IMG/VR virus record: IMGVR_UViG_3300042731_009830
Location: 1-43,915 of that record
Strand: one strand, 5' to 3'
Length of the DNA: 43,915 nucleotides
Origin: a virus
The notes under the pieces were generated by a model. The model was given only the letters and a program-made list of their open reading frames with translations. It was not told where the DNA came from and searched no databases. Shown in pieces: positions 1 to 43,915 of this stretch (positions are counted from its first letter, which is position 1; each line of letters starts with the position of its first letter). A program made the position numbers and the translations under genes.

Positions 1-160
1 AACTCGATGATAGTGAACTGGAGCTCGACGAACTTGACAAACTTGACGAACTCGATGATAGTGAACTGGAACTTGACGAACTTGACGAACTCGATGATAG
101 TGAACTGGAGCTCGACGAACTTGACGATGACGATGAACTGCTCGACGAGCTGCTCAAACC
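1..160 (-). repeat. Tandem repeat encoding poly-Ser (left half)
   Basis: Imperfect tandem units of about 39 bp, each containing GATGATAGTGAACTGGA and CTCGACGAACTTGAC, encode SSSLSSSSS-type sequence on the minus strand. The first 26 bases of the window equal the last 26 bases, so the contig probably breaks inside this repeat. Confidence 0.85.
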
Positions 161-901
161 CCCAACCTGTGCTAAAAGTGGTATAATCGGAGTCTGTTCG
201 AACATACAGAACGGATCGTAGAAAAGATGAGTTCTCTCCTTTTCCGAAAGAGCTCTATTGTAAATCAGAGTATGAGAAAAAAGGCCGTTTGCACTGTCTC
301 GACAAAGCCACATGTTCATAGCAGGTGTAGTTTCGATAACACCTGTCCATGCAGCCGTTGTCTCGCCAACTATTAAATCAACATAAACTTTAATTGTACT
401 GCCGTCGATTAAACCTATTACCTGATGCCATCCGGGATTATTCAAAAGGTAGTCTTGGCCTTTTGCTAAGTGCAATGTTTGGGCGTCATTTTTTATAGAA
501 AAATTTATATTCTCAGTCACGTCCGTCCCGAGATAGCCAACATCATTCCCGATCCCCTGCCAGTACATTATGTCGAGATTGGCCGTGATAGTATTATTCG
601 CTACAAAAATCCAGGAAACAATGCTGCATTGGGAATAACCCTTTAATATTTTAGGATTACCCATATCAATATATGCTGCATTGCTCCCCTCTAAGGCATG
701 TCCGTACTTACCCGGTGTCCAGAGTATATCGGTGCTCGATGAGAATGTGCCGTGATTATTATAGCCGCTCAAGTCAAAGATTTTGTTTCCTGCCCCCTCA
801 TTCATAAGCCAACACCCAACAAGACCTTTGGCTAAAGGATGTCTTTTTAACAAATGAGCCTCACCGGGTCTCGGTTTAATTTTTTTTCGCCATTCGAACA
901 T
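1..901 (-). CDS. LamG-domain protein with poly-Ser linker (3' part beyond window)
   Basis: The frame is open from an ATG at 901, directly after the stop of the preceding gene, and runs off the left edge without a stop. The protein begins MFEWRKKIKPRPGEAHLL. Residues about 25-235 look like a LamG/concanavalin-A-like fold: GLVGCWLMNEGAG, then DLSGYNNHGTF, then ALEGSNAAYIDMG, and a C-terminal LIYNRALSEKE motif typical of the last strands. From about residue 248 it becomes almost pure serine with a few leucines. LamG domains bind carbohydrate or protein, so a virion adhesin or decoration role is likely. The same frame re-enters at the right end of the window (43915 down to 43336), so the complete protein is probably about 484 residues. 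Last gene of the tail/sugar transcription unit. Confidence 0.8.
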   Translation of the reverse strand, partial: MFEWRKKIKPRPGEAHLLKRHPLAKGLVGCWLMNEGAGNKIFDLSGYNNHGTFSSSTDILWTPGKYGHALEGSNAAYIDMGNPKILKGYSQCSIVSWIFVANNTITANLDIMYWQGIGNDVGYLGTDVTENINFSIKNDAQTLHLAKGQDYLLNNPGWHQVIGLIDGSTIKVYVDLIVGETTAAWTGVIETTPAMNMWLCRDSANGLFSHTLIYNRALSEKERTHLFYDPFCMFEQTPIIPLLAQVGGLSSSSSSSSSSSSSSSSSSLSSSSSSSSSSSSLSSSSSSLSSSSSSSSLSSS

Positions 902-1342
902 TTAATATGCTATATCCATACAAACATCTTCGTTTTCTGCGTCCGTGGAAAATTCGAGCGAGCCGAGATAAGTGCAGTGTTTAGTCACATCGAAGTCCGC
1001 CATATCAGATGGCCATCTGGAATTATCGGTTGAAGTTTCCATGTATAAATCGAGCGTACCATCCGTTGAATTCTGATCGGCCTTGCCGTAAAATGTACCG
1101 GTAAATCCGATATGCAAATTGGATGTATTATCATGAACGTCACCTTCAACAGCAGCAGCGGCGGCAACAGACCCATCCGTATTTAGTAATGAAGTCGTAT
1201 CACTAATTTCCGAGCCTTGTGCCATCGCACCGGATGACATTTTCCATGGTATTATTTTTACCTCGATTCTGGCGGCATTATTGAATGTAAAAGTCTGGTC
1301 CGTATTATTGATTACTCTGAATCTGTAATATGCAGGCAGCAT
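902..1342 (-). CDS. Hypothetical virion-associated protein
   Basis: 146 residues, not recognised. The start ATG overlaps the previous stop as TAATG, so translation is coupled. The protein is acidic and beta-rich in appearance (RFRVINNTDQTFTFNN, GFTGTFYGKADQNSTDG), without a signal peptide or membrane segment. It lies between the sugar-enzyme genes and the LamG protein, so it may be a tail-tip or fibre accessory protein; that role is inferred from position only. Confidence 0.6.
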   Translation of the reverse strand: MLPAYYRFRVINNTDQTFTFNNAARIEVKIIPWKMSSGAMAQGSEISDTTSLLNTDGSVAAAAAVEGDVHDNTSNLHIGFTGTFYGKADQNSTDGTLDLYMETSTDNSRWPSDMADFDVTKHCTYLGSLEFSTDAENEDVCMDIAY

Positions 1343-1620
1343 TAAGGCGTCCTCCCTTCAATATTAGTATTTAATGCGGTTTCTAAATCAGCCACTTCTT
1401 GCGCTATTCCTTCTTCTGCCAGTTGCTGATTATATTTCACTAAAAATTTCTCCCATACAATATTAGCCAATTCTGCTTTCTTAGGACCGGTTGACATATC
1501 CCCGTTTTCTACAATGACCGTATGTGTCGGCCCTGCGTCAACAGATATATCGGCCTTAATATTTATAATCTTGTTCGGTATATCTAATACCGTTATTGTC
1601 GAATTGCAATTAACTGCCAT
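1342..1620 (-). CDS. Hypothetical small protein
   Basis: 92 residues, not recognised. A good ribosome site (AGGAG, 7 nt before ATG) supports the start at 1620. This start lies inside the end of the preceding glycosyltransferase gene in another frame (28-nt overlap). The first half is beta-strand-like (ITVLDIPNKIINIKADISV) and the second half helical (WEKFLVKYNQQLAEEG). It is probably co-translated with the next gene, whose start overlaps its stop. Confidence 0.6.
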   Translation of the reverse strand: MAVNCNSTITVLDIPNKIINIKADISVDAGPTHTVIVENGDMSTGPKKAELANIVWEKFLVKYNQQLAEEGIAQEVADLETALNTNIEGRTP

Positions 1621-3491
1621 TTTTGATCTCCTTTAATTAATTTAAACCATTTTTCCGCTATAAAACTGTTTTTCGCTCGCTCTCTGGCAGCATTTCCCTT
1701 TCGCCTCAAGGTTTCATAATCGATCGAATGAAACAAGTCGATCACATCTTTATGTTTATCTATCAGCCATCCGGTTTCGGTTGTCACCCTGTCCTTTGCC
1801 CCATCTTTATTTTCCGCTATAACAGGAAGTCCCGCCGCCATTGCCTCTACGATTACACGCGGCCCCTGATCTGTATATCCTTCAGGTAAAAGGTACCAGA
1901 AAAGATTTCCTTTACTCAGAAATTCAGCTACTTTTTCAATATTCGATTGATACGGTGAAATACTGATATTCCGCTCGATCCTCATCCAGCTTGCCGCCGG
2001 CATAAAGAAAAAATGTGCCGGACTCTTTCTGCATATATCAATAATATCCGCCGGGAACTTTTTATCGCCCTGACTGCTGTGCCTTACTATTCTCAGCGAC
2101 TGATTATAATCCGGCCGGACATTTAGAAACGGTTCGATATTCACCGCAGGCGCTAATACATCCGTATCTGCATTCGTTATTTTTTTCAGAAATCCGTCAC
2201 GAAGATCGCTCGATAAAAATAGATATTTGTCCCAGCCCTTGGTCCAATCCACCTGACCGGCCTTACCGATTTTATAAGTCAGGGCCATCACTTTTCGTCG
2301 GGCCTTTATATTAGTAAATACTGCAAATTGCGGTTGGTCAAAATTAAATACCATATCCGAGGCATAAAGTAGAAAGATATCGCATTCTCTGGTGACATGA
2401 TTACTTACTATAGTACCTGCAGGCATTGCCTGCCTGAACTCTTCGCACATAGGTCCCGGCGTCGATATCTCCGCCCGCCATTTATTATCTGTGAATAATT
2501 TTGCAATCTCTATTACCGATCTTTCGGCCCCCCCCAGACATTTGGCATTGGTCACAATCCTTATAAGCGGTTTTTTCTTTGCAATTTCTATCCGCTCAGG
2601 TCTCTGCAGAACTCCCCCCTCGTAATAGCTGTTAACCGCGTCCACGACATGCGGGACATTAATCATATCCATACAACGGGCGATCTCTTCCCGCTCGTTA
2701 AATTCGTTTTTAGTAACCTGAACTTTGTTTTTACATGCCGTTATGGAATTTTTCCAGCAGGCCAATTTTGAACAGCACGGCAGGCATCCTATCCGGTCGA
2801 TAAATCTATGATTCTGATAGCGCTCGAACGTAGATGGCTCACGTCCTCCTGCCAATACTACACACGGCTTATCGAACGCCGCCGCTACATGCATAAGCGA
2901 ACTAACGAGACTGATGCACCCATCGGCATTATATACCAGACTGAACAGCTCTCTTATTTTGGTCTTGCCGATGAGATCTATTACATTCGGCCCTTTAAGC
3001 CTGTAATCATTATCAGCCTCCAGCCCCACCTGGACAAAAGTAATATCATATAATCTTTCCACAACGGCCTGGAATCTCTGGTTATACCACCGCTTCGCCG
3101 AAAACGGCCCCGTATCGGTATTAATCACCCAGTAATTTCCATCTATAAATTTATTGTTTTTTTCCTCTTCACTTAAAAATATCTCCGGCTTATATGGCCC
3201 TTGTTTTATCTGCTCACCGAGGTTCTCCTGCAGTGAAATCCTGAACGCATCGGTTATATGCAGTCCGTTAGTTTTCGATCCGTGCGTTACCTTTGCCGGC
3301 CCGATATTAAAGCTTTTGTCCGGCTTTGTCATATTATGCGATATATGCGGATTGTTGTACCAGATCTCGGGCCCTATCGATTCGACCGTTATCTCCCAGT
3401 CCGGATGTGCCGCCTTAAGATCGCGGACCACCGGCGTAAACATTAGCCGGTCCCCCAGCATCGACTGCGTATTTATAAGCTTTACCTTCAT
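1593..3491 (-). CDS. Two-domain glycosyltransferase (GT9-like plus GT4-like)
   Basis: 632 residues. The start is the ATG at 3491 (MKVKLINTQSMLGD) behind AAGGAAG and coupled to the previous stop as TAATG; a longer upstream reading into the neighbour is not needed. Residues about 1-300 resemble GT9 (heptosyltransferase-like) enzymes: DLIGKTKIRELFSLV followed by SSLMHVAAAFDKPCVVLAGG. A Cys-rich stretch follows (GCLPCCSKLACW). Residues about 325-630 resemble a GT4/group-1 transferase: NAKCLGGAERSVIEIAKLF near its start and GPRVIVEAMAAGLPVIAENK near its end. One chain may therefore add two sugars or pair a catalytic with a substrate-binding domain. The sugar and acceptor are unknown; the cluster suggests a virion or cell-surface glycan. 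Confidence 0.8.
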   Translation of the reverse strand: MKVKLINTQSMLGDRLMFTPVVRDLKAAHPDWEITVESIGPEIWYNNPHISHNMTKPDKSFNIGPAKVTHGSKTNGLHITDAFRISLQENLGEQIKQGPYKPEIFLSEEEKNNKFIDGNYWVINTDTGPFSAKRWYNQRFQAVVERLYDITFVQVGLEADNDYRLKGPNVIDLIGKTKIRELFSLVYNADGCISLVSSLMHVAAAFDKPCVVLAGGREPSTFERYQNHRFIDRIGCLPCCSKLACWKNSITACKNKVQVTKNEFNEREEIARCMDMINVPHVVDAVNSYYEGGVLQRPERIEIAKKKPLIRIVTNAKCLGGAERSVIEIAKLFTDNKWRAEISTPGPMCEEFRQAMPAGTIVSNHVTRECDIFLLYASDMVFNFDQPQFAVFTNIKARRKVMALTYKIGKAGQVDWTKGWDKYLFLSSDLRDGFLKKITNADTDVLAPAVNIEPFLNVRPDYNQSLRIVRHSSQGDKKFPADIIDICRKSPAHFFFMPAASWMRIERNISISPYQSNIEKVAEFLSKGNLFWYLLPEGYTDQGPRVIVEAMAAGLPVIAENKDGAKDRVTTETGWLIDKHKDVIDLFHSIDYETLRRKGNAARERAKNSFIAEKWFKLIKGDQKWQLIAIRQ

Positions 3492-4210
3492 TAAACAACT
3501 TCCTTGTATTTTTTTACCGGCGAAATTAATTCTATTTTTTTGATAATTATTTCCGGCTCCGGCTGCCAGTCGCTCGCCGTTATCCATCCGACCCTTACCT
3601 CGAACGGGTTCCAAGTCATTTTATAGCGTTTTTCCAGCGTTTCCCCGAAATAGGTTCGATCATCCCCCCAGACCACCAAATTCGCCCCGCACGCAGCCGC
3701 CAGGTGCATAATTCCGCTCGACACACCTATTACCACCCTTGAAGCGGAGATCGTGTCCATAAGCCGCTGTAATGCAATTCCACGCAGGTCCAGATACCCC
3801 GGCTGATGATAATCATTTTTCGAGCCGATAAACGCGCAGCTCATACCCAGGGCGTTTATCATCTTTACCAGCTCAGGCCATTGCCGGTAATTTATACTGC
3901 TTTTTCTCCGGATCCCCCGGGCATGAATTAATATATCCGGCGCATAATCCGCTTTTTTGGCGTCTCCGTATCTATAATATATGCCATCGTGCCGGTATTG
4001 TTTCGGATAATCCAGCGACCTGCCGTTTGAATTATTAACCCTGAATTCCGTAGCGAAATCGGCATACAGGGCCTGCATCCCTTCGAAGCTCGTCGCCATT
4101 ACCTGATCATACCCCTGGGCCATCCTGCGGCATAAAGGAACCCAGCTCATGACCTCCCAGCCCAGCTCACCGGTCCATTCGGGCAGTATTAACTTTTTTC
4201 CCGTTCCCAT
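3491..4210 (-). CDS. GT9-like glycosyltransferase
   Basis: About 239 residues from the ATG at 4210 (MGTGKKLILPEWTGELG), which has GGAG about 5-6 nt upstream; an ATG at 4228 adds six residues but has a poorer site. The C-terminal half carries the GT9-like nucleotide-sugar region LMDTISASRVVIGVSSGIMH followed by LAAACGANLVVWGD, matching the second Rossmann domain of heptosyltransferase-type GT-B enzymes. The N-terminal EWTGELGWEVMSWVP loop corresponds to the GxxG region of the first domain. It is shorter than usual family members (about 320-350), so it may be a minimal enzyme. It overlaps the upstream gene by 22 nt. Confidence 0.75.
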   Translation of the reverse strand: MGTGKKLILPEWTGELGWEVMSWVPLCRRMAQGYDQVMATSFEGMQALYADFATEFRVNNSNGRSLDYPKQYRHDGIYYRYGDAKKADYAPDILIHARGIRRKSSINYRQWPELVKMINALGMSCAFIGSKNDYHQPGYLDLRGIALQRLMDTISASRVVIGVSSGIMHLAAACGANLVVWGDDRTYFGETLEKRYKMTWNPFEVRVGWITASDWQPEPEIIIKKIELISPVKKYKEVV

Positions 4211-4836
4211 AGCTCTCCGATCTCCCATGAATATCTGTTCGGTTTTCCCAGATTCGCCGCATATTCACCCTGCAGATGTGTCAGTCCCAGAAACCATCGC
4301 CACCATTCGTAATCTTTGATCGTTTTATGTTTAATCCCGATTTCCGTAATAATACTTTTATAATGCGATTCCGCCGGCTTGGCGGGTAATTCGATAAGGT
4401 CATAAAGGCAGAATGCCTTACGCAGTAATTTTGCCGGCCCGAAGATCAGGCGGGTATTATTATCGATAACATCCACACGGTGATGAGCCAGCTCGCTATA
4501 TAATTTTTGAATATTACGCCACCGCCATACCGGTTCGTCGAAACCAAGCTTCAGGAAAAAGCAATCCGGCCAGTGCTTGACGATAATATCCAGCCCGTTC
4601 TTGATACATATCAGTTCGCCCCTGGCATGTCCCAAGGTACCCGCCGGCACTCCGGTAGTAACACAACTCTCGAATCGCTCAAATATGTCCGGCGGTATCT
4701 GTTCGGTATCTATATCATCGTAGGAAAGTATTAGCGGTCCCGGGTAATTCTCCAGGGAAAGCAGAACCGACCGCCACCATTTCTGCTGTTTCGGATGTGC
4801 TGTTAATAATATAGGCGTTTTTTCCAAAATACTCAT
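4189..4836 (-). CDS. Putative glycosyltransferase-like protein
   Basis: 215 residues, only weakly recognisable. The N-terminus (MSILEKTPILLTAHPKQQKW) and the stretch TLGHARGELICIKNGLDI followed by WPDCFFLKLGFDEPVWRW look like a GT-A-type sugar transferase, where a GxxxG/A helix precedes the metal-binding strand. A classical DxD is not evident, though GFDEP occupies the expected place. The start ATGA overlaps the upstream stop. It sits between two clearer transferase genes; assignment rests mainly on context. Confidence 0.55.
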   Translation of the reverse strand: MSILEKTPILLTAHPKQQKWWRSVLLSLENYPGPLILSYDDIDTEQIPPDIFERFESCVTTGVPAGTLGHARGELICIKNGLDIIVKHWPDCFFLKLGFDEPVWRWRNIQKLYSELAHHRVDVIDNNTRLIFGPAKLLRKAFCLYDLIELPAKPAESHYKSIITEIGIKHKTIKDYEWWRWFLGLTHLQGEYAANLGKPNRYSWEIGELWEREKS

Positions 4837-5522
4837 CCGAGATCCTTTACCGCTTTGTTGTAAGGTTTTCTCTTTTCGCCGGTGACATTACCATCGGCAT
4901 GTATAAGCACATGCCAGTCGTGGATCGTCTGCCACTTGCATAATCCGTTGAACCGCTGGGGCAGAAACGGCAGCCCGAACTCGGCGGCGGCGAACATAAA
5001 CGCCGCCTCGTCGCCGACCACCTCGCCCTTATCCGAATGTTGGTCCATAACATTCTGCCACTCGGTCCATACAGGCATGAATCGCTGTCGCATTTCCGCA
5101 TCGAGCACAACAATTCCGGAGTTCCGCCAAGATGGGCAGTAAAAATTTCGCCATGTCTTCATTATAAAATCATAAGCCCCCGGATCACCGTCGCACACCG
5201 TATGATTGCGTATAAAACCCTGTGTATGTTTTATCCGCTCTTTCGGACAGTAGTAAAGAATATCCGAACCGCCCTGACAGTCGTCCGCCTCCCAGTCTCC
5301 TTTACAGGTCATTACACAGTCCGAATCCAGATATACGTACCGGTCCGCCGGCGGCAGTTTGCCGCTTAGCAGTTTCACCTTGTACCGGTTCCATTTCTCT
5401 GTTTTGGGAATATCGTAAAGTTGTATTTTTCGCCCGTGCTTGCGTCCGGAGGCCAGAAGTATTTCAGCCTCTTTCCGATATACCGGATTGTCATCGACCG
5501 CCGTAAAGAAATATATATTCAC
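4833..5522 (-). CDS. GT-A (GT8-like) glycosyltransferase
   Basis: 229 residues. It begins MNIYFFTAVDDNPVYRKEAE, typical of GT8-type enzymes. YVYLDSDCVM at about residues 62-71 supplies the DxD metal/nucleotide-sugar motif. WRNSGIVVLD is the usual acceptor-side NSG motif, and LPFLPQRFNGLCKW with a later HxDG-like IHADGN matches the end of the catalytic domain. It is expected to transfer a sugar from a nucleotide-sugar donor in the cytoplasm. The gene is 9 nt after the epimerase gene and overlaps the next by ATGA. Confidence 0.75.
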   Translation of the reverse strand: MNIYFFTAVDDNPVYRKEAEILLASGRKHGRKIQLYDIPKTEKWNRYKVKLLSGKLPPADRYVYLDSDCVMTCKGDWEADDCQGGSDILYYCPKERIKHTQGFIRNHTVCDGDPGAYDFIMKTWRNFYCPSWRNSGIVVLDAEMRQRFMPVWTEWQNVMDQHSDKGEVVGDEAAFMFAAAEFGLPFLPQRFNGLCKWQTIHDWHVLIHADGNVTGEKRKPYNKAVKDLG

Positions 5523-5531
5523 ATTTCTTCC

Positions 5532-6413
5532 TTAATTATAATTTTGCAGATTTTCCCTGTAATATCGAATTGTCTTTTCAAGCCCTTCGGCGAGTGGCAC
5601 CATCTCCGACAGCTTATAGTCCAGTGGTATAAGCGTCGCTGTATTCGCAATTACCACGCTTTCCGCAATCTCGCCCGGGCGCATTGGCTCACGCCTAATT
5701 TCCGAGCTCGATCCGGCCAACTTGATCACCTTTTTTGCTATATGATTAATCGAGGTCCTCCGCCCGCTGCCCGCCTCGAACACCTTATCGTATACGTTAT
5801 GCTCGCAAAGCAGTGCCCTGCACAATATCTCCGCCAGGTCTTCGGCATAAATGAAGTCCATTATCTGTTCGCCCGACCCATAAACAGTAAGCGGCTCGTT
5901 TTTCAGGGCCGGTATAACGAAATTCGGTATGACTTTACGGACCGGCTTATGCTTCTGGTACGGCCCGTAGGCGTTCAGGCCACGTACCACCGCTATCTTT
6001 GTCCCGTGCTCGGCGTTATACATTAGCGCGAATTTTTCAGCGGCCGTCTTGGTGATGGAGTATGTATTGAGCATGAAATGATTACCTACCGCTATATAGC
6101 AGCATCGCTTACCGAACTTCCTGCAGGCCTCGAATACGTAAAGTGAGCCGGTAATATTGACCGCAGCCGGCTTTTCCGGCTCATCTATAGTTTCTGATGT
6201 CCCCAGTAATCCCGCCAGGTGCATCACCGCATCACTGTTCTTTATCAAAGCGGTAATCTTTATCTTGTCCTGAATCATACCCGGGCAGTGAATAACTCCG
6301 TCGAATTGCGGCGATACATTATCGTATACAACCACCTTATGCCCGGCCCTTATGAGTTTTTGACATACGTATCTGCCGATAAAGCCGGCCCCGCCGGTAA
6401 CCACAATCTTCAT
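5532..6413 (-). CDS. NAD-dependent nucleotide-sugar epimerase/dehydratase
   Basis: 293 residues from the ATG at 6413, preceded by AAGGGAG at 5 nt; an upstream TTG would merely translate the ribosome site. Extended SDR family: TGGAGFIG at residues 6-13 binds NAD, HLAGLLGTSET follows, and YSITK near residue 117 is the catalytic YxxxK. The C-terminal part contains GLNAYGPYQKHKPVRKV, YGSGEQIMDFIYAEDLAE and EAGSGRRTSI, all characteristic of UDP-glucose 4-epimerase-like proteins. It likely makes the donor sugar for the transferases encoded just downstream. Exact substrate unknown. Confidence 0.85.
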   Translation of the reverse strand: MKIVVTGGAGFIGRYVCQKLIRAGHKVVVYDNVSPQFDGVIHCPGMIQDKIKITALIKNSDAVMHLAGLLGTSETIDEPEKPAAVNITGSLYVFEACRKFGKRCCYIAVGNHFMLNTYSITKTAAEKFALMYNAEHGTKIAVVRGLNAYGPYQKHKPVRKVIPNFVIPALKNEPLTVYGSGEQIMDFIYAEDLAEILCRALLCEHNVYDKVFEAGSGRRTSINHIAKKVIKLAGSSSEIRREPMRPGEIAESVVIANTATLIPLDYKLSEMVPLAEGLEKTIRYYRENLQNYN

Positions 6414-6434
6414 AATGACTCCCTTCAAATTCTT

Positions 6435-7031
6435 TTAACCTTTTTTTAAAAACGCTATCGCGCCGCCGTTTTTAGAATACGACCTGTCGATCTCTTCGAG
6501 TTTATCGCCGTCCGTTTCGAGTATGATATCCACAGCCCTGCGAACCAGTCCCTTATATCCCGGCCTGCCGTAGCCGGCACGTCGTTTGTCCTCTGCGCAG
6601 TTGCCCTCGTAATCGTGGAATATTATGATCCCGCCCGCCCGGACCTTCGGCTCGAAATAATGATAATCCGCCAGGGCCCACCTTACCTCGTGATATCCGT
6701 CAATAAACAATATATCCAGATTATCCGGCACAACTCCATCCGGTACCCAGGGACTGGCGAGCTTGAACAGGCTGTAATAATTTTCAAGATCATACAGCTT
6801 CATATTATCCACCATTTTTTGTTTCGGATTAGGCTCTATGCAGTACAGATGTCCCTTCCTTTCCTTGGCCTTTGCCCCCAATATGACCGACGAGCCGCCG
6901 TCCGCAGAGCCGATCTCTAATATATATGCCGCACCTATCTTGTCGCAGCACCTCTGCAGCAGCTCCAGGTCCTCGACAGTTATCCTGCTCTTACTTTGCA
7001 ATACGACTTTACCCAGATCTATCAGGTCCAT
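6435..7031 (-). CDS. Class I SAM methyltransferase (Methyltransf_24-like), copy 1
   Basis: 198 residues. ILEIGSADGGSSVILG is motif I for S-adenosylmethionine binding, LYCIEPNPKQK is the acidic second strand, and LDILFIDGYHEVRWALADYH with GGIIIFHDYEG is the family's IDGxH...HDY signature. In many gene clusters such enzymes O-methylate sugars. With the epimerase and transferases downstream, a sugar or glycan substrate is likely, but nothing in the sequence proves it. It shares the domain with the adjacent gene but little sequence identity. Confidence 0.8.
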   Translation of the reverse strand: MDLIDLGKVVLQSKSRITVEDLELLQRCCDKIGAAYILEIGSADGGSSVILGAKAKERKGHLYCIEPNPKQKMVDNMKLYDLENYYSLFKLASPWVPDGVVPDNLDILFIDGYHEVRWALADYHYFEPKVRAGGIIIFHDYEGNCAEDKRRAGYGRPGYKGLVRRAVDIILETDGDKLEEIDRSYSKNGGAIAFLKKG

Positions 7032-7046
7032 TATGCCACCTCGTAT

Positions 7047-7631
7047 TTATTTCTTGATAATCAGAAATTCGCCCCTCAAAGAGGCGATACTGTGATAATT
7101 CCTTATGTCCTTTTCGTTCGTTTTTACGAATCCGTCGACCGCCCTTTTAACACCGGCTATATACGTATAGTCATCCACCAGAATAATCCCTCCGCTTACG
7201 CAGGCCTCGAAGGCCAGGTTGATATCGTGCAGGCATCCGGCCTCTGTATGATCGCCGTCCACGTGCACGAAATCGTAAGGCCCCGCCAGCCGGTCCAGCT
7301 TCTGCGTATCGGCGTGGACCAGATTTATATTAGCGCCGGGGAAATTCTGCCTGAGCATAAGATTGACATGGGCGAAGGTATCCGTCTTTACTCCACCGTG
7401 CCCTCCGTTTACGATATCGTAACCGGTATAATCGGCCCGGGCCGAGGCACATAAAAAACTGTACGCCGAATATCCCCACCGTACACCGATTTCGCAGATG
7501 ACCAGCGGCTCGAACAGATTCGCGATCATGTACTTTTGAAAATAATAATCGTAAAAACGCCTCCTGCGAAACTGCTCGTCGCCGGCGTGAACAATATTGT
7601 CCGCCCACCATAGATAATCAGGAAATTCCAT
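7047..7631 (-). CDS. Class I SAM methyltransferase (Methyltransf_24-like), copy 2
   Basis: 194 residues. ICEIGVRWGYSAYSFL is the SAM-binding motif, YTGYDIVNGG the second strand, and YDFVHVDGDHTEAGCLHDIN followed by GGIILVDDYTY the VDGxH...DDY signature. Two consecutive methyltransferases of the same fold but different sequence suggest two methylated positions or two substrates. It starts 3 nt after the small membrane-protein gene, in the same unit as the tail fibre. Confidence 0.8.
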   Translation of the reverse strand: MEFPDYLWWADNIVHAGDEQFRRRRFYDYYFQKYMIANLFEPLVICEIGVRWGYSAYSFLCASARADYTGYDIVNGGHGGVKTDTFAHVNLMLRQNFPGANINLVHADTQKLDRLAGPYDFVHVDGDHTEAGCLHDINLAFEACVSGGIILVDDYTYIAGVKRAVDGFVKTNEKDIRNYHSIASLRGEFLIIKK

Positions 7632-7634
7632 TAG

Positions 7635-7874
7635 TTATTCTCCGTTAAGCTTATCCCATATTCGGTCCAGTTTTTGACATACATTCACGTGATTTTCATC
7701 CAGCCGTTTTACTATCTCTTTGCAGTTTTCCTTTAGCTGGACCTTGTTCTTAAAGTCACTGAACTCCGCCGGAGTGACATGCCCGAATACGTGGCGTACA
7801 AAGAAATAATACAGCCCGGTCAATGCAGTTATAATCGCCCCTAATATCCAGAAATCCGTTTTTCCGTCCGCCAT
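7635..7874 (-). CDS. Small single-pass membrane protein, holin-like
   Basis: 79 residues. One hydrophobic segment at about residues 8-27 (FWILGAIITALTGLYYFFV) is followed by a charged helical tail with a leucine pattern (LDRIWDKL), giving an N-in/C-out or reverse single-pass topology. It lies directly after the fibre gene, where lysis genes are often found, so a holin or spanin-like function is possible. A membrane anchor for the nearby sugar enzymes is an alternative. Confidence 0.5.
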   Translation of the reverse strand: MADGKTDFWILGAIITALTGLYYFFVRHVFGHVTPAEFSDFKNKVQLKENCKEIVKRLDENHVNVCQKLDRIWDKLNGE

Positions 7875-7883
7875 AAATTTCTC

Positions 7884-9752
7884 CTAAGCTGTAACGTCCA
7901 GCTTGCATTCTATTATTGCTGCAATCCGGCACCGCAGGTCCGTATTGAATCTTATCGCCTTCCATCCGGTCCCGGTTATGTCCGAGGTAATATCGATATC
8001 GAGCTGGTCCGTCGTATAATTGCCCGATGCCCCTCCGAAGCCAGAGCCGTTGTTTATATTGAAATTGACCGTCGGCGAATTGCTCTCCTCATGCAGACCG
8101 TAAGTTATGCCATGCGAGTGCGGTGCAATAGTTACATTATGATAGTGACCGTTCATAACATGAGTATGCCCATTGGCAGTATGCGTGTGAGAATTAATTC
8201 CATGCGAATGACTTGATTCGGTATGTGTATGACTGCCTCCCGTAGTGCCGTGACCATGTGAGCCCGGCACACTGCTGATGTAAGTGCTTTGTATTGATAT
8301 TGACGGAGTACTTGAACCTGTCCCGGAACCGGAGCCGGTATTAGTATTAGACGTTCCGCCTGAATTTATAGTGACCGTGGCACTTTGTGTAACAGCGTAT
8401 GAAGTGTCGGTTGTAGGCGTAGAACCTCCGCCGCTCGCCGCCGCCGTAGAATAAGCCCTGTACGGCATTATCCGAAACGATAGCTTGACCGATATTATCG
8501 TGGTCATCTCCGATACGATCTTAAAAGGTATCTCAAATGGGTATGACGAATCCAGTGAATCGGCCCCGTTATATACGTAAGTCTGGCGGAGCTGGGCGTA
8601 TAAATCCGCTGTTATAGTCGCCGCCTGTATCAGCCTGGCATGTATGACCGGCAGTCCGTAGACCGGATGGGATGATCCTTCATCGTTTATGCACATCACC
8701 CACCCGTTAGAATTAAATACGTCATTCAGATCGTTCGTGTCCCTGAATATGGTCGTATAATTCGGGTCCCAGTAAATATACTTCTTGTCGGTGGCGCCGG
8801 CGGCAATGTTATATGTCACACCCTTATAGGTCAGCAGCCCCGCCGTCCAGTCTATAACGTTACCGGCCTCACTCGAAGAGCTGCTCGACGAAGAAGAAAA
8901 CGAGCTGGACGACGATGAGCTGGAGGACGATGAACTGGAAGATGATGAGCTGGAAGATGATGAGCTGGAAGATGATGAGCTGGAAGATGATGAACTGGAA
9001 GATGATGAACTGCTCGATAGCGACGAGCTGGAGCTGGAAAAAGATGAGCTGCTCGAAGAGCTGCTCGATGAAGACTGCGAGCTTGATGATGATGACTGCG
9101 ACGAGCTGCTCGATGAACTTGAAGATAGCGAGCTGGATGATGATGACTGGGACGAACTGCTCGATGACGATGAACTAAGTGACGATGACGACCAGGAAGA
9201 GCTGGAGGATGATGAGCTGGAAGATGATGAGCTGCTGGATGATGACTGCGAACTGGAGGATGATGAACTGGACGAAGAACTGCTGGAGCTGGAGGATGAT
9301 AATTCTCCGTAAACATCGAGAATAGGTAGATTAGCTTCGGAAGTGCCCCAACTCAAATAATTTGAGGCATGTTCGGTATCTACTACCTCTACCTTTACGT
9401 ACCGGCCTACTTTGTCGGTACTGTCTATTTCAACCCAGTTCGAATTATCCTGCCAGGTAGAAATGCCTGAGGCAACAGCAGCACCCCAGTCGCCGCCGAC
9501 AGTATTCGTCGTTGGATGTACGTAAATGTTTACATCGGTCGGGTCATAACCATCCCTTTCTGATCGACCTCTTATTTTCTGAACATTATATAATGCCCCC
9601 AAATCAAGAATAACCCAATGTGTTTCATCCGGTTCGTCCGTTCCGTCAAACCAATAATCAGTGCCGTCCAATGCTTCCTCAATAGTACGTAAACCATTAT
9701 CCCCGCAGTGGTCGTAATAATGTGAACTATTTATCCCTATCCAGTCAGCCAT
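7884..9752 (-). CDS. Tail fibre: discoidin-like head, poly-Ser stalk, His-rich tip
   Basis: 622 residues. Residues 1-150 resemble an F5/8 type C (discoidin-like) carbohydrate-binding domain: HWVILDLGALYNVQKIRGRS, GRYVKVEVVDTEHAS and a final ILDVYGE. Residues about 151-293 are nearly all serine with occasional Q, L, F and W. Residues about 295-450 are a tail-protein domain (DWTAGLLTYKGVTYNIAAG). Next comes a Gly/Ser linker, then about residues 500-560 with repeated His-x-His (GSHGHGTTGGSHTH, HSHGINSHTHTANGHTH). Such motifs coordinate metal ions in trimeric fibres like T4 gp12 and gp37. The gene follows the tail-tip gene, so it is the best receptor-binding candidate. Confidence 0.8.
   Translation of the reverse strand: MADWIGINSSHYYDHCGDNGLRTIEEALDGTDYWFDGTDEPDETHWVILDLGALYNVQKIRGRSERDGYDPTDVNIYVHPTTNTVGGDWGAAVASGISTWQDNSNWVEIDSTDKVGRYVKVEVVDTEHASNYLSWGTSEANLPILDVYGELSSSSSSSSSSSSSSSSSQSSSSSSSSSSSSSSSSSWSSSSLSSSSSSSSSQSSSSSSLSSSSSSSSSQSSSSSSQSSSSSSSSSSSFSSSSSSLSSSSSSSSSSSSSSSSSSSSSSSSSSSSSSSSSSSSSSSFSSSSSSSSSEAGNVIDWTAGLLTYKGVTYNIAAGATDKKYIYWDPNYTTIFRDTNDLNDVFNSNGWVMCINDEGSSHPVYGLPVIHARLIQAATITADLYAQLRQTYVYNGADSLDSSYPFEIPFKIVSEMTTIISVKLSFRIMPYRAYSTAAASGGGSTPTTDTSYAVTQSATVTINSGGTSNTNTGSGSGTGSSTPSISIQSTYISSVPGSHGHGTTGGSHTHTESSHSHGINSHTHTANGHTHVMNGHYHNVTIAPHSHGITYGLHEESNSPTVNFNINNGSGFGGASGNYTTDQLDIDITSDITGTGWKAIRFNTDLRCRIAAIIECKLDVTA
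8876..9302 (-). repeat. Poly-Ser coding repeat with 15-bp tandem units
   Basis: About 427 bp encode the poly-Ser stalk. Within it, 15-bp units of the type GATGATGAGCTGGAA repeat head to tail from about 8926 to 9012. Elsewhere the codons are mixed, so repeat expansion and selection for serine both seem to have shaped it. Confidence 0.85.
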
Positions 9753-9781
9753 TTGTTCTTCGTGTTCCTTTTGAAATTTAT

Positions 9782-9796
9782 CTGCCTGTCAGGCAG
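9782..9796. repeat. Perfect 7-bp palindrome after the tail-tip gene
   Basis: CTGCCTGTCAGGCAG lies immediately beside the stop codon of the tail-tip gene. There is no T-run, so it is more likely an mRNA-stability or REP-like element than an intrinsic terminator. Confidence 0.5.
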
Positions 9797-12214
9797 TTAT
9801 GAGCTGAAGATTATTCCCGTCGTGATGGGCGCATCTATATTCGGCAGGCCGAGCACCTCTTTAGGGTATTCGGCCCTCAAGTCCGCCAGTGTAATGGGCC
9901 TGGTCTGGTCCGTTACTACCGGCGGGGAGCTGTAGCCGGCCATAGGCAATACCGGCTCATCGTCATCCCCCGTATATATTTCATCGTGATATTCGCCCGC
10001 TATTATCGTATGGCTCAAGTCCGCCTTTTCAATAATGCCTATAATGCGGAACTTTTCTATCACCTTATCCGTCGGCCCGAACGCATAGACATCCTCCGCC
10101 GCCGGCCTGTATGTAAAGCTGCCCGATATAGTCACCTCCGCTGCGTCGACCGAAGCGACCGTATAGACCTTTACCTTCGTCGTTTCGCTTGCCTTATCGT
10201 AGCTGGTAATAATAAGCGAATCGCTGCCGGTAACTGTCGGCTCCCTGTCCAGTATCACCTTATTGGTCGCGGGAACCGAAACGATCCGCCCGTCCTTTTT
10301 CCACGGTGATACCACCGCTATCACCTCGCCCTTAAGGCATACGATGGCATCTATATCCGCATCGAATGTCACCGCCGATTTTATGTAGCGGTTCTTCGCC
10401 AGTTCGTAATAGGCATCCCGCCAGGCCTGCGACCTGCCGGCTATCCCGATTTTCTTGAGTGTGATTTTATTGTTAGGATTATTTATATCCGATGTATACA
10501 GCACCAGCGGCGACCGCTCGTAATCCTGATCGGCATCCAGGAAATGAGTCTCTATCTCCGAGGCCCTCTGGTCAAACGGCAGATAGTCTCTCCGGAACGT
10601 GCCCGGCTTTATATTGCCCGCGGTAAACAGCTGTACCGGATCGTCGGACCATGCCCTGTCGACTATCAGTTTATAATTGAGACCTACCGGCACCACCTCG
10701 CACCGGGCCATACGGCATACCTCGTTTACCGCATCCCATACCTTTATGCCTGCATCGAACAGGCCGTTGAACTCTATCCTCTTTTCCGTCCCGCCCTCGC
10801 CGTCCGGCACCATATCGTCGAACCACTCGGCGGCCAGATAATAATCGTTCAGATAGGGTGTCAGTCTCGACGGATTAACGCCATCGTATCTTTCGATTGC
10901 GTAAGGCGTCCCGTCACCGTCCCCGCTAATTACCGGCAGGGTAAGCAGGTCCCATATCACCCACGCCGGATTATTGTTATGCTGCAAATTCCAGCTCGTA
11001 CCGTTGAAGACGTTGATAATTCGTTCTTCCTGAATACATGAAATATTTATACTGCCAGATATTTGCTCGGTCGCCAGGGCTTCCACGCCCACCTGTGAAA
11101 GCCCCGGCCGGGTGAATGGTATATCGATGACCTCGCGGACCGCTACAATTCTCAGCTCATCCAGGTACCTCGCACCCTTGTCCGTTGTCGTCTTGGTGAC
11201 CCTGAATTCGTACCGCGTGCCGTAATCGATGGAAACCGGCGAGCCGCCGTCGTAGCTGCCGGATGCCGTATAGGTCTTTTTCTGAGGATTGGAATCCCCG
11301 TTTGTCAGCGTCGTATTGACCAGCGTCGACCATGCCCCAAGCCCCACCTCTGATATCTCTATCTTTACCCCCATCGTACTGCTCGAATAGCCGCCCGAAT
11401 CGTTGAGCCAGGCCAGTCTGTACTCGATGGTAATTTCCAGATCATCGTAATCGTTGGCCGCCGTAGTAAAGGTCTCGGCCCCTCCGTCATAAGTCACTTT
11501 GCGGTTCGGCCTGTATTCCGGGCGGGCCTGGTCCTGTATGGCCGCCTGGTCCATCAGTCCGCGCCGCTCGTAGGTAGTGACATTATCGAAATTACCCACC
11601 GGCTGGTCGTTAATGCGTATCGAGGCGGTTACTATCCCCTCGACCGGCCCCTCCGACAGGCCGGCTATCATAAATATCGTCTCATCCTCACCGTCCGCCA
11701 CCGTATAGCACGATACCAGATTGCCGTGATGCTTTACCTTTCCGTATCCCCTCGGCCTCACCAGTCCCTGCGCCTGCAGGGTATGCGGCTGCCAGCTAAA
11801 CGACTGCGACTGCGTTATCCCCTCCAGCTTCGGCGATTCGGGCTTCGGCCCCAGCATACTTATCAGATAGCCGGCCCCGACAGCAACTGCAATATTGACC
11901 GCAAGTGTCCATAATGCCGCCTGCCAGGTCGCCGCGCCGGTGGCTGTAACCAAAAGAGCGCCGATCCCCTGAACGATTCCCCACCTGGCGGCCGGGACCA
12001 TTATTATCTCATCACCTGCCGAGGCCCGGTAACTATCGAGTCTTTCCCCGCTCAATATCTCCTGATTTACCCTTACGATCAGGTCTTTTTCGCCTCGCAT
12101 GAACCTTTTCGCCAGTGTAGTTATCTTCTGGCCGTGCGGCGATATATGCTCTATCCGCCGCTTGCTGTTGTCCAGGGGGTGGTCTATAAGGATTAATCTT
12201 ATCGGCTCAGCCAT
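9797..12214 (-). CDS. Tail tip / host-specificity protein (lambda J-like)
   Basis: 805 residues. Residues 1-80 look like a small beta-grasp domain (SPHGQKITTLAKRFMRGEKD, GDEIIMVPA). Residues about 82-122 are hydrophobic (GIGALLVTATGAATW, LAVNIAVAVGAGYLISMLGP), as in lambda gpI and the N-termini of J-like proteins. The rest matches phage tail-component proteins: QAQGLVRPRGYGKVKHHGN, GLSEGPVEGI, and fibronectin-like and tail-hub regions (WIIWDLL-type NPAWVIWDLLTLP). It forms the tail tip that contacts the host. It overlaps the NlpC gene by 8 nt. An I-J fusion is my reading of the N-terminus. Confidence 0.85.
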   Translation of the reverse strand: MAEPIRLILIDHPLDNSKRRIEHISPHGQKITTLAKRFMRGEKDLIVRVNQEILSGERLDSYRASAGDEIIMVPAARWGIVQGIGALLVTATGAATWQAALWTLAVNIAVAVGAGYLISMLGPKPESPKLEGITQSQSFSWQPHTLQAQGLVRPRGYGKVKHHGNLVSCYTVADGEDETIFMIAGLSEGPVEGIVTASIRINDQPVGNFDNVTTYERRGLMDQAAIQDQARPEYRPNRKVTYDGGAETFTTAANDYDDLEITIEYRLAWLNDSGGYSSSTMGVKIEISEVGLGAWSTLVNTTLTNGDSNPQKKTYTASGSYDGGSPVSIDYGTRYEFRVTKTTTDKGARYLDELRIVAVREVIDIPFTRPGLSQVGVEALATEQISGSINISCIQEERIINVFNGTSWNLQHNNNPAWVIWDLLTLPVISGDGDGTPYAIERYDGVNPSRLTPYLNDYYLAAEWFDDMVPDGEGGTEKRIEFNGLFDAGIKVWDAVNEVCRMARCEVVPVGLNYKLIVDRAWSDDPVQLFTAGNIKPGTFRRDYLPFDQRASEIETHFLDADQDYERSPLVLYTSDINNPNNKITLKKIGIAGRSQAWRDAYYELAKNRYIKSAVTFDADIDAIVCLKGEVIAVVSPWKKDGRIVSVPATNKVILDREPTVTGSDSLIITSYDKASETTKVKVYTVASVDAAEVTISGSFTYRPAAEDVYAFGPTDKVIEKFRIIGIIEKADLSHTIIAGEYHDEIYTGDDDEPVLPMAGYSSPPVVTDQTRPITLADLRAEYPKEVLGLPNIDAPITTGIIFSS

Positions 12215-12614
12215 ATTTATAGAACCCCTCCAGCATCAACCGCCAGTGTCTGTGGTTTAGTGACGTTGTGCATACGCAGGTCTTTTCCGTAATATGAATA
12301 AATCTCGTGCATCCGGGCAATACGTGACCTATATGCCACTTCTCCATATCTTCCTCATCCCATATCCGGAACACCGCAGCGCACCAGTCCCGCGGCCCTT
12401 CTATCCGCTCGAAATGATTTTTAAGTACCGCCTCGAATATTCTGTTTTTTCCATTTTGATCGGCGGGAGTATCCGGATTTGGCATCAGCCGGCCCAGCCT
12501 TCCGGCAATCTCATAAAACAATCCGGCGCAGTCGTAAGAGTCCGGCCCTCTCCCGTTGTCCGCATAAGGCTTGTTCATCAGGTCCGATATATCTATATCG
12601 ATTGCCGTCACCAT
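12207..12614 (-). CDS. NlpC/P60-like tail assembly protein (lambda K-like)
   Basis: 135 residues. GPDSYDCAGLFYEIAGRLG places a catalytic-type Cys at residue 29, and WHIGHVLPGCTRFIHI supplies the His of the NlpC/P60 papain-like dyad. Lambda K carries an extra JAB domain, which is absent here. The role is probably peptidoglycan cleavage during tail penetration or tail-tip maturation. It sits between the L- and J-like genes as in lambda. Confidence 0.75.
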   Translation of the reverse strand: MVTAIDIDISDLMNKPYADNGRGPDSYDCAGLFYEIAGRLGRLMPNPDTPADQNGKNRIFEAVLKNHFERIEGPRDWCAAVFRIWDEEDMEKWHIGHVLPGCTRFIHITEKTCVCTTSLNHRHWRLMLEGFYKYG

Positions 12615-13240
12615 GTGAATCTCACCGTCTTCGACCTTAATCCCGGCTCACCCCCGAACCGTGCCTGGTTACCGTACTGCCTGCACTGTGACAGCAGGCC
12701 GTTGCATACGGTCTCTTCGCCTGCGTATCCGCACTCGGCGCCCCTGAAAAGCGAGACGAACGGGCAGTAGTCCGCGTAATATTTGTTCCTTTGTATCCAC
12801 TGGATAAGAGGATTGGGCGCTCCGAGCGTGAATACTATCCACTGCTCACTGGATGATCCGGCGAGCACCATAAAGTCCATCGCCTTGGCGGACATATCCA
12901 CATCCAGATGATTTGAATTGACCGGTACGGTAATCACCTGCGCTCCGATAATACCGTCGTAATCCTCGACGTAAGGCAGCAGGTAATTCACCAGGTCTAT
13001 ATTGGTTATCTTCAGCTCCCTGGTCGGCAGCTCCCCCGATTCTGTATACTGCCACGGCCCCAGTTCGAAATTGCACCGCGTATACGTATACCCGAAATAT
13101 TCGATATTCTCGGTATTATTAACCAGCCGTATAGTCTCGGCCACTCCGTTTATCGTTACCGCCAGCAGCCACAGCCACGACGATGAGCTTCCAAGCTTTC
13201 GCGACTCGGCTATAATTTTACCGTCAAGATCCGCCGGCAT
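12608..13240 (-). CDS. Minor tail protein, lambda L-like, with Fe-S-type cysteines
   Basis: 210 residues. The first 140 residues fit the phage tail L family (ENIEYFGYTYTRCNFELGPW, GELPTRELKITNIDLVNYLL). The C-terminal part has CPFVSLFRGAECGYAGEE, then VCNGLLSQCRQYGNQARFGG: four Cys with the spacing of lambda gpL, whose C-terminal domain binds a [4Fe-4S] cluster. Gene order M-L-K-J supports this. Confidence 0.85.
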   Translation of the reverse strand: MPADLDGKIIAESRKLGSSSSWLWLLAVTINGVAETIRLVNNTENIEYFGYTYTRCNFELGPWQYTESGELPTRELKITNIDLVNYLLPYVEDYDGIIGAQVITVPVNSNHLDVDMSAKAMDFMVLAGSSSEQWIVFTLGAPNPLIQWIQRNKYYADYCPFVSLFRGAECGYAGEETVCNGLLSQCRQYGNQARFGGEPGLRSKTVRFTW

Positions 13241-13251
13241 AATATTCCTTT

Positions 13252-13752
13252 CTAAGCACTGCTTGAGCTCGAAGATGAAGACGAAAACGAGCTGCTGGAA
13301 GATTTGGAAGACGAGCTGCTCGACGATGAAGACGAAGACGAGCTGCTCGATGAGCTTGACAGTGACGAGCTTTCCGATTCGACCGTATCCACTTGCCGAA
13401 GTATCAGTTTGGTCTGATACTTATTGGGGTTTTTGGGCTCAATATTGAATTTGAGCGGCAGGCATCCTTCGGCGAAGCATACGAAAATCGTCCTGCCCTC
13501 TTTCCGGTTATACCACCAGAACTTGTCCGCCCCGTAGTTTACATTTTCCTGCAGTGTCTCCAGTGCCGCTCGATCCGTTTCCGTCAGCACCCGCAATGTA
13601 CATTCGTACTGGTCAGGTACCCAGGTCGCCCGCGAGCGGCGGACCTGATAACCGGCCGTAAAATCGGACCGGTAAGTAGGATCGAAGGCCTTACCCTTCG
13701 AATAACCCTCGATAACCATTCTTCCTTCGAGCTGCGGAAATCTGTACCACAT
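13252..13752 (-). CDS. Minor tail protein (lambda M-like) with poly-Ser C-terminal tail
   Basis: 166 residues. Residues 1-120 look like the phage minor tail M family: MWYRFPQLEGRMVIEGYSKG, WVPDQYECTLRVLTETDRA and KFWWYNRKEGRTIFVCFAEG. Residues about 122-166 are poly-Ser with single L, K and F interruptions and a final Ala. The gene follows the tape measure, as M does in lambda. The tail is longer (about 45 residues) than the 17-Ser tails of the decoration and tube proteins. Confidence 0.75.
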   Translation of the reverse strand: MWYRFPQLEGRMVIEGYSKGKAFDPTYRSDFTAGYQVRRSRATWVPDQYECTLRVLTETDRAALETLQENVNYGADKFWWYNRKEGRTIFVCFAEGCLPLKFNIEPKNPNKYQTKLILRQVDTVESESSSLSSSSSSSSSSSSSSSSSSKSSSSSFSSSSSSSSSA

Positions 13753-13764
13753 TTATGTCACCTT

Positions 13765-15480
13765 CTAACTGCTGGCAATGATCTCCTTGACCATTCCCTT
13801 GACCGCTCCGCCCCTTATGGCATCGTTTACGACCACGGTTATAATTCTCTTGTTCTCTGCTATCTGCTGATCATAGCTGACCATCCCCTGCGGCGTGCCC
13901 AGATTCTGGAAATTAATCACCACATCGCCCCCCCCGCCGTAGCTGTTATTGACGCCCGAAAGCGTCTCTCCCTTATGGATCACCGCCAGTCCCGTCCTTA
14001 ATACCTCACCGCCGTGCTGACCGCTCGGAACCGCCGCCGGCGTAATACCCATCGCCCCGCCGATCCCCGCGCTTATACCGGCGGCAAGCGGCTGAATGAT
14101 CAGGTTGCGAAGCACACTGCTGGCTATATCGCGTAGCAGGGCCTTTATAACGTCCCTGGCCTCGCCGCCCCTGGTAATTATAGTCTCGAACGCACTGGCG
14201 AACGAATCGCCTATATCATCCGCTATCCGTGCCAGTTTCTGTGCCTCCGAGAGCCTGTCAATGGTCTGCACCATTTCCTCCCGAAGTTCGATCCCTTCGG
14301 CCGTATTCTGAATATTGGCCTTTTGCAGGGCCGTCTCGAGCTCTATCATCTTGGCCGCGTGCCAGTGCGCCTCTCCGACCTTGCCGGTAAGTGCGATCTC
14401 TTTTTCTATAAGCGGTATATACTTACCCCGAATCTCGGCCGCCTTTTTCTGCTCGGCCGATAACGGCTTGGCCGAATAAGTGGCCGGTTCCATCGGCTCT
14501 TTCAGCCAGCCCTGTGACATCTTTCCTGCCTCATCCATCCTTCTCAGCCGGGCCCGCATCTCGGCCAGATGCTGCATCCGCTCCGGCGGGATGTCCAGCG
14601 TGCCGACAGGTAATCCTTGTTCCTGGGGATTGGTAAAATAAAAACCATTTGGTCCCCAGGCAGGCATTCTCTGTTGTCTTAAAGCTGCGGCTGAATTTTC
14701 TTCGTATTGGTTTAAATCCGGCAAAGCGGAAGCTATTCTATGAAGCTCGATTAATGCCTTGATTGGTCTCTCGACCGTCTCGATGAAATCCAGTATCTGC
14801 TTTTTATTGTTTGTCATCCACTTGGCCAGGTCCGTAAGGTTCTTCATCAGCGGCTCGCCGACCACCTCGGCGATATCGCCCATGGCGTTTTTATACTGTT
14901 CGTATATACCGACCGATGTCTTTGCCTCTTCCTGTGCCAGCCGGAACGAACCGGCGCCTATCTTGAGAAGGGCATTGAACTTGTCCTGGTCGGAAAGTGT
15001 CTGGTCGATAACTATACCGTACCGTGTAAGCAGCTGCGTCTGGCCCTGTGACGCCCTTCCCACCAGCATCATGGCCGATGCCAGGTCTATCTTGAACCTT
15101 GCGGCCAGTCCTATCGCCGCAACGGTCGCCTCTTTAAGCTTGTCCGTCGTCACGCCCAGATTGGTTGCATAGGCCATCTGGTTAAGTATCAGCTCGTCGC
15201 CGTATTTAGTCTGCTTCTGCATCTCGGCGGCGAATGTCTTATACTGGTCTATCCTTCCCTTTACCGCCGCTATCAGCGCACGTTCAGCCTCTTCCTGTTT
15301 GGCCGCCGCCGATACGGTACTTTCTATCATCCGTTTGAACCCGTAAAGCCCGCCTCCCACTCCCACCATTGTCAGAAGCTGCCTGCCCGTCCTGGCCAGT
15401 GACCGGTTAAACGAATTGAATCCCCTGGCCGATCTGTTATCGGCCACGAACCTGACTCCGACCTTTGTCATTATTCCCAT
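13765..15480 (-). CDS. Tape measure protein (lambda H-like)
   Basis: 571 residues from the ATG at 15480; a TTG at 15486 and an ATG at 15471 are alternatives. The protein is mostly helical, with a hydrophobic glycine-rich patch near the start (LLTMVGVGGGLYGFKRMIES) and another near the end (IIQPLAAGISAGIGGAMGI). TKYGDELILNQMAYATNLGV and LGDIAEVVGE-like AMGDIAEVVGEPLMKN are typical of short tape measures. At roughly 0.15 nm per residue the tail would be about 85 nm, a rule-of-thumb estimate. Located between the chaperone pair and M-like gene. Confidence 0.85.
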   Translation of the reverse strand: MGIMTKVGVRFVADNRSARGFNSFNRSLARTGRQLLTMVGVGGGLYGFKRMIESTVSAAAKQEEAERALIAAVKGRIDQYKTFAAEMQKQTKYGDELILNQMAYATNLGVTTDKLKEATVAAIGLAARFKIDLASAMMLVGRASQGQTQLLTRYGIVIDQTLSDQDKFNALLKIGAGSFRLAQEEAKTSVGIYEQYKNAMGDIAEVVGEPLMKNLTDLAKWMTNNKKQILDFIETVERPIKALIELHRIASALPDLNQYEENSAAALRQQRMPAWGPNGFYFTNPQEQGLPVGTLDIPPERMQHLAEMRARLRRMDEAGKMSQGWLKEPMEPATYSAKPLSAEQKKAAEIRGKYIPLIEKEIALTGKVGEAHWHAAKMIELETALQKANIQNTAEGIELREEMVQTIDRLSEAQKLARIADDIGDSFASAFETIITRGGEARDVIKALLRDIASSVLRNLIIQPLAAGISAGIGGAMGITPAAVPSGQHGGEVLRTGLAVIHKGETLSGVNNSYGGGGDVVINFQNLGTPQGMVSYDQQIAENKRIITVVVNDAIRGGAVKGMVKEIIASS

Positions 15481-15491
15481 GATCAAATCCG

Positions 15492-15543
15492 CGAAACTAC
15501 TTTTAAAATATCAGGCGAAGCCTGTCCTTAATTTTGCGTTTTG
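15492..15543. repeat. 52-bp intergenic repeat, copy 1
   Basis: CGAAACT...TTAAAATAT followed by the palindrome CAGGCGAAGCCTG (15512-15524) and GTCCTTAATTTTGCGTTTTG. Copy 2 at 16279-16330 differs at only two positions; copy 3 at 25981-26019 has the 3' 39 bases. All sit between structural genes, never in coding sequence. Confidence 0.85.
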
Positions 15544-15563
15544 AATTTTGCATTATGATTTTC

Positions 15564-15881
15564 TTATCTGAACTGCTCGAAGAATCCATCTTCCTGCTCT
15601 TCGCTCCGCTGCTGTCGTGTGAATTCGAACATCTTCAAAAAGTCCCTGAATTTCGGCCTGCTGCCTTTGGCGCTGTGGCAGCAGGCGATAGTCCATGCTA
15701 TAACAGCCGCCCTGCAATCGGCCCGCCGCGGACCCCACGGCTCTATCTCTTCCAGCAGCCTCTTCTCCTGCAGCTCGTAGGCGCTCATCCGCTCTTCGAG
15801 CTCGGCTACCGTCCAGCCCTTATAGTCGGCTAACCGGTGGCGGAATCTCCGCTCTTCGGCCCCGGGTCCGTCGGTGAGTTT
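15564..15881 (-). CDS. Tail assembly chaperone, frameshift extension (lambda T-like)
   Basis: About 105 residues read in the -1 frame after slippage at 15878-15884. The sequence EERRFRHRLADYKGWTVAEL then EERMSAYELQEKRLLEEI and EPWGPRRADCRAAVIAW is characteristic of the T-like/DUF4035 tail chaperone domain. The conserved part begins upstream of the only in-frame ATG (15788), so independent initiation would lose it; this supports a G-T fusion of about 220 residues, as in lambda. Confidence 0.75.
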   Translation of the reverse strand, partial: KLTDGPGAEERRFRHRLADYKGWTVAELEERMSAYELQEKRLLEEIEPWGPRRADCRAAVIAWTIACCHSAKGSRPKFRDFLKMFEFTRQQRSEEQEDGFFEQFR

Positions 15882-16225
15882 TTTACCAGCTTCTCCAGCT
15901 CGTCGGCGTTCATCCCGGAGAGCCTGCGTGCGCAGTCGATAATCGGCTCGACTGTTAATGCCGGCATTGCCAGCAGTCTGCCCATGTCCTCTTCGTCAAA
16001 AAGCCGAACTCCGTTCTTATCTCTAACGCAGTTTAGAATTAGCTGGGCGCGTGCGTTCGCCAGCCGGAAATTCCTCTTGCCCTCCAGCTTTATAGTCGTA
16101 TTTTCAAATTCGTCTCTTTCTCCCACAGTCAGGCCGTACACCTTGAACTTGCCTATCTGAGGCGACTCCATTTCCTCGAACGGTACCTTCGCGGAGAAAA
16201 ACGCTTCCTTTTTTGCCCAGTCCAT
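15830..16225 (-). CDS. Tail assembly chaperone (lambda G-like)
   Basis: 131 residues. It starts MDWAKKEAFFSAKVPFEEME and has KFKVYGLTVGERDEFENTT and ARRLSGMNADELEKLV, as in phage tail chaperones that coat the tape measure during tail assembly. The stop codon is TAG. Sixteen codons before it lies a slippery heptamer that allows entry into the T frame. Position between tail tube and tape measure fits. Confidence 0.8.
   Translation of the reverse strand: MDWAKKEAFFSAKVPFEEMESPQIGKFKVYGLTVGERDEFENTTIKLEGKRNFRLANARAQLILNCVRDKNGVRLFDEEDMGRLLAMPALTVEPIIDCARRLSGMNADELEKLVKNSPTDPGPKSGDSATG
15878..15884 (-). promoter_or_regulatory. Programmed -1 ribosomal frameshift heptamer
   Basis: On the minus strand the frame reads GTA AAA AAC, so the heptamer is A AAA AAC, a classical strong -1 slippery sequence. 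A second candidate, C CCG GGG, lies about 16 nt downstream in a GC-rich stretch that could act as the stimulatory structure. Confidence 0.75.
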
Positions 16226-16278
16226 AAAATCCTTTCAGTAAAATCAAAAACAAATATCAAAATTATTGATTCGTCCTG

Positions 16279-16330
16279 CGAAACTGCTCTTAAAATATCA
16301 GGCGAAGCCTGTCCTTAATTTTGCGTTTTG
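16279..16330. repeat. 52-bp intergenic repeat, copy 2
   Basis: Same unit as 15492-15543 with two mismatches; palindrome CAGGCGAAGCCTG at 16299-16311. The two copies bracket the chaperone pair. Confidence 0.85.
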
Positions 16331-16353
16331 CAATTTACATTTTAATTTTTCTT

Positions 16354-16782
16354 TTACGAGCTTGACGAGCTGCTGGAAGATGAGCTGCTTGAAGATGAGC
16401 TGGACGAAGGATAGTACGGCTTTCCCGTACACTTTATCGTAATCGGTGACATCATCGTATCGCCCATCGGGACGCCCAGATTGGTGCTCTTGAGATAGCC
16501 CGGCACAATTAGCGAATTACTGCCTCTGGTTATCGTGAACTGCTGGGTGGTCGGCGATTTGACTTCATCGAACAGCGTCTTGAACAGGGTCGCATCGTAT
16601 TTAAGGTCCGCCGTTATCTCACCGGCATCCTTCAGGCCGGGCTCGAATTCGCGAAACAGGTCAGCAGAATCGAAATCGGTAATCTCGACATCGTCGTTAA
16701 TGATCCCTGACCAGTCGAGATTAGTCAGCTTGCCTATCGTCCCGATCGATGCTCCGGATAATGTAGTTCCATGTCCAATCAT
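16354..16782 (-). CDS. Major tail tube protein with 17-Ser C-terminal tail
   Basis: 142 residues from the ATG at 16782 (MIGHGTTLSGASIGTIG); a GTG at 16797 would add five residues encoded by a hairpin. Features of tail tube proteins: NDDVEITDFDSADLFREFEP, ADLKYDATLFKTLFDEV and VPGYLKSTNLGVPMGDTMMS. After KPYYP the protein ends in exactly 17 consecutive serines and TAA. The tube subunit is present in many copies (about 100-200 in related phages), so the tail surface would carry a serine brush. Position before the G/T chaperones matches lambda V. Confidence 0.85.
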   Translation of the reverse strand: MIGHGTTLSGASIGTIGKLTNLDWSGIINDDVEITDFDSADLFREFEPGLKDAGEITADLKYDATLFKTLFDEVKSPTTQQFTITRGSNSLIVPGYLKSTNLGVPMGDTMMSPITIKCTGKPYYPSSSSSSSSSSSSSSSSS

Positions 16783-16818
16783 GTGCCTTAAAGGCACGTA
16801 AGTTTGTGCCTACGTGCC
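16783..16818 (-). promoter_or_regulatory. Overlapping alternative hairpins at the tail tube start
   Basis: GTGCCTTAAAGGCAC (16783-16797) abuts the ATG and encloses the only AAGG ribosome-site-like sequence. A second stem pairs GGCACGTA (16793-16800) with TACGTGCC (16811-16818). The two share bases and cannot form together, so the pair could tune translation of this highly expressed gene. Confidence 0.45.
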
Positions 16819-16849
16819 CCTCCATATTTTTGGGTTAATAAATTTATCA

Positions 16850-17332
16850 TTAATAGCTCTGTGCGAACGGGTTATTGAAATCGGTCGTATACCGCACCTC
16901 GATCCTGATATCAATACCGGCATAGTCCTGGCCGAACATATAAGCCGCCACCTCCGTCGAGCGGGGGAAAACGCCTTCCGCCAGACCGCCCATAGTGAAA
17001 TAGGTGTCACTCAGGAGCTGCTTAAGGATATCGGCCGCTATCCTGTTCAGGCGGATATCTATCGAATCGGTCTCTGTATCGGAATCTATCACCAGCGCCG
17101 ACAGGAGAAATCCCTGCATCCATGTTATCTCGTCGGTAGTCGATACATCCTCATCGACCGCCGCCGCTTCCTGCTGGATAAATACCGTCTTATCGGAATT
17201 GAGATCACCTTTCAGATCGATTCGTTTCGGCCTTACGGCGGTAAGGTCCTGGTTGAAGCCGTTCGCCGTTGTCACGGCGTTAATCGCCTCTTCTATCTTT
17301 ACCGCAATCTGTTCAACAATCGGATCAGCCAT
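16850..17332 (-). CDS. Putative tail terminator / minor tail protein (lambda U position)
   Basis: 160 residues from the ATG at 17332 (MADPIVEQIAVKIEEAINAV). No motif is diagnostic. Length, helix-strand pattern (TVFIQQEAAAVDED, GFLLSALVIDSD, DIRIEVRYTTDFNNPF) and place between the Z-like and tube genes fit the U/tail-terminator family, which caps the tail tube and joins it to the head. Confidence 0.65.
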   Translation of the reverse strand: MADPIVEQIAVKIEEAINAVTTANGFNQDLTAVRPKRIDLKGDLNSDKTVFIQQEAAAVDEDVSTTDEITWMQGFLLSALVIDSDTETDSIDIRLNRIAADILKQLLSDTYFTMGGLAEGVFPRSTEVAAYMFGQDYAGIDIRIEVRYTTDFNNPFAQSY

Positions 17333-17384
17333 ATCAATATCAAATATCAAAAACTTTGCATTTTGCTTTTTACATTTTTATTTT

Positions 17385-17987
17385 TTATGCCGGAATACGC
17401 TTGCTCAAAATCAGTTTCACCTGGTCATCGATATTCTTTTCGAGCCTGGCCAGCGACTCGTTATATATCCGGTCCGCCTCATCCTGTGCCGAGCTAAACA
17501 CCTGCGACAGCACCGGCCCCTTTATCCGCCCGACCGGCAGCCTCTTTACCTTGGCAGCCGCATCTATCTCGACCGCCTCGGCGACCCCGATAGTCGATTC
17601 GTACCCGCCGGCAGCCGGCAGTCTTATGAACCAGCCTTTTAGCGCATCGAACGCCTTCGCGATCCGAACGCGTTTTTTCCCCTGTTTAACGGATAAGCCT
17701 TTGGCGGTCTTTCGGGGTTTCAGGTAATTGAGTGACATTCTCTTCGATGATACCGTTACCGACGACTGCCAGAAGCTGTAAGTCGCCTTCTGCAGATGCA
17801 GTTTGCTGCGGACCTCGCCTACCTTAAGGCCGGTCTTTTTCGACAGGCTTCTTGCTATCTGTGTCCGGGCCGAAGAGCCCGTTCGGTTAAGGCCGCGGCT
17901 CATTACCTTCGGCAGCGATTTGGGAAACCTCCGCAGCTCTCTTTCGAGCTTCTTTAACTTCGCCTTGTCATACGTAATTTCCAGCAT
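17385..17987 (-). CDS. Minor tail protein Z-like
   Basis: 200 residues, basic. MLEITYDKAKLKKLERELRR, RGLNRTGSSARTQIARSLSK and TGLKVGEVRSKLHLQKAT match the prophage minor tail protein Z family (HK97 gp10-like connectors). Position between the connector gene and the U-like gene equals lambda Z. A helical, charged C-terminus (LARLEKNIDDQVKLIL) follows. Confidence 0.75.
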   Translation of the reverse strand: MLEITYDKAKLKKLERELRRFPKSLPKVMSRGLNRTGSSARTQIARSLSKKTGLKVGEVRSKLHLQKATYSFWQSSVTVSSKRMSLNYLKPRKTAKGLSVKQGKKRVRIAKAFDALKGWFIRLPAAGGYESTIGVAEAVEIDAAAKVKRLPVGRIKGPVLSQVFSSAQDEADRIYNESLARLEKNIDDQVKLILSKRIPA

Positions 17988-18006
17988 ACGCTACACGCTA
18001 TCTGCT

Positions 18007-18336
18007 TTACGCTAATTTTAGTTTTAACATCGCGGCATCATGGTGTATTATCTCGATGACACTCATTCGGACCGGCCGTTTGTTCACCCGCTGGCTGATT
18101 TCCACCTTATCGCCGCCGGTATTAATCTCCGTCGATGCTATACCCGAGCTCGAATCGTTTTTAACCAGTATCTCGACCGGCTCGCGGCCATCCTCGATGG
18201 CCTGGTGATCTACAACAGCCTTTATCCGCCGGGCCGGTCCCGACGCAGGAAAATAGGTCACATAGCACGTACCCGGCAGTAAAAAGAACGAATCGGCCGC
18301 CTGCTTCAGAGTTCTCTCAAAACTATCATTTACCAT
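18007..18336 (-). CDS. Head-tail joining protein (FII-like)
   Basis: About 109 residues from the ATG at 18336 (MVNDSFERTLKQAADSFF); an earlier GTG would translate a hairpin. The core VEILVKNDSSSGIASTEINT then GGDKVEISQRVNKRPV resembles small head-tail connector proteins. The same core recurs in the C-terminal part of the LamG/poly-Ser protein (43336-43689). Located directly after the capsid gene, as FI/FII are in lambda. Confidence 0.7.
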   Translation of the reverse strand: MVNDSFERTLKQAADSFFLLPGTCYVTYFPASGPARRIKAVVDHQAIEDGREPVEILVKNDSSSGIASTEINTGGDKVEISQRVNKRPVRMSVIEIIHHDAAMLKLKLA

Positions 18337-18355
18337 AAAGCATCCGAAAACCAAG

Positions 18356-18370
18356 GTGCCGGACCGGCAC
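18356..18370. repeat. GTGCC hairpin, copy 2
   Basis: GTGCCGGACCGGCAC between the capsid and connector genes: 6-bp stem, 3-nt loop. Same 15-nt architecture as 16783-16797, 19383-19397 and 23247-23261. Confidence 0.7.
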
Positions 18371-18378
18371 ATTGACAC

Positions 18379-19332
18379 TTACGCATCGATCTTCATTAAA
18401 TGCCCGAAAAATGGATCAAATATTTTTTCAGTCGAAAAGTCGCGTACCCTGAAGATGTCCGATTCCGTCTGCTCTTCGCGATACTGCACAACCCTGCTGA
18501 GCCCGTTCTCGACCCCGGTCCATTCCGGCTGTCTGCCGAGTCCGGGGGATGCCATACTGCCCTGCGCTTTCTTGAATATCAGGGCGTAATCATCGCCCCA
18601 GATATCGGATGCCGAGAAACTCTGGCCCTCTTTGGCCGAATCTTCTACCTGGCCGCCCACTATCAGGTTGGATAGGCCGAATAACGCACCCAAATTATCT
18701 TCTATCATTTTTCTTGAAATTGTTGTGGCTCCCGGAAATCTTGCAAGGATGACGGTATTTTTGCGGATATTACACATAGCCGCTTCACCTATAACCATCG
18801 AATCCGGTCTGACACCTGTATTGAGCCGCACCTTTTCCATAGCCGCTTCAACCTGTGATATGATATTCGTAGTTGTGGTGTCCCACGGCGTTCCGGAATT
18901 ATCGGTATAAAGCGCCGCTGTTGAAGTATCCCATGTAGTCGTATTGAATACGGCCGCTTTTACTCGCTTTTCCCTGGCCAGGTACATTAGCTGCGTGATA
19001 AGCTGGGAGGTCTCGTACTCGGCATCGTAATCGCTGGCGTAATTGCCCCTGTCCTCGTCGGTAAGCTGGCCCTCGAGCCCGCGGTCCTTGCAGACATAAT
19101 CCATGTCCTCACTTGTCAGGACCACCCTGTTAAACGTCCCGCCGTTCGCGTGGTTCACATTAGGTACCTTGCGGTTCTCTCTGGTAATTACCGACAGAGT
19201 CGCCGCCTTTTTCTCAACCGGCAGCGGAGGCAGTACCTGGTCGGCGATAAAGCCGTCCGTCGAAGGATCGTATTCGTGAAAGGCGACGCCCAGGTCGAGC
19301 CTGGGAACCGCTCTTGTCGCTTGCTGAATCAT
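18379..19332 (-). CDS. Major capsid protein (lambda E-like)
   Basis: 317 residues, behind a good GGGAG site. Typical capsid E-family features are DGFIADQVLPPLPVEKKAAT near the N-terminus, VVLTSEDMDYVCKDRGLEGQ, NTGVRPDSMVIGEAAMCNIR in the middle and WGDDYALIFKKAQGSMASPG near the C-terminus. It follows the decoration protein gene as E follows D in lambda. Unlike its neighbour it has no poly-Ser tail. Confidence 0.85.
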   Translation of the reverse strand: MIQQATRAVPRLDLGVAFHEYDPSTDGFIADQVLPPLPVEKKAATLSVITRENRKVPNVNHANGGTFNRVVLTSEDMDYVCKDRGLEGQLTDEDRGNYASDYDAEYETSQLITQLMYLAREKRVKAAVFNTTTWDTSTAALYTDNSGTPWDTTTTNIISQVEAAMEKVRLNTGVRPDSMVIGEAAMCNIRKNTVILARFPGATTISRKMIEDNLGALFGLSNLIVGGQVEDSAKEGQSFSASDIWGDDYALIFKKAQGSMASPGLGRQPEWTGVENGLSRVVQYREEQTESDIFRVRDFSTEKIFDPFFGHLMKIDA

Positions 19333-19382
19333 TTTTTTACTCCCTGTAAATTGTGTTAATCAAACACTTTTTTTTTATAGAT

Positions 19383-19397
19383 GTGCCGTTTCGGCAC
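19383..19397. repeat. GTGCC hairpin, copy 3
   Basis: GTGCCGTTTCGGCAC between the decoration and capsid genes: 6-bp stem, 3-nt loop. On the plus strand it is followed by CTTTTTC, but the genes run on minus, so it is probably a processing or stability element. Confidence 0.7.
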
Positions 19398-19437
19398 CTT
19401 TTTCATTGCCCCGCGGCGAATTTATTTTTACGCCGAT

Positions 19438-19854
19438 TTACGAGCTGCTCGATGATGAAGATGAAGACGAGCTGCTCGATGAGCTTGACGACTGGTTATT
19501 CAGATTGAGCTGTGGAATAACCTCGATCACATCGTTATTGGCCGTCGCGGCATCCAGTGCCGTGCCCATCTTTATTGTCCCCGAGGACGCCACTTTGCCA
19601 TCGTCTGCCGCATATACCGGTGCCCCTGAACTGATCGCCCCGGAGGCCACCATCTTGCTTGTCCCCTCGTTATAGCTGCGAACGCACGCCCTTGCATCCT
19701 CCGACTGGTCCACCGCCGCCTGCACAACGCCTATCCCGAAGTCCACCGAATCGGCGAGCCATACCGTTCTGTTTGCCGTCAGCTTGACCCTCCGGAACGC
19801 CGACAGGTCCTCACCGGCGGTAAGGTTCATCGGCGAGTTCATTTGTGTTGTCAT
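19438..19854 (-). CDS. Capsid decoration/cement protein with 17-Ser C-terminal tail
   Basis: 138 residues, start behind AAAGGA. DUF2190-type cement protein: NLTAGEDLSAFRRVKLTANR, GTSKMVASGAISSGAPVYAA, DDGKVASSG and NDVIEVIPQL. Such proteins sit on the outside of the capsid in hundreds of copies. After LNLNNQ it ends in exactly 17 serines and TAA. The codons differ from those of the tail-tube tail, so the shared length is at protein level. Positioned as lambda D. Confidence 0.85.
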   Translation of the reverse strand: MTTQMNSPMNLTAGEDLSAFRRVKLTANRTVWLADSVDFGIGVVQAAVDQSEDARACVRSYNEGTSKMVASGAISSGAPVYAADDGKVASSGTIKMGTALDAATANNDVIEVIPQLNLNNQSSSSSSSSSSSSSSSSS

Positions 19855-19938
19855 GATTGATATCCTTTCAAATACTGTTTTTGATTGTTATTTTCAGCGA
19901 ATATTCGAATTATTCAGGCTGTCTTACTATCCTGACAC

Positions 19939-20403
19939 TTACCCGGTCCGTCTCTTTCTCCGCTCTGTATTTATATTTACGGGCGGTATCGATTCGATAT
20001 AGTTGTAATAGACGTCCGGCTGCTCTCTTGCGATCCGCTTATAGGCCTCGCCCAATGTTATCTTTTCCTCCCTGGCAAGCTGTTTCGCCGCCTGATTGAA
20101 ATCGATCGTTTCGGCACTTCCCTCGCCGCTTCCGGTAAGAGGCGGTGCCCCGCCGTTGTCTTTTTCCTTTTCAGCCAGTCTTTTTTTGAGCACATCGCAG
20201 TATTCGGCCTTGGCCTCAGTGACATTATGGCCTGCGGCGAACTGCTCGAGCGCAAAGCCCGGATCGTCCGGGAAGGCCTCTTTGAGCTGGAAAAGTCTCT
20301 GCTGGTCAGCCTGCCTGATCTCGGCAGCCGCCTTCTTTACCTCGGCCGCGACATCCAGCTCCTTAGTCTGATCGCCGGCCCCGTTCTGCTTATTTTTTTC
20401 CAT
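19939..20403 (-). CDS. Nested capsid scaffold protein (Nu3-like internal start)
   Basis: 154 residues in the same frame as the protease gene, from the ATG at 20403 (MEKNKQNGAGDQTKEL) preceded by AAAGG at 7 nt. The product is helical and charged (VAAEVKKAAAEIRQADQQ), ending in a basic ERRKRRTG that could bind the capsid protein. Lambda Nu3 is made the same way from within C. The internal start is inferred from the ribosome site and domain boundary. Confidence 0.6.
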   Translation of the reverse strand: MEKNKQNGAGDQTKELDVAAEVKKAAAEIRQADQQRLFQLKEAFPDDPGFALEQFAAGHNVTEAKAEYCDVLKKRLAEKEKDNGGAPPLTGSGEGSAETIDFNQAAKQLAREEKITLGEAYKRIAREQPDVYYNYIESIPPVNINTERRKRRTG

Positions 20404-21258
20404 TTTCGAACCTTTCAAATTATTGATTACAGTTTTTGAATTTGTCCTTATGACCCTGTCCGCCAGTCCCAGTTTGACCGCTTCTTTTGCAAGCCATAAC
20501 CTGCCCACGGCCAGTTCCCTGATCTCGGCAATGTCCCTTTTCCTTCCGGCCGCCACATCAACTATGAAATTCTCGGCGATACCGTCGACAATTTCCTTAA
20601 CGGCGGTTATTTGATCGCCCGTTATCGCCGCGCCCGGGATCCCCATCCCTTTCAAATCACCACTTTTAATAACATTGACCTGTACCCCGAATTTTTCATA
20701 CAGCCCGCTCGAATCGGAATAGACCGTATAGACACCGATGGACCCGATTTCCGAATTCGCCTCGATACTTATCTCGTCCGCCTGTGATACCAGCCAGTAA
20801 GCCGCCGAGGCGCCCAGATCGGTAACGACCGCCTTAACAGGTTTTTGGTCCCTCGCGGCCCTTATCGTATCGACGGTCTCTATAATACCCGCATCGGCGA
20901 CCCCGCCCGGTGACGCGACACGGAGCAAAATCGAATCCACCGACTCATTATTAACCGCTTCCGTTATCTGCTCTTTTATCCGTGAATAGCTGGTCGCCTC
21001 TATACCCCGCCATGTAAAGGCCTTCGGCACTTCGTCCATAAGTATCCCGGAAATATCGATAACGGCCGTTTTCCCCTCGATTCGCAGCTGCTGCCCGGGT
21101 TCGGCAATCTCGATATCTTTAGGCGGCCATGTGTCCATAGATACCACATCCGCGAACATGGCCTGCAGTGCCTTCGGCTCCATCGCCCACATCTTCGTCT
21201 GCAGCATTGTAAGTAAAGAAAATACCTTTCCGGCTATATTTAATATTTGAAGGTCCAT
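19939..21258 (-). CDS. S49-type prohead protease with C-terminal scaffold (lambda C-like)
   Basis: 439 residues, TAATG overlap with the portal gene and GGAG upstream. Residues about 60-290 are an S49/SppA-like serine peptidase: GKTAVIDISGILMDE, VDSILLRVASPGGVADAGII, VVTDLGASAAYWLVSQADEI with the likely nucleophile Ser in ASAAYW, and SEIGSIGVYTVYSD. Residues about 286-439 are a charged, Ala/Lys/Glu-rich scaffold domain. The protease would digest scaffold and portal-region proteins during capsid maturation. Confidence 0.85.
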   Translation of the reverse strand: MDLQILNIAGKVFSLLTMLQTKMWAMEPKALQAMFADVVSMDTWPPKDIEIAEPGQQLRIEGKTAVIDISGILMDEVPKAFTWRGIEATSYSRIKEQITEAVNNESVDSILLRVASPGGVADAGIIETVDTIRAARDQKPVKAVVTDLGASAAYWLVSQADEISIEANSEIGSIGVYTVYSDSSGLYEKFGVQVNVIKSGDLKGMGIPGAAITGDQITAVKEIVDGIAENFIVDVAAGRKRDIAEIRELAVGRLWLAKEAVKLGLADRVIRTNSKTVINNLKGSKMEKNKQNGAGDQTKELDVAAEVKKAAAEIRQADQQRLFQLKEAFPDDPGFALEQFAAGHNVTEAKAEYCDVLKKRLAEKEKDNGGAPPLTGSGEGSAETIDFNQAAKQLAREEKITLGEAYKRIAREQPDVYYNYIESIPPVNINTERRKRRTG

Positions 21259-22784
21259 TATTGATTCTCCGTTTCTTCCTCTTTTTTATCTTCCTTTTCG
21301 TCCTGCCCATCGGCCTGCCCGCTGTTCTTGCCGCCGCCTTTTCCGGCCCCGGCCTCGAGTCCGGCGAATATCTGCCACGGCACCGAAATGCTGCCTTCGT
21401 ATTTTTTCTCTATGCGTTTGGCTATCTCTATCGCTTTAATTACCTCCTGCTCACGAGCCGATATCACCTCGTCCGAGTCCAGACCTCTGCTCTTGCATAC
21501 CTCCGAATGTGTCATGAACCCGCGGTCAACCGCCTCGCCCCGTGCCTGGGCCTCCTTGAGCTGGTCTATCCACGGAAACGTCGGCTTTATCCAGGAATAA
21601 GGAATGTCCTTCATATTGCCGAGCTGCTCCGTCTTTCGCCACTGCCCGAGCTTCCATTCGAATACCGGCGTATAGAAAAAGTCCGCCATCTTTTTTTGTA
21701 TCTTCTTGAACCTCTTGAACGCCTGCTCCAGTACCGCCCGGCTCTGTGAGTAATTACTCTTCGTCCAGTCCAGCAGTACCAGCTCAAGCGGCAGGCCCAG
21801 CGGCAGGCCCAGGATCCGCAGAAAAATTCGAAGCGACTCCGAAAAGTTCTTGCCGGGAATATTACGATCTATACCCTTGATCTCATCGTCATCCTGACCC
21901 CAGAATATCAATGCGTAGTCCAGCTCCGTAAGTCTGGTCGCCAGGTCGCCCTCGGCCTGTGATGATGTCTTGTTCGGGTCCTCGCGTGAAAGGTTAAATC
22001 CCTCCTGGCCGGCCTGTTTTTTATTCACCGATACCGCCAGTCTGGACAGCAGCTGCCATGCGATCGCCTCCGAATCACAAATATCGTTTATCCGATGCAG
22101 CATCGGAAAGCTCGCCTGCGCCGCCGGCACGCCCCGCGTTGACGACGGCCTGTCCGGACAGGTCAGGAATATTACCTTGTCCGCCTCGTACCTGACGGCC
22201 GTCTGAGTATTTACATATCCGCTTCTATATCGTGACACCCAATACGCAGTCGGTGTCATATAAATATTTTTTTCAATCCCGTCGGCCGAACTGCCGGCTC
22301 TGCTCGATGCTATCTGTTCGGCCTCGATGAGCTGCAAGGGACCTTTATCGGTCTTGATTACAAGTGTATCGCCGCAGATCAGCATCTCCCTGCAAATCAT
22401 CTGCGAGGTCTCCCCGGCGCCGAGCAGTCCCTTTATCTCCGGCCTGGCGAACCAGCTCTTCCAGAGCTGCTCGATCTTTTTGTTCGTTGCGTTCCTGCCC
22501 GTCTGGACCTGGAGCTGAAAACCCTCGCCGATAATATAATCGACCGCCGTATCTATCATGCCTTTATACAGGGGATTATCGCGATAGAACGCCCTCGATT
22601 GCCTGATAAGCTGTGGCCTGTCATATCGCATGTGGATATCGCCGGACCCGCCGTTATAGCTGCGGCCTTCCCTTGCCGCCAGTTTCGCCGAACGGTAGCC
22701 AAGGGCACCGTATTTCCCGAACTGTCCTTTGACGATCAGCTTATTGGCATTCATGATTTCGGGTGTTGGCTGTCTGACTTTCAC
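21258..22784 (-). CDS. Portal protein (lambda B-like)
   Basis: 508 residues from a GTG at 22784 behind GGGGGAG and overlapping the W-like stop as GTGA; an ATG at 22754 lacks a ribosome site. Lambda-family portal signatures: SRAFYRDNPLYKGMIDTAVD, YIIGEGFQLQ, QMICREMLICGDTLVIK and KNFSESLRIFLRILGLPLGL followed by PLELVLLDWTKSNYSQSRA. The dodecameric portal is the DNA entry channel and terminase docking site. Confidence 0.9.
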   Translation of the reverse strand: MKVRQPTPEIMNANKLIVKGQFGKYGALGYRSAKLAAREGRSYNGGSGDIHMRYDRPQLIRQSRAFYRDNPLYKGMIDTAVDYIIGEGFQLQVQTGRNATNKKIEQLWKSWFARPEIKGLLGAGETSQMICREMLICGDTLVIKTDKGPLQLIEAEQIASSRAGSSADGIEKNIYMTPTAYWVSRYRSGYVNTQTAVRYEADKVIFLTCPDRPSSTRGVPAAQASFPMLHRINDICDSEAIAWQLLSRLAVSVNKKQAGQEGFNLSREDPNKTSSQAEGDLATRLTELDYALIFWGQDDDEIKGIDRNIPGKNFSESLRIFLRILGLPLGLPLELVLLDWTKSNYSQSRAVLEQAFKRFKKIQKKMADFFYTPVFEWKLGQWRKTEQLGNMKDIPYSWIKPTFPWIDQLKEAQARGEAVDRGFMTHSEVCKSRGLDSDEVISAREQEVIKAIEIAKRIEKKYEGSISVPWQIFAGLEAGAGKGGGKNSGQADGQDEKEDKKEEETENQ

Positions 22785-23050
22785 GTGAGCATTCTCCCCC
22801 TTGTAAACGTGACGCGGTTGACGCTGGTACCGCTGTTGCTTACAAACTGCTCGAGCTTATTTTTCTCGAGCTGGAGCTCCGCGAAGTCGATATTCCTTTC
22901 ACCCGATGCTATCCTGACCGGCCTGTTGGCCAGGATATATCGCACCGCCTCGAGCGCGTTCTGGGCCTTTGTGATATCGCCCTCCCAGAGAAGGTTATCG
23001 TTGTATTGATTAAGTGCATCGTCTATTGTCGATGAGCTTGTAAGTGACAT
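22781..23050 (-). CDS. gpW-like head-tail joining protein
   Basis: 89 residues. Small helical protein (TIDDALNQYNDNLLWEGDIT, AQNALEAVRYILANRP) in the exact lambda W position before the portal gene. Its ATG directly follows the T-run of a terminator-like hairpin; the only ribosome-site-like AAGG is 11 nt upstream and partly inside the stem. Confidence 0.65.
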   Translation of the reverse strand: MSLTSSSTIDDALNQYNDNLLWEGDITKAQNALEAVRYILANRPVRIASGERNIDFAELQLEKNKLEQFVSNSGTSVNRVTFTRGRMLT

Positions 23051-23083
23051 AAAAAAAGCCGCCTTAAATTTGCAGTCGGCGGC
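23051..23083 (-). terminator. Terminator-like hairpin abutting the W-like start codon
   Basis: On minus, GCCGCC (23083-23078) pairs with GGCGGC (23063-23058) across a 14-nt loop, followed by seven T and then ATG. It could stop transcription or hide the AAGG ribosome site. Confidence 0.6.
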
Positions 23084-23084
23084 G

Positions 23085-23124
23085 AAAAAAAAGCTGTCGG
23101 CAGATCATCCGCCGCCGACAGCTT
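23085..23124 (-). terminator. Strong intrinsic terminator upstream of the head genes
   Basis: Perfect 11-bp stem AAGCTGTCGGC / GCCGACAGCTT (23124-23114 with 23101-23091), 12-nt loop, followed on minus by eight T. It separates the accessory/terminase genes from W-portal-capsid. Part of the loop and stem could instead pair with CGCCGCCGA just downstream, giving an antiterminator. Confidence 0.75.
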
Positions 23125-23246
23125 CTTCGAATATTCACTTTATACAGCTACATTCGACTAAAAAGATATGATTAATTCAAGGTAATTTAATAAGAAATGC
23201 CGTTTGGTATGAAAATTTTACCAGATTAAGGGAAAGTTTTACCAGA

Positions 23247-23261
23247 GTGCCGGATCGGCAC
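23247..23261. repeat. GTGCC hairpin, copy 4
   Basis: GTGCCGGATCGGCAC in the gap upstream of the terminator. The rest of this 240-bp gap (23125-23292) is AT-rich and holds nothing else I recognise. Confidence 0.65.
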
Positions 23262-23292
23262 ATCTATTTTCGGGTGTCTATAAATCGGGTGA

Positions 23293-23559
23293 TTATTGAT
23301 GCATAAACTCTTGTGAACCATTTGAAACATGCAAAATGAATCCATCGGGTAAATGTTCAGCTTCGATTAATGGTATACCAAGCCAATAAAACATACCCAT
23401 TAAAACATCATATTTTTGTCCCTCTTTATCTTCCCACTCTTTAATCAATTGATTACGAAATTCTGAACTTGCTGATATCGATATGATTTTAAGTCCTAAA
23501 TATTTTTTCGCATCTATCTGTAATAACAATCCAACTTCAGCTAATTTTATATCCACCAT
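23293..23559 (-). CDS. Hypothetical protein
   Basis: 88 residues, not recognised. MVDIKLAEVGLLLQIDAKKY, then a segment GIPLIEAEHLPDGFILHVSN. The ATG is preceded by GTGACATT, a leader shared with three genes at 36.5-37.3 kb. It shows slight resemblance to the protein at 28016-28324 (LP[ED]G followed by hydrophobic strands). Confidence 0.55.
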   Translation of the reverse strand: MVDIKLAEVGLLLQIDAKKYLGLKIISISASSEFRNQLIKEWEDKEGQKYDVLMGMFYWLGIPLIEAEHLPDGFILHVSNGSQEFMHQ

Positions 23560-23606
23560 AATGTCACCCCGAAATCATATTAAATATAAAACATCAAAAA
23601 TAAAAA

Positions 23607-23795
23607 TTAACGAATCCCGCCGTATAATTTTCTTTGATTCGCATTCGCGATTTTTTCGATATATTCATCGCACGTCACCAGCTCAGCCAGAAGTTCGGCG
23701 CATTCACCCGGTGTCAGTCTCGGTACAGGTGTATGTGAATGGTCATACGTTGGACTAATATCTCTTTTGATTTCTTCGATTGTTCTGGTCGTCAT
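23607..23795 (-). CDS. Hypothetical small protein
   Basis: 62 residues from the ATG at 23795 behind GGAGG; the longer reading from 23894 would overlap the neighbour without a ribosome site. Sequence MTTRTIEEIKRDISP, PRLTPGECAELLAELVTCDE, YIEKIANANQRKLYGG. Helical. Its leader duplicates that of the next upstream gene. Confidence 0.55.
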   Translation of the reverse strand: MTTRTIEEIKRDISPTYDHSHTPVPRLTPGECAELLAELVTCDEYIEKIANANQRKLYGGIR

Positions 23796-23817
23796 AATTA
23801 ACCTCCGGTTTTTTTTG

Positions 23818-24072
23818 CTATAACGAGCTGGCCCAACCTCGCAGGTAATCAGCGGCTTGAGTGTGTTCGCAATCATGATGTTTTTCGGGTGCAAAAACCA
23901 TTAATATTGGCTTATCGAACTCTACATAAGGCGTACCCGCCTCATAAGAACAACCGTATTTTGTATATAAACAGCCACCCGGTACTTTTGTTATCGTTGT
24001 CGTATCGTTAATCTTAATTTCTTCCCACATCGGGATTTTTAATACATCATCGAATTCTTTTATATCTCTCAT
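23818..24072 (-). CDS. Hypothetical protein
   Basis: 84 residues, start behind GGAGG. Contains Cys and His residues (GGCLYTKYGCSYEAG, HHDCEHTQAADYLRG) that might bind metal. Not recognised. The stop is TAG within the duplicated leader of the next gene. Confidence 0.55.
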   Translation of the reverse strand: MRDIKEFDDVLKIPMWEEIKINDTTTITKVPGGCLYTKYGCSYEAGTPYVEFDKPILMVFAPEKHHDCEHTQAADYLRGWASSL

Positions 24073-24108
24073 AATTAACCTCCGATTTTTTCTGCTATAA
24101 CGGACCGG

Positions 24109-24423
24109 TCATGGTTTTTTTTTCCAAATATTTATTCTCCCATCACAAATCTCTCCGCCACTATAATACGTTGAAGTTATAACATCAGCAACGATGTTTT
24201 CCGCATGGTAACTCTCTGCGGTTATAGTGCGGGCCTTAATGTTTTCCGCACTTATCACATATCGAATCTCGTGTGTATGGTCACCTGTACTATAGTCGGC
24301 ACGTGACTCGTTTCTAATTACTATCTTCTTTTCTGGTTTTGGTTCCGGCTCTTTCGGCAGTCTGCCGATGACCAGAATAGCCCCCAGTAATTTTATAAAA
24401 CTTCTCCGATTAATCCTGCTCAT
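24109..24423 (-). CDS. Protein with twin-arginine-type signal
   Basis: 104 residues. It begins MSRINRRSFIKLLGAILVIG, a good match to the Tat consensus (RRxFhK) with a short hydrophobic core. A Pro/Glu/Lys hinge follows, then repeat-like beta segments (ENIKARTITAESYHAENIVA). Export of a phage protein by Tat, or membrane anchoring, is implied. The repeats resemble fibre-like beta structures. It overlaps the preceding gene by ATGA. Confidence 0.55.
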   Translation of the reverse strand: MSRINRRSFIKLLGAILVIGRLPKEPEPKPEKKIVIRNESRADYSTGDHTHEIRYVISAENIKARTITAESYHAENIVADVITSTYYSGGEICDGRINIWKKKP

Positions 24424-24602
24424 GATTCACCTTCGGCTTTTTCCGCAACAGTTACGGTTATGGTCATTATAGTCTGCTCTTCCTGTCCCGAACTAACGGT
24501 GGTCTTTATTACATTTTCAACAGGATCGTTCCGGTCCGGCCGGCCGTCCTTCTCGGCAACGGGTATCAGCTTATTGCCTTCTTTTAAAAAATTTATCTTC
24601 AT
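24420..24602 (-). CDS. Hypothetical small protein
   Basis: 60 residues: MKINFLKEGNKLIPVAEKDG, then VIKTTVSSGQEEQTIMTITV. Acidic, no membrane segment. Coupled by ATGA to the Tat-signal gene, so the two may act together. Function unknown. Confidence 0.5.
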   Translation of the reverse strand: MKINFLKEGNKLIPVAEKDGRPDRNDPVENVIKTTVSSGQEEQTIMTITVTVAEKAEGES

Positions 24603-24657
24603 AATCCAGTTTTCTCCGGGGGTTCCATGTCCCCTACGCGGGTATTATTAAAAATAT

Positions 24658-25278
24658 TTAATGCCACCGGCTGTCTTCCGGCAGGTCGGCGTTCGGTATT
24701 TCCTTTGCTATGAAATCCGCTGCTGTATTCTTCAAGGATACGGGGACATCGTTTTTCGGATATCCGCGTATGCAGTAGAATTGATGCAGGTCGTGTTTAT
24801 CCTCCGGCGAATATTTCTTCTGAAAGTGTACGGTGACAAGCCATCTTCCGGTCTCGATCGCCTCGATCAGCCTGGCTGCCAGGCCAGGCTCATTTTTTAA
24901 TAAATTCAAAAACTTCGCCTCCGGCTGCATATCTTTTTCCTGGCCGCTGTCCGCCTGTGCCTCAGGTGCCGTACGCTGTTTGCTTTTTTCCTGTGCCTTT
25001 TCGAGTGCGTTCGTCCGTTTTTTATCTTTGTATTTGCTCATACGTACCATACCTCCCGAATCAGATGCACTTGGAGAACTACAAGTTACCTCTTTTTTTG
25101 ATATTAATTTTACTTCCGGATGTTTAGACAGATAATCGTTTAAGGATTTTTCGTCGTTAAAATGATTATCCTCCTCATAATCAGGGCCCTCAAGTTTGAC
25201 ATATAGCAATTTACGGGGTTTTTTTGTGCTTTTTTCCTGTGCCTTTTCAAGTGCGGTCGTCAGTTTTTTATCTTTCAT
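24658..25278 (-). CDS. Hypothetical protein with internal duplication
   Basis: 206 residues. The N-terminal KDKKLTTALEKAQEKSTKK recurs at about residues 84-101 as KDKKRTNALEKAQEKSKQR, so two related units are fused or a second start (MSKYKDKKRTNALEK) is used. It also carries APEAQADSGQ, shared with the gene at 25365-25934. The C-terminal 90 residues (GRWLVTVHFQKKYSPEDKHD, LHQFYCIRGYPKNDVP) look like a folded domain of unknown function. Confidence 0.55.
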   Translation of the reverse strand: MKDKKLTTALEKAQEKSTKKPRKLLYVKLEGPDYEEDNHFNDEKSLNDYLSKHPEVKLISKKEVTCSSPSASDSGGMVRMSKYKDKKRTNALEKAQEKSKQRTAPEAQADSGQEKDMQPEAKFLNLLKNEPGLAARLIEAIETGRWLVTVHFQKKYSPEDKHDLHQFYCIRGYPKNDVPVSLKNTAADFIAKEIPNADLPEDSRWH

Positions 25279-25364
25279 AAATTTCCTTTCCAGAATCGAT
25301 ATTACATTATAAAGGTTAATAACTTAAAGTACATATTTATTTGCTATTTTTAGCGTACGAAAAA

Positions 25365-25934
25365 CTAACCGCCGGTTCGGCGGCCGTTCACCGAATATTT
25401 CCATCTGCATATCGGTGCCCGGCAGCGGCGGTACTGCCTGCCTTTTTTGACGTCGGTATGATAGGCCTCGGTATTGGTGCCCTTACACCTCGGGCAACGC
25501 CTGGCATCCGGAAAGTGCCATTTGGGTGTCGGAGCGACACTTTCTTTCTTTCCTTCGACTTCGCTCAGGACAGGCTCATGTTTTTCTTTGTCCGTATCGT
25601 TAGTCTTATCGGGATCTTTATCAGAACGGATTTTTTCATCTTCGGGAGCTTTTTGTTTGTCCGTATCGTTAGTCTTATCGGGATCTTTATCAGAACGGGT
25701 TTTTTCATCTTCGGGAGCTTTTTCTTTGTCCGTATCGTTAGGAATAACTATCGGTCCAATTTGAGGTAAAGGTATAACTGTTGCAGATTGATTATCCTTA
25801 TTAATTCCGGCTGGATCTATATCCTCTGTACGCTGTCCGCTGTCTTCTTGCTGTACGCTGTCTTCCTGCTGTCCGCTGTCCGCCTGTGCCTCAGGTGCTA
25901 TACGCTGTACGCTTTCTTTTTTCTTTTTCGCCAT
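25365..25934 (-). CDS. Repeat-containing protein with C-terminal zinc ribbon
   Basis: 189 residues. The N-terminus shares RIAPEAQADSGQQED with the neighbouring gene. Residues about 65-116 contain two 23-residue repeats (NDTDKEKAPEDEKTRSDKDP type). EPVLSEVEG at about 120-128 is encoded by a dispersed REP-like palindrome. The C-terminus has RRCPRCKGTNTEAYHTDVKK and YRRCRAPICRWKYSV, a four-Cys zinc ribbon of the kind found in phage DNA-binding proteins. Probably a recent, repeat-built accessory gene. Confidence 0.6.
   Translation of the reverse strand: MAKKKKESVQRIAPEAQADSGQQEDSVQQEDSGQRTEDIDPAGINKDNQSATVIPLPQIGPIVIPNDTDKEKAPEDEKTRSDKDPDKTNDTDKQKAPEDEKIRSDKDPDKTNDTDKEKHEPVLSEVEGKKESVAPTPKWHFPDARRCPRCKGTNTEAYHTDVKKGRQYRRCRAPICRWKYSVNGRRTGG
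25553..25577. repeat. REP-like dispersed repeat inside a coding region
   Basis: CTTCGACTTCGCTCAGGACA followed by GGCTC encodes (P)VLSEVEG on minus and FDFAQDRL on plus. Both peptides are familiar from dispersed repeats in many environmental bacterial genomes, so a host repeat has inserted in frame. Confidence 0.6.
25587..25741 (-). repeat. 69-bp in-frame tandem repeat (about 2.2 copies)
   Basis: Units start at 25587, 25656 and 25725 (partial) and encode 23-residue acidic/basic repeats. Near-identical copies imply recent duplication. Confidence 0.8.
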
Positions 25935-25980
25935 ATTCGAATCCTTTCTAAGTCATAATAAATATCAAAAATTAAATATA

Positions 25981-26019
25981 AAAATATCAGGCGAAGCCTG
26001 TCCTTAATTTTGCATTTTG
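25981..26019. repeat. Intergenic repeat, copy 3
   Basis: AAAATAT, palindrome CAGGCGAAGCCTG (25988-26000), GTCCTTAATTTTGCATTTTG. It matches the right 39 bases of the copies at 15.5 and 16.3 kb and lies just after the terminase large-subunit stop. Confidence 0.8.
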
Positions 26020-26034
26020 ATTTTTTAATTTTAA

Positions 26035-27966
26035 TCAATATTTCGTCCTTATTTTTCGTGTTCCGACCGGCCTGCCGATTACCGGCGTCCCTTTAATCTC
26101 TCCGGCCTCCGGGCCCGGTATCGACCAGAGTCCCGCTATCTCTGCCGCCGCACGTGCATATACATCGCAGTCCCAGTAGTGGTTGGCCCGGCCCTCTTTT
26201 TTCAGCTTCCATCCGGCCCGTATTAACTTATTACCCTTTGTCTCTATCACCTTATGCTCGGCGGTAAGGTGCTCCAGTATCTCGTACTGGGTATCTTTAT
26301 GCAGGTGCCCGTAGCCGGGACCGGGCACCGTCGATTCGAAATACGACCTAAACAGTGCATCTTTATAGCTGGTCACGTTCAAATCATATCTTTTAATCCG
26401 CCCGCCGGCGGCGTAGCCGGTTCGCCACTGCCGCTTCTTTACCGTATCATCGCCGGCCACCGGGATCAGGTTCACCGTCCCTATATACTTTACGCACAGC
26501 GCGTCCACCTCCTCTGTATTATAGCCCCGGTCGATTGCCGCCGCCGCCGTCCGGTACTGGATATCCTTACCCTCCAGGGCCGGCCATCTGCGGGTAAGAA
26601 ACGGAATCACCTTCTCCAAATTATCCAGCCGGTCGGTAGGCCCGGTCTCTATCCTCTGCTCGAAGATACTCCAGAACTCACCCAGATAGCCCCAGCCAAG
26701 TACCCGCAGGAACAAATGGTCCTTCTGAACGTCCACGCCGGCGGTAATGATCTCCACACCCACAGGCACTATCTGTGCGGCGTATGAGCCGATATGGGTC
26801 TTTAGCCGCTCGATATCGGTTTCCGCCCGCGTCTGCCGCCACGGCCTGGCCAGCTGAGAGTTCCAGAAGTCTTTCAGCGGCTGAATATTGCCCATCTCTT
26901 TCTGCTTCTGGGCATTGACGAACTCACAGACCAGGTTCGTTACCGTCTCTACCATCGGGTGCAGCATTAACGCGTGGATCCTGCAGCTCTTGTACGCGGA
27001 CTCTCTGGATGTACCGGTTATCCGGCCCGTATCGTCAACACTGCAGCCATCCGGTACGAACTTTCCGCGGCAGACCGTGTTCCACCGGTCATCCTCCGAC
27101 CAAAAAGTGCCGCACTTCGGGCATACGTACCGGGCCCGACCGCCCTTGCTGTATACGCTTTCGGCGTAGAACCGCCACTTACCGCGATTGTCCCTGTACC
27201 GGTCTATTTTGACGTTCTCCCATTTGATCTCATGCCACTTGCCGCAGTGCTGGCACGGCGCCCACCACTGACAGCAGTCGCCTCTCTGCCAGTTCTGGTC
27301 GCTCATATCGCCGGCGGTTACCGGCGTCGTCATGGCCAGAAACTTACTGCGGTCCTTGAACCACCTCTGGCGTTTGCGCAGCAGCGATATTGGGTCGGCC
27401 TCTTCTCCTACATACGGCGGGTACTTACCCGTCTCATCCGCCTTGACATAGCAGACCGGTTTGTCCGCCATCGCCTCAGCCGTAGTCGCCCATCCGATAT
27501 ACAGGATCATATGGTCCATCACCGTTTGCTTGCCGATGAAGATGTTATTAACGTTGTGACCGCGTACATGGGCCAGCAGACTCTCGTTGGCGGCGAACAT
27601 CGGCCGGATCCTGGCCTCGATACGGTTCTTCACATCGTCCTTGGTCGGCATTATCTCCATCGTCGGGCCGGGCATACAGTCGGTAATATAACCGGTAAAG
27701 CCGGTCCCAAAAGTCGATTTACCCGATTGACTGCAGGCGTAAATCCATACCTCGCGTGTAGTAGTATCATCCAGATACGACGCTATCGGTACGAAATACG
27801 GTGTATACTCGCGGGACCACAGGCCCTCGACGGCGCTGGTCCCGCCGGTCAGGTAATAGTTGTTCTCCAGCCAGTCGATAAGGGCCGGTCGGGTCCGGGC
27901 CTTTAAGACCGCCTCCTCCTCCGGCTGGATGGGCAGTACGGTAATTTTTTCAACTATCGCTACCAT
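26035..27966 (-). CDS. Terminase large subunit (GpA-like)
   Basis: 643 residues. Walker A CSQSGKST at about residues 78-85, preceded by the family motif REVWIYA. PTMEIMPTKDDVKNRIEARI is the adjacent ATPase region; CQHCGKWHEIKW and YVCPKCGTFWSEDD are zinc-type pairs seen in GpA proteins. ITAGVDVQKDHLFLRVLGWG begins the nuclease domain, with AAAIDRGYNTEEV and WDCDVYARAAAEIAGL later. It cuts and packages DNA with the small subunit; GpA-type enzymes act at cos sites. No clear ribosome site precedes the ATG at 27966. Confidence 0.9.
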   Translation of the reverse strand: MVAIVEKITVLPIQPEEEAVLKARTRPALIDWLENNYYLTGGTSAVEGLWSREYTPYFVPIASYLDDTTTREVWIYACSQSGKSTFGTGFTGYITDCMPGPTMEIMPTKDDVKNRIEARIRPMFAANESLLAHVRGHNVNNIFIGKQTVMDHMILYIGWATTAEAMADKPVCYVKADETGKYPPYVGEEADPISLLRKRQRWFKDRSKFLAMTTPVTAGDMSDQNWQRGDCCQWWAPCQHCGKWHEIKWENVKIDRYRDNRGKWRFYAESVYSKGGRARYVCPKCGTFWSEDDRWNTVCRGKFVPDGCSVDDTGRITGTSRESAYKSCRIHALMLHPMVETVTNLVCEFVNAQKQKEMGNIQPLKDFWNSQLARPWRQTRAETDIERLKTHIGSYAAQIVPVGVEIITAGVDVQKDHLFLRVLGWGYLGEFWSIFEQRIETGPTDRLDNLEKVIPFLTRRWPALEGKDIQYRTAAAAIDRGYNTEEVDALCVKYIGTVNLIPVAGDDTVKKRQWRTGYAAGGRIKRYDLNVTSYKDALFRSYFESTVPGPGYGHLHKDTQYEILEHLTAEHKVIETKGNKLIRAGWKLKKEGRANHYWDCDVYARAAAEIAGLWSIPGPEAGEIKGTPVIGRPVGTRKIRTKY

Positions 27967-28015
27967 TAATTATATCAAATATCTAATATCAAAACCGACT
28001 GAATCTCTTTATCCA

Positions 28016-28324
28016 TTAGGTCCCCGCAATTTCAACTTTAACCTTTTTCAGTTTTATGTGTTCAATTTCGATTTCTTCCGTTTTACTGAATTCAGGTACC
28101 TCCTCGAAATCAGGATGAAATATCGTCAATGCTAAGCAATTTTTGGGTGGGTAATAACTTACAGACCATATCTTATACCCTTCCGGCAGTCCCTTAAAAA
28201 TGGGTACTTCAATTATTTTTTGGCCATCGAAGCAGTTTAAGATCCCTTCAAGGAAATCTATTGAAACAAAAGCGATTTTTACTCTACGTCTCATCGATCC
28301 GATTACCATTTCTCTCTGGTCCAT
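28016..28324 (-). CDS. Hypothetical protein
   Basis: 102 residues, behind AAGGAG. Beta-rich core GYKIWSVSYYPPKNCLALTI, then FHPDFEEVPEFSKTEEIEIE. Probably a small phage-encoded regulatory or accessory protein; not recognised. Confidence 0.55.
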   Translation of the reverse strand: MDQREMVIGSMRRRVKIAFVSIDFLEGILNCFDGQKIIEVPIFKGLPEGYKIWSVSYYPPKNCLALTIFHPDFEEVPEFSKTEEIEIEHIKLKKVKVEIAGT

Positions 28325-28389
28325 TTTTAATTCTCCTTAATCAGTTCAAATCGCTACCATTGTTTGTTACATGTACCGCAAACGGAGTC

Positions 28390-28494
28390 CTATTCCAATC
28401 GAATGAATATCTCGAAGAAATTGCCATCACAACTTCCATATCCGCAGGATGGACATTCCGAAGGCGGGATCGTATCATTAATTATTTTACTACA
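28390..28494 (-). other. In-frame extension beyond an amber stop: rubredoxin-like zinc ribbon
   Basis: Directly after the TAG of the next gene the same frame continues CSKIINDTIPPSECPSCGYG and on to another TAG at 28390. Joined across the amber it reads KWKCR-x-CSK...CPSCG, a convincing CxxC...CxxC zinc ribbon. This implies readthrough, a nonsense mutation or a sequencing error. Confidence 0.5.
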
Positions 28495-28716
28495 CTACCT
28501 GCATTTCCATTTTATTGGTTTCTTCTGGTCCTTTTTAATATTAATGTCACTTCCGCCTTTAAGTATCTTTTCCGGTAATCCGATCTCTTGAAGTTTTTCC
28601 TCGACAGGAATCGTTTCGTAATACATAGTGATTTTTCTGTCGCGGGAGATTTCGATAATAATTCTCCGGCATTTATCGGGTACAAGCCCGGCGGCTATAA
28701 AATCTTCTATTAACAT
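28495..28716 (-). CDS. Hypothetical protein ending at an amber codon within a zinc ribbon
   Basis: 73 residues to the TAG at 28495. MLIEDFIAAGLVPDKCRRII then MYYETIPVEEKLQEIGLPEK. The last residues are KPIKWKCR and the downstream frame supplies the second half of a Cys4 site, so the annotated stop truncates what was or is a 108-codon protein. It lies between the two terminase genes. Confidence 0.55.
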   Translation of the reverse strand: MLIEDFIAAGLVPDKCRRIIIEISRDRKITMYYETIPVEEKLQEIGLPEKILKGGSDINIKKDQKKPIKWKCR

Positions 28717-28721
28717 TTATT

Positions 28722-29747
28722 TTAATTCTCCTTTATCAGTTCAAGCAGCTCGATATATTTTTTTTCCGCTTCGGCGGGCAGGTACAGAAACTCCGGCACA
28801 TCCAGCCATCCTTCCTGGAGTTCGCCGAAGAACCGCCTTAGTATATCGGTGGTCTTTTCCACCGTCTGGCTATGCACCATCGTCGCCAGCTCACGCGTGC
28901 GGTAGCGGAACCCGGAAGTTATCTTCTGCCATCGAGCCGCCAGGCCGCCGATCACCTCGGCCCTGTCCAGCAGGTCGTGACGCCGTTCGGCCAGGTTCAG
29001 CTTCATCTGCTCGGCCTTCAGGTTTCTCAGTGCGTCTGACGGCAGAGGCGCCGTATCTGTTACCTTGGACTTCGTAAAGCCCTCGAACCATCTGATCGCA
29101 TCTTTCAAATTGATGGTACCGTCCCCCGCCCGGGGCAGTCCGTTTTTGGTATACCAGGCATGTATCGTCTGGCGGGTGACATCGAACAGCTCGGCCATCT
29201 GGCTTACGGTCAGTTTCGCGTAATTTATATTGGCCGACCCGCCGCGGCCTTCTCCCTCGTCGTAGAGAAAATTCTCTATCGCCTTTATCGCCTGCTGATT
29301 TCCCTCCTCGGCCACCTTGACCAGTGCGGTCTTTGCCTTTGCAACGGTATCGATCCTCGTCTGCTCCCACAGACTGTTTATCTCGGCGTCGCTGTCGAGC
29401 AGCTCCCTGAGCTGCATACTGTGCTCGAATCCCAGTTTCTTTGCCGTCTGGCTGACCGTCATAATGGCACCGGCACAGGCCCTTAAATTGCGAAGCAGCT
29501 GGCCCCGCTCGAAGGCCCGGCCGATCTCGGAATATTTTTGCGCATATTCCGCCAGCGTTTTGCGCAGTCTCGGCCTTTCTTTATGCAGCTCGATATCCGC
29601 CGCCGCCATATCCGCACACTCATACCCGAGCTGTTTTGCGAAGACGGGAGTAAAAGGCAGACGCTTACCCCCGCTCAGGCGCCGCGGGGGCTTATCTTTT
29701 GAACCCGCCTTTCGGCGGGACCGAGTTTTATTTGGAGTTTTTGTCAT
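28722..29747 (-). CDS. Terminase small subunit (Nu1-like)
   Basis: 341 residues, longer than lambda Nu1 (181). Residues about 165-220 carry the Nu1 winged-helix motif: LTVSQMAELFDVTRQTIHAW, YTKNGLPRAGDGTINLKDA, IRWFEGF. An earlier second helix-turn-helix-like segment (IMTVSQTAKKLGFEHSMQL) and a repeat-like helical region (KTALVKVAEEGNQQAIKAIE) precede it. The C-terminal half (LAERRHDLLDRAEVIGGLAA) is typical of Nu1-type proteins. It recognises the packaging site. The first 40 codons contain two GC-rich palindromes. ATGA overlap with the next upstream gene. Confidence 0.8.
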   Translation of the reverse strand: MTKTPNKTRSRRKAGSKDKPPRRLSGGKRLPFTPVFAKQLGYECADMAAADIELHKERPRLRKTLAEYAQKYSEIGRAFERGQLLRNLRACAGAIMTVSQTAKKLGFEHSMQLRELLDSDAEINSLWEQTRIDTVAKAKTALVKVAEEGNQQAIKAIENFLYDEGEGRGGSANINYAKLTVSQMAELFDVTRQTIHAWYTKNGLPRAGDGTINLKDAIRWFEGFTKSKVTDTAPLPSDALRNLKAEQMKLNLAERRHDLLDRAEVIGGLAARWQKITSGFRYRTRELATMVHSQTVEKTTDILRRFFGELQEGWLDVPEFLYLPAEAEKKYIELLELIKEN

Positions 29748-29977
29748 GCTCCGTTTTTCGCTATTTTAGTAAGCCGCTTCATTTGTGCCGCATACTCCGG
29801 GTCGAACGCCGCCCGCAGCTCCGATAAGTTCGTTCCCTCGAAGAACCGATACATATTAGCCGCCGACCTGATCGCCTGATACTGCCGGTCGGAGACCATC
29901 TGCCTGGCCTCCAGCTTCTTAAAAGTCACTTTCATCCGCTCGGCCAGATCTAAAATTTGTTTAATGTCACTATCCAT
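29744..29977 (-). CDS. Hypothetical helical protein
   Basis: 77 residues: MDSDIKQILDLAERMKVTFK, MVSDRQYQAIRSAANMYRFF, PEYAAQMKRLTKIAKNGA. All helical. Coupled to the terminase small subunit (ATGA) and to the upstream gene (8-nt overlap), so probably a packaging or early-late accessory; not recognised. Confidence 0.55.
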   Translation of the reverse strand: MDSDIKQILDLAERMKVTFKKLEARQMVSDRQYQAIRSAANMYRFFEGTNLSELRAAFDPEYAAQMKRLTKIAKNGA

Positions 29978-30170
29978 TTGCCGCTTTCTTTTTTTTCAGC
30001 TCCGCTATTTTGCCGGCCATCTCAGTCTTTATAAAGTACCCAAGCGCTATTTTCGGTTCCATCCCCTTACATACCTCATCCGCGTATTCGTTAATAATTG
30101 CCATAAGCACCTTGTCTTTAGGCACCTTCTTTGCATTAATGGTTATCGTTGTTTTCTTCTTTTTAGCCAT
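29970..30170 (-). CDS. Hypothetical small basic protein
   Basis: 66 residues: MAKKKKTTITINAKKVPKDK, then a helical DEVCKGMEPKIALGYFIK. Lys-rich at both ends; may bind nucleic acid. Start 3 nt after the stop of the next small gene. Confidence 0.5.
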   Translation of the reverse strand: MAKKKKTTITINAKKVPKDKVLMAIINEYADEVCKGMEPKIALGYFIKTEMAGKIAELKKKKAANG

Positions 30171-30173
30171 ATC

Positions 30174-30311
30174 TCATCTGCCCTCCCCGGCCGTCTGAAG
30201 TGCTTTCAATGTCCTCTTCAATGCGGCCGATAATTCTTTAATAACCTTCGTTTTTTCCCGTTCTCTCTTTAAGTGACTGCAGTTACTGCAGGCTGTTTTG
30301 TTTTTGTTCAT
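30174..30311 (-). CDS. Small CxxC protein
   Basis: 45 residues, too short for usual gene calling: MNKNKTACSNCSHLKREREK then TKVIKELSAALKRTLKALQ. A CSNC knuckle plus a helix. The ATG lacks a clear ribosome site, but the ORF fits exactly between its neighbours. Confidence 0.4.
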   Translation of the reverse strand: MNKNKTACSNCSHLKREREKTKVIKELSAALKRTLKALQTAGEGR

Positions 30312-30336
30312 TTTATAACTCCGTTTACTTAACTAC

Positions 30337-30681
30337 TTATTTTTCATTTATTTGCTTCTCCATGCCCTCAAATACGAGCTCCCTTAATCTCGACTCCGGC
30401 GACCCATCCTCACCGATTTGCTCGGTTATGATTTTTTTTAATTTCCTCGCCTGATAGAACTTACCGGCCTTCCTGAGGGCCGTAATAATTCCTTCGGCCT
30501 GGCTCCTCGTAAGTATTACCTTGTTAACGCAGTCCGGCGTCTTTTCATCTATATACAAAAGTTGGGTAAACAACGAGCGGAAGGTCTTGTATATTAGATT
30601 ATGTGCGTGCTGCAGCCTGTTACTGCCGTCCTGCAGTCCCAGTTTATAGGCCTTCGCAATATCGCCATCCCTTTTTATCAT
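30337..30681 (-). CDS. Hypothetical protein
   Basis: 114 residues, helical and basic: MIKRDGDIAKAYKLGLQDGS, ILTRSQAEGIITALRKAGKF, YQARKLKKIITEQIGEDGS. Immediately follows the AP2-like gene (adjacent stop/start), so they may be functionally linked. Confidence 0.55.
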   Translation of the reverse strand: MIKRDGDIAKAYKLGLQDGSNRLQHAHNLIYKTFRSLFTQLLYIDEKTPDCVNKVILTRSQAEGIITALRKAGKFYQARKLKKIITEQIGEDGSPESRLRELVFEGMEKQINEK

Positions 30682-31197
30682 TTACGCTCCTGGAAAATCC
30701 CCGGCCTGCATGCCGCCTGTTACTTTAATATTACTTGCCGCCCTGTCGTCCTTTTTGTATTCTTTAAGTAGCCGTCTGGCCTCCTCGAGGTTGCCCAGTT
30801 TTTGCTGAACGGCCGCCGCCGCCAGCAGCTCATCTTTGAAAGTTCCTATATGGATGACCTTCTTTTTGTCTTTATCATAATACTGGGCCCCGAATTTCCC
30901 GGGCCCGAATGTGCGTACACCTTTGTATTTATTTTTCGTCCTGTTAATAATCGATTTCTTTGTTGCCGAGTCTTTGGGTTTTTTAATTTTCTTTTTTCCG
31001 GTTTGTACCGGTCGTTTTTTCTTTCGTCCGGTCTTTATGTTCGCAACAATCATCGGCAGAAATTTCTTTTCACTTATCTCTGAGGTATTTTCGAGTAATA
31101 TCGTTTCACCGGTGACATAATTTTTCAGCCTGTAAGTCATTATCTCTTCCAGTACGAAAACTTCCTTTCCCGTCCTTGTCCAGAATTGCGCCGTCAT
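30682..31197 (-). CDS. AP2/ERF-like DNA-binding protein
   Basis: 171 residues, start behind AAAGGAG. A Lys/Arg-rich linker (residues about 57-85) precedes NKYKGVRTFGPGKFGAQYYD, then KDKKKVIHIGTFKDELLAAA, which matches the YRGVR...W...LGTF..AEEAA pattern of AP2 domains. Phage AP2 domains usually accompany HNH homing endonucleases; no HNH motif (e.g. HHxx) is visible here, so this may be a free-standing DNA-binding protein or a remnant. Confidence 0.65.
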   Translation of the reverse strand: MTAQFWTRTGKEVFVLEEIMTYRLKNYVTGETILLENTSEISEKKFLPMIVANIKTGRKKKRPVQTGKKKIKKPKDSATKKSIINRTKNKYKGVRTFGPGKFGAQYYDKDKKKVIHIGTFKDELLAAAAVQQKLGNLEEARRLLKEYKKDDRAASNIKVTGGMQAGDFPGA

Positions 31198-31246
31198 AAT
31201 AAAACTCCTTTCTTTCAGGCCCCGCGCCGCCTGAGCGGGTATATAT

Positions 31247-31495
31247 TTAATTATTCCACCTGAATGTATTTACAAAACGTTCCCAGCAGCACTCCTTCGC
31301 CATAGCGAAGTGCTTGTTGGATTTAATCATTTTTTTTAATAACGGTTCCATCTCCCTCATGTGCTGGCCCATATCCTCCGGGCCCAGCCTGGTCAGCCGC
31401 AGAGGCACCGAAAAGCTGCCGGCAATCATCTGCCTTTCCAGTAATATGTCATCCAGATCGTTTTCCACACCAGTACCCAAAAAGAAAAACCACAA
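31247..31495 (-). CDS. Hypothetical small protein (start uncertain)
   Basis: At most 82 residues from a TTG at 31495; the ATG at 31429 (MIAGSFSVPLRLTRLG) behind GGAAAGG gives 60 residues and is preferred. DMGQHMREMEPLLKKMIKSN and CCWERFVNTFRWNN are amphipathic and helical. Not recognised. Confidence 0.4.
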   Translation of the reverse strand: MWFFFLGTGVENDLDDILLERQMIAGSFSVPLRLTRLGPEDMGQHMREMEPLLKKMIKSNKHFAMAKECCWERFVNTFRWNN

Positions 31496-31528
31496 TCGTA
31501 TAAATAACTACAACCGCCCCGAACATAA

Positions 31529-31786
31529 TTACATCAGCCTCGCCTGATAAAGCGTTACGGTAACGAGCAGCTCGTCCTCATTGTCCATCCATTCGGCGAG
31601 CTGTTTTTCCTGTCCGGTTGTAAAAGTAAGGTCCTTGAACTTCACCTTGACCAGATCGATCTCTCTGGTTATAGACCGTATTTTTGCCTTGGCCGCAACT
31701 TTCGGAAAAGCTGTCTTCACTTCCACTTCGTTCTCACTCGCCTGCACGTTTTCCTCGGTCAGCTCCATCTGTTTTTTCTTCGCCAT
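31529..31786 (-). CDS. Hypothetical protein
   Basis: 85 residues from the ATG at 31786 (MAKKKQMELTEENVQASENE) behind GGAG. The C-terminal half (FKDLTFTTGQEKQLAEWMDN, DELLVTVTLYQARLM) is beta-rich and resembles phage proteins annotated as unknown in replication/recombination regions. Stop TAA or TGA not diagnostic. Confidence 0.5.
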   Translation of the reverse strand: MAKKKQMELTEENVQASENEVEVKTAFPKVAAKAKIRSITREIDLVKVKFKDLTFTTGQEKQLAEWMDNEDELLVTVTLYQARLM

Positions 31787-31851
31787 AATTTTTTCTCCGT
31801 TACAATGAAATACCCATCTGCTTACAGAGTCAACTTCCCAGTTCATACCAG

Positions 31852-31929
31852 TTAACTCTTGTAGTTTTTTTCTGAACCGTTCCGATTCGGCTTGGCCGGC
31901 TGATACTTCTTGCCGCAGAAGGCACTCAT
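31852..31929 (-). CDS. Possible micro-ORF
   Basis: 25 residues: MSAFCGKKYQPAKPNRNGSE then KNYKS. The upstream codons read LKGHK in frame, so it could be the tail of a zinc-ribbon gene whose start has been lost. AAAGGG lies 7 nt before the ATG. Weakly supported. Confidence 0.25.
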   Translation of the reverse strand: MSAFCGKKYQPAKPNRNGSEKNYKS

Positions 31930-31940
31930 CTTATGCCCTT

Positions 31941-32120
31941 TCAGTTTGGGGATTTAAGATTCTTCGGTAGGCTCTTCTTTGGTTTAACTACGATTTCAAA
32001 TTCTTCATACCAGGCATCCATAATTCCTCTGCCAATGGCATATCCGAGACCATAGAAAAATAAAGATGCTACTATAAGAATAACTGCTATCACAACAAAA
32101 TATCCAAGTAATTCGAGCAT
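31941..32120 (-). CDS. Small single-pass membrane protein
   Basis: 59 residues behind a perfect AAGGAG: MLELLGYFVVIAVILIVASL then FFYGLGYAIGRGIMDAWYEE. One strong hydrophobic segment (residues 5-29), glycine zipper-like end, basic C-terminus (KPKKSLPKNLK). Missed by a 60-codon cut-off. Confidence 0.6.
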   Translation of the reverse strand: MLELLGYFVVIAVILIVASLFFYGLGYAIGRGIMDAWYEEFEIVVKPKKSLPKNLKSPN

Positions 32121-32165
32121 TTTGATTTCTCCTTATTTAAACTGCATAAATAACTTTCCAGACTA

Positions 32166-32203
32166 TTTACTTTCTAAAAAAAAAGGCCGCACTGTGCATT
32201 TTT
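32166..32203. repeat. 38-bp direct repeat, copy A (downstream of ParB-like gene)
   Basis: TTTACTTTCT, an A-run, then GGCCGCACTGTGCATTTTT. Differs from copy B at 33806-33843 by a single base. The two flank the ParB-like gene. Confidence 0.85.
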
Positions 32204-32224
32204 CTTCGCCATAATTTTTTCCTT

Positions 32225-33796
32225 TTATGTTTTCGTCTTTTTCTTTGTCACCTTGTCGGTCTTTGTTTTCTTTGGTGTACCGTCCGCCTTAAGGTTCTTC
32301 CAGGCCGCCGGCTCTTCGAACCCGGGTTCGTTACAGACCGCCTCATAAATCTCATTCAGATCAACATCGAACATGGAAGCTATTATCCGGGCCTCTTTAA
32401 TAGAATCTTTATCACCGCTTGAGTCTATTTTCCATTTGATCTCACCCCGGACAGCTTCCCACAATTCCTTAAACACCAATACTGCTGCATTCTTCGTTTT
32501 GCCTTCATTAAGTAGTTTCATAGCTTTATTAAGAAATTTTTGTTGTTCGGCAGTTCTATATATTCTTTTTTCACACCCCCCAATTACTATAAACAGGCTT
32601 ATTACGAGCATCGCCCTTTCCGTCAGCATGTTCTCCGGTTCAATCTCTTCGATTATTTTTATTAGCCTGTCGACTATCTCTCCCCAGCGTTTCTGTTTAA
32701 GTTCTGCCCTGAGCTGCTTTAATGTTTTAGGCTTGTTAGCTTCCTTTTGAGCCGCTTTTTGAGTCAGCTCGACATATATGACCTTCCCTTTGCCGGTTGA
32801 TGGTACCACCAGGGCCGGCACGGACCCTTCCACTATCTTTTTCGATTTTATATACTGATTCGGTGATAATACTTTGCCATAAGCCCTTTTTAGTTTCTGG
32901 TCTTCATGCCCGGAAGAACACCAGGACGTTCTTACACATATAAGACCTGAATATTTTTCCTTGAGTTCCAGGTATTTATTTTTGGCCTGATCAGCCTCTT
33001 TTTTGTCCCAGCACCTAAGGTCCAGACAACGATCATTTTTACCTGAAACATCCTTTTTCTTATCAGCCCACAGTGTCGGCTGGACACCACTTCTTTTATT
33101 ACACTTAAAACATTGTTTTGTATCGAACGGAGCCTTTGAAATCAGCCTGAGCATTTCAGTAAGGTCTTTATCCAACTCCGATACGGTATATTTCCCCCAG
33201 TGCTTTTTAACACGGCTTAGAATTCCTTTCTGCATAGGTACCGGGAACCTGGCGACAAGGCCGAGATGTGCCGCCGTCAGATAGGAAAGCTCTTCGTTCT
33301 CCGCCAGCTCTATGTCCCAGTCTGCGGAGAGATTATTATAAATACAGTTTCTTACCCGCACCCATTTTTCACTTTTACCTAATTTGGCAGACACTGCCTT
33401 GTAATCACCTTTATATTTTTCAAGCAATATACCGACCGCCGAGCCCTCCTCGATCGGAGTGAGGTCCTGCCGTGCAAAGTTCTCAGCGAAAGTTATCTCG
33501 AACGCCTCTTCATCGGTAATAAGCCCGTGATTGATTGCCCGGATCTCCTGCAGTCCCGCCTTTTTTGCCGCCCTCAGTCTTCTCTCACCGGCGAGCAGTT
33601 CTGGAAAAAGAATTTCTTTTTTATCAAGAAATTTTCCGCTTTTAATATTGCGAACGTGGACCGGCACAATAACGCCCTGGGCCTTCACCGAATCTACGAG
33701 TTTTTCAAACCCTTTACTCTTTTCGTTTATCCGCCTCGGATTGTTTTTACTGATAGCGATTCTCTTGACCGATATCAATTCCAAATTCTCTTTCAT
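32225..33796 (-). CDS. ParB/Spo0J-like nuclease/partition protein
   Basis: 523 residues from the ATG at 33796 (MKENLELISVKRIAISKNNP) behind AAAGGAG. ParB N-terminal domain: FEKLVDSVKAQGVIVPVHVR, LAGERRLRAAKKAGLQEIRA (GERR box) and TFAENFARQDLTPIEEGSAV, then an HTH (KAVSAKLGKSEKWVRVR). A Cys-rich segment follows at about residues 232-270 (QCFKCNKRSG, DRCLDLRCWDKKEA), suggesting metal binding. The long C-terminus is Lys-rich. No ParA is encoded, so it may act as a CTP-dependent DNA-binding regulator or nuclease rather than in partition. Confidence 0.75.
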   Translation of the reverse strand: MKENLELISVKRIAISKNNPRRINEKSKGFEKLVDSVKAQGVIVPVHVRNIKSGKFLDKKEILFPELLAGERRLRAAKKAGLQEIRAINHGLITDEEAFEITFAENFARQDLTPIEEGSAVGILLEKYKGDYKAVSAKLGKSEKWVRVRNCIYNNLSADWDIELAENEELSYLTAAHLGLVARFPVPMQKGILSRVKKHWGKYTVSELDKDLTEMLRLISKAPFDTKQCFKCNKRSGVQPTLWADKKKDVSGKNDRCLDLRCWDKKEADQAKNKYLELKEKYSGLICVRTSWCSSGHEDQKLKRAYGKVLSPNQYIKSKKIVEGSVPALVVPSTGKGKVIYVELTQKAAQKEANKPKTLKQLRAELKQKRWGEIVDRLIKIIEEIEPENMLTERAMLVISLFIVIGGCEKRIYRTAEQQKFLNKAMKLLNEGKTKNAAVLVFKELWEAVRGEIKWKIDSSGDKDSIKEARIIASMFDVDLNEIYEAVCNEPGFEEPAAWKNLKADGTPKKTKTDKVTKKKTKT

Positions 33797-33805
33797 AATA
33801 ACTCC

Positions 33806-33843
33806 TTTACTTTCTAAAAAAAAGGGCCGCACTGTGCATTTTT
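33806..33843. repeat. 38-bp direct repeat, copy B (upstream of ParB-like gene)
   Basis: Same sequence as copy A with one A-to-G change. On minus it lies just before the ribosome site of the ParB-like gene and includes a T-run after TGCACAGTGCGGCC. Confidence 0.85.
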
Positions 33844-33987
33844 ACAGATTGATTTTTAACATTTTCATAATCAAAGTTTTCATATCTGGTCAGACAACCT
33901 TTACCTTAATTCAGAAAAAATAGGACACGCAGGAAACCCCAAACACACTGCCCCACAAGCCTTTCGGCACTGCTCGCCAGTATCCTA

Positions 33988-34644
33988 TCATTTCTTACAC
34001 ATATATATTGGGCTTACAAATGTTATCTTCATGCTTTCTAGCGCACCAGTTCCACCTTTTTCATAAGACCATGAAACCGACTCTATAATTTCACTATCTA
34101 ACTCATCGATAAAGCCTTTCGCGTTCGCCCATACCTCTGATGATATATGTGGTTTTTCGTCTAATATATTTTTATTTTCATCCATTTTGTCTATTTCTGG
34201 GGTATCATTTTCCACTGATAGTCGCCAAGCTGTCGGCCTAATACCCTTTGATTCTGCAATTTTAACAAAGCAAACGGGACAACAAATTCCCTCTCGTTTA
34301 TCCATTACTTTGTTCCATAAATCATTATCTGCGTACCATGTGATATTTTCATTTGAACATATATGACAATAATCTTCGGGATGCTTTCCCACCTTTTCCT
34401 CGGTGTTAGGAATATGGGGCTTCTGACAGTCGGGGCAGGAAGGTTCATATATCTCAGAAACTTTTTTATCATCAAGCCAGCATTTTTGTTTTTCGTCCTC
34501 GGCGAGAAGGGATTTAATTTCTTCGGCATATCGTTGAGCCGCCTCCAACTCTGTAATGTCCCCGTCCATTGCGGAGATATAATCTTTGATATGTTTGGTA
34601 TCAATAATATTTTCCAGCAACTCTCTAATCTTCTCTTTGTTCAT
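33988..34644 (-). CDS. Zinc-finger-like hypothetical protein
   Basis: 218 residues. The helical N-terminus (NIIDTKHIKDYISAMDGDIT, EAAQRYAEEIKSLLAEDE) is followed by three CxxC pairs: SCPDCQKPH, YCHICSNENI and ICCPVCFVKIAES. The GIRPTAWRLS segment after the last pair recurs in phage zinc-ribbon proteins. Probably a structural zinc protein; function unknown. Confidence 0.6.
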   Translation of the reverse strand: MNKEKIRELLENIIDTKHIKDYISAMDGDITELEAAQRYAEEIKSLLAEDEKQKCWLDDKKVSEIYEPSCPDCQKPHIPNTEEKVGKHPEDYCHICSNENITWYADNDLWNKVMDKREGICCPVCFVKIAESKGIRPTAWRLSVENDTPEIDKMDENKNILDEKPHISSEVWANAKGFIDELDSEIIESVSWSYEKGGTGALESMKITFVSPIYMCKK

Positions 34645-34645
34645 T

Positions 34646-34930
34646 TCAGCTTTTCTCCTTAGCGATTAATGCAGCGATTATCCAGTGAATCGGTTTGGCT
34701 AAAGCCATCCCCCAATACGCAGATGCCCAAGAATCATCACCACAATATTCCATTACCTCATAAACAGCATCATGGAAAGCTCTATGGCTTTCTTTTACTA
34801 CTTCATCCCTGAGCCTGAAGGCGAGGTCGGCAAGTGATTCGTTCGGTTTTAGAATGTCCCTATTCCAAAGCCAATCTACTCGCTCGTCCTCGTTCATATC
34901 TAAGTATTTTAATAGTTCATCCTTGCTCAT
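34646..34930 (-). CDS. Hypothetical acidic protein
   Basis: 94 residues: MSKDELLKYLDMNEDERVDW, NESLADLAFRLRDEV, YWGMALAKPIHWIIAALIAK. Helical, with a mildly hydrophobic C-terminus. One nt separates it from the zinc-finger gene. Similar small proteins are common in phages but unnamed. Confidence 0.55.
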   Translation of the reverse strand: MSKDELLKYLDMNEDERVDWLWNRDILKPNESLADLAFRLRDEVVKESHRAFHDAVYEVMEYCGDDSWASAYWGMALAKPIHWIIAALIAKEKS

Positions 34931-34933
34931 GGC

Positions 34934-35047
34934 TCAGTTCTTTTTATTCTTGTCTCTATTACCCAGCAGCCAACAGCAAAGACACAGCAAGACCATAATT
35001 ACTAAAACCAATATACTTATTAAAACTTCTGTTTCCTTTTCAGTCAT
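34934..35047 (-). CDS. Small single-pass membrane protein
   Basis: 37 residues: MTEKETEVLISILVLVIMVL then LCLCCWLLGNRDKNKKN. One membrane helix with four Cys and a basic cytoplasmic end. No strong ribosome site; supported by fit between neighbours. Confidence 0.4.
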   Translation of the reverse strand: MTEKETEVLISILVLVIMVLLCLCCWLLGNRDKNKKN

Positions 35048-35087
35048 AATTCATACTTTCTTAATATTCTCTTTTTTTAAATAAAAA

Positions 35088-35170
35088 AGGGGCGGGGTTA
35101 AAGACCTCAAGAAGCGAGCATCCTGAGATTCGGAATTTAACTGCCATGGTATTAGTGGGGACCCGCCCCT
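35088..35170 (-). ncRNA. Long-loop hairpin with terminal T-run (element 1)
   Basis: AGGGGCGGG (35088-35096) pairs with CCCGCCCCT (35162-35170) around a 65-nt loop; on minus the closing strand is followed by six T. The loop holds an ATG opening a 28-codon frame (MAVKFRISGCSLLEVF). Related in design to 36045-36119 and 41720-41801. Confidence 0.45.
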
Positions 35171-35192
35171 GTGAAGTGCATTGTTATTCAAT

Positions 35193-35411
35193 TTAGTAAT
35201 CCTCCCCGGTATCAATCAGATCGCACTGGCACAGATGATACGGCTGCTGGCAATTCGGGCAGATATGCGCATCGTCGAAATTATCGTCCGCCGGCTCAAG
35301 CAACGTTTCGAGCAGCTCGTCGTCGTCGGGATCAAAAAAGCCATTCCGCTTGTCCGGCTCCGGCTCCGGCTCACCGTATAATTGTTCGTAAGTTAAAGGT
35401 TCATCTGCCAT
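35193..35411 (-). CDS. Small acidic protein with zinc-knuckle cysteines
   Basis: 72 residues: MADEPLTYEQLYGEPEPEPD, DDDELLETLLEPADDNFDD, ICPNCQQPYHLCQCDLIDTG. Very acidic N-terminus and a CxxC...CxC end. Possibly a DNA-mimic-like or protein-binding factor; speculative. Confidence 0.5.
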   Translation of the reverse strand: MADEPLTYEQLYGEPEPEPDKRNGFFDPDDDELLETLLEPADDNFDDAHICPNCQQPYHLCQCDLIDTGEDY

Positions 35412-35449
35412 TGAATCTCCCCTGCTTAAAAAAGTTTTCGAACATTAAT

Positions 35450-35635
35450 TTACCTCTTCATACCAGTATCTCTTAACATGGCATGCATGAACATCGATTT
35501 TATATAGCTCAATCCTGTTGATACCGCCGAATCGCCCCGCCGGTCCATACGCCGGGCCTCGGCGATCCGCCTCCTTATTTTGTTCGGGCACCCGACCTCA
35601 AACGGCCGCCTCGGATTTTTCTTATAGTCCGCCAT
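35450..35635 (-). CDS. Small basic hypothetical protein
   Basis: 61 residues: MADYKKNPRRPFEVGCPNKI, RRRIAEARRMDRRGDSAVST, GLSYIKSMFMHAMLRDTG. Arg-rich helix could bind nucleic acid. The preceding small gene ends 1 nt away (stop at 35636). Confidence 0.5.
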   Translation of the reverse strand: MADYKKNPRRPFEVGCPNKIRRRIAEARRMDRRGDSAVSTGLSYIKSMFMHAMLRDTGMKR

Positions 35636-35722
35636 TTATTTTTCCCCATCCGACCATCGAAACGGCCATACAAGGTAAACCGCCGCCAACAGTATCGCCT
35701 TAATTAATTTCCATATTTTCAT
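35636..35722 (-). CDS. Tiny membrane protein
   Basis: 28 residues: MKIWKLIKAILLAAVYLVWP then FRWSDGEK. Hydrophobic helix flanked by basic residues. It overlaps the end of the NrdR-like gene by 4 nt (ATG within its stop region), consistent with translational coupling. Confidence 0.35.
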   Translation of the reverse strand: MKIWKLIKAILLAAVYLVWPFRWSDGEK

Positions 35723-35937
35723 ATCTCTATCGCCCTTAATTTTTTTATAAATCCGGCCACGGCGATCTTGAGCTGCTGCCTGTATCGCTTATTGATATCC
35801 ATAGTTCCGAACGGCTGCTCATAGGTGCTGAACCGGTGCCGGCAGCCGGGACAATGTCTCCTGCGTATTACCCTGTTACCGCCGGTCGGCCTGGAGTTTA
35901 TCACCCTGGTATTTTTTCCGCATTCCGGACATTTCAT
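35719..35937 (-). CDS. NrdR-like zinc-ribbon protein
   Basis: 72 residues from the ATG at 35937 (MKCPECGKNTRVINSRPTGG); the longer frame upstream overlaps another small gene. CPEC and HCPGCRHRFSTYE match the zinc ribbon of NrdR, the repressor of ribonucleotide reductase genes, but the ATP-cone domain is absent. It may be a stand-alone DNA-binding zinc ribbon related to NrdR or Ogr-type activators. Confidence 0.65.
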   Translation of the reverse strand: MKCPECGKNTRVINSRPTGGNRVIRRRHCPGCRHRFSTYEQPFGTMDINKRYRQQLKIAVAGFIKKLRAIEI

Positions 35938-35942
35938 AATTA

Positions 35943-36026
35943 CTACGCCAAAAGCAAAATCGTTATCAGGACGATCACATTGACCGCCATAGCGCACCAG
36001 AAAAATCTTTTATACAAGTCATCCAT
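35943..36026 (-). CDS. Tiny membrane protein
   Basis: 27 residues: MDDLYKRFFWCAMAVNVIVL then ITILLLA, stop TAG. AAGG precedes the ATG. One membrane helix. It lies between the hairpin element at 36045-36119 and the NrdR-like gene. Confidence 0.4.
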   Translation of the reverse strand: MDDLYKRFFWCAMAVNVIVLITILLLA

Positions 36027-36044
36027 AATATAACCTTATTAAAA

Positions 36045-36119
36045 AAGGCGACGGGTTCGTCCGTGGATAATGCTGCGAAGCTAATAATTTTTGCGTCCAT
36101 GCCTTCTTCCCGCCGCCTT
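36045..36119 (-). ncRNA. Long-loop hairpin with terminal T-run (element 2)
   Basis: AAGGCGACGGG (36045-36055) pairs with CCCGCCGCCTT (36109-36119). The one non-Watson-Crick position is G-U in minus-strand RNA but A-C in plus-strand RNA, which favours a minus-strand RNA. Six T follow on minus, and an ATG lies in the 53-nt loop. Confidence 0.5.
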
Positions 36120-36165
36120 CAGAGAATAGGAACCTAAATTTGTTTAACACTCATAACTAATAATG

Positions 36166-36555
36166 TCAATATAACCATAACGGTACTATTCTATTTTTAT
36201 TTATATCATAAACAGCAAATTTTACTTTATTATCTACTACAAGAAGTGCGTATTCATTCACTGCTTTTCCCACACCCTCCGTATATACGGTCATCCTTTT
36301 CTTCTCAGTTACAACAATATTTAATTCAACATCGATTCCACAATAGTGTATCTCATATGAACAAATGTAAAAATAACCATAGAACACCAATTCACTTTCA
36401 TCTTTGGAAATGATTTTCAAACATCTATTTTTATTCGAGAGTCTTGTCAGAGTTTGAAGTTCTTTTTTATCAGCACATCTCACACATATTCTTATCTCAT
36501 AAAAACGACTTCTCTCATATTCACGTATATCAAAATCTATATTTGTAATTCCCAT
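36166..36555 (-). CDS. Hypothetical protein
   Basis: 129 residues, beta-rich: MGITNIDFDIREYERSRFYE, FYGYFYICSYEIHYCGIDVE, LNIVVTEKKRMTVYTEG. The gene is AT-rich compared with the head genes, suggesting later acquisition. Start preceded by GTGACATT. Not recognised. Confidence 0.55.
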   Translation of the reverse strand: MGITNIDFDIREYERSRFYEIRICVRCADKKELQTLTRLSNKNRCLKIISKDESELVFYGYFYICSYEIHYCGIDVELNIVVTEKKRMTVYTEGVGKAVNEYALLVVDNKVKFAVYDINKNRIVPLWLY

Positions 36556-36586
36556 AATGTCACTCTGCTATATAATCTAATATTTA

Positions 36587-36862
36587 TCACCAAGGAACAT
36601 TCTCAGGCGGCGTAGGCGGTTTTATAGATTTTCTAAGTTCTGCCCTGTATTCCTCCGAGGCCTCCCATTCCCCGCACCATTCATCTTTTGCGACTTGTGG
36701 CCATATCGTTTCAGATATCAGAATATTTCCAAAATTGGGATCTATCGTCGTTGTCGGTATCACCCGTGGTACATATTTATGACATTGTCCACGTCCAGTA
36801 CCATCGCCAGCGATCATAAAGAAATTACAGTTTCCGCAATTATATTTTCTTTTTTTTTCCAT
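36587..36862 (-). CDS. Cys4 metal-binding protein, paralogue 1
   Basis: 91 residues from the ATG at 36862 (MEKKRKYNCGNCNFFMIAGD); the longer frame lacks a ribosome site, whereas here GGAG lies 7 nt upstream. CGNC, GQCHKYVPRV and DEWCGEWE form a four-Cys plus His pattern shared with the next upstream gene. Likely a structural zinc or Fe-S protein; function unknown. Confidence 0.6.
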   Translation of the reverse strand: MEKKRKYNCGNCNFFMIAGDGTGRGQCHKYVPRVIPTTTIDPNFGNILISETIWPQVAKDEWCGEWEASEEYRAELRKSIKPPTPPENVPW

Positions 36863-36866
36863 AATG

Positions 36867-37304
36867 TCACTCCGTTTTCGGCTCCCACTGCCCGCACCAA
36901 TAATCCGCATCCGTTTTTGGGGTTACTGTTTCATCTATGTCCCGATGGATAATTTGATGACATTTGGACATGGCAACCCAATCAAATCCTTGCCTTACCA
37001 TTACCTGCGGTGCATGTCGCCTACAATCATTCCCCTGATACCCCTGCCGCCAGAACCGGCAGTTCCCGCAGTTCTGATTATTGACGCTTGATTTCGGCGG
37101 CTTCGTTTCGGGCATAGTTTTTGAGTCTTTGGGATTATATGTGAAAGAAACGATAATACCCATTGCCGCTGATTTTATAATCGCTGCAAATTCATCCACA
37201 AAACCGAATGAATCAAAATGCTCTCGATCACCAAATTTATCTTTTTTTACATCACTGACCAACTGTTTGAGTTTTAATGCCAATTCGTCATTTGTAATTT
37301 CCAT
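36867..37304 (-). CDS. Cys4 metal-binding protein, paralogue 2
   Basis: 145 residues. An N-terminal helical segment (LALKLKQLVSDVKKDKFGD) is fused to NCGNCRFWRQGYQGNDCRRH, then APQV and ADYWCGQWEPKTE, the same metal-site pattern as the neighbouring gene. The pair arose by tandem duplication. Start ATG behind GTGACATT. Confidence 0.6.
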   Translation of the reverse strand: MEITNDELALKLKQLVSDVKKDKFGDREHFDSFGFVDEFAAIIKSAAMGIIVSFTYNPKDSKTMPETKPPKSSVNNQNCGNCRFWRQGYQGNDCRRHAPQVMVRQGFDWVAMSKCHQIIHRDIDETVTPKTDADYWCGQWEPKTE

Positions 37305-37358
37305 AATGTCACTTTCTTAAAAAAAGGCGGCGGGTTCGTCCGTCTACTGTTTTTAAGG

Positions 37359-37601
37359 TTATTCAAATAATTCCATTCCAAGCCGAATTACAATATAAGC
37401 AGGTATTAAGCCTATGTGAAAAAAGCCAGCCTTTATTATGCCCCACGCAACAGCAGAATTATTTATTCCCCAGTTTTCTAACACCTGCATAATTCCACCA
37501 TAAAGCATTACATATAAACTCAGCCATATCGCAAGTGCTATGATTGCAATTATTACTATTAATCCTAAAACAGTTTTGTATAAATCCTGTATATCATTCA
37601 T
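37359..37601 (-). CDS. Small multi-pass membrane protein
   Basis: 80 residues: LYKTVLGLIVIIAIIALAIW then LSLYVMLYGG, and AWGIIKAGFFHIGLIPAYIV. Two to three membrane helices. First minus-strand gene left of the attachment region; a holin or exclusion protein is possible but unproven. Confidence 0.55.
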   Translation of the reverse strand: MNDIQDLYKTVLGLIVIIAIIALAIWLSLYVMLYGGIMQVLENWGINNSAVAWGIIKAGFFHIGLIPAYIVIRLGMELFE

Positions 37602-37624
37602 GTTTTATTTCTTTTTTCAATAAT

Positions 37625-37657
37625 GGGCGGCCCGCCGGCCTGTTGGCGGGGCCGCCC
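37625..37657. repeat. GC-rich palindrome near attachment region
   Basis: GGGCGGCCCGCC and GGCGGGGCCGCCC form a 12-bp stem with a one-base bulge and an 8-nt loop. No T-run on either strand. Together with 37730-37774 it isolates the minus-strand genes from the att side. Confidence 0.6.
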
Positions 37658-37729
37658 TGATCTAAGGAGATTTAAGGACCGGGCTTTTGATGAAAAAGAC
37701 GTGCGAGAACCCCGGCCCTTTGCAGGCTT

Positions 37730-37774
37730 AAAAAACAGGGGGCTTAGGTTTGTATAGTGGCTTTGGGCCCCCTG
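37730..37774 (-). terminator. Intrinsic terminator on minus strand
   Basis: CAGGGGGC (37736-37743) pairs with GCCCCCTG (37767-37774), 23-nt loop, followed on minus by six T (37735-37730). It would stop leftward transcription entering from the attachment site. Confidence 0.65.
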
Positions 37775-37780
37775 CTTTGG

Positions 37781-37865
37781 AGGAGGTGATAATTTGTTTT
37801 CGGCAGCCAGTCTTCCCGGCCCTTGCGGGCCCACCAAACATAAAGACATTCCCGCCACTGCATGA
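37781..37865 (+). promoter_or_regulatory. Perfect Shine-Dalgarno with 23-residue frame
   Basis: AGGAGGTGAT complements the consensus 16S 3' end over ten bases. Three nt downstream, TTG opens a 23-residue frame (LFSAASLPGPCGPTKHKDIP...) ending at 37865. It may be a leader peptide or a trap for ribosomes; a remnant of a longer gene is also possible. Confidence 0.3.
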
Positions 37866-37918
37866 CCGCCAAAAAATCCGCCCGATATGCCTCGATGTCA
37901 CTGTCTCTGTCAGGAATA

Positions 37919-37960
37919 TGTCAAAAAACTATTTGACAGTCCCGTTTTTCACCCTAAAAT
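37919..37960 (+). promoter_or_regulatory. Promoter with overlapping inverted-repeat operator
   Basis: TTGACA (37933-37938), 16 nt, TAAAAT (37955-37960) is a good sigma-70-type promoter reading toward attP and the integrase. The -35 is half of TGTCAAA-6 nt-TTTGACA (37919-37938), a likely repressor or Xis site. Confidence 0.55.
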
Positions 37961-38003
37961 ACCCTATTTAGGCCTGTAAAAACGCATTTTTCTCTGAGGC
38001 GAA

Positions 38004-38048
38004 CAGCCTTCCAAGCTGGTCATGTGGGTTCGATTCCCATCACCCGCT
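38004..38048 (+). other. attP core: 3' end of a tRNA-Gly(UCC) gene
   Basis: CAGC-CTTCCAA-GCTG is an anticodon arm with anticodon TCC, followed by a five-base variable loop, the T arm GTGGG-TTCGATT-CCCAT and acceptor strand CACCCGC plus discriminator T. The 5' half of the tRNA is absent. Tyrosine integrases often use tRNA 3' ends, and the integrase begins 118 bp away. Confidence 0.85.
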
Positions 38049-38119
38049 TTAATTGCAAGTGGGTGTAATAAAAGAATTTACATCGACCTATGGCGCGGAA
38101 AGTGTGAGCTGCAGTTGAT

Positions 38120-38164
38120 TATGTCAAAAAAATGTCACGATTCATGACAAGAAACTGTCAAAAA
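38120..38164 (+). promoter_or_regulatory. TGTCA motif array before the integrase
   Basis: TGTCA at 38122, 38133 and 38156 and its complement TGACA at 38144; the middle pair is an inverted repeat. These could be integrase arm sites or operator half-sites, matching the half-sites at 37919-37938. Confidence 0.4.
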
Positions 38165-38165
38165 A

Positions 38166-39125
38166 ATGGCATCTCTGGGATATGACAAAAAGCTAAGACG
38201 TTATAGGGTTCGCTGGCGGGCAACGGACAGGAAGACTCATTACGTCTTCGCCGGATCAAGAGTATTCCACGAAAAATCCCAGGCTGTTCGGTTTTACGGA
38301 GAGATTGAGGCCCAGGAAAGACTGGTCAGGTCCGGCCAGGTTGTCCCCGGCGAATCCATTGACCTTGTTGCCCAGAATTTTTACAGGCATATCAAGCGTC
38401 ATACCAAAAGAACCCAGCAACATTATAAAATGGTGATGGATTTATTTTTGCAGAGCATGCCAAAATCCATCATCCGGATCCATCAGATCGAATCCTCACA
38501 TATACGTGAATATATTTACAAGCGGCGTGATATGGGCAGGATAAACCGCACATTAAACGCCCACCTGACCGTTATTAAGGCCTTCTGCCGCTTTTATTCC
38601 GACAGCTTCAATATCGCGAATCCGGCCTCAAAAGTTAATATGCTCGTGGAGGATCCGCCTAATAACAGGTTCCTGACCAGGGCCGAATACGAAAAGGTCC
38701 TCCGGGTGGCTCATCCGCTGGCGAAAGACAGAGTAATTTTTCTGGCCAATACCGGCCTGCGTGCGTCGGAATTCGCATCTTTAAAGCCCGATTTATTGTT
38801 CGGTAATTCGATTGCAATTACCGGCAAGGGCCGCAGGCGACGGGTCGTACCGCTTAATAAAACCGCCCGGTCGGTCCTGCCGACGTTAAAGCTCGGTTCA
38901 CGCAAGGCCCTGCTGCAGCAGTTTAATCTGCTGTCGAAAAAGGCCAATATTCCCGCCTTTGGGCCCAACGCGTTCAGGCATTTTTTCTGCACACAGCTTC
39001 TTTTAAAAAACGTTCCTATTGCCAAGGTGGCCAAGATCATGGGTAACAGCATCCGCGTGATCCAGAAAAACTACGCACATATACTCACTTCTGACATCTC
39101 TAATGTCACTGACGTTCTCGATTAA
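38166..39125 (+). CDS. int: Tyrosine-family integrase
   Basis: 319 residues. N-terminal arm-binding-like segment (MASLGYDKKLRRYRVRWRAT), core-binding domain (NFYRHIKRHTKRTQQHY, HLTVIKAFCRFYSDSF) and catalytic domain from about residue 170. Catalytic pieces: FLANTGLRASEFASL (Arg I, about 198), ITGKGRRRRVVPL (Lys), FGPNAFRHFFCTQLL (Arg II) and KNYAHI (Tyr nucleophile, about 302). The usual HxxR His is Asn (NAFR) and the GH His is also Asn (MGNSIRV). It integrates the phage at the tRNA-Gly attachment site adjacent upstream. Confidence 0.9.
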   Translation: MASLGYDKKLRRYRVRWRATDRKTHYVFAGSRVFHEKSQAVRFYGEIEAQERLVRSGQVVPGESIDLVAQNFYRHIKRHTKRTQQHYKMVMDLFLQSMPKSIIRIHQIESSHIREYIYKRRDMGRINRTLNAHLTVIKAFCRFYSDSFNIANPASKVNMLVEDPPNNRFLTRAEYEKVLRVAHPLAKDRVIFLANTGLRASEFASLKPDLLFGNSIAITGKGRRRRVVPLNKTARSVLPTLKLGSRKALLQQFNLLSKKANIPAFGPNAFRHFFCTQLLLKNVPIAKVAKIMGNSIRVIQKNYAHILTSDISNVTDVLD

Positions 39126-39136
39126 TTATAAATTTT

Positions 39137-39328
39137 TCAAAGAGCCTGCCGCTTAATCTTTCGAGGTTCTAAGATAAAACCGCTTCTGATCAACCAACTT
39201 TTTTTTCTGGTTTTTAACTTAAAGCATCTGTGGCATTGATAGTGATACAAACCATCTATTATTAATATTGGTCCGACCCATTTATGCTTTATCAGACATT
39301 TTAATTTTTCTTTTATACCCACTGACAT
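39137..39328 (-). CDS. Small zinc-ribbon protein
   Basis: 63 residues: KLKCLIKHKWVGPILIIDGL then YHYQCHRCFKLKTRKK. The C...H...CxxC pattern resembles small prophage zinc proteins (DUF1660-like). Convergent with the integrase gene, 11 nt apart; no terminator hairpin is seen between them. Confidence 0.55.
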   Translation of the reverse strand: MSVGIKEKLKCLIKHKWVGPILIIDGLYHYQCHRCFKLKTRKKSWLIRSGFILEPRKIKRQAL

Positions 39329-39348
39329 TCAAGCATCCCAAATCCTTG

Positions 39349-39630
39349 TTACCAACTATTATAAAAGCGTATTATCTTGATATCCTTCGGTAGATTGACA
39401 ATGGTTATTTCAAAACCCTCCTGTGCCTTATCAGTATATTTTTTACAACAAAGATGTTTTTCAAGTTCAATTTCAACACCGCAATTATCGGGAGGTATAT
39501 AATTAAAAAATTCTTCAACTTTTCCTGGGACAGGTATTTTGGCCGCCTGACAGGCATCCCATACCGTTTTCATTTTTTTCCACGTATCATCCGGCGGCTT
39601 AAAACCAATAATGTGTGTACTCATGCTCAT
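39349..39630 (-). CDS. Conserved phage hypothetical protein
   Basis: 93 residues: STHIIGFKPPDDTWKKMKTV, WDACQAAKIPVPGKVEEFFN, and the ending VNLPKDIKIIRFYNSW. This pattern (IIGFKPPD...KVxDAC...IIRFYNSW) recurs in many phages and prophages without known function. AAGG precedes the ATG; the second ATG two codons later is an alternative. Confidence 0.6.
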   Translation of the reverse strand: MSMSTHIIGFKPPDDTWKKMKTVWDACQAAKIPVPGKVEEFFNYIPPDNCGVEIELEKHLCCKKYTDKAQEGFEITIVNLPKDIKIIRFYNSW

Positions 39631-39936
39631 GTTAAATTTCCTTATTTTTAGTGCCGAAAACGGCCAAAATACCTGTCAAAACCTTACAAAAACAGCCTCA
39701 TAAATACAGTGATACCAGTAAGTTATGTAAGTAAAGTCACAAAAAAAATTTCAAAAACACATCCAAATCGGCATGGATTAAACCGCAAGGACGAATTGTC
39801 CAGTAAGGACCCATTACATAAGTCTTTTAAGTAGCTTTGTTTATAGATATTATTTTTTTTGTTACTCATTGTTTTTTTTGATTCTTAAAGCATAAAATAA
39901 ATCACAACTTATGACTTTACATCACTTTACATTGAA
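39631..39936. promoter_or_regulatory. 306-bp AT-rich gap with iteron-like repeats
   Basis: No gene seen. ACTTTACAT occurs twice in tandem at 39914-39922 and 39924-39932, and GTAAAGTC, complementary to part of it, at 39731-39738. ACTTATGTAA-type words occur near 39722 and (inverted) 39814. Runs of T and A separate them. Adjacent to the replication-initiator-like gene, so it may be an origin or autoregulatory site. Confidence 0.4.
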
Positions 39937-40860
39937 TTAACCGGGTGATGCCCGGGCCGATAGATTTAACGTGATTCCGTGACCTTTCAATTCCTTATCC
40001 ATAATATAAAACCATACTTTGCTTTTATTTTTCGCCGAATTGCCTTTTATTCGAAGGTAATTTGCCTTTTGAATCGCCTTCTCTCTCAATTCATCGAGAG
40101 CCAATGACGGAGCATGGCTTTTTATTTTGCACCACCAGGAAGCAAATGAACCCCATTCAGATCGAGATTGAATGTTATTCGGGTCAGCAGAATACCCCAA
40201 AGCCTCGACAACTTCCCAACCAAACGACTCGGCATCAGGATCTTGCCAATGGTCTGGAAACCGCTCGGCAATAACAGATCCAATGTTCTGTGGACTACCA
40301 TAGCGGAAAACCGAGCGGGTCGACTTAGGCACAAAATGCTTTTTAGCCGACCCTGCTTCGGGATCTATCGGATTTTCGGGTTTCTCATGTTCTGACGCTG
40401 CTGTTGGCTGTGCTGTTTCTTCTGTATTTGTACTAATCCGTTTTTTTTCTTTTCTTTTCTCCTCTTTCGAAACCCGTAAGGGTTTCGTCTCTTCTCTCTT
40501 ATCTTCTCTCTTCTCTTCTCTTCTCTTCTTTTCTTCTCTCACTGTTTTTTGGTTTTTTGGTTTTGCTGAACTTCTCTTCCTGCTTTTAGTAGGAGGTTTG
40601 CAAATGCGGATAAATGGGGTGGGATTACCATAAAGATCGGTCGCTTCCATAAGCGGTTTTAGATTCGGCTTACTATTTAACATCGGTATTTTCTTGGCAA
40701 TCCAATTGGGATCCGCTGGAAATATACGCATTCCACTGCGGGCTGCATACAACCATAAGGCCACCATTAACATTCTGGCAGAATCATCCAGGGAATCAAA
40801 CCCCTCATGCTCCAAAAGACTGGTATAAAGCTTCATCCAACTGTTGCTGCCTTCTTTCAT
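39937..40860 (-). CDS. Replication initiator/replisome organiser-like protein
   Basis: 307 residues. The N-terminal 80 residues (WMKLYTSLLEHEGFDSLDDS, ARMLMVALWLYAARSGMRIF, PADPNWIAKKIPML) resemble the winged-helix domains of phage O/DnaD-like replication proteins. Residues about 98-145 are an extremely charged Arg/Lys/Glu linker encoded by a polypurine strand. The C-terminal domain (GSFASWWCKIKSHAPSLALD, WFYIMDKELKGHGITL) is probably the helicase-loader-interacting part. In lambda the origin lies within the O gene linker region; a similar layout is possible here. Confidence 0.65.
   Translation of the reverse strand: MKEGSNSWMKLYTSLLEHEGFDSLDDSARMLMVALWLYAARSGMRIFPADPNWIAKKIPMLNSKPNLKPLMEATDLYGNPTPFIRICKPPTKSRKRSSAKPKNQKTVREEKKRREEKREDKREETKPLRVSKEEKRKEKKRISTNTEETAQPTAASEHEKPENPIDPEAGSAKKHFVPKSTRSVFRYGSPQNIGSVIAERFPDHWQDPDAESFGWEVVEALGYSADPNNIQSRSEWGSFASWWCKIKSHAPSLALDELREKAIQKANYLRIKGNSAKNKSKVWFYIMDKELKGHGITLNLSARASPG
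40437..40560 (-). repeat. Polypurine tract with 8-bp inverted repeat, candidate origin
   Basis: About 120 nt are almost purely pyrimidine on plus (TCTTCTC-type units). CGAAACCC-GTAA-GGGTTTCG at 40468-40487 interrupts the tract. The combination inside a replication gene resembles lambdoid origins in organisation. Confidence 0.4.
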
Positions 40861-40962
40861 TTTTGGCTGCGCTTTTTTCCAGTTAACAATCTCAAAAAAA
40901 AATTTTTTCTTTGTTTTTCCAGTCTCTTTAGTAATTGCAGACTCCTTTCGTCCAGGAAATTA

Positions 40963-41256
40963 CTAAGGCTGAGGAGATAGTGATGTTTTATTCTTACTTT
41001 TATACAAATCGTAAGCACCGGCCGCCGAAAGCCCCATCATAACACCAATAATTATTGGATTATTAAGGTGCTCCAAATATGAAAGACTTATACCAAGGGC
41101 TACTGACACTATAGGAAGAAATTCCTTCAGTACAGTTAATCTCGGTATATTTATGATTATCTGCTTCAGCATCTGAATTAACGCTGCTATTAAAGGGACC
41201 AAAACAAATACGATTTCCGGTATTTCGATATTATTAATATCAATTGCATTTTCCAT
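40963..41256 (-). CDS. Holin-like membrane protein
   Basis: 97 residues with three hydrophobic segments: VFVLVPLIAALIQMLKQIII, LKEFLPIVSVALGISLSYLE, and PIIIGVMMGLSAAGAYDLYK, then a polar tail (NKTSLSPQP). Size and topology fit class I phage holins. Its place next to the replication gene is unusual for a lysis gene, and no endolysin is adjacent. Confidence 0.6.
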   Translation of the reverse strand: MENAIDINNIEIPEIVFVLVPLIAALIQMLKQIIINIPRLTVLKEFLPIVSVALGISLSYLEHLNNPIIIGVMMGLSAAGAYDLYKSKNKTSLSPQP

Positions 41257-41260
41257 ACAT

Positions 41261-41392
41261 TTAACCTTTCTTTCTAAAAATCGATGTCAATAGTGAAACC
41301 AAGGCGATAATACCAACACCATACATTATTAAAGTTGCATTGCCCGAGTGCTGACCAATCGTAACCATCGCCTGGCCGGCAGTATCTACCAA
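41261..41392 (-). CDS. Small membrane protein (start uncertain)
   Basis: 43 residues from a TTG at 41392, or 35 from the ATG at 41368: MVTIGQHSGNATLIMYGVGI then IALVSLLTSIFRKKG. One membrane helix and a basic end. The frame is open further upstream without a good start. The adjacent holin-like gene suggests a lysis accessory role, unproven. Confidence 0.35.
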   Translation of the reverse strand: MVDTAGQAMVTIGQHSGNATLIMYGVGIIALVSLLTSIFRKKG

Positions 41393-41440
41393 TTCTAAGC
41401 CCGCATTGACATAGTCATTATTAAATGAGACACTACCTAT

Positions 41441-41686
41441 TCATTCATCCACGATTTTTTCGGCATCAGTAAGCTCCAGCCCCTTGATATACATAATCCA
41501 TCCGGTGTGTTCGACTTTTTCGTCGGCCTTTATGTAAAGCTCAGGGCTGAGATTCCAACCATCATATGGAGCAGCGGTCCCTTCTATTACAGTAGATATC
41601 TTAAAATCACCACGGTCTAAGCACCCTGTGACTAAAAAAATACCCATTAAAGCAATAACTAAAATCAATACCTTCGTTTTGTTCAT
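41441..41686 (-). CDS. Small lipoprotein
   Basis: 81 residues from the ATG at 41686 behind AAGGAG. MNKTKVLILVIALMGIFLVT-GC is a signal peptide with lipobox LVTGC, so Cys is probably lipidated. The mature part (DRGDFKISTVIEGTAAPYDG, WIMYIKGLELTDAEKIVDE) is acidic. Could be an Rz1-like partner or a surface protein expressed with the early genes. Confidence 0.6.
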   Translation of the reverse strand: MNKTKVLILVIALMGIFLVTGCLDRGDFKISTVIEGTAAPYDGWNLSPELYIKADEKVEHTGWIMYIKGLELTDAEKIVDE

Positions 41687-41719
41687 AACGACTCCTTTCA
41701 ATTAATAGTTACATTTGAT

Positions 41720-41801
41720 AAAAAAGCGGTGGCCGGGCCGTTCACCCGAAGCCTCCATGCATGTTGGATGTCGTTAAATTCCATTTTGTTAAGCCACCGC
41801 T
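41720..41801 (-). ncRNA. Long-loop hairpin with terminal T-run (element 3)
   Basis: AGCGGTGGC (41725-41733) pairs with GCCACCGCT (41793-41801), 59-nt loop; on minus the stem is followed by six T. An ATG in the loop opens a 28-residue frame (MEFNDIQHAWRLRVNGPATA...). Either a terminator with an unusual loop or a small structured RNA between the RHH and lipoprotein genes. Confidence 0.5.
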
Positions 41802-41839
41802 GATTTTCATAAAACCATTTTTATGAAATTTTTGTTAAT

Positions 41840-42043
41840 TTAGGCAATTTCCTGTTGACTTTCCCTACCGAATCCCGTAACCTGTCTTATAGCTGCACGG
41901 AGGCCCTCAGGTAAAGTTTGACAGCCTTGGACTGCCATCCATTCATCAAACTTTGCCCACATCGCAGTGGATGCTTTTATTACTGGTTGCTTTTTAATTA
42001 TCTGAGATTCGCTTTTTTGAGTTTCGGTCACTTTGTTTTCCAT
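41840..42043 (-). CDS. Small putative ribbon-helix-helix-like regulator
   Basis: 67 residues behind AGGAG. A polar N-terminus precedes KASTAMWAKFDEWMAVQGCQ then TLPEGLRAAIRQVTGFG, a strand-helix-helix arrangement like small DNA-binding proteins. First gene leftward from the divergent control region. A faintly similar segment exists in the divergent gene at 42198. Confidence 0.5.
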   Translation of the reverse strand: MENKVTETQKSESQIIKKQPVIKASTAMWAKFDEWMAVQGCQTLPEGLRAAIRQVTGFGRESQQEIA

Positions 42044-42197
42044 ACCGAATTTCTCCTATATAAAGTATGTACATATATTGTTGGTTATATGCTTATTTTG
42101 TCAACATTAATTCTGTAATTTTATATCATTTTTATTAAACTTTTTAGTTAAATTTTCATAATTGACCTATTCTAAAAGACTTATACAATTGGGATAA
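42044..42197. promoter_or_regulatory. Divergent promoter region (candidate lysis-lysogeny switch)
   Basis: Minus: TTGACA (42104-42099) with AACAAT/CAATAT at 16-18 nt. Plus: TTGACC (42162-42167), 16 nt, TACAAT (42184-42189), which is only 8 nt from the ATG at 42198, so the plus transcript is probably leaderless. TATGTACATA near 42066 is a palindrome that could be an operator. Confidence 0.55.
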
Positions 42198-42494
42198 ATG
42201 CCGAAAAATAATAACAAAAATATCAAAAAAATTAGACCTGGCTGGTTTTGTCCTGAAAATGTTAAAGAAAGTTTCGTTGAATTTTGTGATTTGCAGGGCG
42301 TAAAAATCCAGGAAGATTTTGCAGGAGCATTAATTATTTGGCAATATCTTCCCGTTCAGATTCGCCAGATGGCGAAACTTGAAGCAAAGGGCAGTGGCAT
42401 AGTCGACAAAACTTTCTGGGAGGATTTTCGCAAAGGTCTTGAAGCGGCAATAAGAGACCAATTTTATACCCAAAATAATAAGCCGGAGATTTAA
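42198..42494 (+). CDS. Putative regulator on a leaderless transcript
   Basis: 98 residues: basic N-terminus MPKNNNKNIKKIRPGWF, then NVKESFVEFCDLQGVKIQED, IWQYLPVQIRQMAKLEAKG and FRKGLEAAIRDQF. Helical, DNA-binding-like, no known family recognised. The promoter -10 lies so close to the ATG that translation should start at the 5' end, as for lambda cI from PRM. Its position opposite the leftward early promoter suggests a repressor-type role. Confidence 0.5.
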   Translation: MPKNNNKNIKKIRPGWFCPENVKESFVEFCDLQGVKIQEDFAGALIIWQYLPVQIRQMAKLEAKGSGIVDKTFWEDFRKGLEAAIRDQFYTQNNKPEI

Positions 42495-42535
42495 CTAAAC
42501 CAGAATTTGATTTTTGGGGTTTGATTCTTTTTCCC

Positions 42536-42564
42536 TTTACATCTGAATTATAACCCGCTATAAT
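42536..42564 (+). promoter_or_regulatory. Strong sigma-70-type promoter for the lipoproteins
   Basis: TTTACA (42536-42541), 17 nt, TATAAT (42559-42564). Expected start near 42571, giving about 50 nt of leader before the GAGGA ribosome site. Allows expression independent of other phage promoters. Confidence 0.7.
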
Positions 42565-42622
42565 ATATAGGCGTTTCTCATCGGCGATTTATTGATTATA
42601 AAATTAAATTTTACGAGGAAAT

Positions 42623-42946
42623 TTGAAATACTTCATTGTATCATTTTTTTTGATTTTTATTATAGGTTGTAGTAATTTTATTTCCAAAAATCAGGATTTT
42701 GAAAAACAACCTGTAAATGATTATTCATTTACTAAAAAAGAAATAAAAGCAATCAAAGCTAAAAAAGTTTTTATTGGTATGAGTAAAAACGCTTTATTTG
42801 CTACTTGTAAAAATCTTTATTACAATGGTATATTTAATATTGATGACCATAATATCTATGAAATTTTTTCTAAGCCCATTAAAACATTAACAATTTATAT
42901 ATATTTAGAAAATGATAAAGTAATTGGTTACGCGGTAATAAAATGA
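42623..42946 (+). CDS. Lipoprotein, paralogue 1
   Basis: 107 residues from a TTG start (42623) with GAGGA 4 nt upstream. MKYFIVSFFLIFIIGCSN is a signal peptide with lipobox IIGC. The mature part has KKVFIGMSKNALFATCKN, an SmpA/OmlA-like GMS motif, and LTIYIYLENDKVIGYAV. Strongly AT-rich. It overlaps the next gene by ATGA and shares its domain. A surface or periplasmic lysogenic-conversion role, such as superinfection exclusion, is inferred from promoter and position. Confidence 0.7.
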   Translation: MKYFIVSFFLIFIIGCSNFISKNQDFEKQPVNDYSFTKKEIKAIKAKKVFIGMSKNALFATCKNLYYNGIFNIDDHNIYEIFSKPIKTLTIYIYLENDKVIGYAVIK

Positions 42947-43332
42947 AAAAATCATTAATCTTAATCTTGTTCTTGGCTGGTTGCGCCGGCTCACCCTTGG
43001 CGATTTCAATGAAGACCCCTGAGCAGTTAAAATCCGTCCCCGATTACCAGCTCTGCGATGCCTACGCATCCGTTAAAAGCGAAAAAATCAAAACTGAGCT
43101 TTTAAGTCGCAATCTTTTCACAGATAAAGAATGGCAGGCGATTGAAAAACATAGCATCTTTGTAGGGATGAGTAAATTGGCTTTATTTGCAACTCGTCCC
43201 AATCTCTACCTTAATGGCATATCGGAGATTGGTAATTATGGCATGTGCGAGATCTATTCCGAATTTGCCACAACCGTTGGTGTGTATATTTATGTGCGTG
43301 GTGATAAAGTTGTCGGCTATCAGTTATATTAG
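42943..43332 (+). CDS. Lipoprotein, paralogue 2
   Basis: 129 residues. MKKSLILILFLAGCAGSP has lipobox LAGC. A helical insert (KTPEQLKSVPDYQLCDAYAS) precedes SIFVGMSKLALFATRPNLYL and VGVYIYVRGDKVVGYQLY, clearly homologous to the preceding gene (GMSK-ALFAT-NLY-NGI and VYIYxxxDKVxGY). Less AT-rich than its paralogue, so they were not simply duplicated in place recently. Stop TAG; convergent with the LamG gene end 3 nt away. Confidence 0.7.
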   Translation: MKKSLILILFLAGCAGSPLAISMKTPEQLKSVPDYQLCDAYASVKSEKIKTELLSRNLFTDKEWQAIEKHSIFVGMSKLALFATRPNLYLNGISEIGNYGMCEIYSEFATTVGVYIYVRGDKVVGYQLY

Positions 43333-43335
43333 TTG

Positions 43336-43915
43336 TTATTGACATCGAAGGTGCAGCAGGGCCTTTTCCTGACCTATTATTTTTATAATTCGGACTTTTC
43401 TAACAGCCAAACCATATCTTAAAGGCAGCTCTACTTTATCACCTCCGGTATCCACTTCCGCCGAAGATATCCCGCTGATCAAATTATTTTTTACGAAAAT
43501 ATCTATTACAGGCCTTCTACTGCCGATCAATGTCCCTATACTGTCCGGCCCGAGAAATTCCAAAGTCGCCCTGATTGATCTACTGCCTCCACTTCGCGGG
43601 TAATAAGTAATCGTATCGTAAGAAAGACCGTCAAACGTCGAATCTATCGCCATCATCAATGCCCGGTCCGCCGCATTCGGGCTGCACATCCAGGATGAGC
43701 TGGATGACGATGAGGTTGAACTTGTCGATGATGACGAGCTGCTCGATGATGAAAAAGACGAAGATGATGAGGACTGTGACGAGCTCGAAGAGCTGCTGGA
43801 TGATGAGCTCTGCGAACTGGAGCTGCTCGAAGAGCTGCTTAATGATGACGAACTCGATGATAGTGAACTGGAGCTCGACGAACTTGACGAACTCGATGAT
43901 AGTGAACTGGAGCTC
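43336..43915 (-). CDS. C-terminal part of LamG/poly-Ser protein: connector-like domain
   Basis: The frame is open from the right window edge through poly-Ser (43690-43915) into about 117 residues ending at 43336. The final domain has PVIDIFVKNNLISGISSAEV then DTGGDKVELPLRYGLAVRKV, homologous to the head-tail joining protein at 18007-18336 (xVKNxxxSGIxSxExxTGGDKVE). If the window is circular this joins in frame with the LamG part at 901-1. An internal ATG (43689) is not needed. The connector-like end may anchor the LamG part to the virion; misassembly in the repeat is the alternative. Confidence 0.65.
   Translation of the reverse strand, partial: SSSSLSSSSSSSSSSSSLSSSSSSLSSSSSSSSSQSSSSSSSSSSSQSSSSSSFSSSSSSSSSTSSTSSSSSSSWMCSPNAADRALMMAIDSTFDGLSYDTITYYPRSGGSRSIRATLEFLGPDSIGTLIGSRRPVIDIFVKNNLISGISSAEVDTGGDKVELPLRYGLAVRKVRIIKIIGQEKALLHLRCQ
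43690..43915 (-). repeat. Poly-Ser coding repeat (right half)
   Basis: About 75 codons, nearly all serine with a few Q, L, F and T. The last 26 bases equal the first 26 of the window and keep the same reading frame. Confidence 0.85.

Follow-up and report, generated by a model that had tools for sequence, protein, structure and literature searches.

Runs of serine on the virion proteins of an uncultured phage and its relatives are a coordinated, switchable trait: at least five proteins either all carry them or all lack them, apart from one mixed case. We infer that these tails probably act as O-glycan acceptors for a phage-encoded sugar cassette, which would give the virion a coat of sugar. 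The phage is IMG/VR record IMGVR_UViG_3300042731_009830, and the window is the whole 43,915-nt stretch that was analysed.

Serine-tract proteins in the window

At least five virion proteins were found to have Ser tracts: the cement, tube, gpM-position, fibre-like and LamG-like proteins. Their genes are listed below with the major capsid gene.

1-901, minus strand: LamG-like half of a gene that spans the record ends (weak PF13385 match), with a poly-Ser linker; continues at 43889-43336
7884-9752, minus strand: tail fibre-like protein (weak F5/8-type match, PF22633)
13252-13752, minus strand: tail protein, flanked by the tape measure and a gpL-like gene (lambda gpM position)
16354-16797, minus strand: tail tube protein (phrog_158), with a 17-Ser C-terminal tail at 16357-16407
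18379-19332, minus strand: major capsid protein (phrog_1005), no tail; phylogenetic anchor
19438-19854, minus strand: cement (decoration) protein, 138 aa (PF09956)
19441-19491, minus strand: Ser tail of the cement protein, within its gene
43336-43914, minus strand: other half of the LamG-like gene, poly-Ser followed by a C-terminal domain like ORF 18007-18378

The sequence-only reading that preceded this analysis had the cement protein ending in 17 serines and a stop, and this was confirmed: read along the minus strand, 19438-19494 is CAG followed by 17 Ser codons and TAA (Q, S17, stop), and the protein ends in ...VIEVIPQLNLNNQ+S17. Because serine makes up only 5.6% of residues in the window genome once the tracts are excluded, 17 in succession are not a chance run. 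The protein matched the PF09956 Phage_cement_2 profile (E 6e-8; 33.4 bits vs a curated cut-off of 24) as well as phrog_673, while a sequence comparison with solved structures gave no useful match. In its AlphaFold model, pLDDT exceeds 90 over much of the core and the Ser tail is predicted to be disordered. Foldseek identified a capsid-decoration fold, with matches to the HFTV1, phi29 gp8.5 and TW1 capsid proteins. In phi29 gp8.5, a fibre lies C-terminal to this domain, and by analogy the cement C-terminus likely faces outward. The core profile and folds are common to the window cement and to PF09956, the phi29 gp8.5 base, HFTV1 and TW1 proteins, whereas the poly-Ser tail stands where proteins of that kind either end without extension or have a folded domain.

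All Ser tracts in the window lie within the virion gene block or in virion-type genes. The tail of the gpM-position protein consists of runs of 18 and 9 Ser, broken by K and F, and its gpL-like neighbour matches PF05100. The tracts of the fibre-like protein are central, and its runs of at least 7 add up to 111 Ser. A 7-Ser run at 35308-35328 on the plus strand was rejected as a feature, being antisense to an acidic stretch of a minus-strand ORF. No phage tRNA-Ser that might support the tracts was found.

A 26-bp terminal direct repeat (1-26 and 43890-43915) falls within the poly-Ser tract of the LamG-like gene. With the repeat removed, 901-1 and 43889-43336 form one frame encoding LamG, poly-Ser and the C-terminal domain; the record is therefore probably a circularly closed genome of ~43.89 kb, the repeat copy number at the join being uncertain. 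In one relative (G018), the LamG-like gene is intact as a single ORF (8881-10488). The C-terminal domain (43336-43700) resembles the 123-aa protein at 18007-18378 that adjoins the capsid gene, and this duplicated domain is likewise present in G018 and G022.

Concerted gain and loss across relatives

Searches with the capsid protein yielded ~100 related loci, 37 of them Ser-tailed and 65 tail-less; the tube, used as a query, returned a single locus only. The cements of these relatives end in one of three ways: bare, with an additional folded domain, or with a Ser tail. Thirty records combine a Ser-tailed cement with a complete tube gene, and in every one of them both proteins are tailed; tail-less relatives have a Ser tail on neither. 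The partial exception, G028, has the cassette, a tailed tube and a tailed gpM-position protein, yet its cement is tail-less with a folded extra domain. In L048, whose contig is too short to reveal a cassette, the cement (1889-2371) and the incomplete tube gene both end in mucin-like (SSSP)n instead of pure Ser. Capsid trees place at least four gains or losses of tails, three of which are forced by strong branches; the tail-less G007/G034 are nested within tailed phages on such branches.

Many tailed phages (L057, L059, L060, L087, L088, L090, G002, G005) encode a pair of cement paralogues that differ in the Ser tail, short in one (6-16) and long in the other (about 25-96). A folded C-terminal cement domain of ~120-260 aa replaces the Ser tail in L044, L046, L047, L049, L052, G004, G007 and G028, which are tail-less phages plus one tailed.

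The sugar cassette and competing readings

The cassette spans 1593-7631 in the window and comprises seven genes:

1593-3491, minus strand: GT9-GT4 double glycosyltransferase (PF01075 and PF00534), putative O-glycosyltransferase acting on Ser; homology places its ATG start at 3491
3491-4228, minus strand: second GT9 glycosyltransferase (PF01075), conserved in the cassette
4189-4836, minus strand: cassette gene, no family given, found in G001 and G024
4833-5522, minus strand: GT8-like cassette gene, DSD motif by inspection only and no Pfam match
5532-6428, minus strand: NAD-dependent sugar epimerase/dehydratase (PF01370, E 2e-40)
6435-7031, minus strand: Methyltransf_24 methyltransferase (PF13578)
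7047-7631, minus strand: Methyltransf_24 methyltransferase (PF13578)

Each of the seven has a counterpart, 93-97% identical, in the nearest relative, G001. Of the contigs that reach 20 kb, 8/11 tailed and 0/17 tail-less ones have the GT9-GT4 gene (Fisher 5e-5). The three tailed contigs that lack it are G025 and G030, which stop inside or before the cassette, and G031, which ends less than 1 kb from its tail-tip gene. For nearly complete contigs (at least 36 kb), the counts are 5/5 and 0/5. After correction for relatedness, three independent contrasts on strong branches point in the same direction (p 0.25), which is supportive, though not decisive alone. Sugar genes of other kinds do occur in tail-less phages, all without Ser tails: single-domain GT9 and GT2 genes in G009 and G048, and one methyltransferase in G047. 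The sequence-only reading had suggested a shared modifying system for unrelated virion proteins, and the joint gain and loss of cement and tube tails with the sugar cassette bears this out. It had also held that relatives keeping the sugar genes and losing the tail would speak against the idea; we observed the opposite, as all records found to carry GT9-GT4 have Ser-tract proteins. Tailed and tail-less phages differ in the tail module too, and tails and cassette may therefore simply be inherited together.

An independent test used the GT9 enzyme, not the capsid protein, as search bait. All new fusion-bearing contigs recovered in this way have Ser tracts. A further 14 distant single-domain GT9 relatives lie in phages with no detected homologue of the window capsid protein, and 9 of these 14 have Ser/Thr/SSSP tract proteins within 10 kb; for IMG/VR loci drawn at random, the figure is 3 of 56 (p 5e-6; an opposite-strand match in L205 was left out of the count). 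The average random locus is shorter, which a per-base binomial test allows for (p 1e-4). One distant relative, on a 224-kb phage contig (L213), is accompanied by a protein with a Thr run tens of residues long (1120-2907). No cement or GT9-GT4 homologue was found in cultured phages by tblastn, and the GT9-GT4 fusion was not found among 50,697 phage records.

A rival reading is that the tails are unmodified, serving as adhesive linkers or as brushes that are flexible and hydrophilic, while the co-travelling sugar genes act on phage DNA or on the host surface (superinfection exclusion or receptor change). Secreted enzymes of bacteria (Saccharophagus, Teredinibacter) are known to use poly-Ser as a linker without modification, and the fibre and LamG tracts do lie between domains, as linkers would. 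Phage glycosyltransferases that alter host serotype or DNA, described in PMC12619734, would suit this reading as well. However, the cement, tube and gpM-position tracts are terminal, with nothing linked; the GT9 family accompanies Ser/Thr tracts in unrelated phages too; and a bare linker need not come and go with a sugar cassette. We consider it unlikely that the tails are unmodified.

Modification by host enzymes, through glycosylation or phosphorylation with the phage cassette aimed elsewhere, appears less probable still and would come as a surprise. In its favour, genes for ADP-heptose synthesis were not recognised in the phage set, which implies that at least some sugar donors would have to be host-derived. 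Against it, we saw no clear native poly-Ser proteins in the putative host genome, hence no evident host enzyme with this substrate, and the association with the cassette is left unexplained. That genome is a Phycisphaerae MAG which contains the tailed relative L114, a weak host assignment made by binning. It has 16-codon Ser-type runs on the phage contig and in one other place, likely an antisense acidic tract; poly-Ser as a host habit was not seen in this MAG. Across 298 genomes of the Phycisphaerae class, the fusion enzyme was found only in the L114-bearing MAG (0/297 others), and one of the other 297 has a distant GT9 relative.

At the DNA level, cement and tube tails differ in codon order, as the sequence-only reading had noted, and their likeness is no better than that of shuffles (permutation p 0.34). 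Its claim that the DNA was not copied holds for cement and tube and fails for cement and the gpM-position gene, whose tracts are identical at 48/50 nt (permutation p 0.0005). The G001 cement tail is the window cement tail with an exact 27-bp duplication; the 17 shared tail codons are all identical, while 31/121 core codons differ. Tail pairs within a genome were more alike than shuffles in 13/70 cases, vs 7/80 between genomes. All six Ser codons are mixed in the tracts, and only 105 of ~2100 residues are not Ser. Slippage and occasional copying therefore alter the DNA, yet Ser is what remains encoded, and, judged by their codons, the tracts are features of the protein. The duplication, the copied tract and the within-genome excess could all come from neutral expansion of DNA repeats that slippage and recombination carried from gene to gene, but this already disfavoured reading is very hard to sustain: slippage accounts for length change and not for retention, the residues remain Ser though the codons are scrambled, and the tracts are restricted to virion proteins, exactly C-terminal to folded cores, and jointly absent in tail-less relatives.

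A physical requirement for 17 residues, also raised earlier, did not survive, as cement tails vary from 6 to 96 Ser and tube tails from 11 to 21, with 26 and 18 in G001; a fixed length was thereby rejected. Cement and tube tails are equally long in 2 of the 30 records with both, where 0.87 are expected, and the shared length in the window is a coincidence.

Proposed modification and known systems

Under the preferred reading, glycosylation by the phage cassette, the disordered Ser tails would be acceptor tags on surface-exposed cement, tube, gpM-position, fibre and LamG-like proteins. A GT9-type enzyme with a four-Cys insert would add the first sugar to Ser; GT4, the second GT9 and the GT8-like enzymes would lengthen the glycan; the epimerase would provide nucleotide sugar; and the two methyltransferases would cap the chain. 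The outcome would be a sugar-coated particle, which might benefit from shielding, receptor mimicry or stability. The tails, their joint occurrence, their association with the cassette and the GT9 fold and motif are shown, while we infer the action on Ser, the sugar involved, the sequence of the steps and the gain for the phage. More tentatively, the four-Cys GT9 enzymes of uncultured phages, on contigs of up to 430 kb, could be a distinct family that forms with poly-Ser a transferable tag system and glycosylates Ser/Thr/SSSP tracts wherever they are attached; any virion protein could then become a glycoprotein by acquiring the tag.

Four Cys residues are invariant in 12/12 aligned GT9 members, after the nucleotide-binding region, in the pattern G-x-L-x-C...[AG]CW...C...C. 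In the AlphaFold model of GT9-GT4 (mean pLDDT 76, pTM 0.55), one half matched GT4 enzymes, and the best matches of the other included TibC (4rap, E 5.5e-8) and WaaF (1psw, E 1.1e-7), which together with PF01075 indicates the GT9-like catalytic fold of the bacterial autotransporter heptosyltransferases (BAHT). Between TibC and WaaF, an LPS heptosyltransferase, the fold search does not discriminate, and the sequence lies closer to WaaF. When profiles were used to align the cysteine insert with the TibC iron finger, TibC was matched at E 0.0046 by the full fusion profile, not by the GT9-only profile. TibC is a Ser-specific autotransporter heptosyltransferase with a GT9-like fold and four essential iron-binding cysteines, and it modifies Ser acceptors at many positions (PMC4358343). 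The fold and four conserved cysteines are thus common to TibC/AAH and the phage enzyme, although the phage Cys, candidate metal ligands, are spaced differently from the TibC iron finger (C339/342/358/370). The phage enzyme also begins directly with the GT9 Rossmann lobe, is fused to GT4 and sits with virion proteins, whereas TibC/AAH enzymes are not so fused and sit with autotransporters. Since the N-terminal beta-barrel of TibC was not seen in the phage enzyme, we do not file this enzyme as a BAHT member; it may work like one.

Sugar-coated phage particles have so far, to our knowledge, been shown only in a few mycobacteriophages, and a literature search for poly-Ser phage tails found no papers. 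If the proposed modification is true, virion glycosylation would be a modular system in uncultured phages and not a mycobacteriophage curiosity, and a Ser run would be a simple sequence code, readable from metagenomes, with an identifiable enzyme. Tag and GT9 would make a testable two-part system and possibly a protein-tagging tool.

The mycobacteriophages Che8 and Rita (Freeman et al. 2023, Cell Host Microbe 31:1216) encode glycosyltransferases and carry glycans on capsid and tail tube subunits, at the C-terminus, according to PMC12619734 and PMC11256854. The window similarly encodes its own glycosyltransferases (two GT9-domain genes and a GT4 domain) and has candidate C-terminal Ser/Thr acceptors on shell and tube, the Ser17 tails of cement and tube, which would be the glycan sites. 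The Che8 capsid ends in VVFNKTGS and its major tail protein in EQYSDGS, without Ser runs, whereas the window tags are homopolymeric and mark no fewer than four proteins besides the cement, with a GT9-GT4 fusion as the core enzyme. The mycobacteriophage glycans are on the capsid subunit, while the window major capsid protein itself has no Ser tail.
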